A stretch of DNA of 64,000 nt, from assembly GCA_026005175.1 (NCBI GenBank), contig BPKO01000009.1:1-64000 (forward strand). The letters run 5' to 3'. The stretch comes from Candidatus Tectimicrobiota bacterium. Lineage in GTDB: Bacteria; Tectomicrobia; Entotheonellia; Entotheonellales; Entotheonellaceae. The position numbers were made by a program, and so were the translations under genes. The notes beneath the pieces were generated by a model. It did no database searches and had not been told where the DNA came from. It saw nothing but the letters and a program-made list of their open reading frames with translations. Each line of letters begins with the position of its first letter. Position 1 is the first letter of the stretch. Shown piece by piece: positions 1 through 64,000 of this stretch.

Positions 1-34
1 CGGCAAAGGCCTCTGGCGAGTGATGCTTGGCCAT
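1..34 (-). CDS. Start of a gene cut by the left edge
   Basis: An ATG at position 34 reads leftwards off the window and gives MAKHHSPEAFA. A GGGAG sequence lies six bases upstream of it, a good ribosome-binding site. It lies downstream of two other small genes on the same strand, with a 67-base gap to the DUF2007-like gene. Only eleven residues are visible, so no function can be given and the gene itself is uncertain. Confidence 0.3.
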   Translation of the reverse strand, partial: MAKHHSPEAFA

Positions 35-101
35 CCAGCGCTCCCGACGGCAACGTCCCTCTCGTCATGTCAGGAGAACGCTACTGCGGCGGGTTTATTC
101 C

Positions 102-339
102 TCAGCAGTTGCGGTAAACCATGAGAATCCGCTGCGCCAGCGGCGCCAAAGACTTGGGCACGTAAATTTCCACCGCCCCCAGGGCGCTGTGGGAGAAAGG
201 CAGCTGCGGCACCCGCCCCGACTTGAGCCGATAGGTGATGCCTTCACCGGCCCAGGATGCCGGTGATCAGGTGGAGCTCGACTTCGTTAAAGGCGGTGTG
301 GATCTTTTCCCACGCCTCGCTGCGACCCCACCAGCTCAC
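102..339 (-). CDS. DUF2007-like small protein (one frame break)
   Basis: With one base removed at the CC of 247-248 this reads as a 78-residue protein starting at a GTG (339) behind a GGGAG site. The N-terminal part has the pattern AFNEVELHLITGILGREGI, typical of the DUF2007 'putative signal transducing' fold, in which a helix that selects the N-terminus of a sensed chain is followed by short strands. The C-terminal part, VEIYVPKSLAPLAQRIL, matches the usual end of the domain. As sequenced, the frame stops after ILGR. The family's biochemical role is unknown. It lies 81 bases behind the zinc-ribbon gene on the same strand and is probably co-transcribed with it. Confidence 0.5.
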
Positions 340-420
340 TCGTGCGTCTCCCTTCGCCTCCGGTACGGGGAAGAGCATCTTGCCCCTCGCCCTGCTAGGG
401 CTGACCGCGGGGATGCCGCC

Positions 421-645
421 CTAGCGGTTGATGTGCAAAAGAAACCACAGCCCAAAGGCCGTCCACATGAGAATGAGCGTCAGACAGCCATAGTGAATGA
501 AGCGCTCTTGCAGGCGATGCCGTTTGGCTGCCGCCGGGTCGTCATCAGGGGCCGCGGTTTCGAGGTGTCCTACGTATTCGCCGCATTGGTAGCAATAGTT
601 ATAGCGGGCCGGCATCTCGGTGTGACAGAGCGGGCACGACTTCAT
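421..645 (-). CDS. Small zinc-ribbon membrane protein
   Basis: This 74-residue protein has an N-terminal zinc ribbon, CPLCHTEMPARYNYCYQCG, with two CxxC pairs that should hold one Zn ion. A charged linker follows, and a single hydrophobic segment near the C-terminus (about residues 52-69) ends in HINR. It is therefore probably anchored in the inner membrane with the ribbon in the cytoplasm. Two ATG codons stand side by side; the second (645) is chosen because AGGAG lies five bases before it but only two before the first. It is divergent from the TPR gene and leads the small minus-strand group at the window edge. No specific function can be assigned. Confidence 0.65.
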   Translation of the reverse strand: MKSCPLCHTEMPARYNYCYQCGEYVGHLETAAPDDDPAAAKRHRLQERFIHYGCLTLILMWTAFGLWFLLHINR

Positions 646-751
646 CATCGCTCCTGCCCCAAATCCCCCCGCTTGCACTGCACGCGCTTCTGTAGTCTAA
701 TCATACCAAGCCCTGACCCGCAGGCGATCTCCCTGGCGTGAAGGAGTCTAC

Positions 752-1866
752 GTGCGCCGTCGCTGGGTTCTCGTCCTCCTTTCGCTGTGGCCCGCCCTGT
801 GCGCGGCAGCCGCTTCAGAACCCCCTTCCCTTCCGTATGCCACCATGCGACAAGCGCTGCACCAGGCGCTACAGCTGCGGTTTGCCGAGGCCCTTGCGAC
901 CGCCGAGCGCCTGCACGACGACGAGACACCGACGCTGCCGGCGCAGCTCCTGCGAGGCATGATAGCTTACCTCCAGGTGCGCTGGCAAACGCCGGCAGCC
1001 CGGCAAGAAGGCCAAGCCGCCCTCGAGGCCGTCTTGACGGCGACGTCCTCCTCTGCCTCCTGGTCCGCGCCGCAGCTCGACTTCCTGCGCGGCACGGCAG
1101 CGGTCTTCAAGGCCCTCTTGCTGCAAGAGGAGGAGACCTGGGGCCAGCCTGTCGTCGTTTGCGCAAGGCGAACGCTGGTTGCGGCAGGCCTTGCTTGCCG
1201 ATGCCACGCTGACCGATGCCTACCTCGGTCTCGGCCTGCTCTACTTTCGCCGGTGCCAGCCTGCCCGCGTTGCTGCAACGCTTTCTGGGCGGGGTGCGCA
1301 GCACCGAAGAGGCGGTGCAGCACTTGCGGCAGGCAGCCCGCTTGGGCCACTTCACGGCCGAGCTGGCCAAGGCATTTCTCTTGCGGCTTTATGTCGAAGT
1401 ACAGTGGTACGAAGAAGCCCAGGCCCTCGGGAAGGAACTTCTAGCCGCGTTTCCGGAAAACGGCGTGCTGGCGCTGCTGGTCGGGCGCAGCCAGTGTGCG
1501 GCTGCGCGCTATGCTGCCTGCGCCCAGACGCTGGGCGCCCTGGTTGAGCGCCTTGAGGCTGCAGGCACCCGCCTGGCCCGGCGCGAGCACCGCTTTGCCT
1601 TGTATTACTTTTGGGGGCGGGCCCTCTATGAGACGCAGCAGCTCGCGCTGGCCTTTGACGCCCTGCGCCGGGCGATCAACGAGGACCCCTTCCTGCAATA
1701 CGACGAGACCCTGTGGGCTACGTACTACCTGGCGCGGCTTTACGAGCAGCGCGGCGAGACGAAAACCGCGTTGCAAATGTACCGCACGCTGCTGCGCCGT
1801 CGCAATGTCGAGGATCTCCACGAACAGGTAGAGCAATGCCTTCGGCGCTTGCGACACGCTGGCTAG
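752..1866 (+). CDS. Secreted TPR-like protein (two frame breaks)
   Basis: After removing one base from the GGGG at 1140-1143 and one from the GG at 1252-1253, this reads as a continuous 370-residue protein, where the raw sequence shows three partial frames. It starts at GTG 752 behind AAGGAG (741-746) with a signal peptide, RRRWVLVLLSLWPALCAAAA. The rest is helical and has TPR-like periodicity: LTDAYLGLGLLYFRR, FALYYFWGRALYETQQLALA and TYYLARLYEQRGETKTALQM. TPR proteins in the periplasm usually act as scaffolds, so this is a general prediction only. The 3' end overlaps the start of the DUF4124 gene, suggesting co-transcription. Confidence 0.6.
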
Positions 1867-2686
1867 TTGCCGCTGGCCTGATAACTGGCTTGCTGCTCGC
1901 CCGATGCTGGCTGGGCTCGCATTTACAAGTGGGTTGACGCCGCCGGCCGCCTGCACGCCACCGATAACCCTGACTTGATCCCACCGGAGTATCGCCAGCA
2001 GGCGCAGCCCCTCGAGGGCCCCCGCCCTTGGTGGTGTCGCCCCCCTCTCCTGCCCCGCCGGCGCCACCTGCCCCCGGGCCCTCGCCGCCGGCACCGGCGC
2101 CGTCGCAGGCGGCCCGGGCCGAGTTGCAGCAGCGCATCGCGGCGCTCACGCGTCAGATTGCCGATACCGAAGCCCAGCGCCAGGCCGTCCTGGCCCAAGC
2201 TGGAGGCTGTGCGGCCGGTCCGCACCAACCCCCCGCCTTTGGCCGGCGCCGCCGCCAAGTGGTGGTCCTGGGCCCAGGCGCTGCTTGCCCTCGAGCGCCA
2301 GCTTGACGCCTGGCGAGACGAATTGCAGCAGTTGCAGAGCCAATTGCAAGAATTGGCCGCTGCGCAACCCCCGGCGGCCGGGCTAAGTTGCCTTTGATCG
2401 CCAGGGTCGTCCGGCTGCTTACTGGCAGCAGCGCGCGCAGCCGCTGCAGCAGCGCCTGGCTCAGGCCCAAGAGCGGCGCCGGGCCTTGCTGGAGCAGCTT
2501 GCTGCGCAAATTGAGGGAGAGCGACGTGCCTTTGGCCGCCTGGGCCGCGAGGTATTGAGCCTTGCGCGCCAGCTGCGCCAAGTCGAGGCGGAACGACGTC
2601 AGGCCGAAGCCGCCCTGCAAGCCCTGCAGGAAGAAGCGGCGCGGGCCGGGGTCCCCTTGGCCTGGCTGCAAGCCCCGTCTCCTTAA
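1836..2686 (+). pseudogene. Secreted DUF4124 coiled-coil protein (four frame breaks)
   Basis: Reading across four single-base changes restores a 282-residue protein: extra bases in G3 at 1913-1915, in C3 at 2194-2196 and near 2383-2392, and a missing base in C5 at 2019-2023. The start ATG at 1836 lies inside the end of the TPR gene and encodes a signal peptide ending near LLLARCWLA. Next comes RIYKWVDAAGRLHATDNP, the hallmark of DUF4124, a small periplasmic domain seen in many Proteobacteria. A Pro/Ala-rich linker and a long Gln/Glu/Arg-rich coiled coil follow (QLQELAAAQ, RRALLEQLAAQIEGERRA). With four breaks in 850 bases it is either a true pseudogene or the worst-read part of the window. 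Function unknown. Confidence 0.5.
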
Positions 2687-2786
2687 GGGGCCTGTCCACT
2701 GGCTACCCGGCGGCGGGCCTGTCACTCCGTGGAAGTCGAACGGCATGCTGCTGGCCGCATCGCCACATTTCTTCTGGAGAAGCGAT

Positions 2787-3302
2787 ATGCTGTGGATGGT
2801 GGTGCTTGGGCTCCTTATGCTTCCAGGTAGGCTTTTGGCGCAAGAAGACCCGGCGGCAAACGACGAACTGCCGCGGCTGGAAGCGCTTGCCGCCTACGAC
2901 CAGGCAGTGGTCAAATTCAATACCCACACGCGAGATTTCCCCTCCTGGGCGGCGTTTAAAGACTACATCTCTTCTCGCCTGCCGGTGGGAACCCCGGGAA
3001 AGTGCTACAGCCTAAAGGGAGGTGCACGGCAAGAAGTGGACGTGACGCGGGTGCCTTTTGCCGGCTTTGCCGAGGATACCTGGCGCAAAACGGCAGACAG
3101 AGGGTGGCGCTTGCGCCTGCCGCAGCGGACGTTCATCGAGTGCCGGCTCAACGAGAAGGCCGGGCAGCTGCTGTGCCTGGAAGGCGTCAAGCCGCGCTTC
3201 TTTTTTGCCTACACCCGGCGCCTCTGCGTCTTCCCCCTCCAGCGCGAAGGCGCTGCGGCGGGTCGCCACGGCCGGCTCGGCTCACCGCAAGGGAGGCCTT
3301 AG
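2787..3302 (+). CDS. Secreted hypothetical protein
   Basis: A 171-residue protein starts at ATG 2787, chosen because GGAGA lies a few bases upstream and a signal peptide (LWMVVLGLLMLPGRLLA) follows directly. The mature part has about five cysteines and aromatic-rich strands such as RGWRLRLPQRTFIECRL and GQLLCLEGVKPRFFFAYTRR. This suggests a small periplasmic beta-rich domain, perhaps with disulphides. I do not recognise a family. The last codons overlap the 3' end of the convergent SppA gene by four bases. It follows the TPR and DUF4124 genes on the same strand after a 100-base gap, so it may belong to that group of secreted proteins. Confidence 0.55.
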   Translation: MLWMVVLGLLMLPGRLLAQEDPAANDELPRLEALAAYDQAVVKFNTHTRDFPSWAAFKDYISSRLPVGTPGKCYSLKGGARQEVDVTRVPFAGFAEDTWRKTADRGWRLRLPQRTFIECRLNEKAGQLLCLEGVKPRFFFAYTRRLCVFPLQREGAAAGRHGRLGSPQGRP

Positions 3303-4930
3303 GCAATGCGGACGTCCCACGGCGCAAGCAACAGCACCTCTTCGGCAGCAAGAGACAGGCCACACGCCAGCAGGGCAAGCCACGTCTCGCCACCTGTCAC
3401 GACAGGACCTACCGCCCCCGGCAGGCGGCGCCCGCTTCCCCACCAGGGGCGGCGAGCACCCACGTGCACCAAGCGCACGGGCTGCTGGGCCGCTATGCCG
3501 GCGTGCTCGCGCGCCAGTGCAATGGCTTCTGGCAGGCCGCCCAGGCGGTCGACAAGGCCCGCCGCGAGGGCCTGGCGGCCCGTCCAGAGGCGTCCGCGCG
3601 CCACGCGCTCGATTTCTTCGGGCGTTCTCCCCCGTCCTTGCGCCGCTTTGGCAACAAAGAGCCGGTAGTAAAAGTCTTCGAGTTGCTGGCGCAGTTGCTG
3701 CCGCTCTTCGGCTTGCAGAGCCGATAGCGGCGAAGGGAGTCCGGCATGGCGGCCGCGCTGCAAGACCTCGTAGTGTACGCCGAGCTGCCGCAGAAAGCCG
3801 CTCAGGACGAACTTGCCGCCCACGACGCCGATCGCCCCGGTGAGCGTCCCGGCTTCGGCCACGATGGCCCGCGCCGCCATGGCGATATAATAGCCCCCCG
3901 AGGCGGCCACGTCGCCCATGGAGACAATGCAAGGTTTCTGGGCGCTGGTGAGGGCCACTTCACGCCAGACAAGGTCAGAGGCCAAAGCCGAGCCGCCAGG
4001 ACTGCTAAGACGCAGGACCACGGCCCGCACCGCGGGCGAGGCCCGAAGGCGCCGCAGCCACCGGCGCACCGCCGGGGCGGTGATGGCCGGGCGCAGGGAC
4101 CAGCGAGGCGCTGCCGGAGGCACCAGGGGTCCCGAGAGGTGCAATACCGCGATCACCGGGCGCCGCCGCCCCAAAAAGGGGCGGCGGGGGTCGGGCGTAA
4201 AGCTGCCAGGGCCGGCAGCGGGCGCAGGGGGCGGCCGGCCTGAGCGGCCAGCAACGCCTCGACGTCGTCAGGATAGGCGAGGTGATCGACGAGGCCGGCG
4301 GCAAGTGCCTGTACTGCGGTATAAGGGCCTTGGTCGCACCGCTCGCGCATCTGCGCCAGGGACAGCCGCCGCCCCGTGGCCAGCGCGTCGAGAAACTGGG
4401 CGTAAAGGTCGTCGAGCAGCGCTTCCAGGGCTTCGCGGTGCGCCGGTGACATCCCGTCGCGGGTGAAAGGCTCGGCCGCCGTTTTGTACTCGCCAACGGC
4501 TTCGAGTTCGGCCTGTACCCCCAGGCGCGCCAGTGCCCCTTTGAAGAAAAGGACTTCAGCGCGCAAGCCGAGCAGATTCAGCGTGGCGCTGGGCGCTAGC
4601 ACGATGGCAGAGCAGGCCGTGGCCAGAAAGTACTCTTTGTTGCCGGCCTGTTCTAGGTAGGCCAGGGTCACTTTCCCTGCCGCCGTAAGGGCTTGCAGCG
4701 CCGCGCGCAGGCTCTGCAGCCGCGCCCAGCCTGCCCGCAGGGCCTGCACGTGGACCACTGCCCCCCACCAGGCGCGGGTGCTGCTGCGCCCGCTGCAACA
4801 CGTCTAGCAATGCCACCAGGGGGAGTGGGCCGCGGTGGGGCCACCACCGCCCCAGGGGGCGCCCCTCGGGCAAGTCACCGGCCAAAGACAGCTTAAGATA
4901 GCGATAGCGAGCCCGCCGCAGTATAGCCAT
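3299..4930 (-). CDS. sppA: Signal peptide peptidase SppA, 67K type (two frame breaks)
   Basis: Restored, this is a 543-residue double-domain SppA, the membrane-associated serine/lysine protease that degrades leftover signal peptides. The extra base lies in the C6 run at 4761-4766 and the missing base in the A5 run at 4173-4177. The N-terminal domain carries the general-base lysine in GEYKTAAEPFTRDGMS, the equivalent of E. coli Lys209. The C-terminal domain carries the nucleophile serine in DVAASGGYYIAMAA and the preceding LRLSSPGGSALASD. No clear N-terminal anchor is seen: the protein begins MAILRRARYRYLKLSLAG. ATG 4930 has AAGGAGGGG just upstream. It is divergent from the ThDP enzyme. A second, better-anchored SppA lies at 48945-50640. 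Confidence 0.85.
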
Positions 4931-4962
4931 CGCCCCTCCTTACCGGAACCGCGTACAGAAGA

Positions 4963-4987
4963 TTGACAAGCGCCGGGGAATTGTCAA
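4963..4987. promoter_or_regulatory. Inverted repeat with TTGACA on both strands
   Basis: The 143-base gap between divergent sppA and the ThDP gene holds TTGACAA (4963-4969) and its exact complement TTGTCAA (4981-4987), separated by 11 bases. Each arm is also a perfect -35 hexamer for one strand, so the dyad could be a shared divergent promoter, an operator, or both. The -10 elements at the right spacing are weak (AACACT on plus, AATCTT on minus), so a regulator may be needed. This is inference from symmetry and position. Confidence 0.4.
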
Positions 4988-5073
4988 CACTGTAGCGACA
5001 GGGAAAAGGCTCTGCCCGCACGTCCCCCGTCGGGCAGGCTTTGCATTGCGCGCCTTCACCGTTGGAGATCCCT

Positions 5074-6753
5074 ATGGCACTGATGGCCGGACGACGCGCT
5101 TTTCTCGACATCCTGCGAGCAGCCGGCGTGCAGTACATCTTTGGCAACCCGGGCACCACCGAGCTGCCGCTGATGGACATCCTGGTTGACTACCCCGACC
5201 TGCAGTACATCTTGACCCTCCACGAGGGGGTCGCCATGGCCATGGCCGACGGCTATGCCCTGGCGTCGGGGCGGCTGGGGGTGGTCAACGTGCACGTGGC
5301 GCCGGGGCTGGGCAACGCCATGGGCATGCTCTACGATGCGACGAAGACCGCCTCGCCGCTGCTGGTCACCGCCGGCCAGCAAGACGGCCGCTATGCCTTG
5401 ACCGAGCCCATCTTGTGGGGGGACATGGTGCGCATGGCCACCCCGCTGACCAAGTGGGCGTACCAAGTGGAGCGCGTGCAGGACTTGCCGCGCGCCTTGC
5501 GCCGCGCCATCAAAGTGGCCACCACGCCGCCCACCGGCCCGGTCTTTCTGGCCCTGCCCATGGACATCATGATGGCCGAGGCGGACCTGGACGTCTCTCC
5601 GCCGCCGCAGATTGCCCCTCGCATTCGCGGGGATCTGGCAGCGCTGGAGCGTGCCGCAGCGCTGCTGAGCCAGGCTCACCAGCCGCTGATCCTTGCCGGC
5701 GACGAGGTGGCCAAGTCCGATGCCTTGGCTGAGCTGGTGGCGGTGGCCGAGCTCCTCGGGGCGCGGGTGTTCGCCGAGACGGTGCCCAATACCACCAACT
5801 TCCCCAGCGACCATCCCCTCTACCAGGGCGCCTTGGTGCGCTCCCAAGAGGCGGTGCGCCGCACCCTGCAGGAGGCTGACGTCGTGTTTGCGGTGGGCGC
5901 CGACATGTTTACCATGTCGCTTTACAGCGACGTGGAGCCCCTACCGCCCACAGTGCAGGTGATTTGCCTGCATCCCGACGCCTGGGAAATCGGCAAGAAC
6001 TATCCGGTGGCGGTGGCCATCCTCGGCGACCCCAAAGCCACCCTGGCCGAGCTGCTGCCTTTGCTGCAGGCCCGCCTTACCCCCCAGGCGCAGCAAGCAG
6101 CCCGGCAGCGCCTCGAAGTCCTGCGTCGGGCCAAAGCGGAGGCCCTCGAGCGGCTTTACGAGCAAGCCCGTGAAGAGGCCTCGCGGCAGCCCATGTCGCC
6201 GCTGGTGATGAACCACACCATTGCCACCACGGTTCCCGAAGAGGTGGTGATCGTCGACGAGTCGATCACCTCGGGCGCCGGACTGCGCGACTTCTTGCCC
6301 CGGCGACACGCCCGTGACTACTTCGGCCTCAAAGGCGGGGGCATCGGCTGGGGCTTGCCGGCCACCATGGGCGTTGCCCTGGCGCTGCCGCAGCGGCCAG
6401 TGCTGGGCCTTATCGGCGACGGCAGCGCCATGTACAGCATCCAGGGGCTGTGGACGGCGGCACGCTACGGCCTGCGCTGTATTTTTGTCATCTGTAACAA
6501 CCGCCAGTACCTCATCCTCAAACGCCGCCTGCATGCCTATGGCGGCCCGGCGGCCAAGGCGCAGCAGTACATTGGCATCGACCTCGCCCCGCCGTCCATC
6601 CAGTTCGTGGCCTTGGCCCAGGCTCTGGGGGTGCCGGCCGAGCGGGTGGAGCGCCCCGCCGACTTGCAGCGCGCCCTGAAAGAGGCCTTGCAGCGCCAGG
6701 GACCCACCCTGCTCGACGTGCCCTTGGAGGCCGAGTTCCCGGTAACGGCGTAG
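5074..6753 (+). CDS. ThDP-dependent enzyme, benzoylformate decarboxylase-like
   Basis: A 559-residue thiamine diphosphate enzyme of the acetolactate synthase/decarboxylase superfamily, most like benzoylformate decarboxylase. Visible features are GNPGTTELP near residue 24, the cofactor-activating glutamate at about 51 (LHEGVAMAMADGYA), a histidine at about 74 (VNVHVAPGLGNAMG) matching the catalytic His70 of the Pseudomonas enzyme, and the metal/ThDP motif GDGSAMYSIQGLW to ICNN near 447-475. The family's Ser26 is Thr here, and the second active-site histidine (His281) has no obvious counterpart in GADMFTMSLYSDV, so the substrate is probably not benzoylformate. ATG 5074 is chosen for GGAG upstream. 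An SDR follows after 14 bases and may reduce or oxidise the aldehyde or carbinol product. Confidence 0.8.
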   Translation: MALMAGRRAFLDILRAAGVQYIFGNPGTTELPLMDILVDYPDLQYILTLHEGVAMAMADGYALASGRLGVVNVHVAPGLGNAMGMLYDATKTASPLLVTAGQQDGRYALTEPILWGDMVRMATPLTKWAYQVERVQDLPRALRRAIKVATTPPTGPVFLALPMDIMMAEADLDVSPPPQIAPRIRGDLAALERAAALLSQAHQPLILAGDEVAKSDALAELVAVAELLGARVFAETVPNTTNFPSDHPLYQGALVRSQEAVRRTLQEADVVFAVGADMFTMSLYSDVEPLPPTVQVICLHPDAWEIGKNYPVAVAILGDPKATLAELLPLLQARLTPQAQQAARQRLEVLRRAKAEALERLYEQAREEASRQPMSPLVMNHTIATTVPEEVVIVDESITSGAGLRDFLPRRHARDYFGLKGGGIGWGLPATMGVALALPQRPVLGLIGDGSAMYSIQGLWTAARYGLRCIFVICNNRQYLILKRRLHAYGGPAAKAQQYIGIDLAPPSIQFVALAQALGVPAERVERPADLQRALKEALQRQGPTLLDVPLEAEFPVTA

Positions 6754-6767
6754 CGTGGGGTGTCGCG

Positions 6768-7592
6768 ATGGCAGAGGAAGTCTTCCCGCCACGCCTGCGC
6801 GGGCAAGTGGCGGTGATCACCGGGGCGGCGCGCGGTCTGGGCCGCGCCTACGCCTTGCGCCTGGCCCGCCTGGGCGCCGACATCGTCATCAACGACATCA
6901 ACCTCGAAGCGGCGGCCGAGGTGGGAGAGCCCCTGACGGCGCCCACGGTGGTGGAAGAGATTGAACGCCTGGGCCGCCGCGCCCTGGGCATTGCCGCCGA
7001 CGTCACCAGCGAAGCGGCGGTGCAGGCGCTTTTCGATCAGGTCCTGGCGACCTTTGGCCAAGTCGATATCCTCATCAACAACGCCGGCGGGGGGCGCGGC
7101 AGCCGCAGCGTCAGCGAATGCCCGCCGGAGACCTGGGAGGCGGTGGTGGCCAAGAACCTCCGCTCGGCCTACCTGTGCTGTCGCGCCGTGGCGCCGCACA
7201 TGCGGGCGCGGCGGCGCGGCAAAATCATCAACGTCGCTTCGGTGGCCGGCCTTACACCGCTGATGCCCACTCTGGCCCCTTATGCGGTGGCCAAAGCCGG
7301 AGTCATTCAGCTCACCCGGGCACTGGCCCTGGAGCTGGCCCCCTACGGGATCAACGTCAACGCCATTGCTCCCGGCTACGTGGCCACCGTGCACTGGCTG
7401 GGCGGGCTGGGGAAGATCAAGGAGCAGCTGCTGCCGCACATCCCCATGGGACGCCTGGCCCAGCCCGAGGACTGCGCCAAGGTGATCGAGTTTCTGGCCA
7501 CTGACCTCTCGGACTTCGTCACCGGCGAGGTGATTTGCGTCGACGGCGGCATGGCCCACCTCAACCCCTACTACCTGGGGCAGGCCTACTGA
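6768..7592 (+). CDS. Short-chain dehydrogenase/reductase
   Basis: A 274-residue classical SDR. It has the NAD(P)-binding glycine motif TGAARGLGRA (about 19-27), NNAG (104-107), a catalytic Ser158 (NVASVAG) and the Tyr172-x3-Lys176 pair in PYAVAKAG. The acidic ND at the end of beta-strand 2 (VINDIN) suggests NAD rather than NADP preference. The gene begins 14 bases after the ThDP enzyme, with GGGGTG before the ATG, and is almost surely in the same transcript. Its job is probably redox conversion of that enzyme's substrate or product. The 3' end overlaps the convergent FGE-fold gene by seven bases. Confidence 0.88.
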   Translation: MAEEVFPPRLRGQVAVITGAARGLGRAYALRLARLGADIVINDINLEAAAEVGEPLTAPTVVEEIERLGRRALGIAADVTSEAAVQALFDQVLATFGQVDILINNAGGGRGSRSVSECPPETWEAVVAKNLRSAYLCCRAVAPHMRARRRGKIINVASVAGLTPLMPTLAPYAVAKAGVIQLTRALALELAPYGINVNAIAPGYVATVHWLGGLGKIKEQLLPHIPMGRLAQPEDCAKVIEFLATDLSDFVTGEVICVDGGMAHLNPYYLGQAY

Positions 7593-8665
7593 GAAGGGAC
7601 CGGGGCGGCGCAGCGAAAGCCGATGAAGTTGGCGGTGATGCCCGGCAGCAAGACAAAGCGGGCGCCGCACCCCACTTGTGAAGAGGCGCTGGGTCCTGAG
7701 CCGCCGCGCAGCACCACCCCCAGGGTGTCCTCGCGCGTGCTCGTCCACTCGAGGACGTTGCCGGCCAGATCGTGCACGCCGTAGGGGCTCTGCGTTTGGG
7801 GAGCGCTGCCCACCGCTGCCGGTGCCGTGAAGGTGGCCTCGGCCGCTGCCGGCAGCGGCGTGTTGCCCCAGGGGAAGGCGCGGCCGTCGGTGCCGCGGCA
7901 GGCCTTTTCCCACTGCAGCTCGGTGGGAAGCTGCTTCCCTGCCCACTGGCAGTAAGCGGCGGCTTCGTACCAGGAGACGCCGACCACCGGCTGCTCGGGG
8001 GCATTGAAAGCCTCGACTTGCCAGTAGCTGGGCTGGCGGCGCTGCTGCTTTTGCACCCAAGCCCACCCCTCGTCGCTCCACCACTCCCGCGTCGTGTAGC
8101 CCCCGGCCTCGATGAACTGCCGGTACTGCTGGTTGGTCACTTCGTATACGTCGATGGCGAAGGCCTCCAGGGTCACCGTCTGCCCGCTGCCGCGCTTGAA
8201 CGGCCCGGCAGGAATGCGCACCATGGCCCCCAGGCGCACGCCTGCTCGCGTCCCGGGCGGCCAGACCAGATCGTGGTAAGCCAGCAGGGCTTGCTGCTGC
8301 TCGCGCCGCAGCCCTGTCAGGTAGGCCCGGATGTGGGCTGGGGCTTCGGGATAGGGCAGGCAGGAAGCGGTGAGGAGCTGGGGCGGCTGCGCTGCCTCGG
8401 CACGCGGCACGACCAGCAGCCCGTCGGTGCGCGCCAGGTAATAGCGCACAACGATAAACAGCTGGGCGAGCTCAGGGTCAGGCCGCGCGCCCTGAGGTTC
8501 GGCGGCAAGAATCATGGCGTCGAGCAGCGCCGGGTTGAGCACGGCGGCCGGCGCCAAGTCAGCAGCGCAGTCGGGCAGGCCAAAAGGCTGCTCGGCGCCT
8601 GCCACAGCGGCAAAGCAACTGAGGAGCACCATCGCGGTGATCAGCGCCTTGGTCCCACGCGGCAT
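7586..8665 (-). CDS. Secreted FGE-sulfatase (SUMF1) fold protein
   Basis: A 359-residue protein with a signal peptide (TKALITAMVLLSCFAAVAGA), a helical N-terminal region of about 120 residues, and a formylglycine-generating-enzyme fold from about 145 to the end. Hallmarks are GAMVRIPAGPFKRGS, FAIDVYEVTNQQYRQFI, QPVVGVSWYEAAAYCQWAG, LPTELQWEKACRG, AFPWGN, GVHDLAGNVLEWTS and NFIGFRCA. The cysteine pair used by true FGEs in the region after LRGG is not conserved (GSGPSASSQVGCGARF), so it is more likely a binding or structural member of the family than an active sulfatase-maturing oxidase. ATG 8665 has AGGAG eight bases upstream. It is divergent from the efflux pump. Confidence 0.8.
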   Translation of the reverse strand: MPRGTKALITAMVLLSCFAAVAGAEQPFGLPDCAADLAPAAVLNPALLDAMILAAEPQGARPDPELAQLFIVVRYYLARTDGLLVVPRAEAAQPPQLLTASCLPYPEAPAHIRAYLTGLRREQQQALLAYHDLVWPPGTRAGVRLGAMVRIPAGPFKRGSGQTVTLEAFAIDVYEVTNQQYRQFIEAGGYTTREWWSDEGWAWVQKQQRRQPSYWQVEAFNAPEQPVVGVSWYEAAAYCQWAGKQLPTELQWEKACRGTDGRAFPWGNTPLPAAAEATFTAPAAVGSAPQTQSPYGVHDLAGNVLEWTSTREDTLGVVLRGGSGPSASSQVGCGARFVLLPGITANFIGFRCAAPVPSQ

Positions 8666-8743
8666 AAGCGGCTTTCTCCTCTGGGCAACGGTGTAGTATA
8701 GTGCTTGGCAAGACAACACCGGCCACTGCGCGGACACCTCGTT

Positions 8744-10378
8744 ATGATTCAGGCCACTTCCCGAGTCGCGTCGCGCCCCCTGCTGCGCGTCGATCCTCAG
8801 GCTGCTTACTACAAGTGGCTGGTGGCCGGCACGGTGCTGCTGGCCGGAGCAACCCAGACGTTTGCCGGCAACAGCGTCAATCTCGCCATCCCTCGCATCA
8901 TGGCCACGTTTGGTATCGATCTGGGGACTTCCCAATGGGTGGCCACCAGTTTCCTCATCACCCGCACCTTGATGGTGCCCATCCTGGGGTGGCTCGGCGG
9001 CTTTCTGGGCAACCGAAATCTCTTTGTCTTGTCGCTGCTTGGCTTTGTCGTCTCCTCTGTGGGCTGCGGGCTGGCGGTGTCCTTCCCGCTCTTGCTGGTC
9101 TTCCGCCTCATGCAGGGCCTGGTGCTGGGGCCGATGGAAGGCCTGACGGTAGTACTGCTGGTGCACGCCTTTCCGCCGCACCGCCGCGGCCTGGCCATTG
9201 GCCTGCGTACCGTGGGCTGGTCAGCAGGGCAGATCGTGTCGTTTACCCTCGGCGGCTATTTTATCGAGCAGCTTTCGTGGCGCATGCTGTTTTTCATGGG
9301 CATCCCCAGCGGCGTGCTTGCCGCCCTGCTCGGCCTCCTGCTTCTTCCCCAAGAGCGCGAGTACCGCGGGATTCCCGTCGATTACACCGGCTTGCTGGCC
9401 CTGGGGCTGTTTTTGGTGCCGCTGTTGCTCGACATCAGCCTGGCCCGCCGTGACGAGACGACGACCGCGACACTCCTGCTGCTGGCCGGCGTGGCCTTGG
9501 TGGGCGGCACGCTGTTCGTGCTGCGCGAGCTAATGGCGCGCTACCCGGCGGTCAACTTGCGGCTCTTTCGCCTGCCGGCGTTTCGGCTCCTATGCGGTAC
9601 TGCCTTGCTCAACACCATGGGACTCTTTGGCGCCCAATTCATGATCCCCATCTTTCTCCAGCAGGTGATGGGGTACAGCCCGCTACAGGCCGGGCTCATC
9701 ATCGTCCCGGCGCTGGTCTTTTCCGCTTTTGGCGGCACGCTGGCCGGCCGCCTCAGCGACGCCTTCAGCCCCCGTCTTCTTATCCTCGTGGCGCTGGGGG
9801 CGCTGACGGTGGTGTTCCGCCTCTTTGCCTCGGTGTCGGCCCTCACCACGAGCGGCGTCCTGGTGGGGTACATCATCTTGTACCGCGTGTGCCTCTTTTC
9901 CATCAACACGCCGATCACTGCCCTCAACGTGCGCATCCTGCCGGCAGAGCAGGTGCGCATGGGCCAGGGGCTGCTGGGCACGGTGCGCAACATCGGCGCT
10001 GCTCTCGGAGTCACCATCGCCAGCGTCATCTTTGAACGACGCCGGGCCTGGCACCAGCTCATGGCCTACGCGGCCTATGACGCAGCCTCGACAGAGCACA
10101 CGGCGGCGATGGCGCGCCTCAGCGACCTCCTGTGGGCTGCCGGCGTCGAGCCGACCCAGGTTTCCGCGGTGGCCTTGCAGGCCCTGCGGCGGCAGATGGA
10201 CGTCGAGGCAGTGGCGGCCGCCTTTCGCGACACCTTCTTTGCCATCGGCTTTTGCTTCTTGCTCGCCATGCTTCCCATGCTGGCCATTTCTACCCGCGGC
10301 ACAGCCAGCGCCAAGCCCCCACGGCCAGAAACAATAGCCCGGAAAGCACGACAATCGTCGGGCCAGAAGGCCAATTGA
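8744..10378 (+). CDS. DHA2-family MFS drug efflux transporter
   Basis: A 544-residue, roughly 14-helix major facilitator of the EmrB/QacA (DHA2) type. It expels hydrophobic compounds through the inner membrane using the proton gradient. Seen are the early motif WVATSFLITRTLMVPILGWLGG, the family-typical antiporter region GLAIGLRTVGWSAGQ, and a C-terminal half with INTPITALNVRILPAEQVRMGQG. The extra helices in the middle (YTGLLALGLFLVPLLLD) fit 14 rather than 12 segments. ATG 8744 is the likely start, but its ribosome site is weak; a TTG at 8705 is the alternative. A TATAGT -10-like sequence lies at 8697-8702. The last 89 bases overlap the convergent znuB gene. Confidence 0.85.
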   Translation: MIQATSRVASRPLLRVDPQAAYYKWLVAGTVLLAGATQTFAGNSVNLAIPRIMATFGIDLGTSQWVATSFLITRTLMVPILGWLGGFLGNRNLFVLSLLGFVVSSVGCGLAVSFPLLLVFRLMQGLVLGPMEGLTVVLLVHAFPPHRRGLAIGLRTVGWSAGQIVSFTLGGYFIEQLSWRMLFFMGIPSGVLAALLGLLLLPQEREYRGIPVDYTGLLALGLFLVPLLLDISLARRDETTTATLLLLAGVALVGGTLFVLRELMARYPAVNLRLFRLPAFRLLCGTALLNTMGLFGAQFMIPIFLQQVMGYSPLQAGLIIVPALVFSAFGGTLAGRLSDAFSPRLLILVALGALTVVFRLFASVSALTTSGVLVGYIILYRVCLFSINTPITALNVRILPAEQVRMGQGLLGTVRNIGAALGVTIASVIFERRRAWHQLMAYAAYDAASTEHTAAMARLSDLLWAAGVEPTQVSAVALQALRRQMDVEAVAAAFRDTFFAIGFCFLLAMLPMLAISTRGTASAKPPRPETIARKARQSSGQKAN

Positions 10379-11096
10379 GGTAATACGAGGCCACCATCCC
10401 GCCCACAATGCTCACCGTGCCAAGCAAGGGGGTAAGCACGAACAAGTGGGTTAAGGAACGGGCCAGCAGTTTGGCCGTGGCGGCAGGAATGATGAGCAGG
10501 GCATTGACCAAAATCACGCCCACCGTGCGGATGCTGGCAATCACCACCAGCGCCAGCAAGATGTGGTAGCCCGTCAGCATGGCCGCAACGTGAACGCCGC
10601 TGAGCTGGGCGGCGTCCTCGTCGAAGGTGGCAAACACGAGCTGGCGGTAGAAGCGTGCCAGAAAGCCAAGCACCACGACAAAAATGGCCGCCACCAAGGC
10701 AAGGGTGGTGCGGCTGACGGTGAGGATGCTGCCAAAGAGAAAGCTCACCAGCTCGGGTTGGTAACCTGGCAGCAGGCTCAGAAGAATGACTCCAATGGCC
10801 ATGAAGAAAGGCAGCACAAAGCCCAGCAGGGTGTCCAACGCAAGCCGCGTGTGCCGCTCGATGGCGTGCAAAGACGCCGAGATGCCCACCCCGACGCCGG
10901 CGGCCGTCAGCAAGGGGTGCCAGCCCAGAAGCAAGCCCAGGGCCACGCCGGCCAGCGAGGCGTGGGCAATGGCGTCGCCAAAGAAAGCCGAGCGGCGCAG
11001 CACGACGAGGACGCCGAGCAGGCTGGTCATAATGCCCACCAGCACCCCACTGAGCAGCGCCCGCTGCATGAAGGGATGGGAGAGGGCCTCGATCAC
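10290..11096 (-). CDS. znuB: Metal ABC transporter permease, ZnuB family
   Basis: A 268-residue ABC-3 family permease with about eight membrane helices. It forms the membrane channel of a zinc or manganese importer with the adjacent ATPase and binding protein. Typical stretches are RRSAFFGDAIAHASLAGVALG near the N-terminus and IRTVGVILVNALLIIPAATA in the second half, both conserved in ZnuB/MntB. The ATG at 11096 overlaps the end of znuC by four bases, so translation is coupled. The 3' end runs 89 bases into the convergent efflux gene, a long overlap for two real genes, but both proteins keep family-typical C-termini. Confidence 0.9.
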   Translation of the reverse strand: MIEALSHPFMQRALLSGVLVGIMTSLLGVLVVLRRSAFFGDAIAHASLAGVALGLLLGWHPLLTAAGVGVGISASLHAIERHTRLALDTLLGFVLPFFMAIGVILLSLLPGYQPELVSFLFGSILTVSRTTLALVAAIFVVVLGFLARFYRQLVFATFDEDAAQLSGVHVAAMLTGYHILLALVVIASIRTVGVILVNALLIIPAATAKLLARSLTHLFVLTPLLGTVSIVGGMVASYYLNWPSGPTIVVLSGLLFLAVGAWRWLCRG

Positions 11097-11824
11097 GGCG
11101 ACTCTCCGTGCTGGTGGCGGTAGAAGGCCACGGTAGGGCCGTAGAGCTGAAACAGCGCTTGCGGCGTCAGCACTTGCATAGGCGGCCCCATGCCGAGCAG
11201 GCGCCGGTTGAGGCAGAGCACCTGCGTGGCCACGTGCAGCACGATGTTGAGCTCGTGCGAGCTGACCAGCACGGTGAGCTGCTGCTCTTCCACGAGGCGC
11301 TCCAGCAGCTGGTAAAGCGTGTATTCACCGCTGATGTCCACGCCGGCTTCGGGCTCATCGAGCACCAGCAGCTTGGGGCTGTGCAGCAAGGCGCGGGCCA
11401 ACAGCAGCCGCTTGAGCTGGCCACCCGAGAGGGTGCCGAGCGGCTGCTCGAGAAAGTCGCTCAGGCCGAAGGTTGCCGCTGCCCACGCCAGCCGGGCCTG
11501 GCGTGCGGCCCGCGGCATCGCGGCCAGGGGCATGTGCAGAACTTCCCGTCCCGTCATCGGCAAGGACGGATCAAAGCGCAAGTGCTGCGGCACGTAGCCA
11601 ATGAGCGGGTAAGCCTGGCGTACCGGCAGGCCAAACACCCGGACGGTTCCTGTGGCCGGTTGCAGCGCCAGGATGGCGCGCAGCAGGGTCGTCTTGCCCG
11701 AGCCGTTGGGCCCAATGACCATGGCGATTTGTCCAGGAGCCAGCGAAAATGACACATCTTCGACTGCCGGGCGCTCGGCCCCCGGAAAGCGCACGGTGAG
11801 GTGCTCGACTTCAAGCGCGTACAT
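11093..11824 (-). CDS. znuC: Metal ABC transporter ATPase, ZnuC family
   Basis: A 243-residue ABC ATPase that powers the importer made with the neighbouring permease and binding protein. The Walker A motif GPNGSGKTT lies near residues 38-46, the signature LSGGQLKRLLLARAL near 137, Walker B LLVLDEPEAGVD near 155 and the switch histidine in SSHELN. It lies between znuA (gap three bases) and znuB (overlap four bases) in a tight operon. Whether the metal is zinc or manganese cannot be told from the ATPase. Confidence 0.92.
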   Translation of the reverse strand: MYALEVEHLTVRFPGAERPAVEDVSFSLAPGQIAMVIGPNGSGKTTLLRAILALQPATGTVRVFGLPVRQAYPLIGYVPQHLRFDPSLPMTGREVLHMPLAAMPRAARQARLAWAAATFGLSDFLEQPLGTLSGGQLKRLLLARALLHSPKLLVLDEPEAGVDISGEYTLYQLLERLVEEQQLTVLVSSHELNIVLHVATQVLCLNRRLLGMGPPMQVLTPQALFQLYGPTVAFYRHQHGESP

Positions 11825-11827
11825 GGC

Positions 11828-12770
11828 TCACTCGCGCAGCGCAGCGGCAATTTGCTCGGCGTTGAACCGCATCATGGCGAGGTAGCTGTCGCGTCCGGCC
11901 ACCCCGCCTAGAGGGTCAAGGAGGCGGAGTTCCAAGCCGGCATCGCGCGCCAGGGCTTGCAGGGGCGTCACCACGAGCTGGGGTTCGACAAAGACCACGC
12001 GCAAGTTGTGAGCGCGCAGGCGACGCAAAAACGCCTCGACGTGGCGAGGCGTAGGCTCTTGCCCGGGAACCGGCTCGAAGGTGGCGACGATGCGCAGGCC
12101 GTAAGCAGCCGCAAAGTAGCCAAACGCCATGTGCAAGGTGGCAATTTCCCGCCGTGGCAGAGAGGCCAGCTGCTGGCGAATCGCCGCATCTGCAGCCTGA
12201 AGCTGCTGCGCATACGCTGCCGCCTGCTGCTGGAACTGCGCTTGCGCTGCCGGCCACAGCCGGGCCAGGGCCTCGGCAATGGTGCGTACCATCACCTGCG
12301 CGTTGGCCAGGTCGAGCCAGTAATGAGGATCGACTTCGTCGTGGCGGTGCGCCGCTGCGGCTTCGGCTGCCGCCTCGCCGGCTGGCTGCCACGGGCGCAG
12401 AACAAGGCCTTTATCGACGGTAATGACGGAAGGCACCCCGGCATCGCGGGCCAGGGAAGCTGCCCAATTGTCAAGGCCATGGCCAATAGCAAAAATCGTC
12501 CGGCATCCCGTCAAGGCCCGGATGGTTTGCGGGCGCGGGGAAAAGGTGTGGGGGCTGGCGCCAGGGGGCACAAGCAGCACCACTTCGACTGCCTCTCCAG
12601 CCACGTGGCGCACCAGATCGTAGAGAGGAAAAATCGTGGCTGCCACTTTCGGCGGGGCCCTGTCCCCAGGCCCAGGGCGTGGGGGCCAGCCCGATACTGA
12701 GAAGAAGTAGGGCCGCCATGTAGTGCTTGAGATGACGGCAGCGCCCCTGCCGACTCGTCGCGTGCGGCAT
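11828..12770 (-). CDS. znuA: Metal-binding periplasmic protein, ZnuA family (one frame break)
   Basis: Removing one base from the G4 run at 12654-12657 joins a signal peptide (MAALLLLSIGLAPTPWAWG) to the mature protein VAATIFPLYDLVRHVAG, giving 313 residues. This is a cluster A-I substrate-binding protein that delivers Zn2+ or Mn2+ to ZnuBC. Ligand candidates are the His in ASPHTFSPRP, the loop HRHDEVDPHYWLD, TLHMAFGYFAAAYG, and an acidic residue in VFVEPQL. The short His-rich loop is typical of zinc binders but shorter than in E. coli ZnuA. The start at 12770 is chosen for GGAGGTGAGGTG upstream. Confidence 0.88.
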
Positions 12771-12801
12771 GCGTATTCACCTCACCTCCGTGATCTGCCC
12801 T

Positions 12802-12822
12802 ATTATACCTGCGCGTTGCAGG
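12802..12822 (-). promoter_or_regulatory. Promoter and dyad upstream of znuACB
   Basis: On the minus strand a perfect TATAAT (12802-12807) stands about 30 bases before the znuA start. Directly upstream of it lies an inverted repeat, CCTGC-5-GCAGG (12808-12822), in the -10/-35 spacer where a metal-sensing repressor such as Zur would act. No good -35 is visible at the right distance. The dyad does not match the classical A/T-rich Zur box, so the regulator is unknown. Confidence 0.45.
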
Positions 12823-12859
12823 CTTTGCTCGTCGTGGCGAGGAAGCAGGTGGCCCCGTT

Positions 12860-15800
12860 TTAGCCGGCAGTCACGGCCACCTCGGCGTCGAAGCGCCGGA
12901 GCCGGGCCGAAAGTGCCCGGAAGATGGCAAAGGCAATGTCCGGCTCCTGCACGATGATCTGGCGGAACCGCTCGGGACTGAGCATCAACAACAGGCAGGG
13001 TTCGACGGCCAGCGCTGTGGCCGAACGCGGGCGATCCTCAAAAATGGCCATGTCGCCAAAGAAATCCCCCGCCGTTAGCGTGGCCAGGGGGTGAGTCCCA
13101 CTGTTGCTTTCGTGCTGGATGAGCACTTTGCCCGAGACAATGAGGTAAAGCTCGGCGCTGCGGTCTCCCTGGCGGAAGATCACCTCGCCTGCCGCTGCTT
13201 CGCGCTCGCGCAGCTGCGCCGTTACGGTGCGCAGCTGGTCCAGCGACAGGCTGCGAAACAGGGCGCTGCGGTGCAAAAAGAGCATGGCCTCGCTCAGCGC
13301 CAAGTGGCGCAGGGGACCGGCGGTGGCCTGCCCCAGGAGGCGCTGGGCGGTGTGGCGAATGTCCGCATCGGCGGCGGCGGCAAATTCCTGCAAGCGCTGG
13401 CGCCAGGCCTCGTCCCGCACATCGGTGCGGGCGTGGGTGGCGAGCAGTGCCCCGATCACCAGCCACTTGTCGGAGGCCTGCAGGCAGGCGTCCAGCACCT
13501 CGTCAAGCGTCCTGTAGGCAAGCTGCCACTGCTGCCTGGCCAGTTCCTGCCAAGTGCCCTCGCGGGTGTCTTCGGCTTGCAAGATCGGCAAAAATAGGCG
13601 GGTGAAGCGACGCTCGCTCAAGTTTTCCAGGGCTTCCAGAGCCTGCGCCCGCCGGTAGCGGTCGGTATCCTGCAGGCTGCTCTCGACCAGATAGGCCACC
13701 TGCGGCGACGACCAGACGGCGACTAGGTGCAAGAGCAGCGACAGCCGCTGCGCAATGGCGTTGTGTAGGGCCAGGCGCAGAAAGGCATCGGCGTCGCCAG
13801 GCGGCTGGGCCTCAAGACGGGCGAGCATGAGCTTGTAGGCGTACAGGTGGCGCAGCGCCTCTTCCCAGAAAGGCCGCAGCTGCTCCCGCTGCACCCCGTG
13901 CAGGCGGGCCAAGGCTTCCAGAGCCGTCTTTTTGGCGGTGAGCGATCTGTGGGGATCCTGTAAGACGCGCAGCAGGGGCGCCACGGCCCGCTTGCCAAAG
14001 GGCTTGAGGGCGTGCACCAGGGCTTCGCGCACCTGAGGCTGCTCGTCGTCGAGAAGAGCGAGCATGGATTCAAGAGCCGCTTGCGAGCCCAGCGCCGCCA
14101 GCACCTGCAGGGCCAGCTCGCGGCTCGTCGGGTCGTCGTCGGCCAAGGCGCGCAGCAGGGCCGCATCAGGCGCGGTGAGACGCCCGGCTTCTGCCAGCTG
14201 CCGCAGCACCCGCAGGGCTTGCCGCCGCAGCTCGGCGGCGGGATGATCCAGGGCGCGGTAGAGATAGCCGTGCAGGGTCGGATCGGCAGCGCGGGGCACC
14301 ACTTCTAGGGCAGCGCGCTGCGTTGCCGGGTCGGGCGCTTCCAGCATGGCGATCAACGTTTGGCGGGCTTGGGCCTGGGCCGGATGCCGGGCATCGGCCA
14401 GGATGACCGCCAGGGCGGCTGCCCGCACCTGCACCTCGGGGTCCTCAAGCAGCGTCGCGGCGCGCTGTGCCAGCGTGGGATCCCCGAGCCGCTGCAAGCC
14501 GGTGATGGCCGCCACGCGCACTTCGGGGTGCGGATCGTCAATGTACGGACGCAAAACCGAAGCGGCCTCGGCACCTCCGATGGCCGCCAGGGCGTCGAGG
14601 GCCGCCGCCGTCAGCCGTGGCGAGGCATAGGGCAGGTGGTCGCGCAGGGCCGCGAAGGCGTGCGGGCTGCCGATGGCGCGCAGCAGCTCGATGGCGGCCA
14701 GCGTCTCTTCTTCCTGAGCCTGCGCCAGCGCCTGCATGGACGCTTGCGGTTCGGCCGGCAGCTCGCTGGCGATGTGCTCTAGCGTGGCCTGGTCGCTGCG
14801 CAGCCGGGCGCTGAGGGCGGCCACGGCCGTGGCGTCCAGCTGGCGAAGCTCGTCGGCGTCGAGCTCCAGAAGATGGATCTTGTCTTCGCGCAGCAGCTCC
14901 AGCAAAGCGGCGGCGTAGGCTTTATTTTGCCGCAGCGAAAGGTAAATACAGCCAGCGCCCAGGCCCAAGCCAAGCAGCGGGAAGAGCCAGGCGCTGGCCA
15001 CGCCTTTGAGAAGCAGGAGCGTCAGCGCGCCGCTCATCTGCCCGAGCGGCATAACGATACCGGTGTTGAAGCTGCGCACGCGGGCGGCCATTTTCCGCGG
15101 TACGGCGTTGAGAATCAGGGTGCGCGAGGCACCACGCAGGCTGGGCATGAGACTGGTGCGCGTCAGGCGAGCCACCACCGCAGAAGGCAGTGAGGGCGCC
15201 ACCGCCAGCCCGGCAAAGGAGGCGGTAAGAATCGACGGAAAGAGCAGGTTCGTGCCCTGCACGCCAAGGCGGCGAATAGACCAGGGGGTGATGAACCACT
15301 GCAGGAGCAGGGCCGCGCCCGTAGTAAGGCCGTCGAAGATGCCCAGAAACGCAGCCAGCCGCCCGCTTTCGGGAAAAGCCCGGCTGAGAATCGTGCTGTA
15401 CTCGAAGTCCAGGAGCTGCAACGCCGCCATGGTGACGATGCTCACCACCGCCGTGGTGAGAAAAAGCGGGGAAGTGCGCGAGTAAGCCAGCCCTTCTTTT
15501 AAGTGCTGCAGGAGGCCCGGCCGCCTCGCCGGCCGCTGCAGCTTGCGCCGCTGCGCCTCCAGCGGCGCCAGGCACTGGCGAATGCCGTACACGGCCGCCG
15601 CCACCGCCAGCAGGCAGGCCAGCCACACCAGTAGGACGTTGGCTGCCCCGATGCGTGGCACGCACGCCGCCACCACCAGCCCCCCCACCAGGGTGCCCAA
15701 GAGCAGGCCACTGGAAATAAAAGGCAGAAGCCGCTTGGCTTCTTGCACGTCGTACTGTCCGGAGAGGTACACGGTCCAGCCCGTGGCCAGAATCGTGGCG

Positions 15801-16171
15801 TAGCTGAGGGCCAAGGCGTAAAGCGCAAAATACACCCCCGCGGCTTCAAGCGGAATAAGCAGGCGCAGCCCAAGGATCAAGGGCACCGGCGCCAGCGCCG
15901 TATAAGCCAGGAGGCGGTCGTTCGGAAGGCGGTCGGCAAAGAGGCCATAGAGGGTCGAAAAGGCCAGAATGAGCAGCGGGTTGGCCAGCAGCAGGTAGGG
16001 CAGGAAAGCCACCCCGATGCGGGTCAAAAACAGGGCTTCGGAAGCCGCGCGGCTGGTGCTGAACCCCATACCGATAAGGACGGCCACGCCCAGCAGCACG
16101 AGTACCCTGGGCCATTCGTGGCGCTGCACGGGAAAGGGCTTGGCGAGCGTGCGCAGGAGGAAGGAAGCCAT
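12860..16171 (-). CDS. NTT/MFS-like transporter fused to HEAT repeats and a cNMP-binding domain
   Basis: This single 1103-residue frame holds three parts. Residues 1 to about 415 are a 12-helix transporter resembling the ATP/ADP translocase (NTT, Npt1/Npt2) group, with FLPYLLLANPLLILAFSTLYG, YDVQEAKRLLPFISSG and a late MAARVRSFNTGIVMPLG. About 430-900 is a chain of HEAT/Armadillo repeats such as DPHPEVRVAAITGLQRLGDP and DEQPQVREALVHALKPFG. About 960-1090 is a cyclic-nucleotide-binding/Crp-like domain: EVIFRQGDRSAELYLIVSG and FFGDMAIFEDRPRSATALA, where the usual GE of the phosphate cassette is GD. Such fusions are known among environmental NTT proteins. Transport substrate unknown; gating by a nucleotide signal is inference. 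No neighbours share its strand closely. Confidence 0.85.
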   Translation of the reverse strand: MASFLLRTLAKPFPVQRHEWPRVLVLLGVAVLIGMGFSTSRAASEALFLTRIGVAFLPYLLLANPLLILAFSTLYGLFADRLPNDRLLAYTALAPVPLILGLRLLIPLEAAGVYFALYALALSYATILATGWTVYLSGQYDVQEAKRLLPFISSGLLLGTLVGGLVVAACVPRIGAANVLLVWLACLLAVAAAVYGIRQCLAPLEAQRRKLQRPARRPGLLQHLKEGLAYSRTSPLFLTTAVVSIVTMAALQLLDFEYSTILSRAFPESGRLAAFLGIFDGLTTGAALLLQWFITPWSIRRLGVQGTNLLFPSILTASFAGLAVAPSLPSAVVARLTRTSLMPSLRGASRTLILNAVPRKMAARVRSFNTGIVMPLGQMSGALTLLLLKGVASAWLFPLLGLGLGAGCIYLSLRQNKAYAAALLELLREDKIHLLELDADELRQLDATAVAALSARLRSDQATLEHIASELPAEPQASMQALAQAQEEETLAAIELLRAIGSPHAFAALRDHLPYASPRLTAAALDALAAIGGAEAASVLRPYIDDPHPEVRVAAITGLQRLGDPTLAQRAATLLEDPEVQVRAAALAVILADARHPAQAQARQTLIAMLEAPDPATQRAALEVVPRAADPTLHGYLYRALDHPAAELRRQALRVLRQLAEAGRLTAPDAALLRALADDDPTSRELALQVLAALGSQAALESMLALLDDEQPQVREALVHALKPFGKRAVAPLLRVLQDPHRSLTAKKTALEALARLHGVQREQLRPFWEEALRHLYAYKLMLARLEAQPPGDADAFLRLALHNAIAQRLSLLLHLVAVWSSPQVAYLVESSLQDTDRYRRAQALEALENLSERRFTRLFLPILQAEDTREGTWQELARQQWQLAYRTLDEVLDACLQASDKWLVIGALLATHARTDVRDEAWRQRLQEFAAAADADIRHTAQRLLGQATAGPLRHLALSEAMLFLHRSALFRSLSLDQLRTVTAQLREREAAAGEVIFRQGDRSAELYLIVSGKVLIQHESNSGTHPLATLTAGDFFGDMAIFEDRPRSATALAVEPCLLLMLSPERFRQIIVQEPDIAFAIFRALSARLRRFDAEVAVTAG

Positions 16172-16215
16172 AAAGTGCCGTGCCTCACCGCCAGGGTGGG
16201 CGTCGTGTGCCCTTC

Positions 16216-16244
16216 ACTGTAGTCGAAAATGGGCGTGGTGTCAA
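16216..16244 (-). promoter_or_regulatory. Sigma-70-like promoter for the transporter fusion gene
   Basis: On the minus strand a perfect TTGACA (16239-16244) is followed after exactly 17 bases by TACAGT (16216-16221, four of six matches to TATAAT). It ends 45 bases before the ATG at 16171. This is among the best -35/-17 bp/-10 arrangements in the window and points at the NTT-HEAT-cNMP gene. Confidence 0.5.
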
Positions 16245-16359
16245 ATCGGACCCAGGACGCGCGAAAAAAGAGCGGCATTTGCTACAAGAGTCTGTTAGGA
16301 TCTCATACCCCTGGCGGCCTGCGCCGCACCTCCGCTTTACTTGCAAATGGAACAAGGCC

Positions 16360-17766
16360 ATGCATGCACGAGCCTGGACCACCGCCTGCTTGTGGCAGGT
16401 CCCTCAGGACCCGGCAGCGCTCTTGGAGACTGCTGCCGAGCACCTGTGGCTGCACGCCTCGGAATGGCAGGCCTTGACCCGACGGCCGGACCGGCGCCTG
16501 CTGGTGGCGGGGCGTGGCTGTACGGTGGTGGATGCCCAGGGCCGCGAGTACCTCGATGCCCTTGCCGGGCTGTGGCTGGTGCAGATCGGCCACGGGCGCG
16601 AGGAGGTGGCCGAGGCCATGGCCCGCCAGGCCAGAACCCTGGCCTATGCCAGCGCCAGCCGGGCGGTCACTCTGCCCGCCATTGCCCTGGCTGCGCGCCT
16701 TGCCGAGCTCGCGCCAGGCGACCTCTCCACGGTGCTGTTTTGCAGCGGTGGCTCAGAAGCCGTGGAGTCGGCGCTCAAAATCGCCCGGCAGTACCACGTC
16801 CTGCGCGGGGAGCCGCAGCGTTATAAAGTCATCGCCCGCCGCGGCTCTTACCACGGTGCCACGTATGGGGCGATGAGCGTCAGCGGCGATCGCCGCCGCG
16901 TCGATCCTTACTTCGGCCCGCTGGTGCCCGGCGGGCTGGCGGTGTCGGCACCGTACTGTTACCGCTGCGATTACCGCAAGACGTACCCTTCCTGCGACGT
17001 CTACTGCGTCGAGGCCATCGAAGAACTCATCCGTTTTGAAGGCCCTGGCACCGTGGCCGCCGTGATTGCCGAGCCGGTGTCGGCAGCGTGCGGGGTGGTG
17101 GTGCCGCCGCCGGAATACCTGCCACGCCTGCGCGAGATCTGCGACCGTCACGGCGTGCTGCTCATTTTCGACGAGGTGATTACCGGCTTTGGCCGCACCG
17201 GTGCCCTGTTTGCCGCCGAGCACTGGGGGGTGGTCCCCGACCTCATGACGGTGGCCAAAGGGCTAAGCAGCGGCTATGCCCCCATTGGGGCGGTTCTCTG
17301 TCGCCGCCCCATTGCGCAGGCGTTTCGGGGCGACCCGGGCAAGGCGCTGGCCCACTTGCTCACCTTTGGTGGGCACGCCGTGGCCTGTGCAGCAGCCCTG
17401 GCCAACCTCGAGATCCTCGAGCGCGAGAATCTGGTGGCCAACGCCGCTTGCCAGGGGCGCCACTTGCTGGCCCAGCTGCGCGAGCTGGCCGCCAGGCATC
17501 CTGCCGTGGGCGACGTCCGTGGCCTGGGCTTGCTCTGCGCCCTGGAGCTGGTTAAAGACCAAACCACCAAAGCAACGTTTGCGCCCGAAGGGGAAGAGAT
17601 TACCTTTCTTCTGGATACCCTGGCCACGCTGGGGGTGCTGACCCGTGCCGACACCTGTGTTTACCTGGCGCCGCCGCTGTGCATCCAGCGGCCAGAGCTC
17701 GAGCGCCTGGTGGCAGCGCTCGATACGGCTCTGACCCGCTTTGAGCAGGCCTATGGCTATCTCTGA
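16360..17766 (+). CDS. Class III (omega) aminotransferase
   Basis: A 468-residue PLP enzyme of the class III aminotransferase family, which moves amino groups from omega-amino acids, diamines or taurine-like compounds to pyruvate or 2-oxoglutarate. Visible are [20 protein letters not shown] (phosphate-binding loop), [27 protein letters not shown] with the ring-stacking aspartate, and the Schiff-base lysine near residue 300 in [18 protein letters not shown] cysteine-rich insertion ([18 protein letters not shown]) is typical of a bacterial subgroup. ATG 16360 follows AAGG closely; an upstream extension has no coding character. A methyltransferase and a sulfatase follow on the same strand. Exact substrate unknown. 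Confidence 0.85.
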
Positions 17767-17832
17767 GAGACCACCCAGGGTTTGGCAGGGTGAGGCCCGA
17801 GGTCGACCTGGCAAGGAGGGAGTGCGCAGCGC

Positions 17833-18615
17833 ATGATCCTCGTTGATCCTGACTGGTGGAAAACCCTCTTTGACGAAGTCTATCTTCTGACCGACGCGCC
17901 TTTTGTCTGCAACCCGACCGTGACGTGCAAGGAAGTGGACGTCATCGAGCGCGTCTTGCACTTGCGCCGCGCCGACCGCATCCTCGACCTCTGTGGCGGG
18001 CAGGGACGCCACGCCTTGGAGCTGGCGCGCCGCGGCTACAGTCACCTCACCGTGCTTGATTACGCCGAGTTTCTCTTGCAGCAAGGGCGCAAGGAAGCGG
18101 CACGGGCCGGCTTACGGGTGAACTTCTGCCGTGCCGACGCGCGGGCGATTCCGCACCGCGCTGCCAGCTTCGACGTCGTCTTGCTCATGGCCAACTCGTT
18201 TGGCTACTTCAGTGATGCCGCCGACGACCGGCAGGTACTGGTGGAAGCCGCGCGCCTGCTCGCGCCTGGCGGACGACTCCTCCTCGACCTCATCGACCGC
18301 GAGGCGGCTTTGCGCCACTTTCGCCCCGAGTCGTGGCACGAAGCGGCGCCAGACCTGGTGGTGTGCTGGCGCCGCCAGCTCGTCAACGACCGCGTCCACG
18401 TCCGCGAAGTGGTGCTGTCCAAAACCGCCGGGCTGCTGCGCGACCGCACCTATGCCGAGCGCCTCTACACCCCCGAGCAGCTTTGCGCCTTGCTGGCCGA
18501 GGCCGGCTTTGCCGAGACGCACGTCCGCCCCAGGGCGTTTGTCTACAGCCCTGAAGACGACCATGACTACGGACTGGCCACCAACCGCATGCTGGTCGTC
18601 GCCCGCAAGAAATGA
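17833..18615 (+). CDS. Class I SAM-dependent methyltransferase
   Basis: A 260-residue methyltransferase. The SAM-binding motif I is RILDLCGGQGRHALELARRG near residues 54-73, with an acidic TVLDYAEFLL after strand 2 and CRADARAIPHRAASFDVVLL as motif post-II/III. The remainder (YTPEQLCALLAEAGFAETHV) is the usual C-terminal half of the Methyltransf_11/25 group. The ATG at 17833 has GGAGGG about 13 bases upstream. It begins 66 bases after the aminotransferase and ends seven bases before the sulfatase, so all three may form one operon. Substrate not recognisable. Confidence 0.8.
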   Translation: MILVDPDWWKTLFDEVYLLTDAPFVCNPTVTCKEVDVIERVLHLRRADRILDLCGGQGRHALELARRGYSHLTVLDYAEFLLQQGRKEAARAGLRVNFCRADARAIPHRAASFDVVLLMANSFGYFSDAADDRQVLVEAARLLAPGGRLLLDLIDREAALRHFRPESWHEAAPDLVVCWRRQLVNDRVHVREVVLSKTAGLLRDRTYAERLYTPEQLCALLAEAGFAETHVRPRAFVYSPEDDHDYGLATNRMLVVARKK

Positions 18616-18622
18616 GCTGACC

Positions 18623-20052
18623 ATGGCAGCACGCCCCAACGTCATCGTGCTTCTGATCGACACCGCCCGCGCCCAGAGCTTCTCGGCTTATGGCTACGAG
18701 CGCCCTACCTCTCCCCACTTCGATGCCTTGGCACGCGAAGGTGTGCTCTACGAACAGGCCATCGCCCCGGGCTGCTGGAGCTTGCCCAGCCAGGTGTCGT
18801 TGCTGACCGGCCTGTTTCCTTCCAAGCACGGCGCGCACGAGCTGCACCTCTCCTACGCCCACGCTTATCCCCTGCTGCCCGAGGTGCTGCGCCAGGGCCG
18901 GCTACCACACCCTGGGCGTGAGTCCCAATAGCTGGATGTCGGACGAGTTCGGCGTGACCCACGGCTTCGACGTCTACTTGAAGCTCTGGCAGTGCTGGCC
19001 GACCTTGCCGGCGCCTCCCCCGCCAAACTGGCGGCTGCGGGCTGCCGTGGTGAAGCGGCTCAACCGGCTCTACAGCCGCTACGTCTTCTCCTGGCGCAAC
19101 CGCGCCCGCCACGTGACGCGGCACATCCGCCGGCTGCTGGCCAGAGCCCCGGAGCCCTTTTTCCTTTACGCCATTTACTGGGACATGCACCTGCCTTACT
19201 ATCCCCGCCGGCAGGATGCCGAGCGCTGGCTGCCTGCCGGGATGACGTACCGGCAGGCGCAGCGGGTAAACCGCAACCACCTGCGCTACCTCACCGGCCA
19301 GGTGGCGATGGACGAGGAAGACTTCGCGGTGCTGCGCGCCCTGTACGACGGTGCCCTGGCCGCCGTGGACGCCGAAATCGGCGCCCTGGTCGCTTGGCTA
19401 CGCCGTCAGGGCTTGCTGGAGCGCACCTTGCTCATCATCACCAGCGACCATGGCGAAAACCTCGGCGACCATGGCCTCATGAGCCATGCCTACAGCCTGC
19501 ACGACACCCTTATCCGCGTGCCGCTTCTCATCCGCTATCCGCCGTGCTTTCCCGCGGGCACCCGCTTCCCCGCGCAGGTGCAGCTGACCGACCTCTTCCC
19601 TACGGTGCTCGACGTGGTGGGGCTCGACGTCCCGCACGTGCGGCAGGCACTCCAGGGCCTGAGCTTGCTTGAGGCCGACGCCGCGGCGTGGGCCGCGCGC
19701 CCGGCCTACGCGGAGATGCTGGCGCCCCATCCCTCGATCCGGGCCCTCAACCGCCGCGCCGGCCTGCCCGAAGACACGCCGCGGCCGGAGTTCGACCGCG
19801 CCCTGCGCTGCGTGCGGCTGCCCGATGTCAAGCTCGTCTGGGCCTCGGACGGCCGCCACGCCCTTTACGACTTGCGGCAGGATCCACACGAAACGCAAAA
19901 CCGCTTCCACCAGGAGCCAGAGCTGGCCGCAGCGCTGCTCGACCTCCTGGCGCGCTGGCAGCCTACCACCCCCCGCTTCCCACGCGCCAACCCTGCCCGA
20001 AGTTGACCAGGCGGTGCGGCGGCGCCTGCGTGCCCTGGGCTACCTCGAGTAG
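18623..20052 (+). CDS. Sulfatase/alkaline phosphatase superfamily hydrolase (two frame breaks)
   Basis: Removing one base from GGG at 18895-18897 and one from the C6 run at 19969-19974 gives 475 continuous residues ending in the family-typical EVDQAVRRRLRALGYLE. The N-terminal metal site is NVIVLLIDTARAQSFSAYG. The nucleophile motif is CWSLPSQVSLLTG, so the position that is Cys or Ser before formylglycine formation is Ser, and the following Arg is Gln. Further metal ligands are in TLLIITSDHGENLGDHG. A Ser-type enzyme, if a true sulfatase, would need an anSME-type radical SAM maturase rather than FGE. No signal peptide is seen, so it is predicted cytoplasmic. It starts seven bases after the methyltransferase. 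Confidence 0.78.
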
Positions 20053-20075
20053 CGAGCGCGCGGCGCCCTGCGGCC

Positions 20076-21200
20076 TTAAGGCGGCCCCGCTTTCACGGCT
20101 TGGTACAAGACGGCTTCAATTGCCGCCGCTTCTTGCTCGGGGTGAAAGTGCTGTTCCACCCGCCGCCGTCCTGCCGCGCCCATGCGCCGCCGCAGCTGCG
20201 GCCGCGCCAGCAAGAAACGACAGCGGCGCAAGAGCGCCTGCAGGTCCCCGGCCGGACAGAGGTAGCCGGTGACGCCATCGACTACCAGCAGCGGCAAGCC
20301 GTCGGCGTCGGTGGCCACCACCGGCAGAGCACAGGCCATGGCTTCTAGCACGCCGTTGGGCATGCCTTCCTGAAAAGAGGTCGAAACGTAGAGGTCCATG
20401 CGCTGCAAGAACTGGACCATCTTTTCGTGAGGCACTGGCCCCGTCAGCTCGACACGCTCCGCAAGGCCGTGATGGGACACGAAGGCGGCAAGGCGCTGCT
20501 CGGCTTCGGCGTCCAGAGGATAGCCGGCAATGAGGAAGCGCAGGCGGGCGTCGGTGCTCAAGTCGCAAAGGAGGGGCAGCAGCAAGTCAAGCCCTTTCTT
20601 CCAGCGCAGGATGCCGCTGGTGCCCACGGTAAGACATGCCGAGGGCGCAGCCGTCGCAGGCACAAAGCGCTCGAGGTCCACGGCATTGGGCACCACGGTG
20701 GCTTTGGCACGACACGGTACCAAGGCATCGGCCAGCTGCAGGAGGGAGGGACTGACAAACAGCAGGCGCGTGCTGCGGCGCAGCACGCTGGCCACCGTGT
20801 AAGGGGCAGTAAACACGTCTTTGCTGATGTCGTTGCCGCGGCAGCTGCACACCACCGGCACGCCCAGGCGGGCCCCAAGGCGGGTGGCCAGCCAGCCGCT
20901 AGGGTAAACAAAGTACGCAAGCAAGACGTCGAACGGGCTCTGGCGGTGCTGCCCTGCTGCCCAGCGGTACAGGGCGCGCACCGCAGCCGGCTGGTGCTGC
21001 GGATCGTCTGGGGCACCGTCGTATACGGCAAGGAAGGCGTCAGCAGCGGCGGCGACCGCCTGGCCGTTCTGGGAAGAAGAAGTGATCACCGTCAGGCGAT
21101 GGCCGCGCCGGCACAGCTCTGCCGCCAGCCGGCCGGTGGCAATGGCCACGCCGCCGTCAACCATGGGCGGAAAGCTGGGGGTCAGCAGCGCGATGTGCAT
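20076..21200 (-). CDS. Glycosyltransferase family 4 protein
   Basis: A 374-residue GT-B fold glycosyltransferase with both Rossmann domains. The acceptor domain begins MHIALLTPSFPPMVDGGVAI, with a glycine loop for the sugar nucleotide. The donor domain contains VVPNAVDLERFVP, GTSGILRWKKGLDLLLPLL and the retaining-GT4 signature STSFQEGMPNGVLEAMACALPVVATDADGL split over two conserved blocks (EGMPNGVLEAMA, PVVATDADGLP) that carry the E-x7-E pair. It would add a sugar to a polysaccharide, glycolipid or small molecule. It starts right after the stop of a gene encoding half of another glycosyltransferase, so the two probably act in one pathway. Confidence 0.85.
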   Translation of the reverse strand: MHIALLTPSFPPMVDGGVAIATGRLAAELCRRGHRLTVITSSSQNGQAVAAAADAFLAVYDGAPDDPQHQPAAVRALYRWAAGQHRQSPFDVLLAYFVYPSGWLATRLGARLGVPVVCSCRGNDISKDVFTAPYTVASVLRRSTRLLFVSPSLLQLADALVPCRAKATVVPNAVDLERFVPATAAPSACLTVGTSGILRWKKGLDLLLPLLCDLSTDARLRFLIAGYPLDAEAEQRLAAFVSHHGLAERVELTGPVPHEKMVQFLQRMDLYVSTSFQEGMPNGVLEAMACALPVVATDADGLPLLVVDGVTGYLCPAGDLQALLRRCRFLLARPQLRRRMGAAGRRRVEQHFHPEQEAAAIEAVLYQAVKAGPP

Positions 21201-21201
21201 G

Positions 21202-21861
21202 CTACGTGATCACCCTCTGTTGCTCGGCTTCTGCCGCTGCGGCCGCGGGGGAGCAAAGCGACCCGTACAGGCGCAACAGGGCACGCGGCGTGGCGGTAGG
21301 GAGCACGCGCACCCGCGGTGCCGGCAGCCCCTGCCCGACCAGGCGCCGTCCCAGGGCGGCGCTGCCCACCAGCGCCGCCCTGGTGTGCTGCAGGGTCCAG
21401 CGCCAAGCAAAAGCCTGCTGCGCTTCAGCCGGTACGGCAGCGCTGCGGTAAGTCACCACCGCCGGCAGACCGAGCACCCTGGCAGTATAAACGCCCAGAT
21501 ACGGCGCGGGAAAGTCTCCCCAGACGTGGAGGAGGTCGCCGGGGCGGGCGCGCTGCAAGAGGCAAAGAAACGTAAACAGCCGCGTGTGCAGCGCCGGCTG
21601 CTGCCAAAGGGCAGCGTCGAGGGCGTAGAGGCACAGGCGCCCCACGCTGTAGGCCTGACACGGCAAGACGTAACGGCACGTCGGCGGCAGGCGCTGCGGC
21701 TGGGCCCGCAGACCCAGCGCGGTGGCCACCTCAGGCGCCACCGGCGCGGCGATCCACACCACCTGGTGCCCCTGGCGGGCCAGGGCCTGAAACAGGCGTG
21801 CAGCACGCGCTACCGCTTCCGCGGCCGCCTCGGCATGGTAGCTAAGCATGAGCAGGCGCAT
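21202..21861 (-). CDS. Glycosyltransferase-like protein, acceptor domain only
   Basis: A 219-residue protein resembling just the N-terminal domain of a family 4 glycosyltransferase. It shows MRLLMLSYH, QALARQGHQVVWIAAPV, LLHVWGDFPAPYLGVYTARV, LPAVVTYRSAA, and then ALVGSAALGRRLVGQGLP and VRVLPTATPR, where the linker to the donor domain normally begins. It stops there, so the nucleotide-sugar-binding domain with the E-x7-E motif is absent. ATG 21861 is chosen because the longer upstream frame runs into the esterase gene. It sits directly before the complete glycosyltransferase (one base between stop and start). It may be a partner subunit, or a gene truncated by an undetected frame break. Confidence 0.6.
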   Translation of the reverse strand: MRLLMLSYHAEAAAEAVARAARLFQALARQGHQVVWIAAPVAPEVATALGLRAQPQRLPPTCRYVLPCQAYSVGRLCLYALDAALWQQPALHTRLFTFLCLLQRARPGDLLHVWGDFPAPYLGVYTARVLGLPAVVTYRSAAVPAEAQQAFAWRWTLQHTRAALVGSAALGRRLVGQGLPAPRVRVLPTATPRALLRLYGSLCSPAAAAAEAEQQRVIT

Positions 21862-21868
21862 GGCTACC

Positions 21869-22552
21869 TCACGTCGCCGGCGGGCGGCGCCACAGGGCCT
21901 CGAGCCACGCCGCAACCCGCCGCAGCTCGGCAATGACCAGCCGGTAGTCAAAGTGATCCCCGCGGGGCAAGACGGCAAAGTGCACCGGAGCGCCCATGGC
22001 CTGCAGGGCGGCCACCGCTTCGGCATCGCCGGCAAGCGGCACCACGGTATCGTCACGGCTGTGGATCACGTAGAGGGGGAGGTGCCGCAGGCGAGAGAGG
22101 TCCACCTCCCTGGGCGTCCCGGCAATAGGAATGGCCGCCATAAAGCGCTCGGGAAACTTGGCGGCAAAGTGCCAGGCGCCGATACCCCCCAGGCTATAGC
22201 CCATGACGGCACAGCGCGCGCTGTCGACAGGGTAGTGCTGCGCCACGTCGGCAAGAACGGCCCACACCAAAGACTCGCTTGCCGGCACGGTCCACGATCC
22301 CCAGGGCGTGGTAGGCGCTACCAGCAGGGCGGGCAGCGCCTCAAACCCCGGGGCAGGAATCAACTCCAGGAAGGCACGCCCGTAGGTGGCCGTGGCCTGG
22401 CCGCCAAAGTGGAGGCAGAGAACCAGGGGCAGTGCCTGCTGAGCGTCGTAACGCGGTGGCAAGCGCAGGGCATAGTGGAGGCGGTGTCCCTCGTCAGTGG
22501 TGAAAAACCGATCATAAATGCCAGGAGAAAGCGGCACATCAGAAGACGACAT
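21869..22552 (-). CDS. Alpha/beta hydrolase, esterase/dienelactone hydrolase-like
   Basis: A 227-residue cytoplasmic serine hydrolase. The nucleophile elbow is CAVMGYSLGGIGAWHFA (G-x-S-x-G), the acid is probably Asp in YVIHSRDDTVVPL and the histidine lies in PRGDHFDYRLV, the correct order for the triad. The oxyanion region is LVLCLHFGGQA. It resembles COG4099-like predicted peptidases/phospholipase-carboxylesterases. ATG 22552 is supported by AAGGAG about 13 bases upstream. It lies eight bases before the half glycosyltransferase gene on the same strand. Confidence 0.78.
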   Translation of the reverse strand: MSSSDVPLSPGIYDRFFTTDEGHRLHYALRLPPRYDAQQALPLVLCLHFGGQATATYGRAFLELIPAPGFEALPALLVAPTTPWGSWTVPASESLVWAVLADVAQHYPVDSARCAVMGYSLGGIGAWHFAAKFPERFMAAIPIAGTPREVDLSRLRHLPLYVIHSRDDTVVPLAGDAEAVAALQAMGAPVHFAVLPRGDHFDYRLVIAELRRVAAWLEALWRRPPAT

Positions 22553-22685
22553 CACAAAAGCACGCTCCTTAGAGGCCTGGCGGCGGCCCACGCTCATTCC
22601 GGCTGCCAACTTAAGCCCAAGTCCTCCCGTGCCGATAAGGGAACTTGATGTGCCGACAGGGCAGCGTGATACGGGAGACTGAACC

Positions 22686-22916
22686 ATGGATCGCATTCGC
22701 GGCCCGCTGTACTCGGGCCCCATTTTCCCTTTGGAACCGCACCCGCGCCCGTCTCGTCCTCCCCAGCGGCTACGCGGCAGAATCGTTGGCGTGCGGCCCG
22801 GGCGCAGCGGCGAAGTGGGCAAGACCCAAATCGTTACCATCAAGCTCGCCGAGCCCTGTGCCGACGCCAATCGGCTGCTCGCCGCCGAGGTCGAACTCCT
22901 CGTCTACCCCGCCTGA
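22686..22916 (+). CDS. Small hypothetical protein
   Basis: A 76-residue frame from ATG 22686, with GGGAG nine bases upstream. The N-terminus is Pro/Arg rich (LEPHPRPSRPPQRLRGR). The rest reads like a small beta-barrel or OB-like strand pattern: GRIVGVRPGRSGEVGKTQIVTIKLAEP, then LLAAEVELLVYP. No family is recognised. It is divergent from the esterase and precedes rpiB by 156 bases. Codon choice matches its neighbours, which supports translation, but the short length keeps the call uncertain. Confidence 0.45.
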   Translation: MDRIRGPLYSGPIFPLEPHPRPSRPPQRLRGRIVGVRPGRSGEVGKTQIVTIKLAEPCADANRLLAAEVELLVYPA

Positions 22917-23003
22917 GTCCCGGCGCCAAGTCTCACAGACGCGACGGCACCCGTGTGGTCCATTCCCGGCACGCCACCTCCCTGCGTGCATCGCCGTGGC
23001 CAA

Positions 23004-23015
23004 GATGGTACCATC
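23004..23015. promoter_or_regulatory. 12-base perfect palindrome upstream of rpiB
   Basis: GATGGTACCATC is a perfect palindrome centred about 63 bases before the rpiB ATG, in the 156-base gap after the small hypothetical gene. It could bind a dimeric regulator of the rpiB-gnd-pgl genes. There is no other support, and a 12-base palindrome can occur by chance. Confidence 0.25.
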
Positions 23016-23072
23016 CCTGTACCCGGCTCTGCCAGGGGATTCACTCAGGGCCTGCACGAGAGAGGGCGCGCC

Positions 23073-23573
23073 ATGAAGGTGGTGGTGGCTGCGGATCACG
23101 CCGGATATGCCCTGAAGCAGCTGCTGGTGGCCGACCTGCACGCTGCCGGCCACGAGGTGACCGACGTGGGGGTGCATGCGGCCGATGTGCCCGTGGATTA
23201 CCCCGACTATGCCCAGCTGGCCTGTGACGTGGTGCGCTACGGCCAGGCGCAGCGTGCCGTGCTGGTCTGCGGCAGCGGGGTTGGCGTGAGCGTGGTGGCC
23301 AACAAGTTCCCCGGCATTCGGGCCGGGCTGTGTCACGATCCCTATTCGGCGCGCCAGGGCGTGGAGCACGACGACATGAACGTGCTTTGCCTGGGAGCCC
23401 GGGTGATCGGGCCGGAGCTGGCGCGCGAGGTGGTACGGGCCTTCCTGGCCGCGCGCTTCAGCGACGAGGAACGCCACCGGCGGCGCCTGGAAAAGCTGTG
23501 GGCGATCGAGCGGCGCCTGTACCGCGAGGAGGCGGTGGCAGACTTGCCCACGACTTCAAAGCCGCGCGGCTAA
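23073..23573 (+). CDS. rpiB: Ribose 5-phosphate isomerase B
   Basis: A 166-residue RpiB/LacAB-type isomerase, which interconverts ribose 5-phosphate and ribulose 5-phosphate. It starts [15 protein letters not shown], with the Asp and His of the phosphate site. The catalytic cysteine is in [20 protein letters not shown] and the second signature is [14 protein letters not shown]. Length is slightly above the usual 145-150 because of a C-terminal tail. It heads a set with gnd and pgl (32- and 0-base gaps), so the oxidative pentose phosphate branch is encoded together. Confidence 0.92.
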
Positions 23574-23605
23574 GTCCGCCACGCAGGCAGGAGGAGAGGC
23601 GGTGT

Positions 23606-24584
23606 ATGCAGATGGGCATGGTTGGCCTGGGGCGAATGGGCGGTGGCATGACCGAGCGGTGTCTGCGCGGCGGCCACCAGATCGTCGTCTATGACCGCGA
23701 CCCTGAGCGCGTCGCGGCCTATGCGGCCAAGGGAGCGGTGGCGGCCTCCTCGCTGCCCGACTTGGTGGCCAAGCTCTCCCCGCCCCGCGCCGTGTGGCTG
23801 ATGCTGCCCGCCGGCGAGGTCACCGAAGCGGCGGTGACGGAACTAGGGACCTTGTGTGCGGCCGGAGACATTCTCATCGATGGGGGCAACTCGTACTTCA
23901 AAGATGATGTGCGCCGTGCCAAGGCCTTGCAAGCTCGCGGGATTCACTACGTCGACGTGGGAACCAGTGGCGGCATCTGGGGCAGCGAGCGGGGCTACTG
24001 CCTGATGATCGGCGGCGAAGCCGAGGCGGTGCAGCGCCTCGACCCCATCTTCAAGACGCTGGCGCCGGGCCGCGGCACCATTGCGAGAACGCCAGGGCGA
24101 GAACGCAAAGGGGGCACGGCCGAAGAAGGCTACCTGCACTGCGGCCCCCGTCGGCGCCGGCCACTTCGTCAAGATGGTGCACAACGGCATCGAGTACGGC
24201 CTCATGCAGGCCTATGCCGAAGGCTTCGACCTCCTGCGCTGCGCCAGCGCGCTGGAAGCAGAGTACCGCTACGAGTTCGACATTGCCGACATCGCCGAAG
24301 TGTGGCGACGGGGCAGCGTGATTACCTCCTGGCTGCTCGACTTGACTGCGGCTGCTCTGCTCGAGGACCCGCAGTTGCAGCGCTACAGCGGCTACGTGCA
24401 GGATTCGGGCGAGGGACGCTGGACGGTGCTCACCGCCGTAGAGGCTGCCGTGCCCCTGGTGGTGCTGTCGGCCGCCCTCTACACGCGCTTCCGCTCGCGG
24501 CAGCCCCACACCTTTGCCGAAAAGATCCTCTCGGCCATGCGCCATCAGTTCGGCGGCCACGTCGAGCCGCCCGCCGGGGGATAA
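23606..24584 (+). CDS. gnd: 6-phosphogluconate dehydrogenase, short form (one frame break)
   Basis: Removing one C from the run at 24145-24149 restores a 325-residue decarboxylating 6-phosphogluconate dehydrogenase of the short, usually NAD-dependent type. It oxidises and decarboxylates 6-phosphogluconate to ribulose 5-phosphate. Motifs are [11 protein letters not shown] (cofactor loop), [27 protein letters not shown] (substrate serine/glycines) and, across the break, [20 protein letters not shown] with the catalytic Lys and the substrate-binding HNGI. ATG 23606 follows GAGGAGAGG. The stop directly abuts the pgl start. Confidence 0.9.
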
Positions 24585-25376
24585 ATGTCCGCTGCGTTTC
24601 CTTCTGTGGCGCCAGAAGTGCGCGTCTGTAAGGACGCTGCGGCGCTGGCCCGTAACGTGGCGGCGCAGTGCTACCGCCTGGCCTGCCAGGCGGTGGCGCA
24701 GGCTGGCCGCTTTACTCTGGTGCTGGCCGGGGGCAACACGCCCAGAGCCACCTATGCCCTTTTGGCGGCTGAGCCCTACCGCAGCGCCATGCCCTGGGCG
24801 CAGACGCACGTCTTTTGGGGCGACGAGCGCGTTGTGCCGCCGCAGCACCCCGAGAGCAACTACCGCATGGCCTACGAGACGCTGCTGGCGCACGTGGCCA
24901 TCCCGGCGGCCAACGTGCACCGCATTCCCGCAGAGCGCGGGGCGGAAGCCGCAGCGGCGGACTACGAGCGCACGGTGCGGGAGTTTTTTGGCCTTCAGGA
25001 CACGGCGTGGCCGCACTTCGACCTCATTCTGCTCGGCCTGGGCCGCGATGGGCACACGGCGTCGCTCTTTCCAGGCAGCCCTGCCCTCTACGAGAGCCGG
25101 CGCCTGGTGGTAGCCACCTGGGTGCCACAGCTGCAGGCCTATCGCCTCACCCTGACGCCTCCGGTGTTGTGCCAGGCGCGGCACGTGCTGTTTGTGGTCA
25201 GCGGCAGGGACAAAGCGGCAGCCGTACGCCGGGTGCTGTGCGGCCCGTACCGCCCGGCACGCTACCCCGCCCAGCTCGTGCGCCCCAGCCATGGCCAGCT
25301 CCTCTGGTATCTAGACGACGCCGCCGCCGCGCAACTAAAGGGGACAGGCTACTTTTTGCCTGCGGCTGAGAATTAG
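24585..25376 (+). CDS. pgl: 6-phosphogluconolactonase
   Basis: A 263-residue SOL/DevB-type 6-phosphogluconolactonase, which hydrolyses 6-phosphogluconolactone to 6-phosphogluconate. It has [37 protein letters not shown] and the late motif [22 protein letters not shown], all conserved in the family. The ATG follows the gnd stop with no gap, so the two are translationally coupled. Together with rpiB and gnd this supplies the path from the lactone to ribose 5-phosphate; glucose-6-phosphate dehydrogenase is not in the window. Confidence 0.92.
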
Positions 25377-25400
25377 TGGTCTGTGTTGTGGAGAGGGGAG

Positions 25401-26411
25401 ATGCAGCGACTGGGCTTGCAAATAGGCTCGCGTTACACGCTGTCGATTGGGGAGCTGGTCGCCTTGGCGCAGCGCGCCGAGGCGCTGGGCTACGACTCGA
25501 TCTGGCTGGGCGAGTCGTGGGGCCGCGATGCCTTTACCACCCTGACGGCGCTGGCGCTGCACACCCGCCGCATCGCTCTGGGGACCAATATTGTGCCGGT
25601 GCACGCCCGCACGCCGGCCAACCTGGCCATGGCTGCCGCCTCGCTGGCAGAGATCAGCGGCGGCCGCCTGCGCCTGGGCCTGGGCATCAGCGGTCCAGGG
25701 GTGGTCGAGCACTGGCACGGGGTTCCTTTTGGCCGCGCGTCGCGGCGCCTGCGCGAAACGGTAGACATCCTGCGCCGTGCCCTACGCGGCGAGCGCGTTG
25801 AGGTGGTGGGTGAGGAAGTCACGTGCCGGCGCTTTGCCCTGGCAGCGCCGCCTGCACGCTATCCCGTACCGATTTACCTTGGCACCATTGGTCCGCGCAA
25901 CGTGCGCCTCACTGGCGAAATCGCCGATGGCTGGCTGCCCACCTGGCTGCCCTGCTCGCGCATTGCCGAGGGACTGGCCGAGCTGGCCGAAGGCGCCCGC
26001 AAGGCCGGGCGCGCGGTGACCGACCTCGAGGTGGCCCTGCAAGTGCCGCTCTACGTCACCGAAGACCTCGCAGCGGGCCGCCAGGCTGTCCGCCGCCTGA
26101 TTGCCTTTTACGCCGGCGCCATGGGCGACTTTCACCGCGAGCACATGAGCCGGCGCGGCTACGCCGCAGAAGCCCAGGCCATCTACGAAGCCTGGCAGCG
26201 CAAGGACCACGAGGCGGCGCGCCGCGCCGTCAGCGAGACCATGCTGGACGACCTGGCCATCGTCGGTCCTGCGGAGGCGTGCCGGCGGCGACTGGCGGCA
26301 TACGTGGAGGCCGGCATCACCCTCCCCCTGCTGAGCCTCACCAGCATGCCGCAGGCGCAGTGGCTGGCCGCCATCGAGGCCATGGCCCCGCAAGGCGAGG
26401 CGCAGGGTTAG
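25401..26411 (+). CDS. LLM-class flavin-dependent oxidoreductase (F420-type)
   Basis: A 336-residue luciferase-like TIM-barrel oxidoreductase that binds FMN or coenzyme F420. Characteristic segments are LVALAQRAEALGYDSIWLGE, TTLTALALHTRRIALGTNIVPVHARTPANLA and GGRLRLGLGISGPGV, then PVPIYLGTIGPRNVRLTGEIADGWLP split by the usual loop. It most resembles the methylene-H4MPT reductase/F420-dependent dehydrogenase branch, but the substrate cannot be inferred. The start ATG 25401 is picked over a GTG 18 bases upstream because GAGAGGGGAG directly precedes it. It follows pgl by 24 bases and may be in the same transcript. Confidence 0.82.
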   Translation: MQRLGLQIGSRYTLSIGELVALAQRAEALGYDSIWLGESWGRDAFTTLTALALHTRRIALGTNIVPVHARTPANLAMAAASLAEISGGRLRLGLGISGPGVVEHWHGVPFGRASRRLRETVDILRRALRGERVEVVGEEVTCRRFALAAPPARYPVPIYLGTIGPRNVRLTGEIADGWLPTWLPCSRIAEGLAELAEGARKAGRAVTDLEVALQVPLYVTEDLAAGRQAVRRLIAFYAGAMGDFHREHMSRRGYAAEAQAIYEAWQRKDHEAARRAVSETMLDDLAIVGPAEACRRRLAAYVEAGITLPLLSLTSMPQAQWLAAIEAMAPQGEAQG

Positions 26412-26449
26412 CCCTGACACCTGACAAAAGCCTGCCCCTCCCCTGGCGC

Positions 26450-26479
26450 TTCAGGGAGAGTGGGCGTTGAGGCTATAAT
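26450..26479 (+). promoter_or_regulatory. Possible promoter for the URO-D family gene
   Basis: A perfect TATAAT at 26474-26479 lies 37 bases before the ATG at 26516. A weak -35, TTCAGG (26450-26455), stands 18 bases upstream. The gap after the LLM gene is 104 bases, room for a new transcription start. Confidence 0.4.
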
Positions 26480-26515
26480 TGAGATGATTCAGGGAACGAT
26501 CATAAGGAAAGCGCC

Positions 26516-27523
26516 ATGAACAAGAGGGAGCGGGTGCAGGCTGCCCTGCGCGGTGAGGTGGTCGACCGCGTGCCGGTGAGCCTGTGGGGCCACTTCTACG
26601 ACCGCGAGCACAGCGCCGAAGAACTGGCCGCCAGCATGGTGGCCTGGCAGCGCACCTACGACTGGGACTTTCTCAAAGTCCAGGCCCGCGCCTCTTACCA
26701 CGGCGAGGTCTGGGGCGCGCGCTACGGGCGCTCTCCGGACGGCGTGAGCCCACCGCCTTGCCTGGAGCCGGTGCTGCGGCGGCCAGAAGACTGGCAAAAC
26801 ATCGACGTGAGGCCGCCCGACGAAGGCGTGCTGGGCGAACAGCTGGCGGCGCTGCGCCTTATTCGCCAGGCGCTACCCGCCGAGGTGCCGGTGATCCAGA
26901 CGGTGTTTGCGCCGCTGACGGTGGCCTACTACCTCTGCGGTCAAGACGAGGTGCGGCTGCGCCAGCTGCTTTTGGCCGACCGCCAGGCGGCCAAGCAGGG
27001 CTTGCACGCCATTGCCAAGACGTTTCAAGCCCACCTGCCGCTGTGCCTGGAAGCCGGTGCCGACGGCTTTTTCTACAGCCTGTCGCTTGGTCCCACGCGG
27101 GATTTTCTGTCCCCGGAGACGTACGCCGAACTCGTGCGCGACGCCGATTTGGCGGTATTGGCGGCCTTGCCCGCCGACGTGCCGCTGCTCATGCTCCACA
27201 TCTGCCGCGCCCCGATCGTCTTCGAACTGGTGCAGGACTACCCCGTGCACTGCTTTAACTGGTCGGTGCTGGCGGCCGGTAACCCGAGCTTGGTAGAAGT
27301 CCTGCGGCGCACCGACAAGGCGGTGGCTGGCGGCCTGCCGGAAAAGCAGGCCATGGTGGAGACCACGCCCGAAGCGCTGCGCGCCCGCGTGCGCGCTGTG
27401 GTGCAAGAAACCGGCGGCCGGCGGCTCCTGCTGGCAGGCGGCTGCTCGCAGTTCCTGCCGCGCGTGCCGCCAGCCCACTTCTGGGCGGTGAAGGAGGCCC
27501 TCAGCGAGCTGTCCGTGGCATAG
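26516..27523 (+). CDS. Uroporphyrinogen decarboxylase (URO-D) family protein
   Basis: A 335-residue TIM-barrel protein of the wider URO-D/MtbA family rather than HemE itself. It begins MNKRERVQAALRGEVVDRVPVS, the typical start of the family. It then has VIQTVFAPLTVAYYLCG, EAGADGFFYSLSLG, MLHICRAPIVFELVQDYPVHCFNW and LLAGGCSQFLPRVP. Members bind tetrapyrroles or act as methyltransferases for corrinoid or coenzyme M systems. The C-terminal zinc-ligand cysteine of methyltransferase members may be the one in GGCS. It is 12 bases upstream of a radical SAM gene with a strong ribosome site, so the two are co-expressed. Confidence 0.75.
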   Translation: MNKRERVQAALRGEVVDRVPVSLWGHFYDREHSAEELAASMVAWQRTYDWDFLKVQARASYHGEVWGARYGRSPDGVSPPPCLEPVLRRPEDWQNIDVRPPDEGVLGEQLAALRLIRQALPAEVPVIQTVFAPLTVAYYLCGQDEVRLRQLLLADRQAAKQGLHAIAKTFQAHLPLCLEAGADGFFYSLSLGPTRDFLSPETYAELVRDADLAVLAALPADVPLLMLHICRAPIVFELVQDYPVHCFNWSVLAAGNPSLVEVLRRTDKAVAGGLPEKQAMVETTPEALRARVRAVVQETGGRRLLLAGGCSQFLPRVPPAHFWAVKEALSELSVA

Positions 27524-27535
27524 AGGAGGTGGTAA

Positions 27536-28492
27536 ATGGTCACCGCGACTTCGCGCAAGACGATCCCCGGCTATGTGCTGCTCTACGAGTCGGGCGAGCT
27601 CGAGCGGCGGGTCGAAGAAGCGCTGGCCAGCTTGGCGCACTGCCGCGTTTGCCCCTGGAACTGCGAGGTCAACCGCCTGCGGGACGAAAAGAAAGTCTGC
27701 CGCACCGGGCGCTACGCGCGGGTAGCCAGCTATTTCCCTCACTTTGGCGAGGAGGACTGCCTGCGCGGCTGGCGCGGCAGCGGCACGATTTTCTTCGCCT
27801 GGTGCAACCTGCGCTGCGTCTTTTGCCAGAACTACGACATCAGCCAGCAGGAAGCAGGCGTGGAGGTGCGTCCCGAACAGCTGGCGGCCATGATGCTGGA
27901 GCTGCAGGCCATGGGCTGCCACAACATCAACTGGGTAACCCCCGAACACGTGGTGCCGCAGATCCTCGAAGCCCTGCCCTACGCCATCCGCGGCGGGCTG
28001 CGGCTGCCCATCGTTTACAACACGAGCGCCTTTGACTCGCTCGAGAGCCTGCGGCTGCTCGAGGGCATTGTGGACATCTACATGCCCGACTTCAAGTACT
28101 GGAGCGTCGAGAAAGCAAAGCGCTACCTCAAGTCGCCAGCCTATCCCGCGGCGGCCCGCGCCGCCATCAAGGAGATGCATCGCCAGGTGGGCGACCTCAC
28201 CTTTGACGAGCACGGGCTGGCGCGGCGCGGCCTGCTGGTGCGCCACCTGGTCATGCCCGACGCCCTGGACGAGACGCGGGCCATCATGCACTTTCTGGCC
28301 ACAGAGATCTCGCCCGACACTTACGTAAACCTCATGGGCCAGTACTATCCGGCCGGGAAAGTGGCGCAGGGGAAGTACCCCGAGCTGCGCCGCCTCATCA
28401 CCCCTCAGGAGATGGCTGCGGCGTTTCAGGTGGCCCGCGAAGCGGGGCTGCACCGCTTTGACCGCCGCTGGCGGCGTCCTGTGCGGTGGTGA
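27536..28492 (+). CDS. Radical SAM protein, PflX/COG1313 type
   Basis: A 318-residue radical SAM protein. The cluster motif is CNLRCVFC (CxxxCxxC) in IFFAWCNLRCVFCQNYDISQ. Before it lies the family-specific cysteine region HCRVCPWNCEVNRL with a later VCRTG. After it come the TIM-barrel strands HNINWVTPEHVVPQILEA and DIYMPDFKYW. COG1313 (PflX) resembles pyruvate formate-lyase activases, but its substrate is unknown, and no glycyl radical enzyme is seen here. AGGAGGTGG upstream of the ATG is one of the strongest ribosome sites in the window. It follows the URO-D family gene by 12 bases. Confidence 0.82.
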   Translation: MVTATSRKTIPGYVLLYESGELERRVEEALASLAHCRVCPWNCEVNRLRDEKKVCRTGRYARVASYFPHFGEEDCLRGWRGSGTIFFAWCNLRCVFCQNYDISQQEAGVEVRPEQLAAMMLELQAMGCHNINWVTPEHVVPQILEALPYAIRGGLRLPIVYNTSAFDSLESLRLLEGIVDIYMPDFKYWSVEKAKRYLKSPAYPAAARAAIKEMHRQVGDLTFDEHGLARRGLLVRHLVMPDALDETRAIMHFLATEISPDTYVNLMGQYYPAGKVAQGKYPELRRLITPQEMAAAFQVAREAGLHRFDRRWRRPVRW

Positions 28493-28501
28493 AAAAGGGC
28501 G

Positions 28502-28876
28502 CTAGGTCTGCACCGGCACCAGTTCCCGCACGGCTTGCAGGAGCTCGCGCAGCCCGAAAGGCTTTTGCAGCGTGCGGTGCGCCCCTAGCTTGGCAGCAAT
28601 GTCGAGGAAGTTGAGGTTGCCGGTGCGCCCACCCCCCGAGATGGCGATGATTTTCACGTCCGGATACTCGCGGCGCAGGGCGCGGATGATCTCGAGCCCC
28701 TCTTTTTCCGGCATAAGGATGTCGGTGATGATTAGCGGCACCGGCGCCTGGCGGTATCGCCAGAGCCCCTCGCGTCCGTTGCGCGCTTCCTCCACCTCGT
28801 AGCCGGCCCGCTCCAGGGCCTGGCGCAGCATTCCGCGCATTTGGTCTTCGTCGTCGATGACGAGAATGCGCGTCAT
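28502..28876 (-). CDS. Single-domain response regulator (CheY-like)
   Basis: A 124-residue receiver domain with no output domain. The acidic pair is VIDDEDQM, the phosphorylated aspartate lies in LIITDILMPEKEG, the Ser/Thr switch is in IIAISGGG and the conserved lysine in LQKPFGLRELL. It would relay phosphate from a histidine kinase or bind a target protein directly. AGGAG precedes ATG 28876 by eight bases. It is convergent with the radical SAM gene (nine bases between) and has no kinase next to it. A stand-alone kinase dimerisation-like protein is encoded 22 kb away at 50929. Confidence 0.9.
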   Translation of the reverse strand: MTRILVIDDEDQMRGMLRQALERAGYEVEEARNGREGLWRYRQAPVPLIITDILMPEKEGLEIIRALRREYPDVKIIAISGGGRTGNLNFLDIAAKLGAHRTLQKPFGLRELLQAVRELVPVQT

Positions 28877-29041
28877 CGTTTGACTCCTTTATCCAGCTTC
28901 CACTTTGCCTTTCGCTGCAGCCCCAGGCAATGGCGGCTCTTGACCCGCGTCTCCTGAAGCAGCGAGGCGCCGCTGCCCACCGATTCCTTATCGGCACGGC
29001 GGCCAAGAAGATTGAGCCCGGGCCGCCACGCCGCCCTCCTG

Positions 29042-29070
29042 TTGCGCCAGCCGCCCCGGCGGAGTAGAAT
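29042..29070 (+). promoter_or_regulatory. Possible promoter for the glutaryl-CoA dehydrogenase gene
   Basis: TTGCGC (29042-29047) and TAGAAT (29065-29070, five of six matches) are 17 bases apart and end about 62 bases before the ATG at 29132. They lie in the 255-base gap between divergent genes, which otherwise shows no coding sequence I can support. Confidence 0.35.
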
Positions 29071-29131
29071 CGCCCCTGACAGGTTCCGTCCGGTGGACTG
29101 TGCCTTTGCCTTTAGACAAGCGAGAGTGCCC

Positions 29132-30307
29132 ATGGACGTGGTGACCCTCGAACGCCTCATCGATCTTGACGCCGTCCTCTCTGAGGACGAAATCCTCACC
29201 CGCAACACGGTACGCCAGTTCGTTGCCGAGAAGTACCTGCCCATTATCGCCGAGCACTTCGAGCGGCACACCTTCCCCGAGCACGTCATTCCCGAGCTGG
29301 CCGCCATGGGACTGCTGGGTGCCAGCATCAAGGGCTATGGCTGTGCCGGAGTCAACGCGGTGACCTACGGGCTGATTTTGCAAGAGCTCGAGTACGGCGA
29401 CAGCGGCCTGCGCAGCTTCGTCTCGGTGCAGGGCTCGCTGGCCATGTACGCCATTTACCGCTTTGGCTCAGAGGAGCAAAAGCAGTACTGGCTTCCGCGC
29501 ATGGCACGGGGCGAGGTCATCGGCTGCTTTGGCCTCACCGAGCCCGACTTTGGCTCCGATCCGGCCTCCATGCGCACCATGGCGCACAAAGACGGCGACG
29601 CTTACGTGCTCAATGGCTCTAAGATGTGGATCACCAACGCGCCGATTTGCCACCTGGCGGTGGTGTGGGCCAAGCTGGAAGAAGACCATCCCAAAGCCAT
29701 CCGTGGCTTTCTTGTCGAGCGCGGCACCCCGGGGTTCGAGACGCCGACCATCGAGCGCAAGATGTCGCTGCGCGCCTCGCCCACCGGCGAAATCGTGCTC
29801 TCTAACTGCCGCATTCCCAAGGAGAACCTCCTGCCAGGCTCGCGCGGGCTGAGCTCGCCGCTGGCCTGCCTCAACCAGGCGCGCCTGGGCATTGCCTGGG
29901 GGGCAATTGGCGCGGCCCGCGCCTGTTTCGATTCGGCCCTGGCTTACAGCCGGCAGCGCATCCAGTTTGGCGTGCCGATTGCCAGCAAGCAGCTCATCCA
30001 GGCGCAGCTGGTGGACATGGCCCTGGGCATTGCCAGCGCCCAGCTCATGAACTATCACTTTTCGCGCCTCAAGGACCAGGACCGCCTGACCCCCTATCAA
30101 GTGAGCATGGCCAAGAAGCACAGTGTGCGTGTTGCCCTGCAGGTGGCGCGCATGGCCCGCGCCATTCACGGGGCCAGTGGCATCTCGCTGGAGTTTCCCC
30201 CCATCCGGCACATGCTCAACCTGGAGTCGGTCTACACGTACGAGGGCACCGACGAGATCCATTCGCTCATCATCGGCCGCGGCCTCACCGGCTTTGACGC
30301 CTTTTAG
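29132..30307 (+). CDS. gcdH: Glutaryl-CoA dehydrogenase-like acyl-CoA dehydrogenase
   Basis: A 391-residue flavoprotein of the acyl-CoA dehydrogenase family, closest to glutaryl-CoA dehydrogenase, which oxidises and decarboxylates glutaryl-CoA to crotonyl-CoA in lysine/tryptophan and aromatic breakdown. Group-specific stretches are ELEYGDSGLRSFVSVQGSLA, EEQKQYWLPRMARGEVIGCF and GLTEPDFGSDP. The catalytic glutamate lies in VYTYEGTDEIHSLIIGRG. The ATG at 29132 follows GAGAG. Its electrons would pass to ETF, which is not in the window. Assignment to glutaryl-CoA rather than another short acyl-CoA is by sequence pattern only. Confidence 0.8.
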   Translation: MDVVTLERLIDLDAVLSEDEILTRNTVRQFVAEKYLPIIAEHFERHTFPEHVIPELAAMGLLGASIKGYGCAGVNAVTYGLILQELEYGDSGLRSFVSVQGSLAMYAIYRFGSEEQKQYWLPRMARGEVIGCFGLTEPDFGSDPASMRTMAHKDGDAYVLNGSKMWITNAPICHLAVVWAKLEEDHPKAIRGFLVERGTPGFETPTIERKMSLRASPTGEIVLSNCRIPKENLLPGSRGLSSPLACLNQARLGIAWGAIGAARACFDSALAYSRQRIQFGVPIASKQLIQAQLVDMALGIASAQLMNYHFSRLKDQDRLTPYQVSMAKKHSVRVALQVARMARAIHGASGISLEFPPIRHMLNLESVYTYEGTDEIHSLIIGRGLTGFDAF

Positions 30308-30309
30308 CC

Positions 30310-31479
30310 CTAACGCGAGAGCTGACTGGCTTCGGCAACGCCCTCTGCCGCCGCCACGGCGGCGGGCAAGCGCCGCGGGGGTGGCCGCAGGCCGGCCGTC
30401 CAGGCAGGGCCAAAGCGAATGGCGACGGCTCCCAGGGGGATCGTGATGAGCACCAGAAGCACGGCGACTTGGGAAATGAGGCCCTGGGCCTCACGCAAAG
30501 CCAGGGCCCCCAGGACGAGGTTGAACTCGCCGCGCGGAATCAAGTAGAGGGCGGTGAGGAGGCGCCGGCGCAGGCCCAGGGCCGCCGCAGCACCGGCCAG
30601 ATAGTCAAGGGGAAGCTTGCCCACGAGGGCGGCCAGGGCCAGCCAGACGGCGGTGGCCTGCAGGTCCGCCAGCAGGGCGAGGGCGCCAACGCCCACGGTG
30701 AGGAAGAAGAAAGCCACGGCAAGGTCGCGCACCGGGGTAAAGAGGCCAAGGATGCGCTCGCGCAGGCCCATCCCCGCGGCAATCACGCCGGCCAGGAAAG
30801 CGCCGATGCCTTCCGAAGCGCCCACCGCGTGAAAGAGCATTGCCGTCCCCGCCGTAAACGCCGCGCCTAACAGCAGCATGGGCTCGTCGGGGAGCGCTTC
30901 CATGGCCGCAGCCAGGCGCGGCGAAAAGTAGTGGGCGGCCAGAAGGTAAGCGCCCACCAGTCCCACACTCGCCAGCAGGGCCAAGGGCCCGCCGCGGCTG
31001 CCCACCAGGGCAAGCAGCACGGCGATCACCAGGTCTTCGAAGACCAGCACGCCCAGCACCACTTCGCTTTCGGGTTCGGCGGCGCGCCGCAAATCGATGA
31101 TGAGCTTGGCAATCACCGCGCTGGAGCTCACGTAGAGGACGCCAGCCAGCATCACCGCGGCCTTGAAGTCGAGCCCAAGCAGCAGGCCTGCCGCCAGGCC
31201 CGGCAGCAGGCCCAGGGCGTCCCACCCCCCGGCGCGCAGCACCCGGCCGGAAAGCGCAGCAAGCCGGTCCGGCCCGAACTCCAGCCCCACCGAAAAAAGC
31301 AGGAGCAACAGGCCCAGAGAAGGCAAGGGCTCGAGCGAGGCCACGTCGAGCCGCGTGCCTACCCCTAGGCCCACCAGCAAGTACGCCGGCAGGGCCGGAA
31401 AGCGGCAGCGGTGCACCACCACTGCGGCGGCGGCGAGCAAGGCGGCGGCAAAGGCAAAGTCAAGGACCGAAGGATGCAT
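30310..31479 (-). CDS. khtU: K+/H+ antiporter, CPA2 family (KhtU/KefB-like)
   Basis: A 389-residue monovalent cation:proton antiporter of the CPA2 family with about twelve helices and no C-terminal RCK domain. Signature stretches are LLLLFSVGLEFGPDRLA, VLYVSSSAVIAKLIIDL, GVLVFEDLVIAVLLAL (acidic residues in helix 5) and LIPRGEFNLVLGALA. It lies 15 bases downstream of a KhtT-type regulatory gene, the same pairing as Bacillus khtTU, where the pair exports K+ in exchange for protons under alkaline or c-di-AMP control. Downstream it abuts the convergent gcdH gene. Confidence 0.85.
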   Translation of the reverse strand: MHPSVLDFAFAAALLAAAAVVVHRCRFPALPAYLLVGLGVGTRLDVASLEPLPSLGLLLLLFSVGLEFGPDRLAALSGRVLRAGGWDALGLLPGLAAGLLLGLDFKAAVMLAGVLYVSSSAVIAKLIIDLRRAAEPESEVVLGVLVFEDLVIAVLLALVGSRGGPLALLASVGLVGAYLLAAHYFSPRLAAAMEALPDEPMLLLGAAFTAGTAMLFHAVGASEGIGAFLAGVIAAGMGLRERILGLFTPVRDLAVAFFFLTVGVGALALLADLQATAVWLALAALVGKLPLDYLAGAAAALGLRRRLLTALYLIPRGEFNLVLGALALREAQGLISQVAVLLVLITIPLGAVAIRFGPAWTAGLRPPPRRLPAAVAAAEGVAEASQLSR

Positions 31480-31494
31480 GGCGTGCCCCGGCCC

Positions 31495-31989
31495 TCAGTG
31501 GGACAGCTCGTGCTTGAGGGCGTTGACTCCCTGGCGCGACCCGGCCAGAATTAGCGTGTCGCCCACTTCGATGCGGCTCTCTGGCGGCGGGTTGGGGACC
31601 AGGGCCTGGCCGGCCCGCAAAATGGCGAGGATGTGCGCCTGGGGGGCGTGCAGCTGCGCCTCTTCCTGGCACTCCCCTACGGTGCGGCTGACGCAGCGGT
31701 CGCCCGGCTCGACTTTCATCCATTCGATGGTGTGCTCGGCCAAGCGGGCAGTCACGTCGCCGGTGGCTTCGGGGTGAAAGAGCACGCCGGAGAGGATGGC
31801 CCCGATTTCCCGCGCCTCCTCGTCCGTCAGGTCGAGGGCAGCGGTGGGTTCGTCGCCTTCGCCGGCCTCGAAGTACTGCAGCTCGCGCTTGCCAGAGCTG
31901 TGGACGACGATGACCAGCCGGTCGCCGGAGCGCGTGGTGATCGTGTACTTGCGCCCCACACCGGGAAGAACCACTTCTTCAACTTTCAT
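31495..31989 (-). CDS. khtT: Antiporter regulatory subunit, KhtT-like (RCK_C domain)
   Basis: A 164-residue cytoplasmic protein. The N-terminal half is KVEEVVLPGVGRKYTITTRSGD, then VVHSSGKRELQYF, the conserved KhtT N-domain. The C-terminal half is a TrkA-C/RCK_C fold: HAPQAHILAILRAG, VPNPPPESRIEVGDTLILAG. In Bacillus KhtT binds the antiporter KhtU and, through RCK_C, nucleotide signals such as c-di-AMP, which set antiporter activity. The start codon overlaps the galT stop (ATGA), and khtU follows after 15 bases, so the three genes are one operon. Confidence 0.85.
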   Translation of the reverse strand: MKVEEVVLPGVGRKYTITTRSGDRLVIVVHSSGKRELQYFEAGEGDEPTAALDLTDEEAREIGAILSGVLFHPEATGDVTARLAEHTIEWMKVEPGDRCVSRTVGECQEEAQLHAPQAHILAILRAGQALVPNPPPESRIEVGDTLILAGSRQGVNALKHELSH

Positions 31990-33014
31990 GCCCTTGCTTC
32001 CTCGTTGTCTGCCGACTGGCCGTGCTGCCGCACCAGCGCTGCTGCCTCCTCTGGCGGCACTGGGTTGATGGCCGCGCCGCTGCCCAGCTCAAACCCCGCC
32101 AGTGGCACCAGCCGCGGCAGCAGCCGCAGGTGCCAGTGGTAGGCAGCCTCGGCGTGGGGAGTAAAGGCCGCATACAAAACCAAATTATAGTCAGGATCGT
32201 GCAGGGCGTGGGCCAGCAGCCGCACCAGGCGCCGCACGGCACGGGCGCAGGCACCAAGGGCGGCATCGGCCAGCTGGCCAAAGTCGGCCTGGTGCTGCCG
32301 CGGTACCAGCCAGGCTTCAAACGGCATACTGGAAGCAAAGGGGTGGTAGGCCACGTAGTCGGCATCGGCAAACAGCAGCCGCACCCCGGCTGCCTCTTCT
32401 GCCCGCAGCAAATCGCACAGCAGGCAGCGCCGGTGGCGCCGGAAGTAGCGCTGGGCTCGCGCCCGCTGCTGTGCGACCGCGGTGGGGACCAGGGGCAGGG
32501 CGAGAAGCTGGGTGTGCGGGTGAGCGAGGGAAGCCCCGGCGCTGGCGCCGTGGTTTTTGAACAGCACGATGTGCCTGATCCGGCCATCGCCTTGCAGGGC
32601 ACGGTAGCGGTCGCGCCAGACGCGCACCAGCCGCGCTAGCTGGTCCACCGCCAGGCAGTGCAGGAAGCCGTTGTGGGCCGGGGTGTCAACGATCACCTCG
32701 TGGTGGCCCACCCCAGGCAGGGAAGGAAAAAGGGGATGGGCGCTTGCTGCCGGCGGGGCGCTCGGACACAAGGCGGCAAACTTGTTGGGAAAGACCCGCA
32801 CTGCCCAGCGCTGCGGCGCCTCGGGGTCCGGGACGACGCTGAGCGACGGCGGGGTCTGCGCCTCGTTGCCCGGGCAAAAGGCGCAGGTGGCCACGTGCGC
32901 TTCTTGCTCGCGCGGTGCCCGGGACGGAGTCACTTCATGCGGGCGCTGCGCCCGCTGCGGGGCAATGATTACCCAGGTGCCACTGAGGGGGTCCTGTCGC
33001 AGTTGCGTGGCCAT
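31986..33014 (-). CDS. galT: Galactose-1-phosphate uridylyltransferase-like HIT-superfamily enzyme
   Basis: A 342-residue protein of the GalT family. The N-terminal part has RQDPLSGTWVIIAPQRAQRP, and the zinc pair CAFCPGNE. Next are VRVFPNKFAAL and HHEVIVDTPAH, and the active-site HxH-x-Q motif is SLAHPHTQLLALPLVP, whose second histidine would be uridylylated. The C-terminal half has MPFEAWLVPRQHQADF and YHWHLRLLPRL with the last metal ligands. It would swap UMP between UDP-glucose and galactose 1-phosphate, though some relatives use other sugar nucleotides. The start has no clear ribosome site. It leads an operon with khtT and khtU. Confidence 0.85.
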   Translation of the reverse strand: MATQLRQDPLSGTWVIIAPQRAQRPHEVTPSRAPREQEAHVATCAFCPGNEAQTPPSLSVVPDPEAPQRWAVRVFPNKFAALCPSAPPAASAHPLFPSLPGVGHHEVIVDTPAHNGFLHCLAVDQLARLVRVWRDRYRALQGDGRIRHIVLFKNHGASAGASLAHPHTQLLALPLVPTAVAQQRARAQRYFRRHRRCLLCDLLRAEEAAGVRLLFADADYVAYHPFASSMPFEAWLVPRQHQADFGQLADAALGACARAVRRLVRLLAHALHDPDYNLVLYAAFTPHAEAAYHWHLRLLPRLVPLAGFELGSGAAINPVPPEEAAALVRQHGQSADNEEARA

Positions 33015-33060
33015 CGTCGTGCATACGGGAAACGGCCTGCCTTGCCGCCAACAGTAAGCC

Positions 33061-33089
33061 ACTATACCACGGCCACCCGTGCACGCCAA
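33061..33089 (-). promoter_or_regulatory. Promoter for galT-khtT-khtU
   Basis: On the minus strand TTGGCG (33084-33089) and TATAGT (33061-33066, five of six matches) are separated by exactly 17 bases and lie 47 bases before the galT ATG, in the 179-base divergent gap. Confidence 0.5.
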
Positions 33090-33115
33090 CCCGCACGCGA
33101 GCGCCGCCAAGACGC

Positions 33116-33144
33116 TTGCTCGACGGTGGATGGCGTGGCATACT
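33116..33144 (+). promoter_or_regulatory. Possible promoter for pepF
   Basis: TTGCTC (33116-33121) and CATACT (33139-33144, four of six matches) are 17 bases apart, about 50 bases before the GTG start at 33194. It is back to back with the galT promoter. Confidence 0.35.
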
Positions 33145-33193
33145 CAACACAACCGCACGATAGCGAAAACCCGTAGGTGGCTGGAGAATCACC

Positions 33194-35068
33194 GTGCGCG
33201 ACAGCCTTGGTGCGTGGCGCTGTTTGCGGCGTGTCTGGGACGAAGCCGCCGAAGCAGGGACGCCTGCGGCCTCGTTGCCCGAGCGCCACCAGCTCGCCCC
33301 GCAGGATACCTGGGCCTTGGAAGCCCTCTACGCCACGGAGGCGGCCTGGGAAGAAGAGGCCAGGCGCCTGCAAGCGCAGCTGCCTGAGCTCGAGCGCTAC
33401 CGGGGTCGCCTGGCGGAAGCGGCAGAGACGCTTTACGCCTGCTTGCAGCTCCGCGACCGCCTCTTGCAAACGTACGAGCGGCTGGCCACCTATGCCCACT
33501 TGCGCCGCGACGAAGACACGCGGCGCCCGGAGGGCCAGGCCCTGGCCGCGCGTGCCGACCGGCTGGGCACCGAAGTAAAACGGGCCATGGCCTTTATCGA
33601 GCCGGAGCTGCTCGCCATGTCGCCGGAGACCCTCGCCGGGTTTTTGCACGACTACCCGCCCCTGGCCCTTTACCGCTTCCACATCGACGACGTCATCCGC
33701 CGCCGCCCCCACACCCTGTCGCCTGCCGAAGAAGAGCTGCTGGCGCGCACCAGCGACTTGGCCCAGGTCCCTTACCTTGCGTTTTCCATGCTCAACAACG
33801 CCGATCTCACCTTCCCGCGCATCGCCGACGAGCAGGGACGCGAAGTCGAGGTCACCAAAGGGCGGTACTACCGGTTGCTGGAGTCGCCCGACCGCCGCGT
33901 GCGGCACGACGCCTTTCACGCGTTCTTTTCGACGTACGAGCGCTACAAAAACACCTGGGCGGCCATGCTGCAGGGCGCCATCCACCGCGATGTTTTCTAC
34001 GCCCGGGTGCGCAAGTACCCCAGTGCCTTGGCCCGTGCGCTCGACGCCGACAACATCCCTGTGGCGGTGTTCACGACGCTCCTCGAGACGGTCAACGCGC
34101 ACTTGGCGCCGCTGCACCGCTACGTGCGGCTGCGGCAGCGGTGCTTGCAGCTCGACGCCGTCCACCCCTATGACCTGGCCTGTCCGCTGGGGCCGCAGGT
34201 CCAGCCCACTTTTACTTACGCCGAAGCGCGGCGTCTGGTGCGCGAGGCCATGCAGCCCCTGGGCCCGGAGTACACGGCGGTGCTGGCGCGGGCGCTGGAC
34301 GAGCGCTGGATCGACGTCTACGAAACTGCCGGCAAGCGCGCTGGCGCCTATTCTACCGGTGCTTACGGGGTGCATCCGTTTATCCTTATGAACTTCAACG
34401 GCACCCTGCGCGACGTCTTTACCCTGGCCCACGAGCTGGGCCACGCCCTGCACACGTACTTCACGAACCAGAGCCAGCCGTTTGTCTACAGTGACTACCC
34501 CATCTTCGTTGCCGAGGTGGCATCGACGACGTCCGAAGCCCTGCTCATGCACCACCTGCTGGCCACCACCCGTGAGACGGCGCGGCGCCTGGTGCTGCTT
34601 CAGTATGCCCTCGAGCAGTTCCGCACCACGTTTTACAACCAAGTGCTGTTTGCCGACTTCGAGTGGCAGGTTCACCAGCAGGTAGAAGCCGGCGGGGCGC
34701 TTACCCACGCCTGGCTGGGCGAGCGCTTTGCCGAGCTCTTCCAGAAGTACTACGGCGAGGCGCTGGTGCAGGACGCCGTGCACCGCGTGGGCTGGGCGCG
34801 CATTCCGCACTTCTACTACAACTTCTACGTGTACCAGTACGCCACGGGGTTTGCCGCCGCCACGGCGCTGGCGCAGCAGATCCTTGAGGAAGGCGAACCC
34901 GCGGTGGCCCGCTACCTGGCGTTTCTCCGCGGCGGCCGGGCCAAGTACCCGCTCGAGCTGCTGCGAGAGGCCGGCGTGGACATGACCCAGCCAGAGCCGC
35001 TCCTTCGTACCATCCGTCGCTTTGCGGCTCTGGTAGACGAGCTGGCGGCGCTGCTGGCGCCGCCCTGA
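33194..35068 (+). CDS. pepF: M3 family oligoendopeptidase F
   Basis: A 624-residue cytoplasmic zinc metallopeptidase that cleaves short peptides. The zinc motif is TLAHELGHALHTYF (HExxH near residues 413-417), and the third ligand lies in the conserved FVAEVASTTSEALL. The earlier AYSTGAYGVHPFILMNFNGT and the late HFYYNFYVYQYATG are strongly typical of PepF rather than thimet oligopeptidase. The start is GTG 33194 with GGAGA upstream. Alcohol dehydrogenase follows after 18 bases. Confidence 0.92.
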   Translation: MRDSLGAWRCLRRVWDEAAEAGTPAASLPERHQLAPQDTWALEALYATEAAWEEEARRLQAQLPELERYRGRLAEAAETLYACLQLRDRLLQTYERLATYAHLRRDEDTRRPEGQALAARADRLGTEVKRAMAFIEPELLAMSPETLAGFLHDYPPLALYRFHIDDVIRRRPHTLSPAEEELLARTSDLAQVPYLAFSMLNNADLTFPRIADEQGREVEVTKGRYYRLLESPDRRVRHDAFHAFFSTYERYKNTWAAMLQGAIHRDVFYARVRKYPSALARALDADNIPVAVFTTLLETVNAHLAPLHRYVRLRQRCLQLDAVHPYDLACPLGPQVQPTFTYAEARRLVREAMQPLGPEYTAVLARALDERWIDVYETAGKRAGAYSTGAYGVHPFILMNFNGTLRDVFTLAHELGHALHTYFTNQSQPFVYSDYPIFVAEVASTTSEALLMHHLLATTRETARRLVLLQYALEQFRTTFYNQVLFADFEWQVHQQVEAGGALTHAWLGERFAELFQKYYGEALVQDAVHRVGWARIPHFYYNFYVYQYATGFAAATALAQQILEEGEPAVARYLAFLRGGRAKYPLELLREAGVDMTQPEPLLRTIRRFAALVDELAALLAPP

Positions 35069-35086
35069 GACAGGGAGGAACGAGCC

Positions 35087-36190
35087 ATGCGAGCCAAAGC
35101 GGCTGTGCTTTACGAGGCCGGAACTCCGCTGCGCATCGAAGAAGTCGAAGTCCTGCCGCCGCAGCGCGGCGAGGTGCAGGTGCGCATGTACGCCGGCGGG
35201 GTGTGCCACAGCGACTTGCACGTGATGAAAGGCGACCTTTACATGCCCACCCCGGTCATCCTGGGGCACGAGGGCTCGGGCATCGTGGAGCAGGTAGGCG
35301 AAGGCGTGACCTCGGTCCAGCCGGGAGACCACGTCATTCCCATCTGGCGGGTTTCCTGCGGGGCCTGCGAGTACTGCACCGGCGGGCGGCCGGCCCTGTG
35401 CGATGTGGGGACGCAGGTGCGCGTCACCGGTCTTATGCCCGACGGCACCACCCGCTTTCGCATCAACGGCACGCCGGTGCGCCACTTCGCTGGGGTGTCC
35501 ACGTTTTCGCAGCTCTCCACCATGCCCGAGGCGGCGGTGCTGAAGATCCCGCAGGACTTCCCCCTCGACAAGGCGGCCCTCTTGGGCTGCGGGGTGATCA
35601 CCGGCGTGGGCGCGGTGGTCAACGCCGCCAAGGTGCGCATGGGCAGCTCGGTGGCGGTGTTTGGCTGTGGCGGCATTGGCCTCAACGCCATCCAGGGGGC
35701 GCGCATCGTCGGCGCCCTCACCATCATCGGCGTCGACGTGGTCGACCGCAAGCTCGAGTACGCCCGCAAGCTGGGCGCCACCCACACCATCAACGCCGCG
35801 CAGCAAGATCCGGTGGAAGCCATCAAGGAACTGACCGGCGGCAAAGGGGTCGACTACGCCTTTGAGGCCATCGGCCTGCCCAAGACCATCGAGCAGGCTT
35901 ACGCCGCCACGCGCAAGATGGGCCTGTGCGTGGTCATCGGTGTGACGCGGGCCGACGTGCGGGTGGGCATCAACGCCAACGAGATGGTGTACGCGGAAAA
36001 GACGCTGATGGGCTCGCTTTACGGCTCGTCGCGGCCCAAAATCGACCTCCTCAAGCTCATCGACATGTACCGCTCGGGCAAGCTCCTGCTCGACGAGCTG
36101 CTGACGCGCACTTACCCGCTGGAGCAAATCAACGAGGCCTACGCCGCCCTCGAGCGAGGGGAAGTGGCGCGCAGCCTGGTTCTGGCGTAA
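35087..36190 (+). CDS. Zinc-dependent alcohol dehydrogenase
   Basis: A 367-residue medium-chain dehydrogenase of the class III-like group. The catalytic zinc site is GVCHSDLHV and LGHEGSGIVEQVG. The structural zinc loop is CGACEYCTGGRPALC with four cysteines. The NAD site is VAVFGCGGIGLNAIQGARIVG, with an Asp at the end of strand 2 (GVDVVDRK) favouring NAD. The substrate is likely an alcohol or thiol adduct, but glutathione- or mycothiol-linked formaldehyde use cannot be decided. AGGGAGG precedes the ATG, and pepF lies 18 bases upstream. Confidence 0.88.
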   Translation: MRAKAAVLYEAGTPLRIEEVEVLPPQRGEVQVRMYAGGVCHSDLHVMKGDLYMPTPVILGHEGSGIVEQVGEGVTSVQPGDHVIPIWRVSCGACEYCTGGRPALCDVGTQVRVTGLMPDGTTRFRINGTPVRHFAGVSTFSQLSTMPEAAVLKIPQDFPLDKAALLGCGVITGVGAVVNAAKVRMGSSVAVFGCGGIGLNAIQGARIVGALTIIGVDVVDRKLEYARKLGATHTINAAQQDPVEAIKELTGGKGVDYAFEAIGLPKTIEQAYAATRKMGLCVVIGVTRADVRVGINANEMVYAEKTLMGSLYGSSRPKIDLLKLIDMYRSGKLLLDELLTRTYPLEQINEAYAALERGEVARSLVLA

Positions 36191-36199
36191 GGGACGGCT

Positions 36200-36994
36200 G
36201 TGGCGGACGAAGCCACATACGCCGCGCCCACGCCGCGGGTGCTGTACATCCATGACGACCTGAGCGACGCCGTTCGCCAGCAGTACGGCCCTGCTTCCCC
36301 GGCAGCGCAGCTTGCCGAGGAACTGCTGCGGCTGGTGCGCCGCGACCCGCAGCGGGTGGTGGTGCTGAGCTTGGCCCAGCAGCTCGAGCTGCTGCTGGCC
36401 CGCGGCGAGCACCCCCCTTTTGCCATGGCCCTGGGCATCGGCGAGGCCGGCGAGCGCGTGGCGCGGCAGCTCCATGCCCACCGCGGCTGGTTTCCCCGCA
36501 TCCGCCGCCTTGACGTGACGCGCGAGGAGGACGGCCGCGGCGGCTATCGCCTGGTGAGCCTTTCTGGCCTTCCCCTGGCGGCCCAAGTGCAAGGGCTGGA
36601 AGCCTACCCGTCGCTGGCAGTGGTGGACGATACCGTCTTTTCCGGCCTCACCCTGCGCACCGTGCTGCAGGCCCTGCCCCCTGCCCTGCGGGCGCGCACC
36701 CACGCCTTTTGCCTGCGGGCAGTGGCCGAGAGCCTACCGGCAATCCGCGCCCTCTGCCCCATCAGCGCCGGATTTGTCGCCCACGGGCGCTTGCTCCACG
36801 ACGTCAGCATGATCAACGCCAGCGGGCTGGTGCGGCGCATTGCCATTCGCCGTGCCGGCCAGCCGCCGCAGGCCTTTTTCGAGCGCCCGGCGTGGATGCA
36901 CGCCTGGTTTCCCGGCCACGCCGAAGACGTCATCGCCCTGTGCCGCCGGCTCAATGCCCTGCTGGAGCCGGCGGCCGGCGCACGAGCGGGATGA
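36200..36994 (+). CDS. Phosphoribosyltransferase-fold hypothetical protein
   Basis: A 264-residue protein with a type I PRTase motif, LAVVDDTVFSGLTLRTVLQAL, in which the two acidic residues and the SGLT turn match the PRPP-binding loop (normally DDxxxTGxT). Upstream is RIRRLDVTREEDGRGGYRLV, resembling the flexible loop. Near the N-terminus is MALGIGEAGERVARQLHAHR. The C-terminal part includes FVAHGRLLHDVSMINASGLV and AWMHAWFPGHAEDV. It may be a diverged PRTase or a regulatory relative. GTG 36200 follows AAGGGA by five bases. The end overlaps the convergent HAD gene by 44 bases. Confidence 0.6.
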   Translation: MADEATYAAPTPRVLYIHDDLSDAVRQQYGPASPAAQLAEELLRLVRRDPQRVVVLSLAQQLELLLARGEHPPFAMALGIGEAGERVARQLHAHRGWFPRIRRLDVTREEDGRGGYRLVSLSGLPLAAQVQGLEAYPSLAVVDDTVFSGLTLRTVLQALPPALRARTHAFCLRAVAESLPAIRALCPISAGFVAHGRLLHDVSMINASGLVRRIAIRRAGQPPQAFFERPAWMHAWFPGHAEDVIALCRRLNALLEPAAGARAG

Positions 36995-37616
36995 GGTCGG
37001 CAAAAGCGGCAAGCCAGTAGTCCGGCCGGGCCTGGCGCAGCGCCTGCAGGTCTCCGAAGCCATACGTGGCGGCGCAGGTGGCCACGCCCGCCGCTTTTCC
37101 CGCCAGGATGTCGGCGGCGGTGTCGCCGACAAGCAGCGCGGCGGCTGGCGGGCAGCGCAGCGCCGCCAGGGCGGCATACACGGTGTCCGGAGCCGGCTTC
37201 AGGCGCAAGCCGGGCTCCCACCCCTGCACGTGACAAAAGAAAGGGGCCAGTTGCAGGCGCTGCAAGACGGCGCGTGCCTGAGCCGTCTCCTTGGTGGTGA
37301 CAACGGCAAAGGCGAGGGGACTAAGCCGCTGCAGGGTTTCGCGCACTCCTGGATAGGGGCGCGTGGCCCTGTCGGCACGCCGTGCCGCCGCCTGGCGGTA
37401 AAAGCGTAAGAAGGCGGCATCCTGTGGCGGTGACAGCGGGTATCCCAGGGCGGCGGCCATCTCCAGCAGCGGCTTGCCGATGTGGCGGGCAATGGCGGCC
37501 GGTGGCGGCAGCGGGCCGGCGACGACGCGGCGCAGGGCCTGGCGAAAGGCAGCGGCAATGTCGACGTGGGCGTCGATGAGGGTGCCGTCAAGGTCACACA
37601 GGATGGCCGTCCACAT
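36951..37616 (-). CDS. HAD-superfamily phosphatase, phosphoglycolate phosphatase-like
   Basis: A 221-residue HAD hydrolase with the helical cap of subfamily IA. Motif I is LCDLDGTLIDAHVDI with both catalytic aspartates, motif II is AFAVVTTKET, the lysine is in LRLKPAPDTVYAAL and motif IV is LLVGDTAADILAGKAAG. It would dephosphorylate a small phosphoester such as phosphoglycolate or a sugar phosphate. It begins 15 bases after the SenB-type gene on the same strand. If the two are functionally linked, it might remove a phosphate from a selenosugar intermediate, but this is speculation. Confidence 0.82.
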   Translation of the reverse strand: MWTAILCDLDGTLIDAHVDIAAAFRQALRRVVAGPLPPPAAIARHIGKPLLEMAAALGYPLSPPQDAAFLRFYRQAAARRADRATRPYPGVRETLQRLSPLAFAVVTTKETAQARAVLQRLQLAPFFCHVQGWEPGLRLKPAPDTVYAALAALRCPPAAALLVGDTAADILAGKAAGVATCAATYGFGDLQALRQARPDYWLAAFADLIPLVRRPPAPAGH

Positions 37617-37631
37617 GGCAAGGCGAGAAAC

Positions 37632-38585
37632 TCAGGGAAGCAGTTCCTGCACCAGCCGCTTCCACGCCTGCTGCTCGTGCAGCGGGTGAACGAGGGGCGC
37701 CAGGCGCTGGCAGTGCTGGCTGAGGGTGTGGTAAAAGCCGGCGTCGTTCTCGACGCGCAGGAGCAGATCCCGCAGCGCCAGGGTGTCTCCCACCGGGAAA
37801 AAGCCGGGGTAGTCCTCGCCCAGGAGTCCCACCGAGCCAGCAATACGCGAGGCCACAATGGGCACGGAAGCGGCCAGAGCTTCGGAAATGGCGTTGGCAC
37901 CGCCTTCCATGGTGGAGGAGAGGACCATAACGCGGCTGCGGGCCAGCACCCGCAGCGCCTGCCAGCGCGGCAGCTCGCCTAGCCAGTGGTAGCGGGGATT
38001 GACCGCCGCTTCGTGGCGAGCGCGCTCCGCCATCTCGTCGCTGAGGGCGCGGCCGACATGCAGCACGCGGATGCGCGAGGTGGCCGGCAGCAGGCGCGCC
38101 GCCAGGGCGGTGCGAAACGGGTCCTTGACGGCACGCAGGTGTCCCAGGACGCAGACGTCGAACGTGCGCTTGGCTTTGGCTGGCGGGTGCCGGGGCGCAG
38201 TGGCCGACTGGTAGATCACCCGTGCTTTGTGGCGCACGTGCGCGGGGAGCTCTTCCAGGCCCTTGGGCTGCAGCAGCACCAGGCGGGTGGCCAGCTCCAG
38301 GGCGTGCTGGGCTTCGGCGCTGTGCTTGAGGTCGCCGTAGAGGTCGGTGCCGGTCAGGGCGACCACCAGCGGCGCCGTGGGGTGCCGCTGGCGAAAGTGG
38401 GCAATGGCGCGGTAGCTGCGGCGGGCGTGCAGGGCGATGAGCAAATCACAGGGTTCCCCCTCATAGCGCTGCGCCAGCGTGACGCGGTGCCCCAGCGCCC
38501 GCAGGATGCGCGCCCAGCGCCGCGCCGTCACCCCGTTGCCCTGGCGCGAGCGATTGGAAACGGGGGTTACCAGGAAAACGGTCAT
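37632..38585 (-). CDS. senB: SenB-type selenosugar synthase (TIGR04348 glycosyltransferase)
   Basis: A 317-residue GT-B protein of the family once called 'TIGR04348 putative glycosyltransferase' and now known from SenB of selenoneine synthesis, which joins selenophosphate-derived selenium to a UDP-sugar. Diagnostic stretches are FLVTPVSNRSRQGNGVTARR, WARILRALGHRVTLAQ, DLLIALHARRSYRAIAHFR, APLVVALTGTDLYGDL, SAEAQHALELATRLVLLQP and VLSSTMEGGANAISEALAA with the donor-site glutamates. ATG 38585 is chosen over an earlier start because AGGCGG precedes it. It is divergent from egtD, which makes the hercynine backbone of selenoneine; SenA and SenC are not in the window. Confidence 0.8.
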   Translation of the reverse strand: MTVFLVTPVSNRSRQGNGVTARRWARILRALGHRVTLAQRYEGEPCDLLIALHARRSYRAIAHFRQRHPTAPLVVALTGTDLYGDLKHSAEAQHALELATRLVLLQPKGLEELPAHVRHKARVIYQSATAPRHPPAKAKRTFDVCVLGHLRAVKDPFRTALAARLLPATSRIRVLHVGRALSDEMAERARHEAAVNPRYHWLGELPRWQALRVLARSRVMVLSSTMEGGANAISEALAASVPIVASRIAGSVGLLGEDYPGFFPVGDTLALRDLLLRVENDAGFYHTLSQHCQRLAPLVHPLHEQQAWKRLVQELLP

Positions 38586-38621
38586 GGTCCGCCTCGCACA
38601 AGGTCCCAAAAATGCTCCTCA

Positions 38622-38650
38622 ACCCTAGCAGGCCGGCCCGGGCGTGTCAA
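38622..38650 (-). promoter_or_regulatory. Promoter for the senB-type gene
   Basis: On the minus strand a perfect TTGACA (38645-38650) is followed after 17 bases by TAGGGT (38622-38627, three of six matches). It ends 37 bases before the senB ATG in the 128-base divergent gap shared with egtD. On the plus strand a TATGAT (38677-38682) about 30 bases before egtD could be its -10, with no good -35. Confidence 0.4.
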
Positions 38651-38713
38651 CTGCCCCCCTTGCGAGCCAAGTCTGCTATGATAAGCCAAAACCCGCCCTC
38701 GTGCAGAAGGAAG

Positions 38714-39709
38714 ATGCCCGTGCCCGAGACCCACGACGGCCGCCTGCAGCTATATGCCACGGCGGTGGAGGCCCAGCACGAAGCCTTTGCCCGCGACGTG
38801 GCCCGCGGCCTCTCCTCGCTGCCCAAGTGGCTGCCGGCCAAGTACTTCTACGACGACGCCGGGTCGCGGCTCTTTGAGCAGATCTGCGCCCTGCCGGAAT
38901 ACTACCTCTACCGCACCGAAAAGGCTATCCTTGCCACCTACGCCGCCGACATCGCGGCTGCCCTCGACTACCTGCCGCTGGTGGAGCTCGGCCCCGGCAA
39001 CGCCTCCAAGACCCAGTACCTGCTTGCCGCTTACGCGCAGCGCGGCCAGCCCTTTTGCTACTGCCCGGTGGACATCTCCCGCACCATGCTGTGCGCCACG
39101 GCGCAGCGCCTCGTGGCCACGTACCCGCAGCTGACGGTGCGGGCGCTGCACGCCGACTTTGCCGCGCAGCCGCAGGCGCTGGCGATCCTCGACTTGCCGC
39201 GCAAGGCCATCGCCTTTCTGGGCTCGAGCCTGGGTAACTTTACCCCTGCCGAGAGCGTGGCGTTTCTGCGCCAGCTCGTCGCCCTCATGCGTCCTGGCGA
39301 CGCCTTCTTGCTGGGGATTGACCTCAAGAAGTCTCCGGCCGTGCTGGTGCCCGCTTACGATGACGCCCAGGGGGTGACGGCGGCCTTCAACCGCAACCTG
39401 CTGGAGCGCATCAACCGCGAGCTGGGAGGCCACTTCGACGTGCGGCGCTTTGCACACGTGGCGCTCTACAACGAGGCAGAGGGCCGCATCGAAATGCACC
39501 TGCGCAGCGACCGCGCCCAGGAAGTGGCGATTGAAGCGCTGGGCCTGACGGTCGCGTTTGCCGAGGGGGAAACCATTCACACCGAGAATTCCTACAAGTA
39601 CACGGCAGAAGAGGTGGCTGCCCTGGGGCAGCAGGCGGGCTTGCGGCTAGAACGCACCTGGTTCGATCCCCGGCGCTTTTTCCTCGTGGCCCTGTTTCGC
39701 CCCTGCTAG
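38714..39709 (+). CDS. egtD: L-histidine N-alpha-methyltransferase
   Basis: A 331-residue EgtD-family enzyme, which trimethylates histidine with three SAM to hercynine, the backbone of ergothioneine and selenoneine. Family marks are WLPAKYFYDDAGSRLFEQIC, LPEYYLYRTEKAIL, the SAM site PLVELGPGNASKTQYLLAAY, PVDISRTML, and FLGSSLGNFTPAESVAFL, whose Asn contacts the histidine substrate. A late ETIHTENSYKYT keeps the Glu-x-Ser pair that binds the histidine amine and imidazole. ATG 38714 follows AAGGAAG. It is divergent from the SenB-type gene and 13 bases upstream of a secreted FGE-fold gene. No EgtB is present. Confidence 0.9.
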   Translation: MPVPETHDGRLQLYATAVEAQHEAFARDVARGLSSLPKWLPAKYFYDDAGSRLFEQICALPEYYLYRTEKAILATYAADIAAALDYLPLVELGPGNASKTQYLLAAYAQRGQPFCYCPVDISRTMLCATAQRLVATYPQLTVRALHADFAAQPQALAILDLPRKAIAFLGSSLGNFTPAESVAFLRQLVALMRPGDAFLLGIDLKKSPAVLVPAYDDAQGVTAAFNRNLLERINRELGGHFDVRRFAHVALYNEAEGRIEMHLRSDRAQEVAIEALGLTVAFAEGETIHTENSYKYTAEEVAALGQQAGLRLERTWFDPRRFFLVALFRPC

Positions 39710-39722
39710 AGGAGCCGCAGGC

Positions 39723-40607
39723 ATGGCAAAACCCTGGCAACGTCGCAGGGGATGTGGGCTGCTGCTTTTCCTTCTCGGGTGGGCCGTCTGGGCAGAAGCG
39801 ACCCAGACCCCCTGCCCGCCCGCCACGCCCACCCCCATGGTGACCATTCCCGCCGGCCCTTTCCTCATGGGCAGCACGCGCGAGGAGCGCGAGTATGGCT
39901 ACCGGCTCGACGAGCTGCGCGGCAGCGCTGTGGCCCGCACCTATCGCTGGTTCGAAAATGAAACGCGCCGCCAGGTGACGCTGCCCGCCTACCGCATCGA
40001 TCGCACGCCGGTAACCAACGCTGCCTATGCCTGCTTCGTGGCCCAGAGCGGCCACCCCCCGCCCTTTGTGAGCGAAGCAGAATGGCGCAGCTACCGGCTC
40101 ATCCACGACTACGCCACGGTGCGCCGCTTTCTCTGGCACGGCAAGGAGCCGCCGCCGGGGCGCGCCCGCCATCCCGTGGTGCTGGTGAGCCACGCCGACG
40201 CGGCCGCCTACTGCGCCTGGCGCGGGCAGGTGGAGGGGCGGCCGCTGCGCTTGCCCACCGAAGAAGAGTGGGAAAAGGCGGCGCGCGGCGCCGACGGCCG
40301 CTACTTCCCCTGGGGCAACACGTTTGACCCGCGCCGCCTCAACAGCGCCGATCTGGGCCCTTATGACACGGTGCCGGTGGGACAGTACCCCCAGGGGCAG
40401 AGCCCGTACGGAGTCCTCGACATGGCCGGGCAGGTGTTCGAGTGGACGCAGACCCTGCTGCGCCCCGATCCTCCAACGTACATCGTCAAAGGCGGCTCCT
40501 GGGACGACCTGCCAGGGGTGACGCGGGCGGCGGCACGCCACGGCCGCCCCGCTTGCCTCAAGCACATCCTCATCGGCTTTCGCTGCGCCGGGCCGCTGGC
40601 GCCCTGA
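39723..40607 (+). CDS. Secreted FGE-sulfatase fold protein downstream of egtD
   Basis: A 294-residue protein with a signal peptide (GCGLLLFLLGWAVWAEA) followed by a complete FGE/SUMF1 fold. It shows MVTIPAGPFLMGSTREER, AYRIDRTPVTNAAYACFV, HPVVLVSHADAAAYCAWRG, LPTEEEWEKAARGADG, YFPWGN, GVLDMAGQVFEWTQ and HILIGFRCAG. The catalytic cysteine pair of true FGE is missing in GGSWDDLPGVTRAAARHG. The ergothioneine and selenoneine sulfoxide/selenium enzymes EgtB and SenA share this fold but need an N-terminal DinB domain whose histidines bind iron; that domain is absent and a signal peptide is present, so this is neither. The 13-base gap to egtD implies co-expression. Function unknown. Confidence 0.75.
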   Translation: MAKPWQRRRGCGLLLFLLGWAVWAEATQTPCPPATPTPMVTIPAGPFLMGSTREEREYGYRLDELRGSAVARTYRWFENETRRQVTLPAYRIDRTPVTNAAYACFVAQSGHPPPFVSEAEWRSYRLIHDYATVRRFLWHGKEPPPGRARHPVVLVSHADAAAYCAWRGQVEGRPLRLPTEEEWEKAARGADGRYFPWGNTFDPRRLNSADLGPYDTVPVGQYPQGQSPYGVLDMAGQVFEWTQTLLRPDPPTYIVKGGSWDDLPGVTRAAARHGRPACLKHILIGFRCAGPLAP

Positions 40608-40635
40608 AAGCGCCGGGAAGCGAGGCCACCCCGCC

Positions 40636-41886
40636 TTAGCGGAGCGGAAACGTTTGGTCAAAGACGACAAACGACGAGCGCTGCGTGCGGCGCAAGGCCT
40701 CTTCGAGATAAGCCCGCCCCGGCCCTTCGCTGCCGTCTTCCAGCATGGCGGTAAAGAAGCGCTCGTAGAAGTGGTCGGGATGCACCACCAGGCGCACCTG
40801 CAGGCGCGCCGCCTCAGGCGGCACCGGATGCTCGTAAGTAAAGGCGCGTGACTGCTTGGGCGGGATGCGGGTGTCGTAGAGCTCCTGCGACAAGTCAAGC
40901 GTCACCTCGCGGCCGATCACCGCCTGCTGCGTGCTGCCTTCCAGGACCTCGCCGCGGGCGTCAAGGAGCGAGGCAAAGACGAAGATCTTGGGGGTGACAT
41001 AGGTAGGCAAGAAGTGGCCGGCCCCGCTGTTGGTGACGGTGATCACCGCCTGCAGGCGGTCTCCGGGCTGATACGCCGCGGCGTTGAGGGTGACGGCCAC
41101 GGTGAGGGCTTGCTTGACCATCTGCGGATCGTGGATGCCCCGCCACAAGTGGCGGCGCTCGGGCATGTGGCAGTGCTGGCACTGCACGCCTTGGCGCGCA
41201 TAAGGGCTCTGGCGCCACTCTTCGTAAGTGTTTTCGATAAGCTTGCCGTTGAGGGCAAAGTCCCCCGGCTCGAACTGGTGGCAGCTGCGGCAAAATTCCG
41301 AGCGCTCAAACGCCACGTGCGCCACAAAGCCCCCGTGCGGCAGGGAAGCCTCGGGCGGCAGCGGCGGCAAGTCCGTCCGCCGGGGCGGGCCAAAGCGCCG
41401 GTGGCTGCGCACATGGCAGGCAGCGCAGACCAGCCCCTGCTGCTGCAGCTGGGGGTCGAAGGCGGCGTTGGGCCGGTATGTTCCGGCCTCTTCCAGGAAG
41501 GGGAGCTGCTCGCTCAGCGGCGCGTGGCACGTGCTGCACAGGGTGTAAGTGGCCGGGTCGGTCGCCTCCATGGCCAGCAGCTGGCCGTAAACGCCCGGGC
41601 TCATGCTCTGGCTGTGCAGACTGCTTTGCCAGTCCTGGTACTGCTGGGGGTGGCAGACACCGCAGTCGCGCGGTTGAAGCGAGGCTTCCAAGGGAGAAAA
41701 AGCCGCCGGCGGGGGGCCTTGCAAGGGAATCGGAACGCGCCAGTGCTGCTGCAAGAAGGCAGCCACCTCTGGTGTCGAGGTGGCCACCGACCGGGAGCTT
41801 AGCAGGAACCAGGTCAAGAGCCCGACGCCCAGGGCCAAGCCGACCAGCAGCAGTCCCCGGCGCCGGCAAGCGACGACGCGAGGCAT
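40636..41886 (-). CDS. Membrane-anchored pentahaem c-type cytochrome
   Basis: A 416-residue protein with an N-terminal membrane anchor (LLLVGLALGVGLLTWFLL, about 12-29) and five CxxCH haem sites: CGVCH 75-79, CSTCH 117-121, CAACH 154-158, CRSCH 199-203 and CQHCH 236-240. The C-terminal 160 residues lack haem sites and form a beta-rich domain (DRLQAVITVTNSGAGHFLPT) like that of cytochrome c554/multihaem oxidoreductases with an immunoglobulin-like tail. It would carry electrons in the periplasm. It lies downstream of the NPC-repeat protein gene, 75 bases away, with a strong hairpin in between. Confidence 0.88.
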   Translation of the reverse strand: MPRVVACRRRGLLLVGLALGVGLLTWFLLSSRSVATSTPEVAAFLQQHWRVPIPLQGPPPAAFSPLEASLQPRDCGVCHPQQYQDWQSSLHSQSMSPGVYGQLLAMEATDPATYTLCSTCHAPLSEQLPFLEEAGTYRPNAAFDPQLQQQGLVCAACHVRSHRRFGPPRRTDLPPLPPEASLPHGGFVAHVAFERSEFCRSCHQFEPGDFALNGKLIENTYEEWRQSPYARQGVQCQHCHMPERRHLWRGIHDPQMVKQALTVAVTLNAAAYQPGDRLQAVITVTNSGAGHFLPTYVTPKIFVFASLLDARGEVLEGSTQQAVIGREVTLDLSQELYDTRIPPKQSRAFTYEHPVPPEAARLQVRLVVHPDHFYERFFTAMLEDGSEGPGRAYLEEALRRTQRSSFVVFDQTFPLR

Positions 41887-41910
41887 GGGCTTTTCCGCTC
41901 ACCGCCACGG

Positions 41911-41939
41911 GCTTCCTGCTGCGCGAGGCAGCAGGAAGC
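41911..41939 (-). other. 12-bp hairpin between NPC-repeat and cytochrome genes
   Basis: GCTTCCTGCTGC (41911-41922) and its exact complement GCAGCAGGAAGC (41928-41939) form a perfect 12-pair stem with a five-base loop in the 75-base gap. There is no U-tract after it on the minus strand, so it is less like a Rho-independent terminator and more like an attenuator or mRNA-stabilising stem. It would raise output of the upstream NPC-repeat gene relative to the cytochrome. Confidence 0.6.
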
Positions 41940-41961
41940 GCCGGCCGCTCAGGCCGTAGGG

Positions 41962-42216
41962 TTACTTTTTGCCGCCGGTGCCGCAAGGGTTTTTGGCCGC
42001 GCAGGGGTTACAGGGGTTTTTGGCCGCACAGGGGTTCATCTTGGCGGCACAAGGGTTACAGGGGTTTTTAGCCGCGCAAGGATTGGCCTTGGCCGCACAG
42101 GGGTTCATCCCGGCGGCGCAGGGGTTGGCGTGGTGAGCAGCGTATGCCGCACTCACCGGCAACGCCACCGCCACGGCGAAAGCCACCAGGGCGACCAGGG
42201 TCATGAGACGTTTCAT
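41962..42216 (-). CDS. Secreted NPC-repeat cysteine-rich protein
   Basis: An 84-residue precursor with a clean signal peptide (LVALVAFAVAVALPVSAAYA). The mature part is nearly all Asn-Pro-Cys repeats of the forms NPCAAK, NPCAAG and NPCNPCAAK. There are nine NPC units and nine cysteines in about 54 residues, ending GTGGKK. The two leading histidines (AAHHA) add metal ligands. Repeats with regularly spaced thiols suggest binding of a soft metal, haem or metalloid, or a disulphide-linked rod. AAGGAGATC precedes the ATG, a strong site. The next gene is a pentahaem cytochrome on the same strand. Similar repeat proteins are annotated only as hypothetical in uncultured bacteria, as far as I know. 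Confidence 0.8.
   Translation of the reverse strand: MKRLMTLVALVAFAVAVALPVSAAYAAHHANPCAAGMNPCAAKANPCAAKNPCNPCAAKMNPCAAKNPCNPCAAKNPCGTGGKK
41983..42126 (-). repeat. Tandem NPC-coding repeats
   Basis: The DNA for the mature NPC protein is a set of imperfect tandem units of 9-21 bases. On the plus strand they read as repeats of AGGGGTT plus TTGGCCGC or similar. They code for NPC units in one frame and are not CRISPR-like, since no unique spacers separate them. Near-identical units suggest growth by slippage or unequal crossing-over. Confidence 0.7.
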
Positions 42217-42303
42217 GGCGGATCTCCTTCGCTAGGTGAAACACCGGTAGTACCCCTTGAAACGGCCTGGCGCCCGGCTTTATTCCGCTTGGCCGCTTCC
42301 GGC

Positions 42304-43300
42304 TCAGAGGCGAAAGAGGGCGCGCGCGTTGGCCGCTGCAATTGCCGCCTGCTCTGCTTCCGAAAAGCCGGCGCGGGCAAGGAGTTGTACAGGATCGGGC
42401 ACTGCCATGGGGAAGGGGTAGTCGCTGCCCAGCAGCAGGCGGTCGCTGCCCACCAGGGTACTCAGGAAGCGCAAGGCGGTGGGGTGGTGTACCACCGTAT
42501 CGTAGTAAAAGCGCCGCAGGTAAGCCGAGGGCGGCTGCGCCAGGTGCCGCCGCGTGGCTTCGACATTGGCGTAAGCAATGTCAAAGCGTCCCACCTGATA
42601 CGTAAAGTAGCCGCCCCCGTGAGGCAGGATGAGGCGCAAAGTGGGAAAGCGGTCCAGCACCCCGCTAAAAAGCAGCGCCCCCACCGTCACCGTGGTGTCG
42701 TAGAGGTAGCGGGCAATGGCGTTGAGGTAGTAGCGCTCGGTGCGCGGGGTCGGCGTGGGTTGCGTGGGGTGAAGAAACAGCGGCACGTCGAGTGCTACGG
42801 CAGCGCTCCAGAACTCGTCGAGGGGCCGGGTCGTCGAGGTTGCGGCCTTCAAGGTTGGTAGCAATAATGCCGCCCACCGCGCCGCACTGGCGCACGGCAT
42901 AGGCCAGCTCCTCGGCGGCGCGCGCGGGGTCCTGAAGCGGCACGGACGCCAGGGCGGCAAGGCGCGCGGGGTGGCGCTGCACCACCTCTGCCAGGGTCTC
43001 GTTGAGCAGGCGATGCCAGCGAGCGCCGCGGGCCGCATCGAGCCCGTAGCCGTGCAGGTCGGTCCACACCGAGAGAACCTGCCGGGCCACGCCCTGCTGG
43101 TCCATGGCGCGCCAGCGTTCCTCCAAGTCGAGCAGGCGCGGCAGCGGCGGCCGCGGCGTAAGGCCGTAGGCAAAGCGCAGGCAGGGGCTGTCGCCCACGC
43201 GGTGCAGGCTCACGCCGTAAGTCTCGGCATGGCCCTCAAGGGCGGCAAGGGCTCGGGGGGGCACGAAGTGGGCGTGCATGTCGATGGCGTCGGGCGGCAT
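42304..43300 (-). CDS. Amidohydrolase family 2 protein, ACMSD-like (one frame break)
   Basis: Removing one base from the G4 run at 42822-42825 gives a 331-residue TIM-barrel metal-dependent hydrolase or decarboxylase of the amidohydrolase-2 family, related to aminocarboxymuconate-semialdehyde decarboxylase. The first metal site is AIDMHAHFVPPRAL (HxH). Later ligands are in VPLFLHPTQP, LRLILPHGGGYFTYQVGR and LLLGSDYPFPM. The likely role is decarboxylation or hydrolysis of a ring-cleavage product. It lies nine bases downstream of an atypical SDR on the same strand, so the two probably serve one catabolic path. Confidence 0.8.
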
Positions 43301-43309
43301 GGCTTGCTC

Positions 43310-44110
43310 CTAGTGGGCGTCCATGAGCGCCTTGCGCTGGGCGCCGTCGACGGTGATGGAGGCGCCGGTGACGAAGCTGGCCCGCGTCGAAGCCAGAAAG
43401 ACCACCACGTTGGCCACTTCTTCGGGCGTACAGAGGCGTCCGATGGGGATACTCTTGATAGCCAGGGCGTTGGCCTCCTCTTCGCTGATACCCTTTTCAC
43501 GCGCCATGGTGCGCACGAGTCCCCACCAGCGCTCGGTGTCTACGGGTCCAGGGTTGACGGCATTCACCGTGATGCCGTAGGGGGCGAGCTCCTCGGCCAG
43601 GGCCAGGGTGAAGTTGATGCCGGCGGCGTTGGCGGCACCCGGGGTGAGCTCGAAGTAAATGGGCTTGACGCCATCGTTGCCGATGACGTTGACGATGCGC
43701 CCCCAGCGCTGGGCTTTCATGTGGGGAACGACGGCTTTGGTGGTGCGCACGTAGCCCATGAACTTCAGGTTCAGGCTCTCCATCCAGTGGTGCTCTTCCA
43801 GGTTGGCCAGCGAGCCTCCGGGAGAGCTTCCGGCGTTGTTGACCAGGATGTCCAGGCGGCCAAAGTGTTGCAGTGCCGCGTTGACGAAGTGTTCGGCGCC
43901 GGCCTGCGTGGTCAAATCGGCCACCACGGCCAGCACTTCCTGTCCGGTCTGGCTGGTAATCTCGCGGGCGGCCTGTTGCAGGCGCTCTTGCCCGCGGGCG
44001 CAGATGGCCACGCTGGCGCCCTCGCGGGCCAGGCCGAGGGCACAGGCATAGCCGATGCCCTTGCTGCCTCCGGTAATGAGGGCCACGCGCCCCGTCAATC
44101 CCAGATCCAT
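43310..44110 (-). CDS. SDR-family protein lacking the catalytic Tyr-Lys pair
   Basis: A 266-residue SDR with an intact cofactor site: ALITGGSKGIGYACALGLA, VVADLT and LDILVNNAGSSPGG. However, the region that should hold S-x12-Y-x3-K reads NVIGNDGVKPIYFELTPGAANAAG, where Asn or Gly replaces Ser and PGAANAA replaces YxxxK. The C-terminus, FVTGASITVDGAQRKALMDAH, is normal. It could be an inactive or non-redox member (hydratase or lyase), or use other residues such as the nearby Tyr in PIYFEL. GGAGGGAGG precedes ATG 44110. It is divergent from coxS and upstream of the amidohydrolase. Confidence 0.8.
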   Translation of the reverse strand: MDLGLTGRVALITGGSKGIGYACALGLAREGASVAICARGQERLQQAAREITSQTGQEVLAVVADLTTQAGAEHFVNAALQHFGRLDILVNNAGSSPGGSLANLEEHHWMESLNLKFMGYVRTTKAVVPHMKAQRWGRIVNVIGNDGVKPIYFELTPGAANAAGINFTLALAEELAPYGITVNAVNPGPVDTERWWGLVRTMAREKGISEEEANALAIKSIPIGRLCTPEEVANVVVFLASTRASFVTGASITVDGAQRKALMDAH

Positions 44111-44210
44111 TGCCCCTCCCTCCTGCGCTGAAACGTCCCGAGCGTGCCTGCCTCTTGTAGCAGAAAACCGTCCCGGCCGCAATGCGGGGCTGGGCGCGGG
44201 GGCTTTCGGC

Positions 44211-44239
44211 TTGTTCGAGGCGCGGTTTTTTGCTAGAGT
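44211..44239 (+). promoter_or_regulatory. Possible promoter for coxS-coxM
   Basis: TTGTTC (44211-44216) and TAGAGT (44234-44239, four of six matches) are 17 bases apart, about 72 bases before the coxS-like ATG, in the 201-base divergent gap. Confidence 0.35.
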
Positions 44240-44311
44240 GTGGGCGCCTTTGGGGCACCACGGTAGCGGTGCCTTTCCCGTGACGGCGGGGTCTTTTCTG
44301 GGAGGGACGCT

Positions 44312-44800
44312 ATGCACATCACGGTCACCGTCAACGGCCAGACGTATACCCATGACGTCGAGCCCCGGCTGTTGCTGGTTCACTACCTGCGCGACGTACT
44401 GCGCTTGACGGGAACGCACGTGGGCTGCGAGACCTCCCTCTGCGGGGCCTGCACGGTGCTGATGAACGGCGCGGCGGTGAAGTCGTGCACCGTGCTGGCG
44501 GTGCAGGCCGACGGGGCGGAGATCACCACCATCGAAGGCCTGGCCAAAGACGGGCAGCTACATCCGGTGCAGGAAGGCTTCTGGGAAGAGCACGGCCTGC
44601 AGTGCGGCTTCTGTACGCCGGGGATGATCATGGCCAGCTACCAGCTCTTGCAGCGCAACCCCAACCCGAGCGACGCCGAGATCCGCCACGCCCTGGAGGG
44701 GAACCTGTGCCGCTGCACCGGCTACCAGCACATCGTCAACGCGGTGCGCTACGCAGCCGAAAAAATGCGCCAGAGCGCCCCGGCGGCGTCCGGCACCTGA
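44312..44800 (+). CDS. coxS: Molybdenum hydroxylase [2Fe-2S] subunit, CoxS-like
   Basis: A 162-residue small subunit of a xanthine dehydrogenase/CO dehydrogenase-type molybdenum hydroxylase. The plant-type cluster is bound by [15 protein letters not shown] and a later VKSC. The second cluster is in [16 protein letters not shown] and [16 protein letters not shown]. It would pass electrons from the molybdopterin site to the FAD subunit encoded 41 bases downstream. GGGAGGGAC precedes the ATG. The large molybdopterin subunit is not next to it in this window. Confidence 0.92.
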
Positions 44801-44841
44801 GCGCGTGAAAAGCCGGTCTTCATCCCAGGAGGAGCACGACG

Positions 44842-45708
44842 ATGTTTCCCCGTCCCTTTGACTACCTGCGGCCTACCAGTGTCGCCGAAGCGACGCGCCT
44901 CCTGGCCAGCCATGCCGAAGCCAAGGTCCTGGCCGGCGGCCACAGCCTGCTGCCGATGATGAAGCTGCGCCTGGCTTCCCCCAGGGTGCTCATCGACATC
45001 GGCCGCATCCCGGAGCTCACCGGCATTCGCGAAGAAAACGGCATGCTCATCATCGGGGCCTGTACCACCCACTACGCGGCCGAGTCCTCGCCACTGCTGC
45101 GCCGCCACTGCCCGCTGCTGGCCGAGACGGCAGCGGCCATTGGCGACGTGCAGGTGCGCAACCGCGGCACCATCGGCGGCAGCCTGGCGCACGCCGACCC
45201 GGCAGCCGACTGGCCGGCGGCCATTCTGGCGGTAGAGGCGCAGCTCAAGCTCGTGCGGCGCGGCGCCGAGCGCCTGGTGCCGGCCCGTGACTTCTTCGTC
45301 GACTTGCTTACCACGGTGATGCAAAGCGACGAGCTGCTCACCGAGATCCACGTGCCCGTCAACCCGCCGCGTACCGGCAGCGCTTACCTCAAGGTGCCGC
45401 AGCCGGCTTCGGGCTTTGCCCTCACCGGGGTGGCGGCGCAGGTCACCCTGGGGCCGAACAACACCCTTGAGCGCGTGGCGGTGGGGATCACCGGGGTGAG
45501 CAGCAAGCCGTACCGCGCCACCGCCACCGAGCAGGCCCTGCAGGGGCAAGCGGCCACCGCCGAGGCAGTGGCCCAAGCGGCCACCCAGGCCACCGCGGGT
45601 GTAGAAGCGCTGGCCGACATCCATGCCTCGGCCGAGTACCGCCTCCACCTGGCCCGCGTCTACACCAAGCGTGCACTTCTCAGGGCCATCGAGCGCGCCA
45701 GAGGCTAG
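44842..45708 (+). CDS. coxM: Molybdenum hydroxylase FAD subunit, CoxM-like
   Basis: A 288-residue FAD-binding subunit. The FAD loop is AKVLAGGHSLLPMMKLRLA and the second site is VQVRNRGTIGGSLAHADPAADW, both family hallmarks. The C-terminal domain (GSAYLKVPQPASGFALTGVA, ALADIHASAEYRLHLARVYTKRA) is typical of CoxM/CutM. It partners with the iron-sulphur subunit upstream; AGGAGGAGC precedes the start. A large subunit must come from elsewhere for an active enzyme. Possible substrates include CO, N-heterocycles or aldehydes and cannot be told from these two subunits. Confidence 0.9.
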   Translation: MFPRPFDYLRPTSVAEATRLLASHAEAKVLAGGHSLLPMMKLRLASPRVLIDIGRIPELTGIREENGMLIIGACTTHYAAESSPLLRRHCPLLAETAAAIGDVQVRNRGTIGGSLAHADPAADWPAAILAVEAQLKLVRRGAERLVPARDFFVDLLTTVMQSDELLTEIHVPVNPPRTGSAYLKVPQPASGFALTGVAAQVTLGPNNTLERVAVGITGVSSKPYRATATEQALQGQAATAEAVAQAATQATAGVEALADIHASAEYRLHLARVYTKRALLRAIERARG

Positions 45709-45716
45709 TCTCCCTT

Positions 45717-45739
45717 GCGGGCGGGCTGCCCCCGCCCGC
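45717..45739. terminator. Bidirectional GC-rich hairpin
   Basis: GCGGGCGGG (45717-45725) and its exact complement CCCGCCCGC (45731-45739) form a nine-pair stem with a five-base loop in the 35-base gap between convergent coxM and the lipoprotein gene. There is no U-tract, so it may act as a transcription-blocking stem or help Rho-dependent termination from both sides. Confidence 0.5.
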
Positions 45740-45743
45740 CGCC

Positions 45744-46121
45744 TCACAGCCGCAGCTGCTTGCGGATGGCGGTGTGCAGGCGTTCCGAGTCGTCGCGGTT
45801 GCCATAAGTGCCAATGCGCACCTGCACTTCGGTGGTGCGCTCGGTCAGGGGGCGCAGCCAGACAAAGACAGGCGTGCCGTCGGCACGCTTTGCTTCCAGC
45901 GTGCCGCCCAGGCCGTCGACGAGTTGCTTTTCGATGCGCAAGTCGAGGCCTTGCACTGCCTGCAGCGTGGCCTCCCAGGCCGCTTTGAGGGCTACGGGGT
46001 AGGTCCAGGTAAGCGTTCCGGTCACGTACGAATAGGTGCCAAAGCCGGCCGGTCCGCGCGGGTGCACGGTGGCGCAGCCGGCCAGCAGCAGCGCCAGCAG
46101 CAGCCATTCCCAGGTGCGCAT
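45744..46121 (-). CDS. DUF3568-family lipoprotein
   Basis: A 125-residue lipoprotein precursor. The lipobox is LLLAGCAT near residues 12-18, so Cys16 or a neighbour would be lipidated and held in a membrane facing the periplasm. The mature part (GTYSYVTGTLTWTYPVALKA, TEVQVRIGTYGNRDDSERLH) matches DUF3568, a small domain of unknown function found in Deltaproteobacteria and relatives. It lies 18 bases downstream of the enoyl-CoA hydratase gene on the same strand. Confidence 0.75.
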   Translation of the reverse strand: MRTWEWLLLALLLAGCATVHPRGPAGFGTYSYVTGTLTWTYPVALKAAWEATLQAVQGLDLRIEKQLVDGLGGTLEAKRADGTPVFVWLRPLTERTTEVQVRIGTYGNRDDSERLHTAIRKQLRL

Positions 46122-46139
46122 TGCCGTCCCCTGCCCTCC

Positions 46140-46925
46140 TTAGCGGTGTTTGAACTGCGGCTGGCGCTTGTTGATAAAAGCGTCCACCCCTTCGCGCACG
46201 TCTTCGGTCTGGAAGACCTTGGCAAAGAGGTCGGCTTCGATTTTCAGGCCTTCTTCCAGGGTGGTGTTGAGCCCGCGGTCCACCGCTTCCTGGATGTAGC
46301 GCAGCGCCACGCCGGCCATGGCGGCGATTTTGTGTCCCATGGCTTTGGCTTCTGCCAGGGCCTGCCCGGCAGGCACCACGCGGTTGGCCAGGCCAATGCG
46401 GTAGGCTTCCTCGGCGCTGATGGGGTCGCCGAGGTACATGAGCTCCTTGGCGCGGCCTTCACCCACCAGGCGGGGAAGGCGCTGGGTGCCGCCGGCGCCG
46501 GGAAACAGCCCCAGCTTGATTTCCGGCTGCCCTAGCTGGGCGTTGGCGGCCACGATGCGGATGTCGCAGGCCATGGCCACTTCCAGCCCGCCGCCCAGGG
46601 CCAGGCCGTTGACGGCGGCGATGGTGGGCTTGCCCAGGTGATCGATTTTCAGCAGGCTGGCGTGCAGCTTGGCGGCCAGGGCTTCGGCCCCTCCGGGCGC
46701 CATGAGGCGCGGGAATTCCTTGATGTCAAAGCCGGCGCAAAAAGCGCGCTCGCCCTGCCCGGTGATGATTGCCACCCGCACTTGCGGCTCGGTGGCCAGC
46801 GCCGTGAAGCATGCCTCGAGCTCCTCAACCATCTGGGGGTGCAGCACGTTGAGGGGCGGGTTGGTAAGGGTGACGATGGCAAGTGGGCCGTCGTGCTCCA
46901 AGGTGATCATGCGCCACGTGGCCAT
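46140..46925 (-). CDS. Enoyl-CoA hydratase/isomerase
   Basis: A 261-residue crotonase-fold enzyme that hydrates or isomerises trans-2-enoyl-CoA in fatty or aromatic acid oxidation. The oxyanion-hole segment is AFCAGFDIKEFPRL, and the second is NGLALGGGLEVAMACDIRI. The hydratase glutamate region is QPEIKLGLFPGAGGTQRLPR, with both Glu and the following residues conserved in true hydratases. ATG 46925 is chosen for GGAGAAC upstream. The gene overlaps the end of ubiE by 19 bases, suggesting coupling. With gcdH and the amidohydrolase it fits catabolism of acyl-CoA or aromatic compounds. Confidence 0.9.
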   Translation of the reverse strand: MATWRMITLEHDGPLAIVTLTNPPLNVLHPQMVEELEACFTALATEPQVRVAIITGQGERAFCAGFDIKEFPRLMAPGGAEALAAKLHASLLKIDHLGKPTIAAVNGLALGGGLEVAMACDIRIVAANAQLGQPEIKLGLFPGAGGTQRLPRLVGEGRAKELMYLGDPISAEEAYRIGLANRVVPAGQALAEAKAMGHKIAAMAGVALRYIQEAVDRGLNTTLEEGLKIEADLFAKVFQTEDVREGVDAFINKRQPQFKHR

Positions 46926-47662
46926 GGGGTGTTCTCCTCTGCCTCGGGGTAAGCCGGTTTGTAGCCTTGGTAGAGCGTGGTAATGCCGCCGCACAGCGGC
47001 ACGGCGCAAGTGGCTGTAAAGCCTGCCTGGCGCAGCAGCGCGGTGAGGCCGGGCTGCTGCCGAAACGCCAGCACCGAGTCGCGCAGGTAGCGGTAGGCCG
47101 AGCGCTCTCCCGACAGGGGCCAGGCGACCAGGGGTAAGATATACCGAAAGTAGAGGCCGTACAACTGCCGCAGTCCCCACCGGTGCGGCCAGGAAAACTC
47201 CACCACATAGATCCCTCCGCGCGGGCGCAGCACGCGGTAGCACTCGGCCAGGCCGGCGGCAGGATCGGCAAAGTTGCGCACCCCAAAGACGATGGTGACG
47301 GCGTCGAAGCAGGCGTCGGCAAAGGGCAGGCACAGGGCATCGCCGGCGCACAGGCAGAAGCGCGCTGCCCCTCTGGCCCGCGCCAAGCGCCGCCGGCCTA
47401 CCTCCAGCATGGGCACCGTGAAATCAACGCCCACCAGCCAGGTGGTGGCCGGGCAGTGGCGCGCCACCTCTAGCATGACGCTGCCCGTGCCACAAGCCAC
47501 GTCCAGCACGGCCCGCGCTTTGGCCTGGGCCACGCGGCGCGCCAGCTGCCAGCGCCAGTAGCGGTCGAGACCGGCGCTGAGCAGGGTGTTGGTGAGGTCA
47601 TAGCGCCGCGCAATGCGCCCGAACATCCAGCGGATCCACTGCGGCGTCACGCCATCGAGCAT
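46907..47662 (-). CDS. ubiE: Quinone biosynthesis methyltransferase, UbiE/MenG family
   Basis: A 251-residue class I methyltransferase of the UbiE/MenG/COQ5 family, which C-methylates demethylmenaquinol or a ubiquinone precursor. It starts with WMFGRIARRYDLTNTLLSAG, the family signature for this position. SAM motif I is VLDVACGTGSVMLEVARHC, motif II AGDALCLPFADACFDAVTI, then FGVRNFADPAAGLAECYRVL. The C-terminus has TALLRQAGFTATCAVPLCGG with the expected quinone-side pattern. It overlaps the enoyl-CoA hydratase start by 19 bases, and a 49-residue secreted peptide gene lies 27 bases upstream. Confidence 0.9.
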   Translation of the reverse strand: MLDGVTPQWIRWMFGRIARRYDLTNTLLSAGLDRYWRWQLARRVAQAKARAVLDVACGTGSVMLEVARHCPATTWLVGVDFTVPMLEVGRRRLARARGAARFCLCAGDALCLPFADACFDAVTIVFGVRNFADPAAGLAECYRVLRPRGGIYVVEFSWPHRWGLRQLYGLYFRYILPLVAWPLSGERSAYRYLRDSVLAFRQQPGLTALLRQAGFTATCAVPLCGGITTLYQGYKPAYPEAEENTPWPRGA

Positions 47663-47689
47663 GGGGCTCCTCGCTTCGTGGGGGAAGCT

Positions 47690-47839
47690 TCACAGGGTCT
47701 GATCGCGCAAGTATGCGCGCAGGGCCCGGATGTATTGCTGGATGACCGGCATGTTGGGAAGGGGATTCACCTTGCCGCTGGCCAGGGCCAGCCCCGGCAA
47801 GCCAAGGAGCAGCAGCGGTGCGCCCAAGGCCCGGCTCAT
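47690..47839 (-). CDS. Small secreted peptide, 49 residues
   Basis: An ATG at 47839 behind AGGGAGGAT (about 12 bases) begins a 49-codon frame ending in TGA at 47690. The N-terminus is a signal peptide, ALGAPLLLLGLPGLALA, with a cleavage site near ALAS-GK. The mature peptide is about 30 residues, GKVNPLPNMPVIQQYIRAL, then RAYLRDQTL, with a predicted amphipathic helix. It sits just upstream of ubiE on the same strand. No family is recognised. Its features (strong site, clean signal peptide, fit into an otherwise empty gap) support a real gene, but its length makes this uncertain. Confidence 0.5.
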   Translation of the reverse strand: MSRALGAPLLLLGLPGLALASGKVNPLPNMPVIQQYIRALRAYLRDQTL

Positions 47840-47899
47840 CGCCGTCTATCCTCCCTGAGGGCGCAGTGTACCACGCCCGCTGTCGCGGCACAACGCACC

Positions 47900-48821
47900 T
47901 CACACGCGGCACGCGGGCACCGCCTGGGCCACCTGGTATGCCACACGCACCGTCTGGCAGTGGGCTTCTACCAGCTCGTCGAGGCGGGTGGCATAGCCAC
48001 CGCCAAGGGTGACGACTACCGGGATGCCGGCGCGGCGGCAGGTGGTGAGCACATAAGCATCGCGCTGCGCCAGCCCCTGCAGGGAGAGGGCCAGGCGGCC
48101 GAGCCGGTCGCCGGCGTAAGGGTCGACGCCGGCAAGGTACCAGACCAGCTGTGGCCGGAACTGCGCCAGCACGCGGGGCAAGTGGGCTTGCAGGGCGGCA
48201 AGATAGGCGACGTCGTCGGTGCCATCGGGCAAGGCGACATCGAGGCTGCTGGTGGCTTTGTGAAAAGGGTAGTTGCGCTGGGCGTGAAACGAGCAGGTAA
48301 AGACGTGCGGGTCGGCGGCAAAGATCGCTGCCGTGCCGTTGCCCTGGTGCACGTCGCAGTCGATGACGGCGGCGCGCTCGAGCCCCCGGTCGCGCTGCAG
48401 CACGCGGATGGCCACGGCGATGTCGTTAAAGACCGAAAAGCCTTCCCCGTGGTCGGCAAAGGCGTGGTGCGAGCCCCCGGCGAGGTTGACGGCCAGGCCG
48501 TGGTCCAGGGCGTGGTGACTGGCGTTGATCGTGCCTTGCACCGCCAAGCGGGACCGACGCACCAGTGCCGGCGACCACGGCAGGCCCCAAGCGGCGCTGC
48601 TCCCGCTCGCTGAGGCGCCCGCTCAGAACGCGCGCGACATAGTCGGCGGTATGCACCAGCAGCAGGTCGGCGACGGCCACCGGCTGGGGCCGCACGAGCT
48701 GCTCGGGCTGGAGCGTCCCCTCGGCGCACAGGCGCTGGTACACCAGCCCGTACTTTTGCATGGGGAAGCGATGGCCGGCGCCGAGGTCGATGACGTACTC
48801 TGGGTGGTAGCTCACGCGCAT
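47900..48821 (-). CDS. Histone deacetylase-like amidohydrolase (one frame break)
   Basis: Removing one base from the C4 run at 48585-48588 joins the two halves through RRLGLPWSPALVRRSRLAV and gives 306 residues. This is a zinc-dependent arginase/deacetylase-fold protein of the AcuC/HDAC family, which removes acyl groups from amines, acetylpolyamines or proteins. It begins MRVSYHPEYVI. The catalytic His pair is in LAGGSHHAFADHGEGFSVFN and the zinc ligands are in VIDCDVHQGNGTA (Asp, His) and LAGVDPYAGDRLG (Asp). AGGAGGAAGG precedes ATG 48821. It is divergent from the second sppA. Confidence 0.85.
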
Positions 48822-48944
48822 GCGCCTTCCTCCTGGGCGGCCGTCCCGCAGGCGGCGTAGCCCCCACGGGCGTCCTGATGCTACCATGAAGGCAGCGCCC
48901 AAGCCACAAGGGCTGGCGAGACCTGTGCGGCATGGGAGGAGACG

Positions 48945-50640
48945 ATGCGCCGAAAAAAGCGATGGCTCGTGTTCTTGCTGCTCGCCCTGGTGGTGGTCGG
49001 CGTGCTGCTGGCCAGGCGCGAGCCGCACATTCCGCCGGGAAGCTTTGTCGTCGTCGAGCTCGGCGGCAGCTACGCGGAAGCGCAGCCCACCGACTTGGTA
49101 GGACAGCTGGTGGGCGGGGCGCAGCCGCTGTTTCTCGACGTGCTGCAGGAGCTGCGCAAGGTGGCTGCCGACGCCCGCCTGCAAGGCGTGCTGCTGAAGA
49201 TCACCCCCTTTGACCTCGACTTTGCCCAGGTGCAGGAGCTGCGTGCGGCACTGCAAGCCGTGCAGCAAGCGGGCAAGCAGGTCATTGCTTGGGTTGCCGG
49301 GGGAAAGCACCAGCGGCAACCGCGAATACTACCTGGCCAGCGTGGCAGACAAAGTCTACTTCGCCGAGACGGCCCTGCTGCCCCTGACCGGCCTGCAGGC
49401 CACGTACTACTTCCTGGGTGAGGTGTGGGAGCACCTGGCGGTGGAGCTGCGCGTGGAGCAAATGGCCGAGTACAAAACGCTGGGCGACCAGCTGGTGCGT
49501 ACCTCGATGTCAGAGGCGCACCGCGAGATGGCCAACGCCCTCCTCGATAGCCTCAACGCGCAGTTCCTTGCTGACATTGCCGCGGCGCGGGGGATGACCC
49601 CAGCCCAGGTGCAGGCGCTGATCGACACTCCCCTGCTCACCCCGCAGGACTTTTTGCAGGCCGGGCTCATCGACGGCATCGCCTACGACGACGAGGTGGT
49701 GCGCAAACTGGGCCCTGAGGTGAAAGCGGTGCCGCTGCGCACTTACCGCCGCGTGCGTCCTGCCTCGCTGGGACTGGGCCGCGGGCCGAAAATCGCCGTG
49801 GTTGCGGGCGCCGGGACCCTGGTGCCGGCGGAAAGCGGCTGGAGTGCCATGGGCCAAACCCTGGGGGCCAAGACCCTTGCAGAGGCGCTTGAACAGGCGG
49901 CTGCGGATGACACCATTCGTGCGATCGTGCTGCGCCTTGATAGCCCCGGCGGGTCGGTCTTGGCTGCCGACCTCCTGTGGCGCGCCGTGAAACGTGCCAC
50001 CGCGCGCAAGCCGGTGGTGGTGTCGATGGCCGGCGTGGCCGCCTCAGGAGGCTACTACGCGGCGGCTGGGGCGAGCAAAATCGTCGCCCTCCCGGCCACC
50101 CTCACCGGGTCTATCGGCGTCGTCTTCCTCCTGCCCAACGTGCAGGGCCTGCTGGCCAAGCTGGGAGTGCATGCCGAAACCCTCACCCGCGGCCGCTACG
50201 CCGACTTGTTTTCTCCCCTGCGCTCCTGGTCTGCGGCAGAGCGCCAGACCGTCGAGCAGCTCGTGCGCGCCCTGTATCAGAGGTTTACCCGCAAGGTGGC
50301 CGAAGGCCGCGGCCTGCCGCCAGAGGCAGTAGAGCGGCTCGCCCGCGGCCGAGTGTGGACAGGCGCCCAGGCGCAGCAGCTTGGTCTGGTCGATGCCCTG
50401 GGCGGCTTCGAAGTGGCCTTGCAGCTGGCCAAAGAAGCGGCGAATATCCCGGCCGAGGCGCCGGTGCAGCTGGTGCGGTTCCCGCGGGCCCCGCGGCTGC
50501 TGCCCGCCCTGCTGCAGCGGCTGCGCGGCCAAAGCCGCGCTGCCTCGCCCTGGCCACGAGGGCTGCAACGCCTCCTCGCGCTGCCCGCAGCGCCACCGGG
50601 ACCGCTGTTGGTCATGCCGTGGGTGTTTGATATTCGCTGA
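48945..50640 (+). CDS. sppA: Signal peptide peptidase SppA, 67K type, second copy (one frame break)
   Basis: Removing one G from the run at 49299-49303 gives a 564-residue double-domain SppA. An N-terminal anchor (RWLVFLLLALVVVGVLLA) holds it in the inner membrane. The general-base lysine is in QMAEYKTLGDQLVRTSMS and the nucleophile serine in AGVAASGGYYAAAGA, after IVLRLDSPGGSVLAADLLW. The late LFSPLRSWSAAERQTVEQLV and RVWTGAQAQQLGLVDALGG match the family. GGGAGGAGACG precedes ATG 48945. It shares its whole architecture with the copy at 3299-4930, so the genome carries two long SppA paralogues 45 kb apart. Confidence 0.9.
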
Positions 50641-50764
50641 CCGCTCTCCTTCCCCGCTGCACAAGGACGAAGACGGTTCTGCTGTCGACGACACCCCCCT
50701 CTTCATCGACTAGCGATCGTGGACGTAACGACATGCTGGGGTCTAGAAGCGGCATTTTTCTCGT

Positions 50765-50793
50765 TTGTTAACTGTTCGCAAGTGTGGTAGTAT
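50765..50793 (+). promoter_or_regulatory. Promoter for the histidine-kinase-dimerisation-like gene
   Basis: TTGTTA (50765-50770) and TAGTAT (50788-50793) are exactly 17 bases apart in an AT-richer patch. They lie about 136 bases before the ATG at 50929. The following 5' region (50800-50920) is purine-rich and shows no gene I can support. Confidence 0.4.
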
Positions 50794-50928
50794 AAAAGCG
50801 CTGTGGCCTCAGGAGAAAGGGAGGCCGGTGGACGGCGGGGTCTGTGGCAGCGTGAGGGAGGAAGGGAGGCCGTGGCCACAGCCGGCGGCAGGAAAGACGC
50901 GGCGCGGGGAGAAAAGAGGAGAGAACCC

Positions 50929-51270
50929 ATGCCGTCGAGAAGCCCGGGCGTGTCGCGCAAGACCAGGCAGCAGCTTCTGCAAGAGCTCGGCGTCCTGCAA
51001 GAACGCTTGCAGCAGCTCGAAGCGGCGGTTCCGTTTCGCCGGATGCCGTCTCAGGGCACGGCAGGCGAGGAAGCGCAACCTTTGGTGCAGAGTGTCGTGC
51101 GCCACCTGAGCAACGTGGTGACGGTGATGCTTGGGTATACGGAGCTGGCGCTGCGCAATCTTTCACCAGAGGCCAAAGACCGGCGCTATCTCGAAGAGGT
51201 GCTTGCTGCTGGCAAGCGCATGCGCGACTTGCTCCACAAAGCCTTCCCTCCGTCTCGCGGGTCTCACTAG
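50929..51270 (+). CDS. Stand-alone HisKA (DHp)-like protein
   Basis: A 113-residue protein starting at ATG 50929 behind AGGAGAG. Residues about 10-35 form a coiled coil (QQLLQELGVLQERLQQLEAA). Residues 55-105 resemble the dimerisation and phosphotransfer helices of a histidine kinase: VRHLSNVVTVMLGYTELALR aligns with the usual AHDFNNLLTVILGYAEL block, with the histidine kept. The second helix is RRYLEEVLAAGKRMRDLL. There is no ATPase domain. It could be a phosphotransfer protein for an orphan receiver, or a regulator that binds kinases. Alternatively the kinase domain has been lost. Confidence 0.65.
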   Translation: MPSRSPGVSRKTRQQLLQELGVLQERLQQLEAAVPFRRMPSQGTAGEEAQPLVQSVVRHLSNVVTVMLGYTELALRNLSPEAKDRRYLEEVLAAGKRMRDLLHKAFPPSRGSH

Positions 51271-51277
51271 CGGCTTT

Positions 51278-51298
51278 CGCTCCTGCGGCGCAGGAGCG
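51278..51298. terminator. Hairpin after the HisKA-like gene
   Basis: CGCTCCTGC (51278-51286) and GCAGGAGCG (51290-51298) form a nine-pair stem with a three-base loop in the 76-base gap between convergent genes. No U-tract follows on either strand. Confidence 0.45.
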
Positions 51299-51346
51299 CG
51301 GCCGTGCCGCTTGCCTTCCTGGGGGCAGTCGTCTCCCGTTTCTGGC

Positions 51347-51694
51347 TCAGGCCTCAGAGGGTTGTCCGGCTGCCGGGGGCCTCGTCTGGCTGCGGTATTC
51401 TTCCTCACTCAAGAAAGTGCCGCCGTGGATGTGCCGCTCGATCACCTGCAGGCGGTGGTCGAACGCCAGTGCCACGGTGATGCGCTGGAAGCAGCGGTTG
51501 CCGACGATGTCTTTGTGCAGGGTATAGGCCGGGCCTTCCTCGCCGGGGTCGCGCAGCTCGCTCACCAGCTCGTAGCGCCGGTCGACGCGCACGGCAATGG
51601 CCTCGCCGCAGCGCCCGCAGCGCACGTAAAGCCAGAATACCGTGGCGCTCTCCCGCGGCGGCTGCCGGCGCAGCAACCGTTGCAGCCAGCGCAC
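51347..51694 (-). CDS. Small zinc-ribbon protein, last gene of the all operon
   Basis: A 115-residue protein starting at GTG 51694, two bases after the stop of the AllG-like gene and behind AGGAGGGG. It has a CxxC pair in FWLYVRCGRCGEAIAVRVDRR and a second possible pair through IVGNRCFQRITVALAF. The region GPAYTLHKDIVGNRCFQ is similar to short conserved proteins I associate with Chloroflexi and other environmental bacteria. The C-terminus is HIHGGTFLSEEEY plus a Pro-rich tail. Its place in the operon suggests some link with oxamate transcarbamoylase, but no function is known. Confidence 0.6.
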   Translation of the reverse strand: MRWLQRLLRRQPPRESATVFWLYVRCGRCGEAIAVRVDRRYELVSELRDPGEEGPAYTLHKDIVGNRCFQRITVALAFDHRLQVIERHIHGGTFLSEEEYRSQTRPPAAGQPSEA

Positions 51695-51696
51695 CT

Positions 51697-52956
51697 TTAC
51701 CCCTCCTCTTCCCAGATCGCGGCAAAGGCTTCCAGCGCCTGCACGAAGCACGCCAGCGGCGCCTGCACCACGCCGGCGCCGATCTGGCCGATGCCGGCCT
51801 GGCGGTGAGCGATGCCGGTGTTGATCCAGGGCGTGATGCCCGTCTCCACCACCTTGCGCACGTCGATGCCCGTGGGGACCCCCTGCCCATCGAGGGTGGG
51901 CAGCAAGAAGTGGGGGCTGCGGGCGACGGTGATGTCGAGCATCGCTTCGGTCACGCGCCGCGCTTCGGCAAAGCTGCCAAGGCCCACAAAGCGGGCCACC
52001 GCCGGCGAGGCGGCCATGGCAAAGGCACCCAGCCCCAGGGTCTCGACGATGGCCGAATCGCCCAGGTCCGGGTTGGCGTCGGCGGCGCTGTAGCCCGGAA
52101 AGTACAGCCCCTGGGGCATCGGAGCGGGGGCGGTGAACCAGCGCTCGCCCAGGGCGCTGAGGCGAATGCCAAACTCGGTGCCGTTGCGCGCCATGGCCGT
52201 GACCAGGGTGCAGCCGGGAATGCCCGCCGCAGGGTCCAGGGTGGCTTTGGCAGCAGCCATGGCCAGGTTGAGAAAAAACTGCTCGTTGCCGCTGAGGAAG
52301 TCGACCACTGCCGCCAGCGGCTCTGGCGCCGGGGTGACGCGCACCAGGTGCGGCAGCAAGGCGCGCAGCACCAGGGCCGAGGCGGCCACGTTACGCTGGT
52401 GCAGCTCGTCTCCCATGAGCAAGGCCTGCGCCATGAGGACGCGCAGGTCCAGGCCGCCAGCGCGCTGCAAGGCGGCGTCCAGGGCCGGCGCCGCCACGTC
52501 CTGAAGCCAGCGCAGGCGGGCCAGCACGCTGGCGTCGTTGGCGCCAAAGCGCAGTACCCGTCCCAGCCCCTCGTTGAGGGGCGCGTAGGCGCGGTTGCCG
52601 TACTCGCGGTTTTCCACCACCAGTAGCGGCATGCGAGGCGTGACCACCCCGGTCATCGGCCCCACTGCCCCCACGCTGTGGCAGGGGCGCAGGGTGATTT
52701 GCCCGGCCTCCAGCAGCGCCCGGGCGGAAGCGGCATCTGCGGCCCAGCCCTCGTACTGCAGCGCGCCTTCGAGGGCGCCGCGCAGCGGCCCGCACGTCGC
52801 TTCCCAGGAAAGGGGCGGGCCGGCGTGCAGCACCGTGCCTTCGGCAAGCTGGGGCAGCAGCTCGCGGGCCGGACGCACGCCAGTCCAGAAAGGGCGGGCG
52901 GCAAACAGGCGCTGCAGCGCCTGGGCGTTGGCCGCCTCAATCGCCGCGTGACTCAC
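51697..52956 (-). CDS. allG: Oxamate carbamoyltransferase subunit AllG (DUF1116)
   Basis: A 419-residue DUF1116 protein, the YlbE/AllG family. In E. coli AllF (FdrA), AllG (YlbE) and AllH (YlbF) together form oxamate carbamoyltransferase, which splits oxalurate into oxamate and carbamoyl phosphate. Family stretches are FWTGVRPARELLPQLAEGTV, CHSVGAVGPMTGVVTPRMPL, VVENREYGNRAYAPLNEGLG, QALLMGDELHQRNVAASAL and CTLVTAMARNGTEFGIRLSA. The ATG overlaps the allF stop by four bases. It is followed two bases later by a zinc-ribbon gene. Carbamate kinase (AllK), which usually ends the operon in E. coli, is not here. Confidence 0.88.
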   Translation of the reverse strand: MSHAAIEAANAQALQRLFAARPFWTGVRPARELLPQLAEGTVLHAGPPLSWEATCGPLRGALEGALQYEGWAADAASARALLEAGQITLRPCHSVGAVGPMTGVVTPRMPLLVVENREYGNRAYAPLNEGLGRVLRFGANDASVLARLRWLQDVAAPALDAALQRAGGLDLRVLMAQALLMGDELHQRNVAASALVLRALLPHLVRVTPAPEPLAAVVDFLSGNEQFFLNLAMAAAKATLDPAAGIPGCTLVTAMARNGTEFGIRLSALGERWFTAPAPMPQGLYFPGYSAADANPDLGDSAIVETLGLGAFAMAASPAVARFVGLGSFAEARRVTEAMLDITVARSPHFLLPTLDGQGVPTGIDVRKVVETGITPWINTGIAHRQAGIGQIGAGVVQAPLACFVQALEAFAAIWEEEG

Positions 52957-54734
52957 TGCAGGCGCTCCAGCACGCGCAGCAGGCGCACGTCGCCCCCTGC
53001 CGGGGGGCGCCAGTCAACGTGCACCACCGGCACCCCAAAGCGGGCCAGCGAGGCCGCAAAGCGCTCGAGGCCAAGGTTGATGACGCGCGGGCCGGCCGCA
53101 AGCAGAGCGGCAAAGCGCGCGGGCGCCGTGGCGACCGGAAGCCCTGCGGGCAGCGGCTCCCCGGCCGCTGGCTCTGGCGCGGGCGTCTGGCCTGCTTCTT
53201 TTGCCCCCACGATGGCTGCCGCCCAGCGCACGGCTTCGACGTGGTTCAGGGTCACCGCCATGCCCTGCGCGCGCAGCACGCGGCACTGCGCCGCCAGGTC
53301 CTGGGGGTCGCCGGGGGTGCCGCACACGGTGGCAATGCCCACCAGGCGGCGACCGGCCGCGCGGGCCTCCGCCTGCGCCTCTTGCCAGGCCTCGGCCAGG
53401 GCTTCCCCGGGCGAGGCGTGCGCGCCCCAGCCCAGGATCACGTCGCACAGCACCACCGCCACTTCCGGTTGCCGGGCCAGCTCGCGCAACAGCTGCTGGC
53501 GCGGTCTCGGGTCGATGATGGGATGGGGCCGGCCGCCGGTATACGTCTCGGCGCCAAGGTCAAGGACGAGGTGCTCGGCTGCAGGGGCGGCCTCGCTGCG
53601 GTCGTCAAGATTCGAGCCCACGCGGCCAAGCCAGCGCCGCAGCAGCCACAGCGCCTCGTAGGCCAAGGTGCCACCGGTGTACAGGCCGCGGATGGCCCGC
53701 TGCGACGGGTGCAGGCAGGCACGGGCCGCTACCAGCTCTGGCGGCAGCGCCAAGGAAACCCGCAGGTCCTCCTTGGTCACCGGCTCCCCACGCGCCAGGG
53801 CCGCTGCCGCCTGCGCCGCGCCGGCAAGCGTGGCCACGCGGTACAGCGTGGCCTGAGGCGGCGCCGGCGCCCCCAGCACCGCCCACACACAGGGTTTGCC
53901 AAGCTGTGCCGCCTCATGGGCCAGCTCGCGGGCTACGGCGGCGTCTGGGGGTTTGGAGATGAGCACCACCACGTGCGTTTGGGGGTCGGCGGCCAGCACC
54001 CGCAAGGCGGCGCGCATGCTGCGGCCGCCAACCTGGGCGTGCAGGTCGCGCCCCCCTACGCCAATGGCCTGTGACACGCCGATGCCTTGCTGGGCCAGCA
54101 AGCAGAGGACGTGCTGCAAGCCGGTGCCCGAGGCCGAAACCAGCCCTACGGGGCCGCGCGGCACCTGATTGGCAAAGCCCAGCGGCAAGCCGTTGAGCAG
54201 CGCCGTACCGCAGTCAGGCCCCATGAGCAGCACGCCCTGCTGGGCAGCCAAGTCTTTGAGCGCCACTTCGGCCGCCAGCGGCACGTGGTCGCTGAAGAGA
54301 AACACGTTAAGCCCGTGGCGCAGGGCCTTGCGGGCTTCGTAGGCAGCATAGGCGCCGGGGACGGAAATGCAGGCCAGGTTGGCGTCAGGAAGATGGCGCA
54401 GAGCCCCTTCCAGAGTGCGTGGGGCCGTTGCTTCGCCGCTGCTCGAGGCTGCCGGCGGCGCGCTGAGCTGCTGCGCGGCCGCTTGTAAGGCCGCCGCCAG
54501 GGCCGTAGCGCTCTCTGCCTGCACGCAGACGAGCAGGTCGTTGGCGCCGGCCTGCTCGCCTTCGGCAGGCAGCAAGGCGGCAGCACGCAGCAGGTCCTTG
54601 TTCTGCGGGGTGCCCATCATCGCCGCGGCGCGCCGCACGCCGGGCAACGCTTCCAGCTGCTGCGAGACCTGCATGAGCACCACCGAGTCGCGGTACAGGC
54701 TGGCAAAGACCTTGCACCCGAGGTATTCGCTCAC
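52953..54734 (-). CDS. allF: Oxamate carbamoyltransferase subunit AllF (FdrA family)
   Basis: A 593-residue FdrA/AllF protein built of two succinyl-CoA-synthetase-like domains. Marks are FASLYRDSVVLMQVSQQLEA, VRRAAAMMGTPQNKDLL, NLACISVPGAYAAYEARKAL, LLMGPDCGTALLNGLPLGFA, VGLVSASGTGLQHVLCLLAQ, IGVGGRDLHAQVGGRSM and HPIIDPRPRQQLLRELA. It has AllG and AllH on either side with four-base overlaps (GTGA and ATGA), the same set as the E. coli oxamate transcarbamoylase. GTG 54734 is the start, behind GGGAGGAAG. Length (593) is close to E. coli FdrA (555). Confidence 0.88.
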   Translation of the reverse strand: MSEYLGCKVFASLYRDSVVLMQVSQQLEALPGVRRAAAMMGTPQNKDLLRAAALLPAEGEQAGANDLLVCVQAESATALAAALQAAAQQLSAPPAASSSGEATAPRTLEGALRHLPDANLACISVPGAYAAYEARKALRHGLNVFLFSDHVPLAAEVALKDLAAQQGVLLMGPDCGTALLNGLPLGFANQVPRGPVGLVSASGTGLQHVLCLLAQQGIGVSQAIGVGGRDLHAQVGGRSMRAALRVLAADPQTHVVVLISKPPDAAVARELAHEAAQLGKPCVWAVLGAPAPPQATLYRVATLAGAAQAAAALARGEPVTKEDLRVSLALPPELVAARACLHPSQRAIRGLYTGGTLAYEALWLLRRWLGRVGSNLDDRSEAAPAAEHLVLDLGAETYTGGRPHPIIDPRPRQQLLRELARQPEVAVVLCDVILGWGAHASPGEALAEAWQEAQAEARAAGRRLVGIATVCGTPGDPQDLAAQCRVLRAQGMAVTLNHVEAVRWAAAIVGAKEAGQTPAPEPAAGEPLPAGLPVATAPARFAALLAAGPRVINLGLERFAASLARFGVPVVHVDWRPPAGGDVRLLRVLERLQ

Positions 54735-55621
54735 GCTGCTGCTTCCTCCCGCAGGCCCACGAGGGTGGCTCCCAGAGCCACGCCGACCAGGGTGTCGACG
54801 CCAGAGCTGTGCCCGATGCCGGCAAGGGTCTGGGCCAGCGGCAGCCACGGCTGGTCCGGTGGCGCCAGCAGGGCGCGCACCAGCCGCCCCAGGGGCTCGG
54901 CGAAGTGGCCGGCAAGGGCGCAGCGCAGGAACTCGGCGCTCAAGGCGGTGGTGCGTGGCGACACGGTCTTAAGCCACGGCGCGGCCAGGGCGGCCTTGCC
55001 GGCCAGCAGGCCGGCCGCCTGCCACATGGCGAGCATGCCCACGAGCAAGTCGTCTCCAGCCGGGGTGAGGCCTTCGCCTAGGCCAACGAGGTCCGTGCAG
55101 GCTTCCAGCCAGCACGCCACCTCCCTTTGCTGCCCCAGCGGCGCCAGCACCGCGTAGACTCGCTGCGCCAGCGGCGCCAGCGCGGGCCGGCCGCCGGCAA
55201 GGGCCAGCAGCACGGGAGCCAGCCCGCGCGCGGGCAGCTGGGCGGCAAGCCAGGCCGTAAGGCGACAGGCCGCCTCCCGGTAAGCGCGCGCCGGGAGGTT
55301 CAGCGGCGCCAAATAGCCATCCCACGCCACCGCCCCGGCATGATGCAGGCACAGGGCAGTCTCAGGCGGACAGGGCGCTTGCCCGACGAGAGCGCCCGCG
55401 GCCAGGCGAGTCGCCAGCGCTGCCACCGGCTCGGCCACGGCAAGGGCGAGCGGGGTTAGCAGCGGGCCCTCGCCCTGGACGGTGAGCAGCCGGCCAGCCG
55501 GGGTCTGCACGTGGATGACTCGCCCGCTGCACGCAAACACCCTGCCCACCTGTGGTCCCTGCCGTTGCACCACCTCGGCGGCGGCCCGGCTCCAGCGCTG
55601 CACCCGCACGGCCAGTGCCAT
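54731..55621 (-). CDS. allH: Oxamate carbamoyltransferase subunit AllH (DUF2877)
   Basis: A 296-residue DUF2877 protein, the YlbF/AllH family and third subunit of the oxamate transcarbamoylase. The family motif is LGEGLTPAGDDLLVGMLAMW near residues 190-210, with a late GHSSGVDTLVGVALGA. The ATG lies five bases after the AllD-like stop and the end overlaps the allF start by four. All four genes are therefore one tightly packed transcript, although here allH precedes allF and allG. Confidence 0.85.
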   Translation of the reverse strand: MALAVRVQRWSRAAAEVVQRQGPQVGRVFACSGRVIHVQTPAGRLLTVQGEGPLLTPLALAVAEPVAALATRLAAGALVGQAPCPPETALCLHHAGAVAWDGYLAPLNLPARAYREAACRLTAWLAAQLPARGLAPVLLALAGGRPALAPLAQRVYAVLAPLGQQREVACWLEACTDLVGLGEGLTPAGDDLLVGMLAMWQAAGLLAGKAALAAPWLKTVSPRTTALSAEFLRCALAGHFAEPLGRLVRALLAPPDQPWLPLAQTLAGIGHSSGVDTLVGVALGATLVGLREEAAA

Positions 55622-55626
55622 ACCCC

Positions 55627-56676
55627 TTACGCCACCTGCACCCCAAACTCTTTTGCGGCTGCCACGATCTGCCGCCAGGTTTCGTCGTCGACGGGGATGC
55701 CTTCGGCAGCGCGGCGCTCGCGGGTGCGCGCTTCCGGCTCTCCCGGAAGCAGGATTTCGCTAAAGCCCTGCATGAGGCGAGCGCTTTTCACGTACGCCGC
55801 CAGCTGCGCCACTTCCTGCTTGAAGGTGGCCACCGGCGTAAAAGCGGCGATGTTGAGCACCAGCATAAAGACGCCGTTGCCGTTGCGCGTCGCCTCGGGG
55901 TGGGCGCAGCCGGCGCGCGACAGGGCGCCGCTGAGCACTTCTACCACCAGCGCCAGGCCAAAGCCTTTGTGGCCGGCGATCAGCCCCCCCAGGGGCAAGA
56001 TGGCGCCGCGGGGCGAGCTGTACAGCGCCATGGGGTCGGTGGTCGGCAGCCCGTTGGCGTCCACCAGCCAGCCCTCGGGCACCGGCTCGCCGCGGTTGCG
56101 CTTCACCCGCACCTTGCCTTCGGCCACCACGCTGGTGGCCACATCAAGCAGGAGGGGCTCGCCCTGCGCGGTAGGAATGCCCACGGCAATGGGGTTGGTG
56201 ACCAGGCGTCCCTCGGCGCCGCCGTACGGGGCCACCAGGTGCCCTTTGCCGTGGCCGTTGACCATCACCATGGCGATCATCTCGCGCGCCGTGGCCAGAG
56301 GTGGGTAGGCGCCCAGGCGGCCGATGTGGTTGCAGTGGTGGATGCCCACGGCGCTAACCGCCTGCGTGGCCGCTTTGGCCACGGCGAGCTCCATGGCGCG
56401 CCGGGCGGCCACTTGGCCGTAGCCCCAGTTGGCATTGAGCACTGCCGTGGCGGGCGTCTCCTGCACCACTTCCAGGGGAGCATTGGGGACACAGGTGCCG
56501 TTTTTGACGCTGGCCAGGTACTGGGGAATGCGAATCACGCCGTGGGAGTCGTGCCCCATGAGGTTGGCGGTCACCAGGTGCTCGCTGACGATACGCGCCT
56601 CTTCCGGAGACGACCCGGCGCCCTCGAAGATACGCGTGGCGATCTCTTGCAGCGCTGCGGCCTGAAACGTCGGCAT
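55627..56676 (-). CDS. allD: Ldh family NAD(P)-dependent dehydrogenase, AllD-like
   Basis: A 349-residue member of the malate/L-lactate/ureidoglycolate dehydrogenase family, a fold unrelated to classical lactate dehydrogenase. The catalytic region is LMGHDSHGVIRIPQYLASV, with His and Arg near residue 45, then VGIHHCNHIGRLGAYPPLA, VAPYGGAEGRLVTNPIAVGI and LPLGGLIAGHKGFGLALVVE. In the context of AllH, AllF and AllG the natural role is AllD: oxidation of ureidoglycolate to oxalurate, the substrate of the transcarbamoylase. Other Ldh members use malate or diketogulonate, so the substrate is inferred from neighbours. ATG 56676 has AAGGG about nine bases upstream. Confidence 0.78.
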   Translation of the reverse strand: MPTFQAAALQEIATRIFEGAGSSPEEARIVSEHLVTANLMGHDSHGVIRIPQYLASVKNGTCVPNAPLEVVQETPATAVLNANWGYGQVAARRAMELAVAKAATQAVSAVGIHHCNHIGRLGAYPPLATAREMIAMVMVNGHGKGHLVAPYGGAEGRLVTNPIAVGIPTAQGEPLLLDVATSVVAEGKVRVKRNRGEPVPEGWLVDANGLPTTDPMALYSSPRGAILPLGGLIAGHKGFGLALVVEVLSGALSRAGCAHPEATRNGNGVFMLVLNIAAFTPVATFKQEVAQLAAYVKSARLMQGFSEILLPGEPEARTRERRAAEGIPVDDETWRQIVAAAKEFGVQVA

Positions 56677-56725
56677 AGACAGGGCCCTTCTTTTCGAGGC
56701 CATCCAGAGGGATTCCGGCGCAGGC

Positions 56726-56754
56726 AGTGTAGCAAGGAGGCGTGGCGGTGGCAA
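56726..56754 (-). promoter_or_regulatory. Promoter for the allD-allHFG operon
   Basis: On the minus strand TTGCCA (56749-56754, five of six matches) and TACACT (56726-56731, four of six) are exactly 17 bases apart and end 50 bases before the allD ATG. On the plus strand a TATACT at 56787-56792 lies only seven bases before the moxR ATG, which would imply a leaderless mRNA if used. Confidence 0.5.
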
Positions 56755-56798
56755 GACACGCTTTGCACCGCCTCCCCTTGCCTCTCTATACTTGAGGC

Positions 56799-57749
56799 AT
56801 GGACGCCAAGAAGATCCCGGTGTCAGAAGCCGAATCCAGTCCTGCTGCAGCCCTCTTTCCTTCGGTGGCCAGCGTCAGCGAGCGCTTCGCCGCGGTGCAC
56901 TACGTCTGCTCGCGCGAGGCGGCCACCGCCGTGTACCTCATGGTGCAGCTGCAACGGCCGCTGCTGGTGGAAGGCCCCCCGGGGGTGGGCAAGACGGAGC
57001 TGGCCAAAGTGCTGGCCCAGACCACCGGCTACGAGCTGCTGCGGCTGCAGTGCTACGAGGGACTCGACGAGAGCAAGGCGCTCTACGAGTGGGAATACAG
57101 CAAGCAGCTGCTCTACGTGCAGATGCTCAAGGACAAGCTGGGCGAGCTGCTGGCGCAGGCCACGTCGCTGGAGGAGGCGGTGCGCCGCTTGCAGCAGCAG
57201 GCCGGCGCCTTTTTCTCTGAGCCCTTTTTGCTGCCACGCCCCCTGCTGCAAGCCATCCGCGCGCCGCAGCCGGTGGTGCTGCTGATTGACGAAATCGACC
57301 GCGCCGACCAGGAGTTTGAGGCGTTCCTGCTCGAGGTGCTCAGCGACTTCCAGGTTACCATCCCGGAGCTGGGCACCCTGCGGGCCAGGCAGCGGCCGCT
57401 GGTGGTGCTGACCAGCAACGCCACCCGCAGCCTTTCGGAGGCTTTGAAGCGCCGCTGCTTTTACCTCTACCTCGACCATCCCACGCCGGCAGTAGAGCTG
57501 GAAATCGTGCGGCGCAAGGTGCCGGGCATCGACGAGCGCCTGGCCGCGCAGCTCGTGCAGTTCGTGCAGCGCGTGCGCCGGCTGGCCCTGCGCAAGACGC
57601 CCAGCATCAGCGAGACCCTCGACTGGGCCCGCGCCCTGGTGGTGCTGGGGGCCGATTCCCTGTCGCGCGAGCTGCTGGCGGCAACGCTCAACCTCCTGCT
57701 CAAGGACAAAGCCGACCTCGACCTGGTGCGGCGGGAGGCGCTGGCGTGA
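56799..57749 (+). CDS. MoxR-family AAA+ ATPase (CoxD-like)
   Basis: A 316-residue AAA+ ATPase of the MoxR group, chaperones that insert metal cofactors or assemble enzyme complexes. Walker A is LLVEGPPGVGKTELAKVLAQ, Walker B is PVVLLIDEIDRADQEFEAFL, sensor 1 is LVVLTSNATRSLSEAL and the arginine region follows in RRCFYLYLDHPT. The four-base overlap with the next gene, a VWA-domain protein, makes the standard MoxR/VWA chaperone pair. In CO dehydrogenase clusters the same pair (CoxD/CoxE) helps mature the CoxSML enzyme. CoxS/CoxM lie 11 kb away here. Confidence 0.88.
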   Translation: MDAKKIPVSEAESSPAAALFPSVASVSERFAAVHYVCSREAATAVYLMVQLQRPLLVEGPPGVGKTELAKVLAQTTGYELLRLQCYEGLDESKALYEWEYSKQLLYVQMLKDKLGELLAQATSLEEAVRRLQQQAGAFFSEPFLLPRPLLQAIRAPQPVVLLIDEIDRADQEFEAFLLEVLSDFQVTIPELGTLRARQRPLVVLTSNATRSLSEALKRRCFYLYLDHPTPAVELEIVRRKVPGIDERLAAQLVQFVQRVRRLALRKTPSISETLDWARALVVLGADSLSRELLAATLNLLLKDKADLDLVRREALA

Positions 57750-58985
57750 CCGAGCGCCTGCTGGCGTTTATCCGCCTGCTGCGGGCACACGGCCTGGCGG
57801 TGTCGGTGGCCGAGAGTCTCGACGCCATGCACGCCGTAGCCCGCGTGGGCTTGGAGGATCGGGAGCAGCTGCGGCTGGCACTGCGCACCACGCTGGTCAA
57901 GGCAGCGCGCGACTTGCCCACCTTTGACGCCCTTTTTGCACAGTTTTTTTCCCTGCCCCGCCCTGCTCGCCGGCGGCGCCGGCGCCCCGAGGCCGGCGGT
58001 GCCGGGGGGCCCTCGCCGAAGTCGCACGCTCCTGGCCAGCCCGCCCCGTCACGCCTGCCGCCCCTGGCCCCGACCGCGTCCTTGCCGGCGCGGATGCCCC
58101 AGGGGTTGCGCGACGGCCAGCCGCATCTCGCGCCACCAGGTGAGGCGCTGGCGCGCTTGCAAGAAGCCTGGGAGCGGCGCCTCGACCCCCGCCCGGCGCC
58201 CTTCTCCGGCCCCCCCGGAGGCCGCAGTCGGGGTCCGCCTGGCCACCCGGCTCGACCGCCCCTTCCCGCCTGACACGCTGGCCGACCTCTACCGCGAGGT
58301 CGAGCGCTTGGCTTCGCGCTTGCTGGCGCGTCACGCCCTGCGCCAGCGCCGCGCCCGCCGCGGCCGCGTCGACCTGCGCCGCACCGTGCTGCAAGGGCTG
58401 CGCAGCGGCCAGGAGGCCTCCTTCACCCTGGCCTACCGCCGCCGCAAGGTGAGCAAGCTGCGGCTGGTGGTGCTGTGCGACGTCTCCGGCTCGGTATGGC
58501 AGGTGGCCACCTTCTTGCTCAAGCTGGTGCACACGCTGCAGCGCGCCTTTTGTGACGTGCGCAGCTTTCTCTTTGTCGATACGGTGGTGGAGGTTACCGA
58601 GCTCTTTCGCCACCTGCGCTTTCCGGAGGACCTTCCCCAGCTGCGCCGCCATCCCCAGCTCAACCTCTTTGGCCTGAGCGACTTTGGCCGCGTCTTTTTC
58701 CAGTTTGCGCGCGACTTTGCCCACCTTGTAAATCGCGAAACCGCCGTCCTCGTGCTTGGCGATGCCCGCACCAATGCCTTTGATCCCCAGGCCTGGGCTC
58801 TCGAAGAAGTCTTTCGCCGCTGCCACCGCCTGATCTGGCTCAATCCCGAGCCGCGGGCGCAGTGGAACCGCGGTGACTCGGTGATTGCCGCCTATGCTCC
58901 TTACTGCCACGCCGTGCTCGAGTGCTGGACCCTCGAGCACTTGCAGCAAGCGGCCGAGGCGCTGCTGCGCCTGCGCCCTTCGTAG
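57746..58985 (+). CDS. VWA-domain protein, CoxE-like (one frame break)
   Basis: Removing one base from the C7 run at 58210-58216 gives a 412-residue CoxE-like protein. The N-terminal helical part is RLLRAHGLAVSVAESLDAM. A Pro/Arg-rich linker follows (about 75-165). The VWA domain starts LRLVVLCDVSGSVWQVATF, with the MIDAS DxSxS motif, and has LFVDTVVEVTELF and ETAVLVLGDARTN as later metal-site strands. It partners with the MoxR ATPase upstream, overlapping it by four bases, and would act in cofactor insertion or complex assembly. Confidence 0.85.
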
Positions 58986-59152
58986 CTGCCCTGGAGCCGC
59001 AGGGGCGGCTGTGCTACCCTTTGCAGGACGCCAAGCGGAAGCGCTCGCTCTGCGGGCTGGCGTTGTCTCTCGACCGCGCGCCGGCCGGCACCTGCCGCGT
59101 GGGTCCCGGTGGGGCAGGGCCGCACCGGAAGGTCTCTAGCAAGGAGAAGCAC

Positions 59153-59977
59153 ATGTGTGACCGTCGTTCCTGTGGCAGGCCGGCCGGCTGCCAGCCGGCG
59201 ATCTCCGTTCCTGCGACGCAGCGCCGTGCCTTCCTGCGCGGCCTCATTGCCCTTCCCCTGGCCGCGGTGCTTGCTTCTCCACGCCTGGCGCGGGCTGCCG
59301 CCGCGCGGTTGCAGAAAGTCACCCTGCAGACGGCCAGTGGCGCCACGGTGCATGCCTTTCTGGCCACCCCGCAGCAGGTGCCGGCTCCGGCGGTGGTGCT
59401 GATTCACGAGTGGTGGGGCCTCAACGACCAGATCAAAGCCGTGGCAGCCGAATTTGCCCAGCACGGCTTTCTGGCGCTGGCAGTCGACCTTTTCGGCGGC
59501 AACGTGGCCACCACGCCGGAAGCGGCGCGGGCGCAAGTGGCTGCCCTTGACGCCGGGCGTGCCACCGAGACGCTGGTGGGGTGGATTGCCTGGCTGCGCC
59601 AGCACCCGAGCAGTACCGGCAAAATTGGCACCGTGGGGTGGTGCTTTGGGGGCGGATGGTCGCTTAACGTCTCTCTGGCTACCCCGGTGGATGGCACGGT
59701 GATTTACTACGGCGACGTGCGCAAAACCCCCGAGCAGCTGCAGCGCCTGCGGGGACCGGTGCTGGGTCACTTTGCCACCCGGGACCACTGGATTACGGCC
59801 GACATGGTCCGCGCCTTCACCCAGGCCATGGCCGCGGCCGGCAAGCCGGTGACCGTGTACTGGTACGACGCCGAACACGCCTTTGCCAACCCCACCGGGG
59901 CGCGCTACGACGCCCAAGACGCGCAGCTGGCGTGGTCGCGCACCCTGGCCTTTTTCCGCCAGCACCTGGGAGGGTAG
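59153..59977 (+). CDS. Secreted dienelactone hydrolase family protein
   Basis: A 274-residue alpha/beta hydrolase of the dienelactone hydrolase family. The catalytic cysteine is in GTVGWCFGGGWSLN, the aspartate in HFATRDHWITADM and the histidine in WYDAEHAFANPTGARY, the Cys-Asp-His triad of the family. A signal with a twin arginine, TQRRAFLRGLIALPLAAVLA, suggests Tat export to the periplasm. AAGGAGAAGC directly precedes the ATG. The 167-base gap upstream holds a small stem (58995-59010) and no supported gene. It may hydrolyse a lactone or ester in the periplasm; substrate unknown. Confidence 0.85.
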   Translation: MCDRRSCGRPAGCQPAISVPATQRRAFLRGLIALPLAAVLASPRLARAAAARLQKVTLQTASGATVHAFLATPQQVPAPAVVLIHEWWGLNDQIKAVAAEFAQHGFLALAVDLFGGNVATTPEAARAQVAALDAGRATETLVGWIAWLRQHPSSTGKIGTVGWCFGGGWSLNVSLATPVDGTVIYYGDVRKTPEQLQRLRGPVLGHFATRDHWITADMVRAFTQAMAAAGKPVTVYWYDAEHAFANPTGARYDAQDAQLAWSRTLAFFRQHLGG

Positions 59978-60025
59978 GCCTGCCAGGGCAAGGGGGCTGC
60001 CTTGCCCAAAGGAGCGTACGGTTCC

Positions 60026-60895
60026 ATGGGCACGCTTTTGCTACAAGCCATTCTCAGCGGCCTGCTCAACGGCGGCGTCTATGCCCTGGTCTCGGTGGGA
60101 CTGACGCTGATTTTCGGCGTCCTGGGCATCATCAACTTTGCCCACGGCGCGCTGATGATGCTGGGCATGTACGTCTCGTACTGGCTGTTCGTGCTCTACG
60201 GCGTTGATCCTTACGTGTCGCTGATTGCCAGTGCCCTGGGGCTCTTCGGGCTCGGCGTGCTCCTGGAGCGGCTGCTCATTACGCCGGTGCTGGAGGCGCC
60301 CGAGCACAACCAGCTGCTGCTGACCCTGGGGGTGGCCCTGGTGCTGGAAAACCTGGCCCTCTTTCTCTGGAGCCCTGACCCGCGCACCCTCACCGTGTCC
60401 TACCTCGACTTTGCCCCCATGGTCGGCGGGGTGATGCTTAGCCCACCGCGGCTTATCGCCTTTGGCGTTTCGGTGGCCCTCACCGTGCTCCTTTATGCCT
60501 TCCTGCACCGCACCGACGTGGGCAAGGCTATCCGCGCCGTCTCGCAAGAGCGTGAGGGGGCGCTGGCAGTGGGCATCAACATCCAGCGCATTTACGCCTT
60601 GGCGTTTGGCATTGGCTGCGCCTGCGTGGGGGCTGCCGGCACCCTGGTGGCGCCGTTTTACACCATCGACCCCTACGTGGGAGGCATTTTTGTCATCACC
60701 GCCTTTGTGGTGGTGGTGCTGGGGGGCATGGGCAGCTACTTTGGCGCCTTGCTGGCAGCGCTCCTTGTCGGCCTGGCCGAATCGGTGGCGGCGGTATTTA
60801 TCCCGGCGGCCATGAAGCAGATCGTGATTTACGTGATTTTTGTGCTCGTGCTGCTCCTGCGGCCGCAAGGGCTCTTTGGCCCAGGGAGAGGATGA
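60026..60895 (+). CDS. livH: Branched-chain amino acid ABC transporter permease LivH
   Basis: A 289-residue inner-membrane permease of the LivH family with about eight helices. Hallmarks are GGVYALVSVGLTLIFGVLGI, NFAHGALMMLGMYVS, the cytoplasmic coupling region TDVGKAIRAVSQEREGALAVG and VVVVLGGMGSYFGALLAALL. ATG 60026 is chosen over an earlier TTG (60002) because AAAGGAG lies about 11 bases before it. It forms the channel with LivM; the order livH-livM-livG-livF-livK follows. Substrates of such importers include branched-chain amino acids, amides, urea or aromatic acids. Confidence 0.92.
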   Translation: MGTLLLQAILSGLLNGGVYALVSVGLTLIFGVLGIINFAHGALMMLGMYVSYWLFVLYGVDPYVSLIASALGLFGLGVLLERLLITPVLEAPEHNQLLLTLGVALVLENLALFLWSPDPRTLTVSYLDFAPMVGGVMLSPPRLIAFGVSVALTVLLYAFLHRTDVGKAIRAVSQEREGALAVGINIQRIYALAFGIGCACVGAAGTLVAPFYTIDPYVGGIFVITAFVVVVLGGMGSYFGALLAALLVGLAESVAAVFIPAAMKQIVIYVIFVLVLLLRPQGLFGPGRG

Positions 60896-61869
60896 TGCGC
60901 CGCTGGCTTTCTCGCCTTGCCTGGCTGCTCGTGCTGGTCCCTTGCCTTACCCTGCCCCTCTATGTCGGACAGTACCTGGCGCACCTGGCGGTGATGGTGC
61001 TCTTTTTTGCGTATCTGGGGGTGGCCTGGAACATCCTGGGCGGCTATGCGGGCCAGTTTTCCTTTGGCCACGCCGCCTTTTTTGGCCTGGGTGCCTTCAC
61101 CTCTACCCTGCTCCACCTCCACTGGGGCCTTAGCCCCTGGCTGGGCATGCTGCTGGCTGGAGTAGTGGGGGTGCTTGTGGGGCTCTTCTGCGGCTTCCTG
61201 AGCTTTCGCTACGGCCTGCGAGGGCCGTACTTTGCCCTGGTGATGCTGGCCTTTGCCGAGATGCTGCGCCTGCTCTTTGAGACCTGGATGGCCTACCGTT
61301 ATCCTCTGGGCCTGCCGATTCCGCTGCAGGGCACCTCGCTGGCGGCCTTCCAGTTTCGCGACAAGCGCGTTTACTACTACGTGGTGCTGCTCATGCTCGC
61401 CGGCGCCACCGCCCTCTGCGCCTGGCTGGCACGGTCAAAGACCGGCACTTACTGGCAGGCCATCCGCGACAACGAGGAGGCGGCCGAAGCGCTGGGGGTC
61501 AACGCTTTTGCATACAAGCTGCTGGCCATGGCCATCAGCGGCGGCCTCACCGCCATGGGCGGGACCTTCTATGCCCAGTACTTCCTCACCCTGGAAGCCA
61601 ACGAGGTCTTTGGCGTGCAGATCTCGGTGGAGATCCTGCTCAGCGCCATCATCGGCGGCGCCGGCACGGTGCTGGGGCCGCTGGTGGGAGCGCTGGCGCT
61701 GCAGCTCCTTGCCGAAGCCACCCGCGTGTACGTGAGGGCCTTTAGCGGCTTTGATCTCATGGTCTACGGCGCTATCCTCATCGTGGTGATTCTCTTTTTG
61801 CCCCAGGGCCTGCTGGAGGGCCTGCGGCGCGCCGGCCTGGCGCTGCGGCGGGCGGCTGGCGCCGCATAG
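60892..61869 (+). CDS. livM: Branched-chain amino acid ABC transporter permease LivM
   Basis: A 325-residue permease, the second membrane subunit of the liv importer. It has AWNILGGYAGQFSFGHAAFF, the coupling helix GTYWQAIRDNEEAAEALGVN and LSAIIGGAGTVLGPLVGALA. The ATG overlaps the livH stop (ATGATG), and livG starts nine bases after its stop. Confidence 0.92.
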   Translation: MMRRWLSRLAWLLVLVPCLTLPLYVGQYLAHLAVMVLFFAYLGVAWNILGGYAGQFSFGHAAFFGLGAFTSTLLHLHWGLSPWLGMLLAGVVGVLVGLFCGFLSFRYGLRGPYFALVMLAFAEMLRLLFETWMAYRYPLGLPIPLQGTSLAAFQFRDKRVYYYVVLLMLAGATALCAWLARSKTGTYWQAIRDNEEAAEALGVNAFAYKLLAMAISGGLTAMGGTFYAQYFLTLEANEVFGVQISVEILLSAIIGGAGTVLGPLVGALALQLLAEATRVYVRAFSGFDLMVYGAILIVVILFLPQGLLEGLRRAGLALRRAAGAA

Positions 61870-61878
61870 GGAGAAGCA

Positions 61879-62604
61879 ATGCCACTGCTGGCCCTGTCTG
61901 GTGTGACGAAAACCTTCGGGGGGCTTACGGCCGTCAAAGCGCTCAGCTTTGCCGTGGAGGAAGGGGAAATCGTCGGCCTCATCGGCCCCAACGGCTCGGG
62001 CAAGACCACGGTGTTTAACCTGATTACCGGGTTTCTGGCGCCCGACGGCGGGGACCTCACGTTTGCCGGCCGCCGTCTGGTGGGCCTCAAGCCGCACCAG
62101 ATCTGCCGCCTTGGCGTTGGCCGCACTTTCCAGCTGGTGCAGCCCTTCCACCGCCTCAGCGTGCTCGACAACGTGCGCGTTGGCGCCTTTCGCGGCACCG
62201 CCGACCCGCGGCAGGCCACGGCGGTGGCCGAAGCCATTCTGGAAGAGGTGGGGCTGGCCGCCAAAAAAGCCTTCTTGCCTCCCAGCCTCACCCTGGCCGA
62301 GCGCAAACGGCTGGAGCTGGCGCGGGCGCTGGCCACCGGGCCGCGCCTGCTGCTACTCGACGAGGTCATGGCCGGCCTGACGCCGACGGAGACGGCGGAA
62401 ATGATCGCCTTCATCCGCCGTCTGCACCGCCGCGGCCTGACCCTGCTCATCATCGAGCACGTCATGCAGGCAGTGATGGCCCTGTCGCAGCGCCTCGTGG
62501 TGCTGCACCACGGCGAGAAGATCTGCGAGGGCCCGCCGCAAGAGGTGGCCCGTGATCCGCAAGTCATCCGGGCCTATCTGGGAGAGGAGGCGGCTTCTGC
62601 TTGA
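61879..62604 (+). CDS. livG: Branched-chain amino acid ABC transporter ATPase LivG
   Basis: A 241-residue ABC ATPase. Walker A is GLIGPNGSGKTTVFNLITGF, the family motif LGVGRTFQLVQPFHRLSVLD follows, the signature LSxxE region is LTLAERKRLELARALATGP and Walker B is RLLLLDEVMAGLTPTE. Its signature (LTLAE) differs from the standard LSGGQ, as is usual for LivG. It works with LivF to drive LivHM. Confidence 0.92.
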   Translation: MPLLALSGVTKTFGGLTAVKALSFAVEEGEIVGLIGPNGSGKTTVFNLITGFLAPDGGDLTFAGRRLVGLKPHQICRLGVGRTFQLVQPFHRLSVLDNVRVGAFRGTADPRQATAVAEAILEEVGLAAKKAFLPPSLTLAERKRLELARALATGPRLLLLDEVMAGLTPTETAEMIAFIRRLHRRGLTLLIIEHVMQAVMALSQRLVVLHHGEKICEGPPQEVARDPQVIRAYLGEEAASA

Positions 62605-63301
62605 GGTCCACCGCGTCTGTGCCGGCTACGGCGACCTGCAGGTGTTGTGGGAGGTCTCCCTGCACTTGCAGGCGGGGGAGATCGTGGCGGTGATCGGCGC
62701 CAACGGAGCCGGCAAGACTACTCTGCTCAGAACTATTGCCGGCCTGCTGCGGCCCACCGCGGGCCACATCGCGCTGGCGGGCACGCGGCTCGAGCGCCTG
62801 CCTCCCCACCGCATCGTGCAGGGCGGCGTGGTGCGCGTGCCGGAGGGGAGAAAGATCTTTCCCCGCCTGACGGTGCTGGAGAACCTGGAGCTGGGGGCTT
62901 ACTTGCCGGCGGCCAAGCGGCAGCGGCGCCAGAGCCTCGAGTGGGTCTTTGGGCTCTTCCCGCGCCTTAAGGAGCGCCGGCGGCAGCTGGCCGGCACCCT
63001 GAGTGGCGGCGAGCAGCAGATGCTGGCCATTGGCCGCGCGCTGATGGCGCGCCCCCGGCTGCTCATGCTCGACGAGCCCTCCCTGGGCCTGGCCCCGTTG
63101 CTCGTGCAGGAGATTTTTGCCATTATCAGGGACATCAACCGCGACGGCGTGACCATCCTGCTCGTTGAGCAGCACGTGTTTCACGCTTTGCGCCTGGCGC
63201 ACCGCGGCTACGTGCTGGAAAACGGCAGGATCGTGCTGGAAGGGAAAGCCGAGGCGCTGCTCGCCAACGAGCACGTCAAAACGGCGTACCTGGGGCTGTA
63301 A
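62552..63301 (+). CDS. livF: Branched-chain amino acid ABC transporter ATPase LivF
   Basis: The second ATPase of the importer. Walker A is VIGANGAGKTTLLRTIAGLL, LSGGEQQMLAIGRALMARP holds the signature, Walker B is LLMLDEPSLGLAPLLVQEIF, and EGRKIFPRLTVLENLELGAY is family-typical. No ATG fits the expected start just before LLEVHRVCAGYG. The given GTG at 62552 overlaps livG by 53 bases and adds 16 residues to the usual length. A CTG at 62597, six bases after GGAGAGGAGG, fits family length better but would be a non-canonical start. I prefer to flag both. Confidence 0.88.
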   Translation: MIRKSSGPIWERRRLLLEVHRVCAGYGDLQVLWEVSLHLQAGEIVAVIGANGAGKTTLLRTIAGLLRPTAGHIALAGTRLERLPPHRIVQGGVVRVPEGRKIFPRLTVLENLELGAYLPAAKRQRRQSLEWVFGLFPRLKERRRQLAGTLSGGEQQMLAIGRALMARPRLLMLDEPSLGLAPLLVQEIFAIIRDINRDGVTILLVEQHVFHALRLAHRGYVLENGRIVLEGKAEALLANEHVKTAYLGL

Positions 63302-63325
63302 CCCCGTAACCGAGGAGAGCATACG

Positions 63326-64000
63326 ATGCGGCAGCCCAGAACGTATACACGCCGGACTTTGTTGCAGCAGGCCGTAGGGGCCATGGCGCTGGGCGTGCCG
63401 GCCCTGCTGCGGGCGGCGCCGCCGGAGATCCTGGTAGGGGCCATTCATCCCCTCACCGGCCCGCTGGCCCCCGACGGCCACTCGGTAGCCAACGGCTGCT
63501 TGCTGGCCATCGAGCAGAAAAACGCCGCCGGCGGCATCCAGGCGCTGGGGGGGGCCAAGGTGCGCCTGATCAACGCCGACCACCAGTTCAAGCCGCAAGT
63601 CGGCGCCGCCGAGGCCGAGCGCCTCATCCGCCAGGGCGCGGTGGCCCTGCTGGGAACTTTCTCGAGCGCCGTGACCATGCAGACCACGCAGATTGCCGAG
63701 CGCCACGGCGTGCCGCACTTGGTCACCGTGGCGGTAGCCGACGAAATCACCGAGCGGGGCTTTCGCTACACCTTCCGCGTGCAGCCCAACGCCACGCACA
63801 TGGCCAGCCAGGGCGTGCAGTACGTGCGCCAGCTGTGCACCCTGAAAGGCGTCGACTTCAGGACCGTAGCCGTGCTACACGAAAACACCTTCGGTGCCGC
63901 CCTCTACACGCGCATCGCCAAATTTGCGCCCCAGCATGGCTTCGACATCGTCGGCCACATCCCCTACTCGGCCCGCGCCAGCGACCTCACCACCGAGGTG
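63326..64000 (+). CDS. livK: Branched-chain amino acid ABC transporter binding protein LivK (cut by right edge)
   Basis: The first 225 codons of a periplasmic binding protein run off the window. The N-terminus is a twin-arginine-like signal, YTRRTLLQQAVGAMALGVPA. The mature part follows the type I binding fold: ILVGAIHPLTGPLAPDGHSV, GCLLAIEQKNAAGGIQALGG, VALLGTFSSAVTMQTTQIAE and FRYTFRVQPNATHMASQGVQ. It would capture the substrate for LivHMGF. ATG 63326 follows GAGGAGAGC, 25 bases after livF. Confidence 0.88.
   Translation, partial: MRQPRTYTRRTLLQQAVGAMALGVPALLRAAPPEILVGAIHPLTGPLAPDGHSVANGCLLAIEQKNAAGGIQALGGAKVRLINADHQFKPQVGAAEAERLIRQGAVALLGTFSSAVTMQTTQIAERHGVPHLVTVAVADEITERGFRYTFRVQPNATHMASQGVQYVRQLCTLKGVDFRTVAVLHENTFGAALYTRIAKFAPQHGFDIVGHIPYSARASDLTTEV

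Follow-up and report, generated by a model that had tools for sequence, protein, structure and literature searches.

A probable selenoneine pathway encoded by dispersed genes, including a frame-interrupted senA, in Candidatus Tectimicrobiota

The selenoneine (sen) pathway of Variovorax paradoxus consists of SenC/SelD, SenB and SenA (Kayrouz et al., 2022, as summarised in PMC9814287 and PMC10702425). In a genome of Candidatus Tectimicrobiota (G000), a senB gene lies head to head with egtD, and an earlier note on this DNA left two readings of the pair: a local cluster that is incomplete, SenA being encoded elsewhere, or a variant route that uses another enzyme for the joining step. Which of these readings holds is the question addressed here. 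The window, the whole 64,000-nucleotide stretch analyzed, is part of contig C9, and G000 as a whole comprises 14 contigs and 3.99 Mb. Because the assembly is rated as only 77% complete, with 3.55% contamination, absences from G000 are weak evidence, while presences are unaffected. The phylum sample was five genomes (G000-G004), to which a phylum-wide survey added none; G003 is from the same family as G000 but a different genus. The features of the locus are as follows.

36951-37616, minus strand: HAD-family phosphatase (PpaX/phosphoglycolate-phosphatase-like; PF13419)
37632-38585, minus strand: senB, selenosugar synthase (Se-glycosyltransferase; TIGR04348)
38586-38713, no strand: senB/egtD intergenic gap of 128 bases, candidate site of both promoters
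38714-39709, plus strand: egtD, histidine N-alpha-trimethyltransferase (hercynine-forming; TIGR03438, PF10017)
39723-40607, plus strand: FGE-fold protein, apparent signal peptide, no DinB domain (PF03781)

The divergent senB and egtD genes

The assignment of the 37632-38585(-) product to SenB, made previously from the sequence, was upheld by profile search, which did not place the protein outside this family: it scored 420.5 bits against TIGR04348 over model positions 1-310 of 310, 120 bits above the curated cut-off of 300 bits. The protein also matched the solved SenB structures 8jjn, 8fbx and 8k5u (E 1e-55 to 1e-62). Structural and mutational work on V. paradoxus SenB has tied ten positions to catalysis or substrate binding, with K158 being catalytic, N20, T23 and E231 sugar-selecting, and H58, R61, T83, T85 and R155 part of the SeP pocket (PMC10891094). 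The window SenB is identical to V. paradoxus SenB at 10/10 of these positions (N20, T23, H58, R61, T83, T85, D86, R155, K158 and E231) and, by analogy, is predicted to make a selenosugar from selenophosphate and a UDP-sugar.

The divergent gene likewise proved to be egtD with its histidine-site residues, as had been proposed. The 38714-39709(+) product scored 378 bits against TIGR03438 (cut-off 290.9) and 375 bits against PF10017, matched solved EgtD with an E value of 1e-71, and in the alignment keeps the histidine-site motifs PEYY, GN(F/L)TP, AYDD and TExS. An alternative in-frame start upstream of 38714 is possible. With respect to the suggestion that the two genes share a 128-base promoter region, the gap and the divergent layout are as described and the gap may hold both promoters, but a single shared promoter region is unproven, with no sigma-70-like site found in the gap. 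An Rfam scan of the window gave no matches.

selD and an interrupted senA outside the window

SelD/SenC, SenA and EgtB had all been reported as missing, which is true of the window for SenA and EgtB and of the surroundings of the senB-egtD pair for SelD/SenC, but the first two enzymes are encoded elsewhere in the genome. SelD was found on C9, the contig that includes the window, at a distance of 82 kb (C9:120631-121554; 378.9 bits, cut-off 125). The selD gene carries an in-frame TGA (Sec) in the active-site motif CAGUASK, and selenocysteine at this position is supported by the presence of a tRNA-Sec gene on contig C3 (76.5 bits, cut-off 47). A cystathionine gamma-synthase/lyase-family gene comes immediately after selD in the same orientation (L028:9140-10465(-)); its product might act on selenium amino acids.

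For senA, profile search of the genome contigs identified two abutting frames at C10:44463-45783. Positions 5-312 of the SenA model (NF041186, cut-off 420 bits) correspond to C10:44502-45446 with 401.5 bits, and positions 310-382 to C10:45553-45771, in a different frame, with 109.9 bits. Thus, the gene is interrupted by one frame change and each piece singly falls under the cut-off, a point against the selenoneine reading; the intact SenA of G003 scored 486.9 bits. The two pieces are 71% and about 77% identical to the G003 protein, and near L027:9440-9480 the G+C-rich third-codon pattern passes into the second frame, where it remains strong up to the gene end. Given this identity and the continuation of the third-codon pattern past the break, the far part of senA has not decayed, and the frame break most likely reflects either an error in the assembly or a mutation of very recent date. 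The protein keeps the iron motif HEDMHGE (DinB-type HxxxHxE) as well as the PYxxYSxPWF motif common to SenA rows, and the C-terminal piece alone passes TIGR04373, the SenA-type C-terminal signature (81 bits, cut-off 71). Since the nearest neighbours of SenA in G000 are those of its SenB, G003 and a SAR324 metagenome-assembled genome (MAG), C10 and C9 plausibly come from one organism.

No EgtB exceeded 360 bits in a profile search across the G000 contigs (77% of the genome by the completeness rating), in agreement with the earlier view; the best match, at 261 bits, is the SenA gene itself. SenA is consequently the only visible partner of EgtD, and we rejected the idea that EgtD serves an EgtB. 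Given a 14-contig assembly with this completeness and contamination, it is nonetheless conceivable that an EgtB was missed or that a contig was mis-binned.

Four pathway genes are therefore present in G000, with SenB, EgtD and SelD above curated cut-offs and catalytic residues kept, and it is highly likely that SelD, SenB, EgtD and SenA together constitute a complete but dispersed selenoneine pathway. Of the two readings, the genome bears out the first, a locally incomplete cluster, with SenA on C10 and SelD 82 kb off on C9; the variant route was rejected because SenA is present in the genome, so that no other joining enzyme is needed. By analogy with the characterised V. paradoxus pathway, from which both the reactions and the product are taken, SelD, itself a selenoprotein, would supply selenophosphate, which SenB would combine with a UDP-sugar, splitting off phosphate, to give the selenosugar. 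EgtD would trimethylate histidine to hercynine, and SenA would then join selenosugar and hercynine oxidatively, the resulting selenoxide falling apart to yield selenoneine.

Alternative products and partners

We consider it unlikely that this pathway ends elsewhere, either because the OvsA-near, EgtD-linked SenA subgroup yields some selenium compound that is not selenoneine, or because SenA has been lost and selenosugar and hercynine are used separately. The second of these possibilities, in which SenA is a true pseudogene and the two precursors either stay separate or depend on another enzyme to be combined, would fit the frame break in the G000 assembly and a genome search that yielded neither another SenA nor an EgtB of full length. 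We regard it as improbable, as the far part is ~77% identical to intact SenA and retains a coding third-position pattern, such that any loss must be very recent, and both SenB and EgtD are intact.

Somewhat further from expectation is a different selenium product, such as an ovoselenol-like compound with selenium at another ring position, from the SenA subgroup formed by G000, G003 and SAR324. The solved structure nearest by sequence to SenA of the G000 lineage is OvsA (ovoselenol synthase, PDB 8ux5), with 338 bits versus 219 for V. paradoxus SenA, the subgroup is joined weakly to OvsA in the tree (80/86), and FFYE replaces the WFQE of most SenAs. Nevertheless, the subgroup passes TIGR04373, which is failed by OvsA (56.7 of the required 71) and by true EgtB (32.4), the PYxxYSxPWF motif kept in the subgroup is absent from OvsA, and EgtD, the hercynine source, co-occurs in 3/3 genomes (G000, G003 and SAR324). 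The C-terminal signature and motif thus disfavour OvsA rather than SenA as the identity of the C10 gene despite the pairwise score and the tree, and we consider an ovoselenol-like product quite improbable. From these sequence features, we assign selenoneine as the product of the SenA lineage with good but not full confidence.

The two neighbours of the pair are arranged as the earlier note described, a HAD phosphatase after senB and an apparently secreted FGE-fold protein after egtD (36951-37616 and 39723-40607). The HAD gene starts 15 bases past the senB stop and may be, indeed probably is, co-transcribed with senB. Its product matches PF13419 with 100.7 bits, and the best NCBIfam match, PpaX, is at 120 bits, under the cut-off of 218. 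The FGE-fold protein has PF03781 (164.6 bits) as its only domain and CalU17 as its best solved match (E 3e-33). It scores 71 bits on both the SenA and EgtB models (cut-offs 420 and 360), and neither a DinB domain nor an HxxxHxE motif was found in it. No counterparts of either protein were detected at 36 other senB loci. Moreover, a separate phosphatase is not required, since cleavage of the Se-P bond is carried out by SenB, by means of K158 (PMC10891094), a lysine that is kept here. A role for the HAD phosphatase as a pathway enzyme was rejected on the basis of this cleavage and the lack of a conserved link to senB, and the FGE-fold protein was rejected as a SenA substitute for want of the DinB domain and iron motif; the former probably lies outside the selenoneine pathway and the latter is probably unrelated to it. 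That one of these neighbours replaces SenA in a variant pathway supplied by the senB-egtD pair, a reading suggested by adjacency alone, is scarcely credible with an FGE-fold protein that is apparently secreted and has neither DinB domain nor HxxxHxE, with neither neighbour beside other senB genes, and with SenA encoded elsewhere. The window also encodes a second FGE-fold protein, at 7589-8722(-), that is apparently secreted and without a DinB domain (PF03781, 164 bits).

Gene order in relatives and SenB in other bacteria

Profile search of the five phylum genomes revealed co-occurrence of SenA, SenB and EgtD in G000 and G003. The trio is absent from G001, G002 and G004, including two nearly complete relatives; low-scoring SenA-model matches in G001 and G002 are FGE-fold proteins that lack a match to the model's N-terminal part. 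In G003, the nearest relative carrying the pathway, senA and senB lie side by side on contig C155, with the senB start just past the senA stop and followed by cysD and cysN, whereas egtD is on C43, apart from senB. The G003 egtD gene is also divergent from a glycosyltransferase gene, 75 bases away (L087:8884-10233(+)), which is of the GT4 type and not SenB.

At most of 35 named senB loci, senA is within reach of senB. Proximity of senB to egtD, not seen in G003, was found at two named loci from distant genomes, in bacterium HR33 (L050) and Polynucleobacter hallstattensis (L064), so that the refuting condition set by the earlier note, a senB never near egtD in relatives, does not hold for these two. 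Both differ from G000 in that senA belongs to the cluster: the HR33 order is senA-senB-MFS-egtD-egtB, and the Polynucleobacter cluster has senB and egtD tail to tail and then selD and senA. In the SAR324 MAG, senB and senA are on separate contigs of 220,519 and 231,312 bases, respectively; scattering of the two genes is therefore not unique to G000.

Compared with the V. paradoxus pathway, G000 has all of the enzyme classes, the SenB catalytic residues, and the SenA iron motif and C-terminal signature. In contrast to the single V. paradoxus sen cluster, the G000 genes are on C9, at two places 82 kb apart, and C10, an ordinary Sec-containing SelD takes the place of the dedicated SenC, and senB and egtD are paired head to head. 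The characterised pathway is typically clustered, but its chemistry does not need this. A local rearrangement, in which the precursor genes would have been kept together after senA moved away, seems to underlie the divergent senB-egtD pair.

We also noted SenBs in genomes with a different complement of partners. Eight closely related Planctomycetota MAGs (L040, L042-L047 and L056) encode SenBs that form one clade (100/100), score about 401-403 bits on the model (two members scanned) and keep 9/10 of the tested residues, including the catalytic lysine; as in G003, K replaces R61. No SenA or EgtB-type protein (E 1e-40) and no EgtD (E 1e-30) was found in any of the eight genomes (0/8), while SelD is present in 7/8, within a long open frame (750-880 aa). 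In the 17 remaining genomes, a SenA/EgtB-type match was obtained in 14 and EgtD in 12 (Fisher p 0.00015 and 0.0016, respectively, versus the eight Planctomycetota, values that ignore that the eight are one clade). This pattern suggests that in the Planctomycetota clade the selenosugar is an end product or is used by another joining enzyme. In several of the clade's loci, a PhyH-type dioxygenase gene follows senB. Two further cases were observed. A Sulfuricella MAG (L053, genome G018) has a SenB of 429.5 bits, with EgtD and an EgtB-type enzyme on another contig; no SenA above cut-off was found in this MAG, which may reflect its incompleteness. A SenB-family protein of Gemmataceae (L048, 9330-10352) scores above cut-off, at 353 bits, but N20, H58, T85 and E231 are changed, and it may use another substrate.

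Collectively, these results extend dedicated selenium small-molecule biosynthesis, at the strength given above, to a phylum sparsely sampled by five genomes. The Planctomycetota with SenB and SelD and without SenA or EgtD are a better lead for another selenium end product than the window is. A scattered pathway of this kind implies that surveys relying on clustering of senA, senB and selD miss producers and may miscall orphan SenBs.

Follow-up and report, generated by a model that had tools for sequence, protein, structure and literature searches.

The free Asn-Pro-Cys (NPC) repeat peptide and the pentahaem cytochrome encoded side by side in a Candidatus Tectimicrobiota genome are probably two parts of a conserved and apparently undescribed cytochrome system of the cell envelope. 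The window, that is the whole stretch of 64,000 nucleotides that was analysed, holds the peptide (component N) and the cytochrome (component P). The third part is a SoxA/TsdA-like cytochrome flanked by arms of the same repeat (component A). The NPC repeats and the two kinds of cytochrome very likely belong to a single system, which often includes an exported protein resembling formylglycine-generating enzymes (FGE-like). Profile searches of Pfam and NCBIfam placed the repeat in no family of either, and open-access literature searches on the repeat or on the neighbouring domain DUF6969 found no description of the system. A repeat without a family marks a cytochrome system across several phyla, cultured genera included.

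The gene pair of the window

The initial annotation had described a signal peptide leading into nine NPC units with nine cysteines, followed on the same strand by a cytochrome with five CxxCH motifs, and the reading of the open reading frames (ORFs) confirmed this arrangement (Table 1). The NPC gene lies upstream of the cytochrome gene with a gap of 75 bp. The hairpin in this gap may act in the processing or stability of the mRNA and would then allow the two genes different expression levels.

Table 1. Features of the NPC-cytochrome locus, in positions of the window
Feature	Position	Strand	Remarks
Exported FGE-sulfatase-domain protein; its gene converges on that of the cytochrome	39723..40607	+	PF03781, 4e-48
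Pentahaem cytochrome, 416 aa (component P)	40636..41886	-	five CxxCH, first Cys at 75, 117, 154, 199 and 236
Hairpin with 12-bp stem, without T run, in the NPC-cytochrome gap	41911..41939	-	shuffle z -3.1
NPC peptide gene (component N), predicted to be exported	41962..42216	-	ORF reading; similar short NPC peptides at many loci
Nine NPC units (residues 31-78), most of them separated by AAK, by AAKM or by no spacer	41983..42126	-	
Signal peptide, residues 1-26	42139..42216	-	cleavage after AYA placed by eye
AAGGAG, ribosome-binding-site-like, 7 nt upstream of the NPC peptide ATG	42224..42229	-	

The NPC peptide is an 84-residue ORF that opens with the signal-peptide-like segment MKRLMTLVALVAFAVAVALPVSAAYA and has AYA before residue 27. 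Its units stand at residues 31, 38, 45, 51, 54, 61, 67, 70 and 76, and all nine cysteines lie within them. The mature part is basic, with seven Lys or Arg and no Asp or Glu, and carries nine thiols in 58 residues. This is the sole ORF of at least 30 amino acids with two or more NPC units in the 64-kb window, and 20,000 shuffles of the mature peptide gave at most three units against the nine observed. Codon differences between the nine units are confined to third positions, the first and second being identical in all nine. The NPC frame is therefore under protein-level constraint and is no antisense artefact of the opposite-strand ORF. A tblastn search of plasmids returned no match to the peptide. 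A role as haem regulatory motif was considered and rejected, as Cys-Pro is absent from the window peptide and proline rarely follows the cysteine across 1,612 NPC units, where it falls outside the ten commonest following residues (these ten cover 1,609 units).

The cytochrome had been called membrane-anchored. This is likely for the window protein, where an N-terminal helix is predicted at residues 13-29; some homologues have a lipobox or a cleavable signal instead. The five CxxCH motifs are invariant in an alignment of 14 pentahaem homologues (two rows of which, L021 and L068, are incomplete at locus ends), and His91, His184, His246, His252 and His291 are conserved. The window protein has five motifs, as do 22 of 26 pentahaem rows, the other four being three fragments with two to four CxxCH and one 1,093-aa frame with eleven (L170); among the rows, L161 repeats L099. 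The C-terminal part, from about residue 258 to residue 416, is a predicted beta-sandwich. SoxZ is among the VIA matches of this sandwich (Z 7.8), tied with many unrelated Ig-like folds, and so nothing is drawn from that match.

The top match of the pentahaem cytochrome is c552 of Thermochromatium tepidum (5ze8), with a profile E of 1.4e-16. It is also the top match in Foldseek (1.6e-12, TM 0.53/0.56) and in VIA, which aligned 302 residues at Z 16.1 and rmsd 4.5, the underlying structure model having a mean pLDDT of only 73.5. Component P appears to share with c552 five CxxCH motifs and, as modelled, the fold over these 302 residues. Second by profile for the pentahaem family is MccSep (9wt8). 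The best NCBIfam match is NF040886 (E 6e-13), the family of the Geobacter ExtKL proteins, for which component P reaches 48.1 bits against a curated cut-off of 250. Unlike the ExtKL selenoprotein, it has no Sec or Cys in its C-terminal part, as no cysteine follows residue 239 and the stop codon is TAA. With a score below the ExtKL cut-off and no C-terminal cysteine, the window cytochrome is a distant member of this family. It differs from c552, ExtKL and MccSep in having a new partner, the NPC peptide. A paper on cable bacteria assigns ExtKL and Gsu2801 to a single pentahaem family, points out its structural likeness to c552 and refers to a proposal that c552 is linked to an archaeal cytochrome nanowire (PMC11976967). 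The connection of c552 and the ExtKL relatives with extracellular electron transfer and cytochrome nanowires gives the pentahaem family its current interest (PMC11976967).

Linkage of NPC genes and pentahaem cytochromes

Among 98 genomes of relatives, nine besides the window genome (G000) encode the cytochrome at E 4e-59 or better. An NPC ORF lies within 6 kb of the pentahaem gene in four of these nine (G004, G035, G053 and G067), and none of ten weaker multihaem matches among the relatives has an NPC unit within 1.5 kb. The class of G136 offers a second set of 369 genomes, in which 19 besides G136 match the cytochrome at E 1e-40. With the seed excluded, NPC units occur within 6 kb in seven of the 19, and these are seven of the eight best matches. 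No NPC lies within this distance of the other 12 pentahaem genes, of which 11 are weaker matches; the linkage is thus a trait of one part of the family. An NPC ORF was also found within 6 kb in 25 of 42 rows of the cytochrome tree, the nearest being on the same strand in 22. Many of these rows were found via NPC, and only the sets from the relatives and from the class of G136 therefore count as tests. At 19 loci, the window included, the NPC ORF immediately precedes the pentahaem gene and is read in the same direction, with gaps between the ORFs of -229 to +68 nt. The cytochrome comes first at L058, L169 and L208, and the two genes are on opposite strands at L025, L035 and L100.

Co-occurrence points the same way. 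Nine of the 98 genomes are NPC-positive, by peptide search or by at least three matches of the pattern NPCNPC, both independent of the cytochrome. All nine (G000, G002, G003, G004, G020, G035, G052, G053 and G089) are among the ten genomes that reach the cytochrome threshold of E 4e-59. The hypergeometric chance of this overlap is 6e-12 with kinship ignored, three of the genomes sharing one family. In the tenth cytochrome genome (G067), NPC genes adjoin the cytochrome. The NPCNPC pattern also matched eight other relatives once or twice each, and seven of these places (L281-L287) hold two NPC units each when examined; a reversed control pattern matched three genomes. Across the 369 genomes of the class of G136, an NPC-AAK pattern was found in five and the cytochrome in 20, with an overlap of two, the seed G136 and G160 (where the pair is on different contigs). 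This pattern misses the spacers of L205-L211 and is thus a poor proxy in that class.

From the NPC side, the pattern NPC[A/G]AKNPC was scanned over genome contigs and gave at least 119 loci, so that prevalence is a lower bound. The loci span at most 8 kb and are often cut, which makes component counts per locus lower bounds as well. On this basis a pentahaem gene is present in 16 of the 119 loci listed, 11 of which also have an NPC-SoxA gene and seven all three parts. At genome level, 13 of 49 NPC genomes (drawn from 50 of the 119 loci listed) encode a pentahaem cytochrome at E 1e-40, and 36 do not. A functional pairing is supported, since in several phyla NPC repeats are time and again encoded next to c-type haem domains or on one polypeptide with them. 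The opposite notion, that NPC genes never neighbour cytochromes, fails on this repeated adjacency and fusion.

The NPC-armed cytochromes and the three-part layout

A search of the 98 relatives with the NPC peptide gave six matches at E 0.001, the own genome included. In G000, an ORF on contig C2 (60685-61527) has 24 NPC units that flank a single CNSCH domain, and this is component A; NPC units again flank a one-haem domain in G003, G004, G035 and G052. NPC units also occur in a DUF3179 protein (G035), in a membrane protein (G000, contig C3) and in an 86-aa free peptide (G089). An ORF with at least two NPC units is present in 117 of the 119 loci listed, the two others (L019 and L034) being kept in the denominator. 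A free NPC ORF occurs in 77, and NPC is fused to CxxCH on one polypeptide in 70. By local profiles, the fused haem domain is of SoxA type in 44 of the 119 and of P460 type in 25. In 37 of the 119, no haem protein of the profiled kinds was seen within the DNA of the locus. Record titles place the loci in Alpha-, Beta- and Gammaproteobacteria, Rokubacteria, Tectomicrobia, Nitrospinota, 'Deltaproteobacteria' and an Acidobacterium, with Marinobacter, Thalassospira, Denitromonas and Hahella as cultured carriers. One locus, L099 (Nitrospinota bacterium J063), is the same contig as one of G004, a class-mate of the window genome.

All 19 NPC-SoxA proteins compared match the SoxA-TsdA domain PF21342, the own-genome paralogue with 45 bits against a cut-off of 27. 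Their alignment has C133, C136, H137, C171 and M176 invariant (numbering of the G000 paralogue). The best PDB match of component A is the di-haem cytochrome 1h31 (SoxA), and Cys171 is aligned with a cysteine of 1h31 in a 26-bit domain alignment. The protein reaches 41.2 bits on the SoxA equivalog TIGR04484, below its cut-off of 110, and is therefore named SoxA/TsdA-like and not SoxA. It resembles SoxA and TsdA in the domain and in an invariant cysteine where SoxA has one, and differs in its single haem and in NPC arms on both sides. No Sox operon was seen around it. SoxY-domain genes are present in five of the ten system genomes, G000 included, so NPC need not replace SoxY; SoxA above cut-off is present in one of the ten. 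Canonical Sox parts do not explain the NPC system.

A compact layout is found at L210, an operon on one strand in the order NPC-SoxA, NPC peptide and pentahaem cytochrome, with variants at L073, L108, L055 and L223. The window genome has the peptide and the pentahaem gene together and NPC-SoxA on a separate contig. In its family-mates G002 and G003, all three components are present and dispersed: the pentahaem gene stands beside an FGE-like gene as in the window, and NPC-SoxA and a short free NPC peptide are found elsewhere. Among the ten cytochrome genomes, eight were seen to encode NPC-SoxA (all but G020 and G089), and eight were seen to have a free NPC peptide (all but G052 and G004, the contig of the latter ending there).

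The second large group of armed proteins, mostly alphaproteobacterial, has the haem domain of cytochrome P460 and differs from it in having NPC arms; 12 of 14 such proteins match PF16694. A phmmer search of the PDB with one of them gave no match, and the NPC-P460 profile found one P460 chain (E 0.0016). Members of the P460 family are reported to oxidise hydroxylamine or bind NO (PMC11928373, PMC12352625). On this footing the system could handle reactive nitrogen such as NO or hydroxylamine, with thiols that scavenge NO and haem proteins that turn it over. This is very unlikely, since P460 arms and the pentahaem cytochrome share none of the 119 loci listed and no NPC-P460 protein is among the NPC matches of the window genome.

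Candidate chemistry and the neighbouring genes

The favoured reading, drawn by analogy and held tentatively, is that the SoxA-like haem carries out sulfur or thiol oxidation, that the NPC cysteines act as acceptors and that the pentahaem cytochrome moves the electrons. SoxA and TsdA have a His/Cys-ligated haem, at which SoxA couples thiosulfate to a SoxY cysteine (PMC9562282). By extension, the shared repeat would hold the free peptide and the armed cytochrome together in the envelope. The haem of component A would be ligated by its histidine and the invariant cysteine, as in SoxA and TsdA, and would oxidise a sulfur compound or a thiol. The cysteines on the arms and on the free peptide could then receive the sulfur group or pass it on, in the role that the cysteine of SoxY has for SoxA, and component P would take the electrons onward. 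Confidence falls from the meeting of the peptide with component A, through cysteine ligation and the sulfur or thiol chemistry, to the acceptance of electrons by component P. What makes thiol or sulfur chemistry plausible is the SoxA/TsdA-type domain of the armed cytochrome and its invariant cysteine. If the NPC cysteines carry sulfur, they would be a multivalent analogue of SoxY.

The arm itself is not tied to SoxA chemistry, as it is also found on P460, DUF3179 and membrane proteins. The NPC arms may then be a portable thiol-array module, with proline-spaced cysteines in a mostly three-residue register, grafted onto haem enzymes and also present as a free peptide; this broader view is rather doubtful. 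Sulfur groups or electrons would pass along the cysteine track between SoxA- or P460-type haems and the nanowire-related pentahaem cytochrome. If true, this would be a multivalent carrier system without a described counterpart.

Two main rivals keep the meeting of peptide and cytochrome and replace the sulfur chemistry by metal-thiolate binding or by disulfide cross-linking. Together they are a strong rival to the sulfur reading; each taken singly is unlikely. If the NPC cysteines carry metal or cross-links, they would represent a new way to build envelope haem assemblies. In the metal-thiolate form, the many C-N-P-C steps would bind Cu(I), Ni, Zn or a similar metal on the free peptide and the arms, and would either store it for the haem proteins or join these electrically or structurally. 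The thiol density of the mature window peptide and its lack of acidic residues are consistent with this, as are the basic arms and their register: across the 1,612 units of the matches listed, 1,100 basic residues stand against 14 acidic ones among 8,207, and 79% of the spacings of up to 15 residues (1,082/1,375) are multiples of three, the search pattern itself having demanded one spacing of six per locus. A cupredoxin-like gene in 18 and a flavin disulfide oxidoreductase in 10 of the 119 loci listed also fit. Against it, no metal importer, metallochaperone or sensor is a general neighbour of the NPC loci, and MNIO (PF05114) is absent from eight of the ten system genomes, G000 included.

Bufferins are short exported cysteine-rich peptides that are modified by MNIO. 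The NPC peptide is alike as a short exported Cys- and Lys-rich peptide and has a different motif. An MNIO/bufferin-type ribosomal peptide pathway was rejected, as G000 has no MNIO and the two of the ten system genomes that encode one have it off the contigs of the NPC genes examined.

In the cross-linking form, disulfides would tether haem proteins into a mesh, rod or matrix, and the repeats would be non-catalytic. The occurrence of the same repeat in the free peptide and to either side of the haem domains argues for such a scaffold, as does its grafting onto unrelated exported proteins. The number of units varies freely, between 2 and 43 in an ORF, and contrasts with the conservation of the haem domains. 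The composition also recalls Pro-Cys-rich structural proteins such as the sperm protein Mst87F, to which the NPC peptide has a weak match of 14 bits, below the cut-off of 27; the peptide further differs from these proteins in being bacterial, exported and tied to cytochromes. What the scaffold leaves unexplained is that the main partner of the repeat is a SoxA-type haem with an invariant cysteine.

The genes next to the pair were weighed as further clues. The names of the adjoining senB and egtD genes are confirmed (TIGR04348, 420 bits against a cut-off of 300; TIGR03438, 378 bits against 291), and these genes had raised the possibility of a link with selenium or thiol chemistry. ExtKL, the distant relative of the cytochrome, is given as a candidate for selenite reduction in the portion of PMC5877670 that treats it. 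A selenium or ergothioneine function resting on these neighbours or on this kinship is nonetheless extremely unlikely. Neither gene lies in the 16 kb examined in G002 and G003, the closest relatives with the FGE-cytochrome pair, and EgtD occurs in two and SenB in none of the 119 NPC loci listed. The cytochrome, moreover, has neither a cysteine after haem five nor a stop codon other than TAA.

DUF6969 (PF22308) is the commonest neighbour, at 53 of the 119 NPC loci listed. Its predicted model (pLDDT 90) gave no PDB match at E 0.001 and no VIA match of Z 5 or more, by which a new fold is not implied. The domain was rejected as a universal NPC maturase, being missing from all ten NPC/cytochrome genomes of the 98, G000 included; its sole match among these relatives is in G012.

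The subfamily of the FGE-like protein in the window also adjoins the cytochrome in G002, G003 and L099, and adjoins NPC-P460 genes in other Proteobacteria. An FGE-like gene is present in 17 of the 119 loci listed, a tally that includes an EgtB (L106) and two weak matches (L078 and L113), and in 13 by blastp at an identity of at least 47%. It is possible that this protein modifies the NPC cysteines. The loop after GGS, presumably the site of the catalytic cysteines in true formylglycine-generating enzymes, lacks the cysteine pair in the window copy. All five copies of the pentahaem/SoxA lineage (window, G002, G003, L099 and G052) read PGVT there, and the remaining ten of the fifteen aligned copies, all proteobacterial, have CGxC at the same position.

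FGE-domain proteins

The exported proteins of the FGE-sulfatase domain that are encoded at loci with Asn-Pro-Cys (NPC) repeats fall into two types, as seen in 15 aligned rows, the window's own protein among them. The PGVT type is devoid of the Cys pair and tracks the version of the system with the pentahaem and SoxA-like cytochromes, whereas the CGxC type tracks the other version, mostly that with cytochrome P460. The window has a second FGE-domain ORF, with matches to the EgtB/SenA models. This ORF is separated from the senB-egtD pair by approximately 30 kb.

Neighbors and further carriers of the NPC repeat

Within the Proteobacteria, the most common neighbor of the NPC genes, among the loci listed, is DUF6969 (PF22308). 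It is found at L028 and at 52 further loci of the 119 listed, and has a conserved H-rich motif, HYYHAH...EHGHFH. The protein appears cytoplasmic, and a fold search of the PDB with a confident model of it returned no match. A DUF3179 gene neighbors 15 of the 119 NPC loci listed, and one DUF3179 protein carries NPC units itself. A membrane protein of the window's genome is a further graft of the repeat.

Other features of the window and its genome

In the window, a hairpin lies in the gap that separates the NPC gene from the cytochrome gene, and it may allow the two to be expressed at different levels. The SoxY-domain gene belongs to a separate, sulfur-related locus. The amidohydrolase is spread over two overlapping frames, and therefore either the gene is frameshifted or the sequence contains an error.

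Coordinates of the features (L, loci around NPC or cytochrome genes; G000, the window's genome; G035, a relative; C, contig)
Feature	Position	Strand	Remarks
Second FGE-domain ORF	window 7589-9220	-	EgtB/SenA models, 1e-34 to 1e-29, under model cut-offs
Exported FGE-like protein	window 39723-40607	+	
Hairpin	window 41911-41939		strong, without T run
Amidohydrolase (PF04909)	window 42304-43300		frames 42665-43300 and 42304-43173
SoxY-domain gene	G000:C6:41103-41865		adjoins weak SoxA-like match
Membrane protein	L171:7727-8542 (G000, C3)		five NPC units between hydrophobic segments
DUF3179 protein	L163:6939-8216 (G035)		four N-terminal NPC units
DUF6969	L028:6130-6960
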